Part shown: positions 1 to 27,391 of the stretch, piece by piece
Layout of the letters: each line of letters begins with the position of its first letter
How positions within the stretch are numbered: position 1 is the stretch's first letter
Assembly: GCA_026416715.1 (NCBI GenBank)
Contig: JAOAEQ010000034.1
Location: 1 to 27,391 of the forward strand
Direction of reading: 5' to 3'
Length of the DNA: 27,391 nucleotides
Source: a bacterium
Lineage (GTDB): Bacteria > UBP4 > UBA4092 > JAOAEQ01
Notes under the pieces: generated by a model
The model's input: only the letters and a program-made list of their open reading frames with translations
Told to the model about the DNA's origin: nothing
Databases searched by the model: none
Position numbers and translations under genes: made by a program

Positions 1-124
1 AGATAGTACTCATCCATATATTGTATATTGTATTACGATGGCTGACCATGAAGGAAAACCAGCTACAGAACAAGACCGCCATTTCCATGATAAAAGCCTA
101 TGGAAAATGTGGGTGAGCAAATAG
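1..124 (+). CDS. C-terminal end of an unidentified protein (partial)
   Basis: An open frame runs in from the left edge (first full codon at 2) and stops with TAG at 122-124, giving about 40 residues with no internal stop. The tail is rich in aromatic, His and charged residues (for example DRHFHDKSLWKMWVSK). It converges on the glycosidase-like gene, with only 13 bases between the two stop codons. I do not recognise the family. A secreted sugar-acting or BNR-type protein like its neighbour is possible from context, but that is a guess. The start lies outside the window. Confidence 0.5.
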   Translation, partial: DSTHPYIVYCITMADHEGKPATEQDRHFHDKSLWKMWVSK

Positions 125-137
125 GGATTAAATTTAA

Positions 138-1598
138 TTAATTAAACTGGATGGAATAAAGGTCAGCGTCGTTGAATACAACACGTAATCGAATAGGTTT
201 ATCTTTTAATCCTGCAAGGTTCGATTTATTCTTCCAAACTACTTTCCTTGATATTTCATCTCCATAAATTTCGATGCAGTTATTCAAATCATATCCCGGA
301 ATCGGTTTCCCAACAATATCCTGTATCTCGATTCGGATACTTCCAACAGCTGAAGTAGAATAGTTGATTAATAAATTATCCCCCTTAAACTTCATCGGTT
401 TAGTTATCATCTCACCGCCAGTGTATGGTGCATTGAGTGAAACGAACCCATCAAGCCGTACTGTTCCTCTTCGTAATTGCGGTATCTCGCCATAATTTTC
501 TGCCCAATATATTGAAATTTCGTCATCCCCAGTTTTGAGCAAACCCCACGCAGGGGTATTATTGCTATGCGCATCACCCCAATTATGCGGGTTTAATCCC
601 GGGCGGATATATGCTTCCATAAACGTTCTCGACCAGTTAAGGCCATCATAACTCGAAATCAATACCGCATCAGAAACCCCATCTATATCTCGTTCCGGTA
701 AGCCGATTTTCTTCCGTTCAGGAACGAACCGCATCGGGAACCCTAATAATAATTTTGGATTACGAAAATAGGATATAATCGCATTAGTATAAAAATGTTC
801 AATCGGTGTATTGCCGAAATTTAACGGCTCGGTTTTCGACCAATGCAAAAAATCTGATGACGTTGCTCGCGCAATACTGCGTTTCCCTTGTTGGCTGATA
901 CGAAAATAGCAAACGTATTGGTTTCTAGCGCTATCCCAGAAAGCAAGGTTCTGTGAATCGAAAGAACCATCGGAAATAATCGGCTTTGCAGATATCTTTT
1001 TCCAATGAATACCATCTGGGGAACCCAAACCAAATAGCATCCGTTTCCGGTCTCCTTTTTCATCCGGATAGATATTTAATCCGACAGCTTTATAGTTCTC
1101 TTCCGATTTTGCGTTCGGATTGGTATCCTTAAACGGAGTAAAATTATGAGATTCGCAATACGCTGTTCGTTCGCCTGTCCAAACAATATTATTCTGTTTA
1201 CTTCCATTGATTTCGAATAGTCCCAGATTTGGTCGGATCCAATGGATACCATCACTACTTTCTGCTAAACAGGTTACTTCCTGCATAATATTTACCGGGG
1301 AAACTTCTCCACCCCCGCGATAATACATCCGATATTTATTTCCATCCTGAAATATCGTTACATATCCGCTCGCCTTTCCTTCCCAAGGCGCATCAAATTT
1401 AAACACCACTTCTTTTGGTTGTGGAGGATGTAAGCGGAATTGGATATTATTCATTTTTTCAACCAACTGATTGTCAACAAATAAGCATACCTCGGAGTCT
1501 ACCGATAATATTTCACCGTTTCCTGTTTGCTGTTTAGCATAACCGCTCGAAACGAAAACAATGAGAAAGAAAACTATATATTTTCTTGCTCGAGTCAT
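138..1598 (-). CDS. Secreted beta-propeller glycosidase-like protein
   Basis: The 486-residue product has an N-terminal signal peptide (residues 1-21, basic MTRARK then a hydrophobic stretch ending in GYA), so it should be exported. The ATG at 1598 is chosen because it opens directly on the signal peptide; the longer frame begins with TTG at 1652, inside a palindrome. The body looks like the five-bladed propeller fold of the GH32/43/68 superfamily. Four Asp-box-like turns recur: SSDGIHW, SPDGIHW, SSDFLHW and SYDGLNW. The N-terminal LFVDNQLVEKM and APWEG segments resemble proteins common in Planctomycetes and allied phyla, most annotated only as hypothetical or glycosyl hydrolase. A role in polysaccharide binding or cleavage outside the cytoplasm is inferred; substrate and catalytic residues cannot be assigned. 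It is the last gene of the minus-strand run and lies downstream of the ankyrin gene. Confidence 0.7.
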   Translation of the reverse strand: MTRARKYIVFFLIVFVSSGYAKQQTGNGEILSVDSEVCLFVDNQLVEKMNNIQFRLHPPQPKEVVFKFDAPWEGKASGYVTIFQDGNKYRMYYRGGGEVSPVNIMQEVTCLAESSDGIHWIRPNLGLFEINGSKQNNIVWTGERTAYCESHNFTPFKDTNPNAKSEENYKAVGLNIYPDEKGDRKRMLFGLGSPDGIHWKKISAKPIISDGSFDSQNLAFWDSARNQYVCYFRISQQGKRSIARATSSDFLHWSKTEPLNFGNTPIEHFYTNAIISYFRNPKLLLGFPMRFVPERKKIGLPERDIDGVSDAVLISSYDGLNWSRTFMEAYIRPGLNPHNWGDAHSNNTPAWGLLKTGDDEISIYWAENYGEIPQLRRGTVRLDGFVSLNAPYTGGEMITKPMKFKGDNLLINYSTSAVGSIRIEIQDIVGKPIPGYDLNNCIEIYGDEISRKVVWKNKSNLAGLKDKPIRLRVVFNDADLYSIQFN

Positions 1599-1652
1599 AA
1601 CAAAAATGGAATGTGTGTGGTTATATTGCAATACTTTCTTTAAATTAATCAA

Positions 1653-1675
1653 GGGCTTGATTTATTATCAAGCCC
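1653..1675 (-). repeat. Palindromic repeat copy 1 (terminator-like, downstream of ankyrin gene)
   Basis: A perfect 9-bp inverted repeat (GGGCTTGAT at 1653-1661, ATCAAGCCC at 1667-1675) encloses a 5-base loop. Read on the minus strand it follows the ankyrin stop codon (1725) by about 50 bases and is preceded by TATAG, as in the copy near 5.98 kb. Only a broken T-rich stretch follows, so it is a weaker terminator candidate than copy 2. It may be a dispersed palindrome recruited as a transcript end. Confidence 0.6.
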
Positions 1676-1724
1676 CTATAGTAGAAAAAAGCAAAATAGT
1701 ATGTGGATATTACGATTGTTTGTT

Positions 1725-2630
1725 TTATTTCGTTTCCTCTGCTCCAGCGAGGCTTAGCAACCGCATTATTTCAGTAAAATTGTTTCGGTCCGCAATAGAA
1801 TATGCGCTATCACCCTCATTAGTTTTAGCATTTATATCCGCCCCGTGATCAATAAGCGCGCGAACGATTACCGTATTCCCATTTTTCGCCGCATATAATA
1901 ATGCAGTCCAACCGTCAGCTGTTTTCGCATTGACATCTGCATTCTTTTCCAATAATAGATTGACAATATCAGAGTTGTTTTTATTAGTTGCCAAGATTAA
2001 TGCAGTTAATCCGGTATTAGTTGCCGCATTAACTTCCGCCCCGTTAGCGAGTAATAGTCGAACCAAGTTACTGTTACCATTTTTTACCGAGATTAATAAT
2101 GCTGTCCAGCCATCGGTTGTTTGTGCATTGGCATCCGCTTTATTGGTTAACAGAAATTCAACCAGTTCAGATTTATTTTTTTCAACAGCGAATAACAACG
2201 GAGTCCAGCCATCATTAGTTTTCGCATTAACATCCGCGCCTTTTTCCACAAGTAACTTAACCATATCAGGACTATTCTTATCAACCGCGATATGTAATGC
2301 GGTCCATCCTTGACTATTTTTTGCATCGAGGTTTGCTTTATTTGCCAGCAGGAGTTTAACCATATCGAGGTCGTTATGTTTAACAGCAAAATGTAATGCG
2401 GTCATATTATTCGTTGTATCTTTTGTATTGACATCCATCCCCGCCAAAAGGAATAAATTGACTGCGGTTGTATCTCCTTTTTCAACACAAGTTAAAAATG
2501 TTTTTTGCGTAAATTCGAGTTTTTGATTCTCTAACGCACGTCGAGCTTCTGACGGAGTTTCAGCCAAGGCAATATTGGCACAAAGGAAAATGGTAGCAAT
2601 AAGGTTAATTAATATCCGTTTGGACTCCAT
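1725..2630 (-). CDS. Secreted ankyrin-repeat protein
   Basis: The 301-residue protein starts with a signal peptide (about residues 1-23, ending NIALAE), so it should be periplasmic or secreted. From about residue 44 it consists almost entirely of eight 33-residue ankyrin repeats. The hallmark TALHxAV..N...MVKLLL..GADVNAK is clear in repeats 2-7; repeats 1 and 8 are degenerate caps. The repeats are very alike (GWTALL recurs), which suggests recent internal duplication. Ankyrin repeats bind proteins, and no catalytic domain is present, so a scaffold or inhibitor role is inferred. GGAGG lies about 10 bases before the ATG, supporting this start. The gene has its own consensus promoter, so it is probably expressed independently of the membrane-protein gene upstream. 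Confidence 0.88.
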   Translation of the reverse strand: MESKRILINLIATIFLCANIALAETPSEARRALENQKLEFTQKTFLTCVEKGDTTAVNLFLLAGMDVNTKDTTNNMTALHFAVKHNDLDMVKLLLANKANLDAKNSQGWTALHIAVDKNSPDMVKLLVEKGADVNAKTNDGWTPLLFAVEKNKSELVEFLLTNKADANAQTTDGWTALLISVKNGNSNLVRLLLANGAEVNAATNTGLTALILATNKNNSDIVNLLLEKNADVNAKTADGWTALLYAAKNGNTVIVRALIDHGADINAKTNEGDSAYSIADRNNFTEIMRLLSLAGAEETK

Positions 2631-2667
2631 AACAATTTTCCCTCCATCATAGAGTGTTATTAAAAAA

Positions 2668-2696
2668 ATTATACGATTTATTTATTGCACTGTCAA
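2668..2696 (-). promoter_or_regulatory. Perfect sigma-70 consensus promoter for the ankyrin gene
   Basis: On the minus strand TTGACA (2696-2691) and TATAAT (2673-2668) are separated by exactly 17 bases, a full match to the housekeeping consensus. The predicted start near 2661 gives a 5' leader of about 30 bases containing the GGAGG ribosome site. The -35 box sits only 11 bases past the stop codon of the upstream gene. Confidence 0.8.
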
Positions 2697-2707
2697 GATG
2701 AAAAACG

Positions 2708-3343
2708 TTAGAGATAATAACGATGCCCAATAGCGATAATAACTATTTTCGAGATAACTTCAGCGATGAACAAGGCGATGATAAATCCGATAATCGCTTT
2801 CCCGCCGGTAACATTGCAGGAAACCGCAAATCCCCGATACATCAGGATAATCATCCACATCAGCATAACTAAAACGACCAGCACTATCCCTATTAAGATT
2901 ATCAGTGCTCTGATATTTTCAGTTATAATTGGTAATACATTCATCGGAGTTACCGTCATCAGTTTTTCAATTAATCCCTGATATCCGGGGAGCAACGCAA
3001 TTAATGCCATAATTAATCCCGGGAAACGCGCTAACGCTTGGGTACCGAAAATATCGACAATACGGTATTTAGTTTTTGAAATTACCTTTGCAACGATAAG
3101 TAATACGAATCCGAGTGATAGCCAATTAGTAAAAATTTCTACTAGATGCAGCCATATTGGGACTGGATTAGATCCGAAATGAAAATCGAGAACACCATCG
3201 AAATGAGAACTACTCAACCAAGCGATTAGTCCAGTAATCAACATTACGAACAGTCCAATGATAAGCGCTTTACCACCAGCAAGATAATAAAACGGATTAA
3301 ACAACCAGGTTATAACCTGATTGTCGGGTTTTTGATTGTCCAT
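2708..3343 (-). CDS. Yip1-like multi-pass membrane protein
   Basis: This 211-residue integral membrane protein has about five hydrophobic segments: near residues 26-44, 65-85, 108-122, 146-170 and 182-206. The layout, and the N-terminal WLFNPFYYL followed by a gly-rich first membrane segment, resemble bacterial YIP1-family proteins. These are broadly distributed inner-membrane proteins of mostly unknown function, and the assignment is by overall pattern only. GGAGG lies 4-5 bases before the ATG. It sits between the DUF6141-like gene and the ankyrin gene on the same strand, with 78 bases upstream in which I see no convincing promoter. Cotranscription with the DUF2089/DUF6141 pair is possible. 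Confidence 0.6.
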   Translation of the reverse strand: MDNQKPDNQVITWLFNPFYYLAGGKALIIGLFVMLITGLIAWLSSSHFDGVLDFHFGSNPVPIWLHLVEIFTNWLSLGFVLLIVAKVISKTKYRIVDIFGTQALARFPGLIMALIALLPGYQGLIEKLMTVTPMNVLPIITENIRALIILIGIVLVVLVMLMWMIILMYRGFAVSCNVTGGKAIIGFIIALFIAEVISKIVIIAIGHRYYL

Positions 3344-3421
3344 ATACCCTCCTGTATTTAACCAATAGCGTATTAAGCAAATTAAACGAACCAGTTAAAT
3401 CATTCTCCATCAATATCAGCA

Positions 3422-3994
3422 TCAATAAGTTGTTGATTGGTTAATTCTAAATTCTAAATTAGAAGATTTTTGGATTGCGCGAACGAACTCATCTGGTTTC
3501 TGTGAGCCGATAAGAATCCGTTTGCCGTTTTTTAAGATAAGCTGAACGCCTCGGTTCCCGCTAACATTATATGCGGTCCCATTCCACCCAAAGCGAATAC
3601 CCCAGCCACCGTATTCCGCTATAGGTCGATAGGTTCTTGCTTCATAATGCTTAATATCAGTAAACAAGATTTTCCGGCGGACAAAAGGATAGAACCAAAT
3701 TAAAATCCCATCTTGATGTACTTCAGAGATTAGTTTTAAGATATACAACAGGGAGGGGATTCCAATTGCAATGAGAAACATTAAAGAGCCGAAAATAATT
3801 AATTCAAATTCCGTATTCAGCAACAGCTGATTTCCTCTCGAGTGACCGAAAATAAGCTGTTTAACCATAAGATATCCAACAATAAAAATTTCGAGAAAAC
3901 ATAAGAGAATCAGCAGCCAGAGCCATTTTTGCCGGAATTGCTGTTCTTCATGAAACAGAACCTGAGGTTGTGAATAATTATTATTTTTCTGCAT
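3422..3994 (-). CDS. DUF6141-like membrane protein
   Basis: The 190-residue protein has two membrane segments (about residues 27-47 and 63-88) followed by a soluble C-terminal domain of about 90 residues. The stretch EYGGWGIRFGWNGTAYNVSG is characteristic of small bacterial membrane proteins grouped as DUF6141. The domain then continues with VQLILKNGKRILIGSQKPDEF, resembling the PH-like fold of related families. No enzymatic motif is visible. The ATG lies only 4 bases after the stop codon of the DUF2089 gene and has a poor ribosome site of its own, which suggests translational coupling. It is therefore probably the target or partner of that zinc-ribbon regulator. Function is unknown. Confidence 0.65.
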   Translation of the reverse strand: MQKNNNYSQPQVLFHEEQQFRQKWLWLLILLCFLEIFIVGYLMVKQLIFGHSRGNQLLLNTEFELIIFGSLMFLIAIGIPSLLYILKLISEVHQDGILIWFYPFVRRKILFTDIKHYEARTYRPIAEYGGWGIRFGWNGTAYNVSGNRGVQLILKNGKRILIGSQKPDEFVRAIQKSSNLEFRINQSTTY

Positions 3995-3998
3995 AAAT

Positions 3999-4286
3999 CT
4001 ATTTCTCGGTTAGCGTTTTTAATTGTTCTATTATTGCATCTAGTCGATTCCGGACAGTTGGATAAGAAATTCCATAATTCTGCGCCATAGTTTTCAGACT
4101 ACCACTAGACTTAACGAGGTCAATAATAAATTCTTGTTCTTTTTGTCCGAGTTTCGAAAGAACCGAAAGTTCAAACTTTCCTTCAACCGCAGTCGAACAA
4201 TTTGGACAGATTAACCGTGCAACTTCCAATAATTGATTACAACTCGGACATTGAGTCGGCAACTTTTTTTCTCCTAGCTGTTCCAT
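3999..4286 (-). CDS. DUF2089-family zinc-ribbon helix-turn-helix regulator
   Basis: The 95-residue protein has an N-terminal zinc ribbon with Cys13, Cys16, Cys27 and Cys30 (CPSC...CPNC). A sigma-factor-region-4-like helix-turn-helix follows at about residues 45-92, with MAQNYGISYPTVRNRLD as the recognition segment. This architecture matches the DUF2089 family, whose members are thought to be small DNA-binding regulators. It is the first gene of a two-gene unit with the DUF6141-like membrane protein, a pairing that points to local control. A good promoter lies 45-73 bases upstream. The ribosome site is weak (AGG 9 bases before the ATG). Confidence 0.85.
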   Translation of the reverse strand: MEQLGEKKLPTQCPSCNQLLEVARLICPNCSTAVEGKFELSVLSKLGQKEQEFIIDLVKSSGSLKTMAQNYGISYPTVRNRLDAIIEQLKTLTEK

Positions 4287-4330
4287 AAAATTAACCTACA
4301 TTCAAAAAAAAGTTTAATCTTACAGTAAAT

Positions 4331-4359
4331 ATAATATACCATATTATCAATTATGTCAA
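4331..4359 (-). promoter_or_regulatory. Sigma-70 promoter for the DUF2089/DUF6141 unit
   Basis: On the minus strand a perfect -35 TTGACA (4359-4354) is followed after 17 bases by TATTAT (4336-4331, five of six matches). Transcription should begin near 4324, about 38 bases before the start codon. The 4287-4524 stretch between DUF2089 and the MATE gene is otherwise very AT-rich, and I see no further gene in it. Confidence 0.65.
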
Positions 4360-4524
4360 CTTAAATATAAATAATATTAAATATATATTTAATTATTTTA
4401 ATTTTTATTACGTTCTGTATCGATAGGAACGAGGTTCTTTCGCTTGAACGTATACTCCTAATAAACTTTAGCCGGTAAAACTAAAACAATGCTGTTCATA
4501 CTTTTTTTTAATGCGAGATTTATA

Positions 4525-5928
4525 TTAATTAGTTGGATGTGATACCGGTATTAATTTCCATTTTCCACGCTTGAATACATACCATAATCCGACGGTTCTT
4601 CCGAACCAGTCAATCGCTGTCGCAAGCCAAACCCCTGCTAATCCCCAACCGAAGGTTATAGCAAAAAGGTAAACTACGCCAAACCGGAAAAGTAATACAC
4701 AAACTATCATATTATATAATGGTGATTTTGTATCGCCGGCACCGCGAAGACATCCGGATAATATCATCGTATACGATAAAAATGGCAATTCTAACGCCGA
4801 TATCTGCAACGCTAATCCAGCTAATCGGATTACCTCTGGAGTTGCACCGAATAATACTACAATAGAATGAGCAAAACTGACGAAAATAATGCCTAATCCA
4901 AGCATGAAACCAGTAGTCCATAACATCGCTCGTCTAACACTAAGTTCAGCAATGTCTGTTTTTCTTGCGCCAAGGGACTGACCGACAATAGTCATCACCG
5001 CAACATTAATCCCAAAAGCTGGCATAAACGCTAACGATTCTAGCCGAACCGCAATAAAATGCGCAGCAATAGCAATTGTTCCAAGCATAGCGATTATTTT
5101 CATAAAGATTAAATGAGCTCCACTTCCGATAAACCGTTCTATAGCAACCGGATATGCGAGTGTAATTAATTCTTTCAACAACTGTTTATTCCAGCAGAAA
5201 AAATTTCGAACTGGAAGCTTGATATGTGACCAACCCCTTTCAAGCATGAATAGTGCAAAAAGTCCGCCAAGCGCTTGAGCAATCATTGAACCATAGGCAA
5301 CACCAATAAGTCCTAAATTGAATCCAAAAGCTAAGATAATACAGAGCAAAATATTGATGACATTCATGGTAACAGTAATATACATTGGTGATTTCGTATC
5401 TCCGCTACCGCGCATAATTCCGCTGGCAATAAACATTAGCATTTCAAGCGGTATAGTAATAATAACGATTCGTAGATATGTTCCACCGAGTTTAATTACT
5501 GGTTCGCTCGCACCAAACCAATGAAACAAACTATCGGATAATAGGAACCCGACGAACATCAAACCGAGTCCAAAAAATAGTCCGAAACATAACGCCTGAT
5601 TCCCATACCGCTGCGCCTTATCATATTCTTTGGCGCCCCAATTTCGCGCAACTAACGATGTGGTTGCCACCGCTATCCCTTGAAACGGTGCCATCGTTAC
5701 CATAAACAATGTTCCGGCTAACATAGTACCAGCTAATGCATTCGCATCTTTCAGCCATCCGACAATAAATGCATCCGCTAGATAAACTAACATTCCCATA
5801 AGGTTCTCGATAATCGCTGGGAATGCCAGTGACCACATTGTCCGATTTAATTTTTCTGGTCGAAGGTCAAGCGATTTCCGTGGTTCAATCTGACTTTCAT
5901 CAATAAATTTTTCTTCAACTTCGTTCAT
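4525..5928 (-). CDS. MATE-family multidrug/cation exporter
   Basis: The 467-residue inner-membrane protein has twelve hydrophobic segments arranged as two MatE halves (about residues 32-195 and 255-420). Family features include the N-terminal LAFPAIIENLMGMLVYLADAF and the repeated RGSGDTKSPMY / RGAGDTKSPLY motif, one copy per half. MATE proteins export cationic drugs, dyes or metabolites using a proton or sodium gradient; the ion and substrate cannot be read from sequence. Length is normal. The start codon lacks a clear Shine-Dalgarno. The gene is separated from bshB1 upstream by a strong terminator, so it is probably transcribed separately. Confidence 0.93.
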   Translation of the reverse strand: MNEVEEKFIDESQIEPRKSLDLRPEKLNRTMWSLAFPAIIENLMGMLVYLADAFIVGWLKDANALAGTMLAGTLFMVTMAPFQGIAVATTSLVARNWGAKEYDKAQRYGNQALCFGLFFGLGLMFVGFLLSDSLFHWFGASEPVIKLGGTYLRIVIITIPLEMLMFIASGIMRGSGDTKSPMYITVTMNVINILLCIILAFGFNLGLIGVAYGSMIAQALGGLFALFMLERGWSHIKLPVRNFFCWNKQLLKELITLAYPVAIERFIGSGAHLIFMKIIAMLGTIAIAAHFIAVRLESLAFMPAFGINVAVMTIVGQSLGARKTDIAELSVRRAMLWTTGFMLGLGIIFVSFAHSIVVLFGATPEVIRLAGLALQISALELPFLSYTMILSGCLRGAGDTKSPLYNMIVCVLLFRFGVVYLFAITFGWGLAGVWLATAIDWFGRTVGLWYVFKRGKWKLIPVSHPTN

Positions 5929-5961
5929 AACATGGTATTTTTGTGTCTAGTAAAAAACCAT

Positions 5962-5993
5962 AGAAAAAAACAGGGCTTGATATATCAAGCCCC
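5962..5993 (-). terminator. Intrinsic terminator of the bshB1-like gene; palindromic repeat copy 2
   Basis: A perfect self-complementary 20-base core (two 10-base arms, 5973-5982 and 5983-5992) is followed on the minus strand, two bases later, by seven T residues (5970-5964). It lies about 34 bases after the deacetylase stop codon. The arms and flanking TATAGGGGCTTGAT match the palindrome at 1653-1675, so the element is both a terminator and a repeat. Confidence 0.8.
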
Positions 5994-6026
5994 TATATCA
6001 ATTAACCTATATCCTGCTCTTATTAT

Positions 6027-6752
6027 TTAAATTGACCGAACAGGCATTTGAACAATATCATCAATTTCAATTTGTTCATTTACGAAAAAGGGTTCCGCAT
6101 AGATCTTTTGAATCAATAGTCCGTAATGCCGTGCACGGATCCGCATCACGTCAAAAACATCGGTTCTGGTAAATGGAACTTCTTCTCCAGGTCGTATATC
6201 TTCAAACTGGGATTTATATGCTTTAACCGCCTCAATTTTCCGGGCGAATTGGTCGGTAATATCAACCAAAAAACTTGGCCTAATATCTTGAAAATACATC
6301 GTTGCATATATGATTTTAAAAGGTCGATGTGGTTCCGCACCTGTGTCGAGTTTTTTCAATCCGGATAAATAACAAGCTTCATACGCCAGTTTTGGAGTCG
6401 TATAATGGTCTGGATGTCTGCCTTTCCAATATGGCAAAATAACGACTTTCGGTCGATATCTCCGAATTAAATGAACGAGTTTTAGCTTATTTTCATAACT
6501 ATTTTCAACTCGAGCATCTGGAAGCTCAAGATTCTCACGAACAGATACCCCCATAATCTTTGCTGCAACAGCTGCTTCTTCAGCGCGAAGTTTCGCTGAC
6601 CCGCGAGTTCCCATTTCACCCTGAGTTAAATCAACTATTCCAACGGTATATCCTTTATCTACCATTTTAATTAACGTTCCACCGCAGGTTATTTCAGTAT
6701 CGTCGCGGTGCGCAGAAACTGCCAATACATCTAAAGTCGTTTTATCCGACAT
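6027..6752 (-). CDS. bshB1: PIG-L family deacetylase, BshB1-like
   Basis: This 242-residue soluble protein has the LmbE/PIG-L zinc deacetylase signature: AHRDDTE at residues 14-20 and GRHPDH at 111-116. In bacillithiol synthesis BshB1 removes the acetyl group from GlcNAc-malate. Overall length, the QGEMGTRG segment and KAYKSQF near the C-terminus match BshB1-type proteins well. The usual AHPDD is here AHRDD; the His and Asp metal and catalytic residues are kept, only the Pro is changed. ATG at 6752 is preferred because AGGAG lies 8 bases upstream; the TTG two codons earlier is too close. Neither bshA nor bshC is in the window, so another sugar N-deacetylase role remains possible. Confidence 0.82.
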   Translation of the reverse strand: MSDKTTLDVLAVSAHRDDTEITCGGTLIKMVDKGYTVGIVDLTQGEMGTRGSAKLRAEEAAVAAKIMGVSVRENLELPDARVENSYENKLKLVHLIRRYRPKVVILPYWKGRHPDHYTTPKLAYEACYLSGLKKLDTGAEPHRPFKIIYATMYFQDIRPSFLVDITDQFARKIEAVKAYKSQFEDIRPGEEVPFTRTDVFDVMRIRARHYGLLIQKIYAEPFFVNEQIEIDDIVQMPVRSI

Positions 6753-6842
6753 AACCAATACTCCTTTTCAGCTAAATTCTAAATTCACATTTGTGGTTAA
6801 GATTAGCGTCGGGAAGAAACGTTTTGTTTCAAATTTTGATAT

Positions 6843-8003
6843 TCAGATTTTAAATTCCCTATTTTCGAAAGAGAAATGCTGTAACATTTCTTCTGCAGTA
6901 TCAGCCAATAACTTTTCGGCGTTTTGCATTGCATATTCTAATGTCATTGACGGTCGCAACAAACTATATAATTTATCTATTCCATAATTAAACAGAATAT
7001 TGGCATCATCAGCAACTGACCCACCGATTGCAACTACCGGGACGCCAAACTGTTTCGCAACTCGGGCGATTCCAACAGGTGCTTTTCCTTGTGCAGTTTG
7101 TGCGTCAAGTTTTCCTTCCCCGGTAATAACCAACGCCGCATTCTGCATTTTATCTGCTAACCCAGTTGCTTCGATAACTATATCTATCCCCGGTTTTAAT
7201 TCTGCACCGAGAAATGCAACCAAGCCAGCGCCAAGGCCACCGGCAGCGCCCGCTCCAGGTAGAGTATCAATATTGATGTTCAGCTCCCGCGCAACGATAC
7301 GCACAAAATGTCGCATATTCCATTCAAGCTGTTCAACCATTTCAGGAGTGGCTCCTTTTTGTGGCGCATATAATTTTGCGGTACCGGACTCGCCAGTGAG
7401 CGGAATATTAACATCACAAGCAACAATAATTTTCGTAGTTCGAACGCGTGGGTCAAGCTCAGATAAATCTATTTTCGCTAACCGTTCTAATGCTTTCCCA
7501 CCATATCCTATTGGCAACCCATCTGCAGCAAGTAGTTTTACTCCCAGAGCTTGTGCCATCCCCGTACCAGCATCTGTCGTTGCGCTTCCGCCAATACCAA
7601 TGATAATTTTATTTACGCCCTCGTCGAGTGCGGATTTAATCAATTCGCCGGTACCATAGGTTGAAGTAACCATAGGATTGCGCAGTTTTGGTGGAACCAG
7701 CCGGAGACCAGAGGCAGCTGCCATTTCAATTACAGCGGTATTACAGTCGCCAAGGATCCCGAATTGCGCTAGGATACGGTTCCCAAGTGGATCAGTAACA
7801 CGAACGGTTCGATATATGCCATGGGTCGCAGTAACTAAAGCTTCTACTGTTCCATCACCACCATCAGCAAAGGGAATTTTAACTATTTCCGCGTCAGGAA
7901 GAACCCGGCGGATTCCGCGTTCAATAGCATTGGCGACCTGCGGTGAACTTAAACATTCTTTAAACGCATTCGGCGCAATAATAATTTTCTTTCGAATATC
8001 CAT
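6843..8003 (-). CDS. glxK: Glycerate 2-kinase (GlxK/GarK family)
   Basis: The 386-residue protein belongs to the GarK/GlxK glycerate kinase family, which phosphorylates D-glycerate with ATP to enter lower glycolysis. Hallmarks are the N-terminal KIIIAPNAFKECLSS, PFADGGDGTVEAL at about 44-56, IGIGGSATTDAGTGMAQALG, GAGAAGGLGAG and VITGEGKLDAQTAQGK. Length is normal. The ATG at 8003 gives a canonical N-terminus; a second in-frame ATG at 8024 would add seven residues. Neither has a good ribosome site, so the start is uncertain. It lies about 90 bases upstream of the deacetylase gene on the same strand and is divergent from pilT. No photorespiratory or glyoxylate genes are adjacent. Confidence 0.93.
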   Translation of the reverse strand: MDIRKKIIIAPNAFKECLSSPQVANAIERGIRRVLPDAEIVKIPFADGGDGTVEALVTATHGIYRTVRVTDPLGNRILAQFGILGDCNTAVIEMAAASGLRLVPPKLRNPMVTSTYGTGELIKSALDEGVNKIIIGIGGSATTDAGTGMAQALGVKLLAADGLPIGYGGKALERLAKIDLSELDPRVRTTKIIVACDVNIPLTGESGTAKLYAPQKGATPEMVEQLEWNMRHFVRIVARELNINIDTLPGAGAAGGLGAGLVAFLGAELKPGIDIVIEATGLADKMQNAALVITGEGKLDAQTAQGKAPVGIARVAKQFGVPVVAIGGSVADDANILFNYGIDKLYSLLRPSMTLEYAMQNAEKLLADTAEEMLQHFSFENREFKI

Positions 8004-8104
8004 GTTAATAAAAAATTTTAACATGAAGACAAGAGCTTACGCTAATATTACTTTCGTTCCGTTTACCATATACTGCAATCGGAATATAGTTTTTGATTTT
8101 CTAC

Positions 8105-8131
8105 TTGACAATGTTAGTAAGTGTATATTAA
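8105..8131 (+). promoter_or_regulatory. Possible sigma-70 promoter for pilT
   Basis: A perfect -35 TTGACA at 8105-8110 is followed by an AT-rich TATTAA at 8126-8131, but the spacing is only 15 bases. It lies in the 185-base divergent gap between glycerate kinase and pilT, about 80 bases upstream of the pilT start. The sub-optimal spacing keeps this tentative. Confidence 0.35.
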
Positions 8132-8209
8132 TTTAACCATACCAAGAAAGCTTCGTAACCCTATTTATTTTTAGCTATCTGTCTCAATCAAAGGAGGAAA
8201 AAAACGAGT

Positions 8210-9259
8210 ATGAATATGACTGAATTGTTGCATTTAACCATAGATAAAGGAGCATCAGATTTGCATATTGCGGTTGGTCGTCCACCAATGTTACGGATTG
8301 ATGGAAAACTGGTTCCGACCGGATTTGAAAATCTAACCCCAGAAGAATCTAAGCGACTTATATATAGTATTCTAACCGATGCACAACGCCAAAAATTCGA
8401 ACTGGATAAAGAATTAGATTTTTCATTAAGTCTGCATGAATTTGGCCGGTTTCGGGTGAATGTACACTATCAACGGGGCACTGTTGCTGCAGCGTTACGA
8501 ACCATTCCGATGCGAATCCTAACTTTGCAAGAATTAAAACTTCCGGAGGTTATCCCTTCGGTACTTGACCATACTTCAGGTTTGATTCTGGTTACCGGTC
8601 CTACTGGGTCAGGGAAATCCACTACGTTAGCAGCAATGATTGATTATATAAATGAAAAACGGACTGACCATATTATCACCATCGAAGACCCGATAGAATA
8701 TCTCCATAAACATAAAAACTGTGTGATTGAACAGCGAGAAGTGGCTGCGGATACCAATTCGTTTGTTTCTGCGTTAAAATATGTTCTGCGCCAAGACCCG
8801 GATGTTATTTTAATTGGGGAAATGCGCGATTTGGAAACTATTGCAGCGGCGTTAACCGCAGCAGAAACTGGACATTTAGTTCTAGCTACGTTACATACGA
8901 TTGATACTGCCCAGACAGTTGACCGAGTAGTGGACGTTTTTCCACCACATCAGCAGCAGCAGATTCGAACTCAACTAGCTAATGTTCTTCTAGCAGTATT
9001 CTGCCAGCGACTGTTACCAATGGCAACCGGTTCCGGTCGTATTGCCGCGATTGAAGTGATGATATCAACTCCAGCAATTGCAACACTCATCCGGGAAGGG
9101 AAAACGCATCAAATTCCATCCGCGATCGAAACCAGTTATCAAAAAGGAATGCAAACTATGGATCGCGCGCTCGGCAATCTCCTCCGTCGCAATTTGATAA
9201 CGTATGAAGAAGCGGTAAAATATGCGAAAAAACCAGAAGAATTAAACCGATATGCCTAA
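8210..9259 (+). CDS. pilT: Type IV pilus retraction ATPase PilT
   Basis: The 349-residue cytoplasmic AAA+-like hexameric ATPase of the PilT group depolymerises type IV pili for twitching motility and DNA uptake. The Walker A motif GPTGSGKST is at residues 130-138, the Walker B region DPDVILIGEMRD at 196-207, and the His box GHLVLATLHT at 221-230. The conserved N-terminal ASDLHIAVGRPPMLRIDG is also present. It lacks the N-terminal MshEN-type and zinc-binding segments seen in the pilB product of this window, which separates retraction from extension ATPase. AAGGAGG lies 12 bases before the ATG; a second ATG two codons later is better spaced. It stands apart from pilB and pilC, divergent from glycerate kinase. 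Confidence 0.96.
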   Translation: MNMTELLHLTIDKGASDLHIAVGRPPMLRIDGKLVPTGFENLTPEESKRLIYSILTDAQRQKFELDKELDFSLSLHEFGRFRVNVHYQRGTVAAALRTIPMRILTLQELKLPEVIPSVLDHTSGLILVTGPTGSGKSTTLAAMIDYINEKRTDHIITIEDPIEYLHKHKNCVIEQREVAADTNSFVSALKYVLRQDPDVILIGEMRDLETIAAALTAAETGHLVLATLHTIDTAQTVDRVVDVFPPHQQQQIRTQLANVLLAVFCQRLLPMATGSGRIAAIEVMISTPAIATLIREGKTHQIPSAIETSYQKGMQTMDRALGNLLRRNLITYEEAVKYAKKPEELNRYA

Positions 9260-9395
9260 CTGATAAATTTCAAATTGCAGGGGCTCCAAATAAATCTTGA
9301 ATTCCAATTACTAAAAAATCTGAGTATCGTCTATTTTCATTTGGAATGTATTTAACATTTTAGTTTTGAAAAGAAAATTATTTAGGGAGGCAAAC

Positions 9396-11465
9396 ATGAA
9401 ACAAATCAAGATTTCATACGTTTTGGGGAGCCTATTGATTATGGTTATAGTTCTTACGGAAATGACCGTAGCGGATATTGGATTAAAAGGAAAGAAGATT
9501 ATTATTGATGCTGGGCATGGACCGGATTTAGGTGCGGTTGGACTATATGGTCTAACTGAACGCGAATTAAATCTGAAAGTAGCAAAATATTTGAGTCAAT
9601 ATCTAACGGATGCTGGGGCAACGGTCGTTATGACCCGGGAAGATGATAGTGGCCCATATTCTGGCCGAACGGTAGCGGCACATAGTTTAGCGGCGCGAGT
9701 AAAAATGGCAACGGAGGAAAAATGCGATTTATTTCTATCAATTCATCATAATGCAAATGCACAAGCGGATCGCAGTGTTAATCAGATAGAGGTCTTCTAT
9801 AACATTTATGATTTCGGTCCGTCAAAAGATGCTGCGCAATATATCTACGATTCGCTAGTCAATGAATTGCATATCCCGAAAGGGTATCCTACGGTAATGC
9901 CAGCAGAATACTATGTATTACGGAAAGCGGTCGGATATCCTGCAGTGTTAGGCGAAGCAGCGTTTATTATTAATCCACAAGCGGAACTGTTGCTCAGAAC
10001 AGAGGAATATCAGCAAAAAGAAGCGAAAGCGTATTTTGAAGGAATAAAACGTTATTTTGATGCCGGGATTTTAACCATAACGAAACTGCAACCAGCTGAT
10101 GGCGAAATTTTAACTGATACGGCACTACCAAGAATATCCGCTGAACTTACCGAAGAAAAAGGCGGTCCTGGTATAGATATTGATTCAATTCAGGTCAAAC
10201 TTGATGAGAAACCGGTATCATTTCAGCTTCGGGGAAATAAAATTAATTATATTCCGGAAAAACCGTTGACCAATGGGGAGCACACGATTACGATTGATGC
10301 ACGAAATAAAAAAGGAAACGCAGCGATGACCGCAAAAAGTACATTTCTCGTCCAGCTTCCTCCGGAACAAATTGAAGTGAAAGTTGAACCAAAACAAATT
10401 CCGCCTGATGGTAACGCAGATGTATTAATTACCGCAATGGTTAAAGATAAACATAATAATCCTATTGGAGATGGTGTTTTGGTAACCTTTCTAGCGGATA
10501 ACCGGTATTTTGGTAAAGCATTGACTCATCAAGGAAACGCTAGAATATATTATCCCGGGAAACCCTTTATGACTACCACACCGATTGTTGCAAAAACCCA
10601 ATCGAAAACAGATATAACGACACTTGAATCGAATTTAGATTCGCTCGGAATGATTATCGGAACTGTAAAAACGAGAACCGGGACCCCGATTCCGAATGCA
10701 ACTATTAAACTGGTAGAAAATGCTATAGGAACAACAAATTCTGATGGCTGGTTTTATATCAGTGAACTCGGTGCTGGAGAATATCCGCTCAGCATTGAGA
10801 GCAACGGATATATTTCGACAACTAAATTAGTGCAAGTTAAACCAGCCACGTGTACGAAACTTTTGATAACCTTAGACCCGGTAGCTGATGGTGTTTTTCA
10901 TAATAAATTGTTTATCATAGATCCGGCATATGGCGGAGCACAAAGTGGCGCGGTTGGTCCCTCGGGTTTAAGTGCCGCGCAAGTTAATCTGAAAGTAGGG
11001 TTAGAACTTCAGCAATTACTGCGCCAAGCGGGAGCGAACGTGATTATGACGCGAACAGATAATACTTCGTTACTTTCCGACCAAGAAAAAGCCGTTCTCG
11101 ATGCGACTACTGATAACGATTTATTTCTGATCATCAATTTTGGTCGCGCAGTTGATAGCACCCAAAACTATATGGCAATATATCACTATCCCGGTCAGCG
11201 GATATCACTATCGAAACATATTTTAGATTCCTTACAGAAGAAGTTCGGGTATCCATTCATTCCATACATTGGCCAGTATGGAAAAGATGGACTAATTGAT
11301 AATTCCGATTATTTGATTGTCCAAAGTTATGGTATTCGCATTGAACCGTCGTTGATTTCGAATCCAGAGGAAGAAACTCGATTGAAAAATGAATCGTATT
11401 TGCGCGAGATAGCACAAGCTATCTACGATGGGCTTCTCGCCTATTACAAAGAACAGCTGAAATAA
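9396..11465 (+). CDS. Secreted N-acetylmuramoyl-L-alanine amidase with a second, degenerate amidase domain
   Basis: The 689-residue exported protein has a signal peptide at about 1-26. Residues 33-222 form an Amidase_3 domain cleaving the lactyl-peptide bond of peptidoglycan. Zinc ligands are His41 (DAGHG), Glu55 (TERELNL) and His117 (SIHHNA), with catalytic Glu187 (GEAAF). An Ig-like region (about 228-330), an invasin-type Big segment (335-405) and a carboxypeptidase-regulatory-like beta sandwich (425-490) follow. Residues 504-689 repeat the amidase fold, but the ligands are replaced: Tyr512, Ala527 and Asn581; only Glu650 remains. ATG at 9396 is chosen because GGGAGG lies 5 bases upstream; the longer frame starts at TTG. 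It follows pilT by 136 bases with no obvious terminator, suggesting envelope or septum remodelling. A role for the dead domain in wall binding or regulation is inferred. Confidence 0.9.
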   Translation: MKQIKISYVLGSLLIMVIVLTEMTVADIGLKGKKIIIDAGHGPDLGAVGLYGLTERELNLKVAKYLSQYLTDAGATVVMTREDDSGPYSGRTVAAHSLAARVKMATEEKCDLFLSIHHNANAQADRSVNQIEVFYNIYDFGPSKDAAQYIYDSLVNELHIPKGYPTVMPAEYYVLRKAVGYPAVLGEAAFIINPQAELLLRTEEYQQKEAKAYFEGIKRYFDAGILTITKLQPADGEILTDTALPRISAELTEEKGGPGIDIDSIQVKLDEKPVSFQLRGNKINYIPEKPLTNGEHTITIDARNKKGNAAMTAKSTFLVQLPPEQIEVKVEPKQIPPDGNADVLITAMVKDKHNNPIGDGVLVTFLADNRYFGKALTHQGNARIYYPGKPFMTTTPIVAKTQSKTDITTLESNLDSLGMIIGTVKTRTGTPIPNATIKLVENAIGTTNSDGWFYISELGAGEYPLSIESNGYISTTKLVQVKPATCTKLLITLDPVADGVFHNKLFIIDPAYGGAQSGAVGPSGLSAAQVNLKVGLELQQLLRQAGANVIMTRTDNTSLLSDQEKAVLDATTDNDLFLIINFGRAVDSTQNYMAIYHYPGQRISLSKHILDSLQKKFGYPFIPYIGQYGKDGLIDNSDYLIVQSYGIRIEPSLISNPEEETRLKNESYLREIAQAIYDGLLAYYKEQLK

Positions 11466-11514
11466 TTATTGCTGCATCTTTCATTTTAGCGAGTTAAAAG
11501 GAGGTGGTCTCTTT

Positions 11515-12210
11515 CTAGCTTCGGTTTTTTCTCTCCCAAACCAGTTCCGCTTCCGGCCTTCGTAAATAGTGGGGTTCTAGTTTTAAGGGGTCATCTTGAA
11601 TACCAACCCTTAATTTCTGAAGGCCTAATTCGGCCACACTACTTGGTAAGACCATCTGGAGATTCGTCGGGGCAAAAGAAGCGTAATTGCCAAGTTTTAC
11701 TAAAATATCATTACGAAATTTCCTGACTCCATTACCACTAAATATACATGGAAATGTAATGTGATTTAGAAGATTTTGCAACGGAATAACGGTATCTTTC
11801 ATGATGGTATCAAGATGACCATTGTGCGCTTGATAGACCGCAGCATATACTTCTCCGCGGGATGCATCCAGTATAGAACAGATAGCCCGATTCGTTAGGC
11901 TTAACGGAAACGCGAGTGCAGATAAAGTAGAAATCCCGATTAAAGGAAGCCGGTTCAAAACCGCTAAACTTTTAGCGGCCATAACGCCGATTCGTAACCC
12001 GGTAAACGAACCAGGACCAATCGCTACTGCAATTCCATTGATATCTTGTATTGTCAACTGCGTATTGTGAAATATGGTATCTAGTGCTGGAAATAACCGG
12101 GCGGAATGCGTTACAGTTAAATCGAGCTGATAGTTTGCAAGCACATACGTATCGTTGACAATAGCGACACCGCCGGTCGTGGTGGAAGTATCGATTCCAA
12201 GAACAAGCAT
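11515..12210 (-). CDS. tsaB: tRNA threonylcarbamoyladenosine biosynthesis protein TsaB
   Basis: The 231-residue ASKHA-fold protein pairs with TsaD and TsaE to transfer the threonylcarbamoyl group onto A37 of ANN-decoding tRNAs. The N-terminal VLGIDTST phosphate-loop-like segment, IGPGSFTGLRIG at about 65-76 and the later SILDASRGEVYAAVY are family hallmarks. ATG at 12210 is used; a TTG two codons earlier is possible, and neither has a clear ribosome site. It lies 42 bases downstream of tsaE on the same strand, so the two are probably cotranscribed. tsaD and rimI are not in the window. It converges on the amidase gene, with 49 bases between stop codons. Confidence 0.95.
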   Translation of the reverse strand: MLVLGIDTSTTTGGVAIVNDTYVLANYQLDLTVTHSARLFPALDTIFHNTQLTIQDINGIAVAIGPGSFTGLRIGVMAAKSLAVLNRLPLIGISTLSALAFPLSLTNRAICSILDASRGEVYAAVYQAHNGHLDTIMKDTVIPLQNLLNHITFPCIFSGNGVRKFRNDILVKLGNYASFAPTNLQMVLPSSVAELGLQKLRVGIQDDPLKLEPHYLRRPEAELVWERKNRS

Positions 12211-12252
12211 AGGCAAATGTTTATAGCAAAATGTTAAATAACCATCACAACT

Positions 12253-12729
12253 TTAAAGTTTCAAATAAGTTTCTAATAAGGTCGTATATTTTTCTCCTAT
12301 TGGGGTAATCGTCATGATTCGCTGCTGTTCATTATTTTGGTCAAGTGTAAATCGAATTTCAATTCGGTCTAGGGGTAGCACGGCTGGGAATCGTTCAGCC
12401 CATTCAATAACGATTACTCCGTTTTGATTTAGATAGTCCTGCCACCCGAGTGCCCAGATTTCCTCTACCGATTTTAGCCGATAGAAATCAAAGTGGTACA
12501 GCCGCAATCGACCCTGATATTCATTAACAAGCGTGAAACTCGGGCTATGTATCGGTTCAGTTATCCCTAACCCTTCAGCGAGACCTTGAACAAAAACTGT
12601 TTTTCCACTGCCCAATTCGCCACACAGCCCGATACATTCACCACCAACGAAGAATTGACCAAATTGGTTACCTAACCTTCGGGTCTCTTGTGCTGAGTAT
12701 GTTTGGAGACGCATTGATGTTCTATGCAT
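12253..12729 (-). CDS. tsaE: tRNA threonylcarbamoyladenosine biosynthesis ATPase TsaE
   Basis: The 158-residue P-loop ATPase regulates the TsaB-TsaD complex in t6A synthesis. The Walker A motif GELGSGKT is at residues 37-44. SPSFTLVNEY, LYHFDFYRL and VIVIEWAERFP, all typical of TsaE, follow in order. An in-frame ATG five codons in (12714) gives a shorter start, and no Shine-Dalgarno separates the choices. tsaB follows after 42 bases. Upstream, 166 bases without an evident gene or strong signal separate it from prfB. Confidence 0.95.
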   Translation of the reverse strand: MHRTSMRLQTYSAQETRRLGNQFGQFFVGGECIGLCGELGSGKTVFVQGLAEGLGITEPIHSPSFTLVNEYQGRLRLYHFDFYRLKSVEEIWALGWQDYLNQNGVIVIEWAERFPAVLPLDRIEIRFTLDQNNEQQRIMTITPIGEKYTTLLETYLKL

Positions 12730-12895
12730 ACACTATTTATATCTTGAATGTTTACTTGAATATTTCCTGAATGCAATTTCTCTTCTGTAGCCTATACTTA
12801 ATGTTTTGATTGAATAAGCTTTTAATTTCTTCTAGTTTCCACTATGTCTTTCTTGGTTATCCTTAACCTAACACTCTATGTGGTTAGTCTTTTGC

Positions 12896-14012
12896 TTAAT
12901 CTTCGGATTTCGAAGTTCGGATTTGCTGTTTCAAATATGCTTCAATAAATGGCGTCAGTTCGCCATCCATAACCGACTGAATGTCTCCCAGCTCGACTCC
13001 AGTTCGATGGTCTTTCACCAGCCGATATGGATGAAAAATATAGGTTCGAATCTGATTACCCCACGCAATATCTTTCTTTGCCTGTTGGATTTTTTCTGCT
13101 TCCAGTTTCTTTTTGCGTTGTTCATATTCATACAATCGGGCGCGTAAAATTTTCATTGCCATAGCGCGGTTGCTATGTTGTGACCGTTCATTCTGACAAG
13201 AAACAACTATCCCGGTCGGGAGGTGAGTTATTCGAACTGCTGAATCGGTTACATTTACATGCTGTCCCCCAGCACCGCTTGACCGAAATGTATCAATACG
13301 TAGATCGGATTCTTTAATCTCAATTTCGATACTTTCATCTATTTCCGGGTATACAAACACTGCGGCAAATGAAGTATGTCGTCGCTTATTCGCATCAAAC
13401 GGAGATATACGAATTAACCGATGAATACCGATTTCGGATTTCAGATATCCAAATGCATAATCTCCTTTAACCAGAACAGTAGCACTTTTAATTCCGGCTT
13501 CATCCCCTGGCTGGATTGCTATCAGCTCGGTTTTGAACCCCTGCTGTTCTGCCCAGCGAAGATACATTCGCAGTAACATATTCGCCCAATCACAGGATTC
13601 GGTCCCACCAGCGCCAGGATGTAATTCGAGAAAACAATTATGTTTATCAAATTCATTATTCAATATACTTTTAACTTCTAATGTGGTCAACTCGCGGTTT
13701 AATCGGTTAATATTCGTAACGATTTCAGATTCCTGTGATTCATCCTGCGCTTCAATTGCTAGGTCCAGAAGGATACGAACATCTTCTACGCTTTGTTCTA
13801 ACCGTACCCAAGGTTCAATTTTTTCCCGGAGCTCACTGATTTGTTGCGTTGTCGCTAGTGCAGCCTGTGGATTATCCCAAAATGTTGGTTCTATTGTCTG
13901 CTTTTCTAACTCAGCTAATTTCTTTTGAAGTCCAGCTAGGTCAAAGATACTCCTTCATTTGCAAAATTTTTTTATGGAGTGAATCAATTTGATTCAGATA
14001 ATCGGTTAACAT
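12896..14012 (-). CDS. prfB: Peptide chain release factor 2, with programmed +1 frameshift
   Basis: RF2 recognises UGA/UAA stop codons and triggers peptide release. The gene is in two frames: a 23-codon segment starting at ATG 14012 ends in in-frame TGA (13943-13941), and the rest continues in the +1 frame from GAC at 13942 to TAA at 12896. The combined product is about 371 residues, normal for RF2. The codon-recognition motif SPF is at about residues 203-205 (RISPFDANKRRHTSF) and the catalytic GGQ at about 248-250 (SGAGGQHVNVTDSAVR). The shift site reads GGAG TAT CTT TGA C, almost the E. coli arrangement, so low RF2 should favour the shift and raise its own synthesis. It lies in the minus-strand run after topA and before tsaE. 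Confidence 0.96.
13940..13954 (-). promoter_or_regulatory. RF2 programmed +1 ribosomal frameshift site
   Basis: On the minus strand the sequence AAGGAG TAT CTT TGA C combines an internal Shine-Dalgarno-like AGGAG, the slippery CTT codon and the in-frame TGA followed by C. Slippage from CTT to TTT puts the ribosome on GAC and into the long RF2 frame. Translation of both frames around it gives continuous RF2 homology, so this is not a sequencing error. Confidence 0.95.
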
Positions 14013-14194
14013 AATTAACTCGAATTAGACAAAGAAATAAAAATCCTTATTCAATCCTAACCCAACAGTTTCCCTGAGGTCGCTTTTTTGGTATCAGAGA
14101 AGACCTCTTGAGGTGCGGTTTCCATAACCATTATGTACCGAAAATTGTTCATCGAAAGTAATAATGTTTCAGAACACACGGGATTTCAGGTCTA

Positions 14195-16609
14195 TTATTC
14201 CGAGCTGGTCGGTCCTTTTTGTATTTCCTTATACTTACATTTTTCGCAGCTGAAATAGTTCCCTTCCGTTTTACTAAATTTTTCGACTAAATATGCAGCA
14301 CCGCATTCTGGGCAGCTACGGAACATTGGTTTATCCCAAGTAGCAAATTGACATTCGGGATATTTACTGCATGCATAAAAGATTTTTCCTTTTCGGGTTC
14401 GTTTTGATGCAATGTGTCCGTTACAACCCGGTTCCGGACAGGGTCCAAGTGGAATCGGTTTTGTGGTTTTACACTTTGGATACTTACTACACGCTAAAAA
14501 CTGGCCATATTTGCCGTTTCGAATTACCATATCAGCCCCGCATTTTTCGCAAGTCGCATTATGTCTCTGCTCAACACCAACAACTTGATTCTTGCTTTCC
14601 GAACCCACTGCAGAATCAACTGGTTTCGGAGCGATAATTGGTTTTGCATTCTTACATTTCGGAAACGCCGAACATGCCATGAAACTCCCGGTTTTGCTCC
14701 ATTTTATCACCATCTCTGCACCGCATTTCTCGCAGTATTCTCCCGTTGGGGTACTCAATTCTTGTTTAACATTGCGCATATTTTTCTGTGCTTCTGCTAA
14801 TGCAGCTCGAAACGGGTTGTAAAAATCATTTAATACAGCTTGCCACTGCATCTCTCCTTCTTCAATTTTATCTAATTCCGATTCCATTTGTGCGGTGAAC
14901 GATACATCCATAATTTTCGGAAAATGGAGAACTAATAACGCATTAACTACAATACCTAATTGTGTCGGATGGAACCGACCTTTCAGTTTCTGAACATAAT
15001 GTCGGTCCTGGATGGTTTTGATAATTGTCGCATAGGTACTTGGTCGTCCAATGCCTTGTTCTTCAAGTTCTTTAACCAGCGTCGCTTCTGAATACCGGGG
15101 GGGAGGTTCAGTAAAATGTTGGTTCGGTTCTAATCGAGTTAAGGTTAATATTTGGTTCTCTTTAACTCGCGGCAATTGATGTTGCGGTTCGTTCAATTCT
15201 AACTCGGTCGTATCCGTTGAACCGTCTGGGATGGTTGGCACAGGGGTATCATCTTGTCCTTCGGTATAGATCCGGGTAAATCCCGGGAATTTTATAACGG
15301 TTCCGGTAGCGCGGAATGTATATTGTTTTGCAGCTATATCAACTGATGTTATTTCATATTGGGCAGAACTCATTTGACTCGCAACAAACCGTTCCCAGAT
15401 GAGTTTATAAAGTTTATACTGATCTACGGTCAGATATGGTTTCACTGAATCGGGTTCCCAGGTAACATTCGTTGGCCGAATCGCTTCATGTGCATCCTGA
15501 ACATTTCCTTTTGCTACGTAGGAACGCGGCACCTCAGGTATATACTGCGGACCGTATTTCGTTGTAATATAGTTTCGTGCCTGTTCCTGCGCTTCGAGCG
15601 CAACCCGAGTTGAATCGGTTCGCATATATGTAATCAATCCCGCTACCCCTTCTTTACCAAGCGATACCCCTTCATAGAGCGATTGTGCAATTTGCATGGT
15701 TTTATTAGTGGAAAATGACAGTTTACGAACCGCTTCTTGTTGTAGTTTGCTGGTAGTAAATGGGAGCGGAGGCGTCTTCTGCTGTAAGCGAATCGTTATC
15801 CGACTCACTCGATATTCAGCATCGGATAAATCGGCTACAATCCGCTCTGCTTCTGTTTTATTTTTTATGATTAGTTTCTGATTATTATATCGAATTAACC
15901 TTGCGGTAAACGGAATATTCTCCGCAAGTAAATGCGCAGTAATACTCCAGTATTCTTGCGGAACAAATTGGACGATTGCTTGTTCTCGTTCACAGATTAA
16001 TCGAACCGCCACCGATTGTACTCTGCCGGCACTCAATCCTTTTCTAACCTTTTTCCATAACAGCGGACTTAACTGGTATCCAACTAACCGGTCGAGAATC
16101 CGGCGCGCTTGTTGTGCATCAACTTTATTCTGATCAATCGTTCCCGGATGTTCTAGCGCAGTCAATACTGCTGCTCTCGTTATTTCATTAAATAAAACAC
16201 GATAGATAGTGGGGGAAACCGGATGTATCTCAGATGAAGATTTCGCAGCTGCAGTTCCGGATTTAGTAGATATGGTATTATTCCCATGAAATCGGGAGTC
16301 AGATTTTGAATTGTTGATATAGTTTGCAATATGCCAACCGATAGCTTCGCCTTCACGGTCGGGATCAGTGGCAATATATATTCGGTCAACCTGTTTAGCT
16401 ACTTTTTGAATTTCAGCCAATACCTTTTTTCGGCTTGGGATAATAACATACTGTGGTTTAAACCCACGAGTCACATCAACACCAAGCTTTCTTGTTGGCA
16501 AATCAATAACATGCCCCATAGTCGCCCGAATCAGGTAATCCGAACCGAGATATTTTGATAGTGTTTTTTGTTTTGTCGGAGATTCAACGATAACTAGTGA
16601 TTTTGCCAT
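14195..16609 (-). CDS. topA: DNA topoisomerase I (type IA)
   Basis: The 804-residue enzyme relaxes negative supercoils through a 5'-phosphotyrosine. The TOPRIM domain starts at residue 3 (SLVIVESPTK) and includes DPDREGEAIGWHI at 82-94. The active-site tyrosine is Tyr328 in GLITYMRTDSTR. From about residue 630 several four-cysteine zinc ribbons follow (CEKCGAEM, CEKCGADM, CPEPGCNG, CPECGAAY with partner CxxxxxC pairs). An insertion of about 36 residues (about 99-134) separates WHIANYI from the conserved IYRVLFNEIT; it contains a palindrome-derived DSRFHGNN stretch and Ser/Ala/Lys-rich linker. The frame is open throughout. The ATG lies 12 bases after the dprA stop, giving the common dprA-topA pair. 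Confidence 0.97.
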   Translation of the reverse strand: MAKSLVIVESPTKQKTLSKYLGSDYLIRATMGHVIDLPTRKLGVDVTRGFKPQYVIIPSRKKVLAEIQKVAKQVDRIYIATDPDREGEAIGWHIANYINNSKSDSRFHGNNTISTKSGTAAAKSSSEIHPVSPTIYRVLFNEITRAAVLTALEHPGTIDQNKVDAQQARRILDRLVGYQLSPLLWKKVRKGLSAGRVQSVAVRLICEREQAIVQFVPQEYWSITAHLLAENIPFTARLIRYNNQKLIIKNKTEAERIVADLSDAEYRVSRITIRLQQKTPPLPFTTSKLQQEAVRKLSFSTNKTMQIAQSLYEGVSLGKEGVAGLITYMRTDSTRVALEAQEQARNYITTKYGPQYIPEVPRSYVAKGNVQDAHEAIRPTNVTWEPDSVKPYLTVDQYKLYKLIWERFVASQMSSAQYEITSVDIAAKQYTFRATGTVIKFPGFTRIYTEGQDDTPVPTIPDGSTDTTELELNEPQHQLPRVKENQILTLTRLEPNQHFTEPPPRYSEATLVKELEEQGIGRPSTYATIIKTIQDRHYVQKLKGRFHPTQLGIVVNALLVLHFPKIMDVSFTAQMESELDKIEEGEMQWQAVLNDFYNPFRAALAEAQKNMRNVKQELSTPTGEYCEKCGAEMVIKWSKTGSFMACSAFPKCKNAKPIIAPKPVDSAVGSESKNQVVGVEQRHNATCEKCGADMVIRNGKYGQFLACSKYPKCKTTKPIPLGPCPEPGCNGHIASKRTRKGKIFYACSKYPECQFATWDKPMFRSCPECGAAYLVEKFSKTEGNYFSCEKCKYKEIQKGPTSSE
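16208..16315 (-). repeat. In-frame insertion in topA containing a dRS3/RPE-like palindrome
   Basis: At 16280-16299 the plus strand reads ATTCCC, eight bases, GGGAGT: the 6-N8-6 layout of the Neisseria dRS3 repeat (ATTCCC-N8-GGGAAT) with one mismatch. Read in the topA frame it gives DSRFHGNN, close to the DSRFRGND peptide made wherever such elements fall inside genes. Surrounding residues are low-complexity. The exact ends of the insertion are approximate; they are set by where conserved topoisomerase sequence stops and resumes. Confidence 0.6.
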
Positions 16610-16621
16610 AGTTCTATGAGA

Positions 16622-17719
16622 TTATACAATGCGAACATATCGTTTTCCCGAAAGTTCGCGAATCAATCCTTGCAACTCTAATTCTAGCAGAAATTGGGCT
16701 AATTTTGCTGGCGAAAATGAAGTTGCCACTGAAATCTGGTCAATATGGAGCGGTTCTGCAGAAAGCAAGCTGATAATTTTTTGTTTTTCTGCGGAGAGCG
16801 AATTCAAATTGCTTCCTGGCTTCTTTTCTATCGACGTTCGTTCAATACTAAATCCGAATTCAATTAAAATATCATTAACATCCACGACCAATTTCGCTCC
16901 CTGCTGAATCAACCGATTTGTTCCGCGACTGGTAGGAGTCGTAATATTTCCTGGTACCGCGAATACGAGCCGATTTTGGTCTAATGCGTGTTGTGCAGTT
17001 AGTAACGCCCCGCTAGTATCCGTTGCCTCTATAATGACTACACCAAGACATAATCCGCTAATGATCCGATTCCGTTTTGGAAAATTATCAGAATGCGGTG
17101 GGGTCAACATCGGAAATTCGGATATCATACAGCCGGAAGAAATAATTCGTTCACGTAATCCACGGTTCTCGCGCGGGTAACATACCGATAAACCATTGCC
17201 GACAACTGCGATGGTTCTCCCGCCGGCATCAATCGCTCCTAGATGTGCTTCGGTATCTATCCCACGGGCAAACCCACTAACTACAGTCGCTCCGGCTGCA
17301 ACTAAATCCTGGGCAAATTTCCGGGCGATTAATCCTCCGTAAATGGTTGCGCGTCGTGAACCAACTATCGCTACTGCGCGTACATCGTCAGCCACAACTT
17401 TTCCTTGGATATAGAGCAATACTGGATAATCCGGGATCGTTCTTAGTCGCTGAGGATATTCCGCATCAAGATATGTTATGATATCAACTCCATTTTGCTT
17501 CGCTAACGCCAATTCTTCTTCTGGACGATATTCATGCTTATGGTTGATAATTGCCGTAGCAAGATGCTCGGAAATCCCGTTTACCTTAACCAACGCGGAT
17601 TTATTCGCTGATAATACCGCCTCCGGAGAACCAAACACGTCAATTAAATATCGAAAGCGGATATCACCGATACCAGGGACTGTCCGTAAAGTTAACCACG
17701 CTGAGATATCTTGGCGCAT
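16622..17719 (-). CDS. dprA: DNA-processing protein DprA
   Basis: The 365-residue DprA/Smf protein binds incoming single-stranded DNA and loads RecA during natural transformation. An N-terminal helix-hairpin-helix-like segment (about 1-60, VPGIGDIRF) precedes the Rossmann-like DprA core. The core has IVGSRRAT at 118-125, SGFARGID at 148-155, VVGNGLSVCYPREN at about 172-185, FPKRNRIISGL and SGALLTAQHALDQ. A C-terminal winged-helix of about 65 residues (KQKIISLLSAEPLHIDQI) completes the common long form. With pilB, pilC and pilT nearby it suggests, but does not prove, competence. topA follows after 12 bases, and the two are likely cotranscribed. Confidence 0.96.
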   Translation of the reverse strand: MRQDISAWLTLRTVPGIGDIRFRYLIDVFGSPEAVLSANKSALVKVNGISEHLATAIINHKHEYRPEEELALAKQNGVDIITYLDAEYPQRLRTIPDYPVLLYIQGKVVADDVRAVAIVGSRRATIYGGLIARKFAQDLVAAGATVVSGFARGIDTEAHLGAIDAGGRTIAVVGNGLSVCYPRENRGLRERIISSGCMISEFPMLTPPHSDNFPKRNRIISGLCLGVVIIEATDTSGALLTAQHALDQNRLVFAVPGNITTPTSRGTNRLIQQGAKLVVDVNDILIEFGFSIERTSIEKKPGSNLNSLSAEKQKIISLLSAEPLHIDQISVATSFSPAKLAQFLLELELQGLIRELSGKRYVRIV

Positions 17720-17797
17720 AGACTATTCAGTATACTCATCAATCGACTCGGAGTTATCGGAGCACTGCAACCAGCATTCTCCGAAATATTTTCATTG

Positions 17798-18352
17798 TCA
17801 TGGTAACCAGTCGCGAAGAAACGAAGGTAGGTCTTCCGAAGAAAGAATTCCGAAAGCAAAAACAGCATAGATGATTAGGCCAATAAGGACCACCGAAAAA
17901 ATAAATTTAAACCACGTACTTTGGAATACTCGAGCGATTCCTTTTCCAGCCATTTGAACTACTTGCACGATAAATTGGTCCGGTCGAGCCAGAGACATCT
18001 GATGGTCAAGTCTTTTTTCAAGCAATCCAATCGTCTCATTAATACAGATGAACGCACTGTTCCACTCACTCTCCAATCGTTTTCGCGCAATATCACTCAA
18101 TTGCGATACATAATCAGTTGTTGCGACCCGCGAAATGATATCCATAATCATTTGCCCAACTTCTTTTTCCGATTCTAATAGGTCCAGCAGGATTTCTTGC
18201 CGTCGAGCAATATTATTTTTCAATGTAAGAAATTCGTCAGATGACATTGACATTAGCTCAGAATTAGAATCAAAAATCCCATGGAATGTAATCCAATCTT
18301 CAAGTAACAATTCTAGTTCGTTAATTTGCTTTCGTATCGTTTTTGCACTCAT
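17798..18352 (-). CDS. Uncharacterised tail-anchored coiled-coil protein
   Basis: I do not recognise this 184-residue protein. It is mostly helical and charged, with likely coiled coil at about residues 4-70 (heptad-like Leu/Ile in IRKQINELELLLEDW and IARRQEILLDLLESEKEV). It has a single membrane segment near the C-terminus (about 148-170, FIFSVVLIGLIIYAVFAFGIL) followed by a short tail, so most of it should be cytoplasmic. ATG at 18352 is preferred to the TTG two codons earlier. It lies between pilC (155 bases upstream) and dprA (78 bases downstream) on the same strand. Position suggests a pilus or DNA-uptake accessory, but it could be an unrelated passenger. Confidence 0.7.
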   Translation of the reverse strand: MSAKTIRKQINELELLLEDWITFHGIFDSNSELMSMSSDEFLTLKNNIARRQEILLDLLESEKEVGQMIMDIISRVATTDYVSQLSDIARKRLESEWNSAFICINETIGLLEKRLDHQMSLARPDQFIVQVVQMAGKGIARVFQSTWFKFIFSVVLIGLIIYAVFAFGILSSEDLPSFLRDWLP

Positions 18353-18506
18353 AGCCAACTTGGATTATTTAGAATGAACGATTAACCCTCGATAAATATC
18401 GTGTGTTCCTATCAGGACCATACAACTTTACATCGCATTTGTCCAACATTCTATGCCGAGAAATACGCAATCACTCCGCTTAGGTACCCATTTTAAGTTC
18501 TTTTTC

Positions 18507-19733
18507 CTATTTTGCCGCTACGACATTAACCATATTAAATACCGGCAAATACATCGCAATAACTATTCCTCCGACGATAACCCCCATGACTGCAATCATA
18601 ATCGGTTCAAGCATCGAAGTTAACGCCGCTACCGCAGCATCAACTTGGTCTTCATAAAATTCAGAGATTTTATTCAACATCTCTTCCAAGGCACCGGTTT
18701 TTTCTCCCACATCAATCATTCGGGTTACCATAGGCGGAAATACACCAGTTTGAGCTAGCGGTCCTGCAATAGTTTCACCTTGTTGAATACTATTTTTAGT
18801 TTTATTCACTGCATTTTCAACCACCACGTTCCCCGCGGTTTTTGCCACAATTTCTAATGCATTCAAAATATTCACGCCTGACCGAACTAACGTCCCTAAC
18901 GTTCGGGTGAACTTTGCCACGGCAACTTTCCGGAACAAATCACCAAAAACTGGCATATTTAATTTTAGCGTATCAAATTGCAGTCGTCCTTTAGGGGTAT
19001 TCACATACCGTTTTAATACATACCCAATTATCACGAGCGCAATCAGCCATACATACCAGAATTTCCGAATAATCTGGCTAAGCCCAACAATAATCTGGGT
19101 CGGTAAAGGCAGTTGCGCATCAAAGCTACGATAAATGGATTCGAATGTCGGAATAACTTTAATCAAAATGAAAATCACAATCAGCACGGCAATAATTGAA
19201 ACTACTGCTGGATACACCATTGCCGATTTAACTTTCCGCCGTAACGACCCGGTTTTCTCTAAATACGCAGCTAATTGATTCATAATACTATCAAGCATTC
19301 CACTTGCTTCACCTGCACGAACCATACTTACATAAAGCTGACTGAAAACCTTCGGATGTTTTTCGAGTGCAGCGGTGAAAGTACTTCCAGCTTCAACATC
19401 TTTTCTAACTTCAACAACAACTTTACGCAAATTCGGATTTTCCAGCTGTTCTCCAAGCACATCCAAACTTTCAATTAACGGCAACCCAGCACTTATCATA
19501 GTTGCTAATTGCCGACTGAAAATTATTAAATCATCTAAATTAATTCGCCCGCGGGCGAAACTTAATCGCGGTCGTTTCCCCACTGCGGTTTTCCCCCGCT
19601 CCTCCGACAACGAAGTAACCAGCAATCCTTGCGAACGAAGCATTTTAATTACCACTTCCTGTGACGGAGCTTCCACGCTCCCATCAACAATTTTCCCCTG
19701 AGCATTCCTTGCGACATATCTATAGGTAGGCAT
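18507..19733 (-). CDS. pilC: Type IV pilus inner-membrane platform protein PilC
   Basis: The 408-residue GspF/PilC family protein anchors the pilus motor in the inner membrane and couples the PilB/PilT ATPases to pilin movement. The N-terminus YRYVARNAQGKIVDGSVEA is typical. Two T2SSF domains (about residues 62-190 and 265-390) each carry the GL.(L/I)..L conserved helices and are followed by membrane helices, with a hydrophobic anchor at the C-terminus (MIAVMGVIVGGIVIAMYLPVF). ATG at 19733 is chosen because GGAGG lies about 8 bases upstream; upstream ATG and TTG codons give non-homologous extensions. It lies 40 bases after pilB. Confidence 0.95.
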   Translation of the reverse strand: MPTYRYVARNAQGKIVDGSVEAPSQEVVIKMLRSQGLLVTSLSEERGKTAVGKRPRLSFARGRINLDDLIIFSRQLATMISAGLPLIESLDVLGEQLENPNLRKVVVEVRKDVEAGSTFTAALEKHPKVFSQLYVSMVRAGEASGMLDSIMNQLAAYLEKTGSLRRKVKSAMVYPAVVSIIAVLIVIFILIKVIPTFESIYRSFDAQLPLPTQIIVGLSQIIRKFWYVWLIALVIIGYVLKRYVNTPKGRLQFDTLKLNMPVFGDLFRKVAVAKFTRTLGTLVRSGVNILNALEIVAKTAGNVVVENAVNKTKNSIQQGETIAGPLAQTGVFPPMVTRMIDVGEKTGALEEMLNKISEFYEDQVDAAVAALTSMLEPIMIAVMGVIVGGIVIAMYLPVFNMVNVVAAK

Positions 19734-19773
19734 ACCTTCCCTCCTCATACCCAAAATAATCGAGTGTTATTAT

Positions 19774-21489
19774 TTATAATTCGTTACCTAATGTTACACT
19801 TAATACTTCTTCTACGGTCGTTGTTCCGTCGAGTACTTTTAAAATCCCGCTATCCCGAAGAGTCCGCATTCCTTTTTCTTTCGCTAATCTTTTTATCACA
19901 GAAGCACTCGCTTTATCAACAATTGCTTCGCGGATTTTTTCGTTTATGGTTAAAATTTCATATAACGCTTGCCGACCACGATATCCGCTTTTATGACAAT
20001 AATCACAGCCTGTTCCGCGGTAGAACCGCAATGATTCCGGATCTCGGTCAGTTATTCCCAGCGTCCGAACGATTTCCGCGGTCGGCGTATATACTTCCTT
20101 ACAGCGGGGACATATCTGCCGCACTAACCGTTGTGCGACTACCATTAACAGCGAGGCAGCAACTAAAAATGGCTGAACACCCATATCGGTTAATCGAGTT
20201 ATTGAACTCGGCGCATCATTGGTATGTAAGGTACTTAACACTAAATGGCCGGTTAACGCTGCTTTAATAGCGATTTCTGCTGTTTCATAATCTCGAATTT
20301 CTCCCACCAGGATAATATCCGGGTCTTGCCGTAAAAAAGAACGTAATGCTGAAGCAAAAGTTAACCCAATATCTTCTTTCACTTGCACCTGATTTATCCC
20401 TTTAAGCTGATATTCAACCGGATCTTCAGCGGTCATAATATTTCGTGTCGGACTATTGATGGTACTCAATGCGGAATATAGGGTCGTCGTTTTTCCACTT
20501 CCGGTCGGTCCGGTAACCAGAATCATCCCATACGGTTTCCGAATAACTTCCTGGAATGTCTGCAGGTGGTCAGGTTCAAATCCCAGTCGAGTTAAATCTA
20601 ATACCAATCCTCCGCGGTCAAGAATTCGCATAACAATTTTTTCCCCAAATATTGTCGGAATACACGAAACTCGCATATCGACCACTCGATCAGCCACCCG
20701 AACCTTAAACCGACCATCCTGTGGTAACCGTCGTTCCGCAATATCCAGTTCCGCAAGAATCTTAATCCGCGAGGTTATTGCCGCATGGAGTCGTTTGGGT
20801 GGTGGAGCAACTTCGTGAAGCACACCATCAATTCGATATCGAACCCGTAACGAATCTTCATACGGTTCAATATGGATATCACTTGCGCGTTCTTTAATAG
20901 CTTCCTGAATAATCACGTTCACTAATTTAACTACAGGCGCATCTTCAGCCATATCTTTAATTTGCGCTAAATCCAGCTCTTTTTCATCCGCAACGAGTTC
21001 AATATCGGTTTTGATTTCTTCAATATCTTTCAGGGTTTCCTGGATAACATCTTGTTTCCGATAATATTGTTCAATTGCGCGGTTGATTTCGGATTCGTAA
21101 CTGATTAATGGAATAATTTCGTTGCCAGTTAAGACTTTTAATTCATCGAGAATATAAATATTTGCTGGGTCAGCTAACGCTACAGTCAGCTGATTCCCGG
21201 TTTTATCTACCGGAATGATCTTATATCTACGAACAATATCTTCTGGAATAGTTTTAATTATCTGCGGGTCAATTTCATAATGAGACAGCGTGATATACGG
21301 AATGCCAAGCTGACGACCGAGTGCTGCAGCAATCGTCTCTTCGGAAGCAAATCCAAGACTAATTAGCACATCACCAAGCCTTTTCCCCATTTTCTTCTGC
21401 TGCGCTAACGCCTGTTGTAACTGTTCCTCGGTAATAACTCCTTCAGCAACTAACATTTCGCCGAGTCGTTGTCGGTGGGTTAATGCCAT
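19774..21489 (-). CDS. pilB: Type IV pilus assembly ATPase PilB
   Basis: The 571-residue GspE/PilB hexameric ATPase drives pilus extension. An N-terminal MshEN-type domain (about 8-145; LGEMLVAEGVITEEQL, RLGDVLISLGFASEE) can bind c-di-GMP in some relatives. The motor follows: Asp box DIHIEPYEDSLRVRYRIDG at 204-222, Walker A GPTGSGKTT at 327-335, Walker B DPDIILVGEIRD at 389-400, His box GHLVLSTLHTNDA at 414-426. Two CxxC pairs (460-463, 495-498) form the zinc module diagnostic of extension rather than retraction ATPases. ATG at 21489 is preferred over TTG at 21501. It is followed by pilC; no pilin, pilM-Q or pilD genes are in the window. Confidence 0.96.
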   Translation of the reverse strand: MALTHRQRLGEMLVAEGVITEEQLQQALAQQKKMGKRLGDVLISLGFASEETIAAALGRQLGIPYITLSHYEIDPQIIKTIPEDIVRRYKIIPVDKTGNQLTVALADPANIYILDELKVLTGNEIIPLISYESEINRAIEQYYRKQDVIQETLKDIEEIKTDIELVADEKELDLAQIKDMAEDAPVVKLVNVIIQEAIKERASDIHIEPYEDSLRVRYRIDGVLHEVAPPPKRLHAAITSRIKILAELDIAERRLPQDGRFKVRVADRVVDMRVSCIPTIFGEKIVMRILDRGGLVLDLTRLGFEPDHLQTFQEVIRKPYGMILVTGPTGSGKTTTLYSALSTINSPTRNIMTAEDPVEYQLKGINQVQVKEDIGLTFASALRSFLRQDPDIILVGEIRDYETAEIAIKAALTGHLVLSTLHTNDAPSSITRLTDMGVQPFLVAASLLMVVAQRLVRQICPRCKEVYTPTAEIVRTLGITDRDPESLRFYRGTGCDYCHKSGYRGRQALYEILTINEKIREAIVDKASASVIKRLAKEKGMRTLRDSGILKVLDGTTTVEEVLSVTLGNEL

Positions 21490-21538
21490 AAGCGAAATCA
21501 ACGAATTGAATAAGTAATTTTGCGTTTTGTGTGTTGAT

Positions 21539-22138
21539 TCAACCTACATTTTTACCATAAACCGACGAATCCCGCAAGTATTGATATACTTTTTCTGGTA
21601 AAAAATACCGAATTGGCTTCCCATTCTTGATTCGTTTTCGGATTTCACTCGCAGAAATATTTATTGGCTCGAGCCGCAATATTTTTATTTTCCGGCGAAT
21701 GGTTGCATCAAGTGAACTAAAGGTAAACCCAGTGCGGGGCGCGACTATAAATCGGCATAACTCTAATAATTCCTCCGCTTTCTTCCAGGTATATATTTCC
21801 GTTAAAGCATCCATTCCGATAATAAAATACAATACGGCCGTGTTTCCATACTTTTTCTGCAATAATCTTATAGTATCTATTGTATATGATGTATCACGTC
21901 GTTTCAATTCTAGGTCAGAAACCACAAACTGCGGATTGCCAGAAATTGCTAATTTCGTCATCTGCAACCGATGTTCTGCTGATGCGATTCCTTTCAGGTT
22001 TTTATGCGGTGGTATCGCTGCCGGGATAAAAATAATTTTATCCAACGCAAACTGACTGAGACTTTCTTGCGCGATAATCAGATGACCAATATGAATCGGA
22101 TTAAATGTACCGCCGAATATACCTAGTCGTATTGCCAT
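21539..22138 (-). CDS. nadD: Nicotinate-nucleotide adenylyltransferase NadD
   Basis: The 199-residue nucleotidyltransferase joins ATP and nicotinate mononucleotide to make deamido-NAD. The HxGH-type motif GGTFNPIHIGH is at residues 9-19 and ISASEIRKRI (the ISSTxIR motif) is near the C-terminus. PPHK at about 48-51 is also conserved. ATG at 22138 gives the canonical MAIRLGIFGGTF start; the TTG four codons upstream is unlikely. It follows proA by 86 bases, the common proBA-nadD neighbourhood, and precedes pilB by 49 bases. Neither obg nor rsfS is present here. Confidence 0.96.
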   Translation of the reverse strand: MAIRLGIFGGTFNPIHIGHLIIAQESLSQFALDKIIFIPAAIPPHKNLKGIASAEHRLQMTKLAISGNPQFVVSDLELKRRDTSYTIDTIRLLQKKYGNTAVLYFIIGMDALTEIYTWKKAEELLELCRFIVAPRTGFTFSSLDATIRRKIKILRLEPINISASEIRKRIKNGKPIRYFLPEKVYQYLRDSSVYGKNVG

Positions 22139-22162
22139 GCGAAATCCCAATAGAAAATCTAA

Positions 22163-22212
22163 AATCCAAATAAATGCGGTAATTAACTAAACATCAATTG
22201 ATTATTTGGATT
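22163..22212 (-). terminator. Inverted repeat after proA, possible terminator
   Basis: AATCCAAATAA (22163-22173) and TTATTTGGATT (22202-22212) form a perfect 11-bp stem around a 28-base loop just after the proA stop. On the minus strand the stem is followed by a T-rich stretch (TTTAGATTTTC). The AT-rich stem and long loop make it a weak or leaky terminator at best. Confidence 0.35.
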
Positions 22213-22224
22213 CGGGTTTTCTTT

Positions 22225-23481
22225 TTACGTTCTGATTTGTCCTTCCCCGAAAACAATATATTTTTGACAGGTTAATTCTTCGAGTCCCATCGGGCCTCGT
22301 GCGTGGAGTTTATCGGTGCTAATCCCAATTTCAGCGCCAAGCCCGAATTCGTAGCCGTCATTAAACCGAGTTGAAGCATTAACAAATACCGCTGAGGAAT
22401 CTACTTCTCGGATAAACTTCCATGCTTGGCGATAATTCTGGGTGATTATGGCATCAGAATGCATCGATCCGTATTGGGTAATGAATGCGATGGCACTATC
22501 AATATCATCCACAATTTTGACTGATAGAATTAAATCGTTATATTCGGTTGACCAATCTTCTGCCGTGGCTAGAATTGCTTTTGGGTATAACTTGACTACT
22601 TCCGGGCATCCGCGAATTTCTACGCCAGCCGCACTCAATCGGTCTAGCATCCGTGGTAGAAACACTGTCGCAATATCTTTATGCACTAAAAGATTCTCGA
22701 TAGCGTTACACACCGCAGGACGCTGAACTTTCGCATTAAAAGTTACCTCTTCAGCTATAGTTAAATCCGCTTCGGCGTCAACATACACCGCACAAACTCC
22801 TTTATAATGTTTAATGACCGGCATTGTTGCTTGCTCAACTACGGTGCGAATTAACGATTCGCCTCCCCGCGGAATAATAACATCAAGATACTGGTTCAGT
22901 TTCAGGAGTTCATTGATTGCCTGCCGGTCAGGAGTTGAAACAAACGAAATAACAGCTGGCGGAACATTATATTTCCTGCATACGTCTTGCATAACTTCGA
23001 CTAATATTTTATTTGAATGAATAGATTCACTGCCACCTCGAAGGATCACCGCATTACCGGATTTCAAACATAATCCGGCAGCATCGACGGTAACATTCGG
23101 TCGCGATTCATAGATTATTCCAATAACGCCTAGCGGAACTCGCATTTTCCCAACAAGTAAACCGTTCGGCCTGCGCCACATTCGGGTTATTTCTCCTACC
23201 GGGTCTGGAAGTTTAACAATTTCGCGTAATCCATCTGCCATTAGTTTTATCCGAGCAGGAGTTAATGTTAATCGGTCGAGAAACGATTTTGATACCCCAG
23301 CCGTTTTTCCGGTTGCAATATCTTTTTCATTTTCAGTGATAATTTTTTCTTGCTGAATTTCTATTGCGTCAGCAATTTCCGATAGAACGAGATTTTTAAT
23401 GCTACTCGATACCGTAGCGATTGTTCGCGCAGCGGATTTCGCCTGGCGCGCTAATTCAATAATTTGTTCTTTCAGTTCCAT
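22225..23481 (-). CDS. proA: Gamma-glutamyl phosphate reductase
   Basis: The 418-residue aldehyde-dehydrogenase-fold enzyme reduces gamma-glutamyl phosphate with NADPH in proline synthesis. The catalytic cysteine is Cys258 in VQRPAVCNAIENLLVH. The NADP-binding and substrate segments PLGVIGIIYESRPNVTVDAAGL, SGNAVILRGGSE and VIIPRGGESLIR are intact, and the C-terminal LGAEIGISTDKLHARGPMGLEELT is diagnostic. The ATG at 23481 has AGGA about 11 bases upstream. It is the first gene of the long minus-strand run and has its own promoter facing the ADP-ribosylglycohydrolase gene. proB is not in the window. Confidence 0.97.
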   Translation of the reverse strand: MELKEQIIELARQAKSAARTIATVSSSIKNLVLSEIADAIEIQQEKIITENEKDIATGKTAGVSKSFLDRLTLTPARIKLMADGLREIVKLPDPVGEITRMWRRPNGLLVGKMRVPLGVIGIIYESRPNVTVDAAGLCLKSGNAVILRGGSESIHSNKILVEVMQDVCRKYNVPPAVISFVSTPDRQAINELLKLNQYLDVIIPRGGESLIRTVVEQATMPVIKHYKGVCAVYVDAEADLTIAEEVTFNAKVQRPAVCNAIENLLVHKDIATVFLPRMLDRLSAAGVEIRGCPEVVKLYPKAILATAEDWSTEYNDLILSVKIVDDIDSAIAFITQYGSMHSDAIITQNYRQAWKFIREVDSSAVFVNASTRFNDGYEFGLGAEIGISTDKLHARGPMGLEELTCQKYIVFGEGQIRT

Positions 23482-23529
23482 TTAGATTAGTCCTTAAAAA
23501 TAAAGATAGAATTTTGATTCATCTGCATA

Positions 23530-23559
23530 AGTATAGTCGTTATCCGATACGCATTGCAA
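23530..23559 (-). promoter_or_regulatory. Probable sigma-70 promoter for proA
   Basis: On the minus strand TTGCAA (23559-23554) and TATACT (23535-23530, five of six) are 18 bases apart. The predicted transcript starts near 23523, about 40 bases before the proA ATG. It lies in the 173-base divergent gap. Confidence 0.5.
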
Positions 23560-23654
23560 GTATTATTTTGTGTTTTATTATAATTTGAATTATTTCGGAT
23601 TGACAAGTATACTATCTACCGATGATTTTCAATAGCAGGGAAAAGGGGTGACCC

Positions 23655-24989
23655 ATGAAAATTGAGTTATTTAAATTAAATGAAATTAAAGATAGATTAC
23701 ATCAGTTTGAGAATTGGTATCGATATAAAAAAGAACTTGGTGCGGATTTAAGCTATATTGAACAAGAAGCTATGCGCGATTTCGATAAATTAATCAAAAG
23801 AACGAAACGGCTGAAAGAAGGGATTACCACCGCGTATATCGAACCGATGTCGTTGCATCAAATTCGGGTAACTCGACCTAAAGGTCCACGTATATTACCA
23901 ATGACTTTATCCCAGGAAGAATTATTGAACAAAATTTTTGGCGGCTGGCTCGGGCGTGGGGCGGGTTGCGTGCTGGGAATCCCAGTTGAAGGATTCGATA
24001 AAGCTCAAATTGCGAAATTCTGCGAGTTTATTGGTCAGTCCTATCCGCTGGATGATTTTTTTATCAATATACCGTTTCAGCAATATCAGCAATTGCATTA
24101 TGGAACAACTCCGATGAATAAGTTTATTCGCGACCAGATTGAATATCTTGGTGCAGATGATGATTTAGCATATACCATACTAAATTTAGTAATTATCGAA
24201 AAATACGGTTTCAAGTTCACCAACAAAGATGTTGGTAAAGAATGGCTTGACCGATTACCTATCGCTTGCACCGCGGAAGAAGTTGCCTTAACTAATTTAC
24301 GTCGCGGCATTATGCCGCCGAAATCTGCCAGGGTTGATAATCCGTTTGCAGAATGGATTGGTGCGGATATTCGGTCGGACATCTGGGGATATACAACCCC
24401 GGGACTACCGGAACTTGCTGCGGAATTCGCTTATCGCGATGCTTCCGTGTCTCATATTAAAAATGGTGTTTATGGCGCAATGTTTTTCAGTGCGACTATT
24501 TCCGCTGCATTTGTTGAATCTGATATTGATACCTTAATTGAAATTGGGTTATCCGAAATTCCTGCTAACTGTAGGTTAGCGGAAGCGATTCGATTAACGG
24601 TTCAATGGTATCGAGATTCTGGGAATAATTGGGAGGTAACCCGTCAGAAAATTGATGACCGATATGGTTACCTACATATGGCAGATACAATCCAGAACGC
24701 GTGTTTCACCATTTTAGGGCTCCTTCACGGTAAGCTTGACTTTACGAAAACGCTCGCTTATACTGTTATGGCAGGATATGATACCGATTGCACCGGTGCC
24801 ACCGCCGGGTCGATTCTCGGAATTATCCTTGGTGCAAACCAGATTCCGAAAAAATGGTATCAGCGGTTTAATGACCGGATTATTAGTTATGTTCGCGGAA
24901 TGGAAGATAACCGAATATCGGAATTAGCTCAGCGAACATTGGCGGTCGCCCAGAAGGTGACGCGTCATTATAGAAAACCAGGAAATTGA
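23655..24989 (+). CDS. ADP-ribosylglycohydrolase (DraG/ARH) family protein
   Basis: The 444-residue protein carries the ARH-fold domain at about residues 88-405. Motifs are IFGGWLGRGAGCVLGIPVEG (about 94-113), the first metal-site segment ADDDLAYT at 167-174, and the C-terminal metal site AGYDTDCTGATAGSILG at 373-389. The family removes ADP-ribose from proteins or related substrates using two Mg ions. The first 85 residues form a charged helical extension outside the usual domain. This DDDxxY variety differs from classic DraG (TDDT), and its substrate is unknown. A GGGGTGA ribosome site lies 4 bases before the ATG. The leu operon promoter begins directly after its stop, so it is a separate unit. 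Confidence 0.85.
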   Translation: MKIELFKLNEIKDRLHQFENWYRYKKELGADLSYIEQEAMRDFDKLIKRTKRLKEGITTAYIEPMSLHQIRVTRPKGPRILPMTLSQEELLNKIFGGWLGRGAGCVLGIPVEGFDKAQIAKFCEFIGQSYPLDDFFINIPFQQYQQLHYGTTPMNKFIRDQIEYLGADDDLAYTILNLVIIEKYGFKFTNKDVGKEWLDRLPIACTAEEVALTNLRRGIMPPKSARVDNPFAEWIGADIRSDIWGYTTPGLPELAAEFAYRDASVSHIKNGVYGAMFFSATISAAFVESDIDTLIEIGLSEIPANCRLAEAIRLTVQWYRDSGNNWEVTRQKIDDRYGYLHMADTIQNACFTILGLLHGKLDFTKTLAYTVMAGYDTDCTGATAGSILGIILGANQIPKKWYQRFNDRIISYVRGMEDNRISELAQRTLAVAQKVTRHYRKPGN

Positions 24990-24996
24990 ATTTAAC

Positions 24997-25025
24997 TTGA
25001 TTTTTGTTCAATTCAGTGGTATACT
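24997..25025 (+). promoter_or_regulatory. Sigma-70 promoter of the leucine operon T-box leader
   Basis: TTGATT (24997-25002) and TATACT (25020-25025, five of six) are exactly 17 bases apart. The predicted start near 25032 sits just before the first conserved T-box stem. Nothing else in the short gap after the preceding stop codon could drive the leader. Confidence 0.65.
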
Positions 25026-25037
25026 AATTATAAAAGT

Positions 25038-25405
25038 TAAAAGCGATGAAGAGGAGTAGTAGTTCGGCACTCTGCGTAGAGAGAGTCGGGTGTTGTGGTG
25101 GAAGCCCGATACCAGAACCGAACGAACTCGCCTTGGAGCTGCATGGGTGAAAACTTAAAAACGAAAGAACGGTACAACGAACAATCTACTTGTATATAAC
25201 TGTTAAGTTTTCCGTTTTTCAGTTTTTCAGTGAGTAGTTCATGCCGGTTGCAACCGTTATCTTGCATAAATTGAGCCCTGTGAACAAAAGGTAGGATTCT
25301 TTTGAAAACAGGGGAAGCAGGGTGGTACCACGGGGTATTGTGGGTATATAACTGCAAACTTCGTCCCTGACTGAATCAATGAATTCAGTCAGGGATTTTT
25401 TATTA
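25038..25405 (+). promoter_or_regulatory. T-box riboswitch, leucine-specific (CUC specifier)
   Basis: This is a full T-box leader that senses uncharged tRNA and opens transcription. Stem I elements run from GATGAAGAGGAGTAGTA (25045-25061), through AGAGAG at its AG-bulge region, to the conserved CCTTGGAGC at 25131-25139. The specifier CTC (Leu) is at 25127-25129, immediately before that landmark. A 9-bp helix (25150-25158 with 25203-25211) fits stem II, and CCCTGT/ACAGGG (25276-25281, 25308-25313) fits stem III. The T-box motif AGGGTGGTACCACG is at 25319-25332; its TGGT at 25323-25326 would pair with the tRNA acceptor end. CGTCCCT (25362-25368) can pair with it (antiterminator) or join the terminator. 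The leuA gene downstream agrees with a Leu specifier. Confidence 0.95.
25364..25402 (+). terminator. T-box intrinsic terminator
   Basis: TCCCTGACTGAAT (25364-25376) and ATTCAGTCAGGGA (25383-25395) form a perfect 13-bp stem with a 6-base loop, followed by six T residues and more T-rich sequence. Its 5' arm overlaps the antiterminator-pairing CGTCCCT, giving the mutually exclusive structures expected of a T-box. Confidence 0.93.
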
Positions 25406-25414
25406 TATTATATT

Positions 25415-25442
25415 TTGTTATAACGAATACTGCGAATATAAA
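25415..25442 (+). promoter_or_regulatory. Possible second promoter between T-box and leader peptide
   Basis: TTGTTA (25415-25420) and TATAAA (25437-25442) are 16 bases apart, in AT-rich sequence directly after the T-box terminator. If real, it would make a transcript starting near 25449 that carries the leader peptide and leuA without the T-box. The boxes are imperfect and the region is AT-rich, so chance is a serious alternative. Confidence 0.3.
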
Positions 25443-25479
25443 CAAATTATTCAAAATAGTTATGAAAGGAGTAGCCAAT

Positions 25480-25608
25480 ATGGATATTTTAGTAATAGTT
25501 TTAATCAGTGGATTCATGTTATCAAGGTTAGTTGGGCTACTACTCCTTCTAGGTCGGTTAGACCGACCTAGTGATGACAACCCTTTTTCTATTTCAATTT
25601 CTATTTGA
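25480..25608 (+). CDS. Leucine-rich leader peptide of leuA (42 codons)
   Basis: This short frame has a strong ribosome site (AAAGGAG 8 bases before the ATG), better than most genes in the window. It encodes 42 residues, 11 of them leucine, including five consecutive Leu codons (CTA CTA CTC CTT CTA, 25537-25551). The series is followed by GRLDRPSDD, broadly like E. coli LeuL, where GLLLLN is followed by RGRPVGG; that likeness may be convergent. A perfect hairpin begins in the last of the five Leu codons. This is what an attenuation peptide sensing charged tRNA-Leu looks like. A genuine small membrane protein is the alternative, since residues 3-25 are hydrophobic. It lies between the T-box terminator and leuA. 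Confidence 0.6.
   Translation: MDILVIVLISGFMLSRLVGLLLLLGRLDRPSDDNPFSISISI
25549..25571 (+). promoter_or_regulatory. Hairpin abutting the leader-peptide leucine codons
   Basis: CTAGGTCGG (25549-25557) and CCGACCTAG (25563-25571) form a perfect 9-bp stem with loop TTAGA. A ribosome stalled on the Leu run would cover its 5' arm. A run of five T residues begins 13 bases after the stem, too far for a standard terminator, so the regulatory outcome is not evident. Confidence 0.55.
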
Positions 25609-25628
25609 GTACAAACAAATAACATCAG

Positions 25629-25647
25629 ATACGGAATGAATCCGTAT
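25629..25647 (+). repeat. Small hairpin upstream of leuA ribosome site
   Basis: ATACGGA (25629-25635) and TCCGTAT (25641-25647) form a perfect 7-bp stem with a 5-base loop. No T-run follows, so it is not a terminator. It lies 17 bases before the leuA Shine-Dalgarno and contains the start codon of a possible 14-codon mini-frame (25636-25680). Confidence 0.4.
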
Positions 25648-25676
25648 AAATCTTACTCAGAAATGAGGATAATGAT

Positions 25677-27239
25677 ATGAACCACGATAATTCAACCCGA
25701 ATTATTATTTTCGATACCACGTTACGTGATGGCGAACAATCGCCGGGCGCAAGTTTGAATACGAAAGAAAAACTGCAAATCGCCCGGCAGTTAGCGAAAT
25801 TGGGTGTCGATGTCATTGAAGCAGGATTTCCAATATCTAGTCCGGGAGATTTTGAAGCAGTACATTTAATTGCGAAATCAGTTCAAGGTCCAACGATTGC
25901 GGGATTAGCGCGCGCACATCCTGCGGATATTGACCGCTGTTGGGAAGCAGTGAAACCGGCAAAAAAACCTCGTATCCATACCTTTATTGCCACCAGCGAT
26001 ATCCATATTGAAAAGAAATTGCGCAAGAGTAAAGAAGAGGTCATTGATATTGCGGTAAAAGCGGTTAAACGCGCAAAAGGATATACTGAGGATGTCGAGT
26101 TTTCCTGCGAAGATGCGGCTAGAACTGATAAAGATTATATGTGTGATGTTGTTGAAGCAGTGATTGATGCTGGTGCGACTACCGTTAATATTCCGGATAC
26201 GGTTGGATATAGTAATCCCTTCGAATTCGGCCAACTCATTAAATACATCATGGAAAATGTACCGAATATTAAAAATGCGATCCTGAGCGTTCATTGTCAT
26301 AACGATTTAGGGTTAGCGGTAGCGAATTCGTTAGCGGCGATTCTCAATGGTGCACGACAGGTTGAATGCACGATTAACGGAATTGGCGAACGGGCTGGGA
26401 ATGCGTCATTAGAAGAAATCGTTATGAACTTAAAAACCAGGCAGGATTTCTTCAAGGTTACAACCGGCATTAAAACCGAAGAGATTTATCGAACTAGCCG
26501 ATTGGTTAGTACCTTAACCGGAATTCCGGTACAACCGAACAAAGCGATTGTCGGCAGTAATGCGTTTGCTCATGAAGCTGGGATTCATCAAGATGGCGTA
26601 TTGAAAGAGCGGTTAACCTATGAGATTATGACACCGGAATCAGTTGGCTGGAAGGGTACATCGATGGTTATGGGAAAACATTCCGGTCGGCATGCGTTCA
26701 AAGCACGGTTAGCTGAATTAGGATATGCGGATTTATCGGAAGAGCAAATCCAAAAAGCATTCGAACGATTCAAGGTGTTAGCGGACAAAAAGAAAACTAT
26801 TTTTGATGAAGATTTAATAGCGATTGTAGAAGATGAAATGGCAGTATTTCCGGAAACCTATGTATTCGACTATTTACATGTTACCAGTGGAACGGAAATA
26901 ACGCCGACCGCAAAAGTTCGTCTGCTTAAATCTGGCAAACCGATTACGGTTGAAGCTAAAGGAGACGGACCGGTGGATGCCGCTTATATCGCTATCGATA
27001 AAATTACGAAGCTGAAACCAGAATTACTCAAGTACGGAATAAAATCAATTACCGGCGGAACGGATGCACTCGGAGAAGTATCTGTAACGTTGCGCGCAAA
27101 AGGAATGACCATCAGCGGTCGCGGGTCGAGCGAAGATATTATAATCGCTTCCGCAAAAGCGTATCTTAATGCCATCAACAAAGTATTGTATCTAACCAAG
27201 AAACAAGGGAAAAAGAAAAAAATCCAACGCGAATTATAA
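25677..27239 (+). CDS. leuA: 2-isopropylmalate synthase
   Basis: The 520-residue enzyme condenses acetyl-CoA with 2-ketoisovalerate, the first committed step to leucine. The DRE-TIM barrel begins [13 protein letters not shown] (residues 12-24). The metal-binding His206 and His208 lie in [14 protein letters not shown], and [14 protein letters not shown] follows. A C-terminal LeuA regulatory domain (about 395-510, with [20 protein letters not shown]) is complete, so leucine feedback inhibition is expected in addition to leader control. GAGGAT lies about 7 bases before the ATG. The leader elements upstream (T-box, leucine peptide) regulate it, and leuC follows after 106 bases. Confidence 0.97.
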
Positions 27240-27248
27240 AATAGATGG

Positions 27249-27332
27249 ATTACACCGATTGTTAAAACTGATTACATAGATTACAATATGCTCACAAGAA
27301 TCTATGTAATCTTTTTTCTAATCTGTGTAATC
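27249..27332 (+). repeat. Nested inverted repeats between leuA and leuC, terminator-like
   Basis: An inner perfect 13-bp inverted repeat (GATTACATAGATT at 27270-27282, AATCTATGTAATC at 27299-27311) with a 16-base loop is followed by six T residues, like a terminator. An outer pair (GATTACACCGATT at about 27249-27261, AATCTGTGTAATC at about 27320-27332) encloses it with one mismatch. The arms are variants of one GATTACANNGATT unit, giving four related copies in 84 bases. It may partially terminate leuA transcripts or be a small repeat-derived insertion. Confidence 0.6.
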
Positions 27333-27345
27333 TTACTTTAACAAT

Positions 27346-27391
27346 ATGGGAATGACGATTACAGAGAAAATCCTTGCAGCACATTGTGGCA
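27346..27391 (+). CDS. leuC: 3-isopropylmalate dehydratase large subunit, N-terminal fragment
   Basis: The last 46 bases encode MGMTITEKILAAHCG, matching the normal LeuC start (MTITEKILAAHAG). LeuC and LeuD form the iron-sulfur isomerase that acts directly after LeuA. Two ATGs (27346 and 27352) are possible; the second gives the more usual N-terminus, and no clear Shine-Dalgarno distinguishes them. The rest of the gene lies beyond the right edge. Confidence 0.75.
   Translation, partial: MGMTITEKILAAHCG

Follow-up and report, generated by a model that had tools for sequence, protein, structure and literature searches.

The closest described counterpart of the arrangement reported here is the leader of Bacillus subtilis rtpA (yczA, anti-TRAP), in which a Trp leader peptide comes after a Trp T-box (Chen and Yanofsky 2003, 2004, as cited in PMC11255114). 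For leucine, the LEU element of Actinobacteria places a Leu leader frame upstream of leuA with no clear terminator (Seliverstov et al. 2005, PMC1262725); it has no T-box and is defined by a pseudoknot and by a base stem that pairs the Leu codons with the leuA Shine-Dalgarno sequence (SD). Classical attenuators, such as E. coli leuL and the Staphylococcus aureus ilvD leader (ilv-leu; Leu leader frame and terminator, PMC5794164), also carry a frame with a run of Leu codons upstream of leucine biosynthesis genes; in these leaders an intrinsic terminator follows the frame, and there is no T-box. Ordinary Leu T-box leaders, on ilv-leu and leuA, have no leader peptide. Tandem riboswitches, T-boxes included, have been described on BCAA operons (PMC12452182).

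We analyzed a 27,391-nt stretch of bacterial DNA (the window) in which leuA is preceded by a T-box and then by a 42-codon frame with five consecutive Leu codons, all on the forward strand. Our reading, to which we assign a rough probability of 0.55, is that leuA is controlled by two leucine-starvation sensors in series, first the T-box and then the leader peptide. A preliminary description of this DNA had proposed two such layers; the layering stands as the best reading and is strengthened by the same order of elements in three genera of one family in another phylum, while the mechanism of the second layer is a proposal. That description had also held that no well-described case of a T-box and a leader peptide in series exists, which is wrong in kind, given the rtpA precedent for tryptophan. 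For leucine and leuA, no report of a T-box and a leader peptide in series was found in the openly licensed literature that we searched.

The window and the rtpA leader share the order of a T-box, a frame with a codon run for the same amino acid and then the target, in one direction, with no terminator 3' of the leader frame. Both steps are inducing under starvation in rtpA, and would be so in the window if the peptide step works as proposed. The two differ in the amino acid (Trp there, Leu here) and in the target, which is the regulator anti-TRAP in one case and a biosynthetic enzyme in the other. With the LEU element, the window shares a run of Leu codons in a frame immediately 5' of leuA, the lack of a clear terminator, and RNA structure just after the run. 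In contrast with the classical attenuators, the window's only terminator, that of the T-box, precedes the frame.

The leuA T-box

A T-box leader RNA (RF00230) was identified at 25037-25371 by a covariance match over the full length of the model (positions 1-219), scoring 99.2 bits (E = 5e-21) against a gathering score of 93 bits. The Leu specifier CUC, which is common to relatives, is located at 25127-25129 within GAACUCGCC, the T-box motif of the antiterminator, AGGGTGGTACCACG, is present within 25037-25371, and the region folds with a z-score of -5.4. The competing intrinsic terminator (25363-25396) consists of a 13-14 bp stem followed by T6, and is the sole terminator-like site found in a terminator scan of 24900-25720. 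The specifier is cognate to the regulated pathway, and among the tRNA-Leu genes of the genome (GAG, UAG, CAG, CAA, and UAA), tRNA-Leu(GAG) matches it. A whole-genome search detected no other T-box. These results bear out the earlier account of a complete T-box (Leu specifier CUC, 13-bp terminator), and the element agrees with known Leu T-box leaders of ilv-leu and leuA in family, specifier and target gene. Given its sequence and established T-box biology, it is near certain that uncharged tRNA-Leu(GAG) would bind the T-box via CUC and favor the antiterminator, so that polymerase passes the terminator at 25363-25396.

The target, leuA (25677-27239), encodes a 2-isopropylmalate synthase of 520 aa (NF002086, 830 bits; HMGL-like, LeuA_dimer), and is preceded by the SD GAGGA at 25665-25669, with a duplex energy of -6.1 kcal/mol.

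The leucine-rich leader frame

The 42-codon frame (25480-25608) is situated between the T-box terminator and leuA and encodes MDILVIVLISGFMLSRLVGLLLLLGRLDRPSDDNPFSISISI. Its SD, AAAGGAG (25465-25471), lies 8 nt from the ATG and pairs with the anti-SD at -8.2 kcal/mol, stronger than the SD of leuA, while an upstream in-frame ATG at 25462 has no SD. The five consecutive Leu codons, CTA CTA CTC CTT CTA, occupy 25537-25551, and in total 10 of the 42 residues are Leu. The frame, its Leu run and its strong ribosome-binding site upstream of leuA are therefore as originally described. When the post-terminator region was shuffled, a run of at least five Leu codons in any ATG, GTG, or TTG frame arose in only 5 of 5000 shuffles (about 1 in 1000). 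All codons of the run are CTA, CTC, or CTT; among the window genes TTA (37%) is the most frequent Leu codon, and it encodes each of the five Leu residues of the frame outside the run. Furthermore, a perfect 10-bp hairpin with a 3-nt loop (25549-25571) begins at the run's final codon, and an equally stable 23-nt hairpin was found in none of 500 shuffles. The idea that this hairpin is a mobile or repeated palindrome was rejected, as no other copy is present in the genome. The rarity of the Leu run in shuffles, its minor Leu codons, the good SD and this non-chance hairpin overlapping the run all support the reading with two sensors.

The chief rival explanation is that the T-box alone regulates leuA, and that the 42-codon frame is a product of chance, non-regulatory, or a small membrane protein with the Leu run in a transmembrane helix. 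The very hydrophobic character of the peptide (mean 2.46 over 19 residues), which resembles that of a membrane protein and counts against a second sensor, is in line with this explanation, and Leu-rich short frames occur in 72 of 2428 random 300-nt pieces (3%). The peptide also has no relative in 97 other genomes, where the remaining matches are chance similarities inside larger genes; this too counts against a second sensor. What this explanation accounts for poorly is the rarity of the five-Leu run in shuffles, a leader SD stronger than that of leuA, and a hairpin placed exactly at the run.

No second copy of the frame was found elsewhere in its own genome, and an Rfam search of the post-T-box region returned no match. 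Imperfect 14-nt direct repeats, GAATATAAACAAAT (25434-25447) and GAGTACAAACAAAT (25607-25620), flank the frame, possibly by chance.

Leader frames at other T-box-leuA loci

The comparison set includes one other genome of the same class, G001. Its leuA is also preceded by a T-box, CUC specifier included, with a short spacer that has no Leu frame. In the phylum of genome G013, a T-box motif was found upstream of 25 of 26 leuA loci, with specifiers that are nearly all CUC or CUG, a dense use of T-boxes before leuA for a group with few others. G013 and most other T-box-leuA spacers likewise have no Leu-rich frame: 26 of the 30 spacers examined lack a leader peptide, with Leu-rich frames on the sense strand in the remaining 4 and on the antisense strand in none, a bias that favors the reading with two sensors. 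Since the frame is absent from G001 and most T-box-leuA genomes, it is best viewed as a lineage-specific addition and not as a component conserved along with the T-box. Its absence from these genomes is also what would be expected if the T-box acted alone, and in the case of G001 counts against the reading with two sensors.

In family f109 of the G013 phylum, however, a short frame lies between the T-box and leuA at all three leuA loci (L080, L085, and L089), which represent three genera. These frames have 20-26 codons and end in NLLHLLLGGLRLGRP, NILLLPGLRLRRP, and NHNRLLLGLRLRKP, each then followed by the stop codon, giving the consensus GLRLx[RK]P-stop. Between the Leu run and the stop codon the frames are conserved, as is a hairpin starting at the stop codon, while the 5' part of the frame has diverged. 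The T-boxes of this family carry the Leu specifier CUG, and the f109 element has no Rfam entry. The window peptide, GLLLLLGRLDRPSDDN, and the f109 peptides both show a Leu run, G, R, L, x, R/K, and P in succession, a short match that was noticed post hoc. Two observations on f109 count against a second sensor in the window: the hairpin is placed differently in the two elements, and a covariance model of the f109 element had no match in the window. Across 386 genomes, this model produced four marginal matches, none with leuA nearby.

Conservation of both elements in order among relatives, which the preliminary description had put forward as a check, is seen in f109 and fails in G001 and most T-box-leuA genomes; the refuting observation that it had named, close relatives with the T-box but no Leu-rich frame, is thereby partly made. 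Judged from sequence, the series of a T-box and a Leu leader peptide is recurrent and lineage-specific, having been added to an older T-box, and is not a one-off. This conservation in three genera is a further difficulty for the explanation in which the T-box acts alone; we regard that explanation as less likely than two sensors, albeit the strongest of the alternatives. A broader interpretation, which we offer tentatively and would rate at somewhat under even odds, is that tandem sensing of uncharged tRNA at transcription and translation arose in a leucine form on two or more occasions, in the window lineage and in f109, each time by addition to an ancestral T-box of leuA. The RNA structures differ, while the peptide ends are alike (Leu run, G, R-L-x-R/K-P) and may by themselves favor stalling. 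Having two unrelated lineages in which a T-box-leuA background occurs with and without this layer would allow a direct comparison of what the second sensor contributes.

Other leader frames were encountered in this survey. At three leuA loci in other phyla (L032, L041, and L053), the upstream region has a Leu-rich leader frame without a T-box, and in L032 and L053 the frame is followed by a GC-rich hairpin and T run, like those of classical attenuators. In family f14, three long T-box-leuA spacers (L030, L066, and L067) conserve a stretch like CGCAGCCGTAGCACCCTCGCCCTATGA, with a frame ending RSTLAL-stop.

Proposed action of the leader peptide

Under the reading with two sensors in series, transcripts that read through the T-box terminator would be translated from the 42-codon leader, and scarcity of Leu-tRNA would stall ribosomes in the CUA/CUA/CUC/CUU/CUA run. 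We infer that such stalling would raise leuA translation. Translational control of leuA is the likeliest action of the peptide step, because there is no second terminator: the scan of 24900-25720 found no intrinsic terminator between the leader frame and leuA. Transcription attenuation of the trpL or leuL type (RF00512 for the latter) is excluded on present evidence by this lack of a terminator between the frame and leuA and by the lack of an Rfam leader match.

How a stalled ribosome might reach the leuA start is suggested by folding, which predicts that the leuA start region (25672-25685) forms a long helix with a candidate segment at 25508-25522. This pairing is weak, being equaled by 77 of 1000 shuffled leaders and, in a separate shuffle test, by 14 of 200, and its lack of significance on its own counts against the reading with two sensors. 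Stalled and queued ribosomes would possibly keep 25508-25522 off the leuA start region. A single ribosome stalled in the Leu run hardly alters the modeled pairing and was set aside as the opener of the start. With a stalled and a queued ribosome at the run, the modeled cost of opening the leuA start is about 5.1 kcal/mol instead of 9.1 kcal/mol; a reduction this large (4.0 kcal/mol) was attained in 2 of 200 shuffles, with a footprint model chosen after seeing the fold. Opening of the leuA start by queued ribosomes is consequently no more than suggestive in this model. A 9-bp pairing between the leader SD and the Leu run is possible as well and is marginal relative to shuffles.

Pairing of the Leu run with the leuA SD, the counterpart of the LEU element base stem, amounts to -5.3 kcal/mol and is at chance level, being attained by 523 of 1000 shuffles. 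In the rtpA leader, a few bases separate the stop codon from the rtpA SD, which is blocked by a ribosome finishing the leader. In the window, by contrast, the stop codon (25606-25608) does not abut the target SD but lies 56 nt 5' of it.

A lack of charged Leu-tRNA would drive both steps in one direction, so that leuA would be strongly expressed only in a real leucine shortage, an AND-type logic. If both steps work, the leader would be a natural cascade in which two chemically different readers, direct tRNA binding and ribosome stalling, respond to one signal on a biosynthetic gene, whereas the textbook case of a T-box and leader peptide cascade has so far been rtpA for tryptophan.

It is also conceivable that the leader peptide acts on transcription, through Rho-dependent termination or polymerase pausing at 25577-25606 that depends on ribosome position. 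This segment is pyrimidine-rich and nearly G-free, and there are known leaders, e.g., mgtA/MgtL (PMC8346122), in which Rho termination depends on ribosome position. However, stalling on the Leu run, 5' of 25577-25606, would leave this segment exposed and increase termination under starvation, the opposite of the response expected for leuA, and no intrinsic terminator is present; we consider this explanation improbable.

Transcription of the leader probably starts from a sigma-70-type promoter at 24997-25025 (TTGATT-17-TATACT, extended -10 TG, 9 of 12 matches). This assignment is based on its position directly 5' of the T-box, as the number of promoter-like sites is not above chance (2 found versus 2.6 expected). 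The preliminary description had raised a possible second promoter at 25415-25442, and hence two transcripts with different sensors, one controlled by the T-box and one with the leader peptide only, which we consider very improbable since TTGTTA-16-TATAAA, while present there in an AT-rich stretch, was not among the sites found by the scan, promoter-like sites occur at chance number, and no significant promoter is located 3' of the T-box. Directly 5' of the leader, and in the same direction, is a gene of the ADP-ribosylglycohydrolase family (23655-24989, Pfam PF03747). Just 3' of leuA, a hairpin and T run are present at 27265-27313, suggesting that leuA is transcribed alone.
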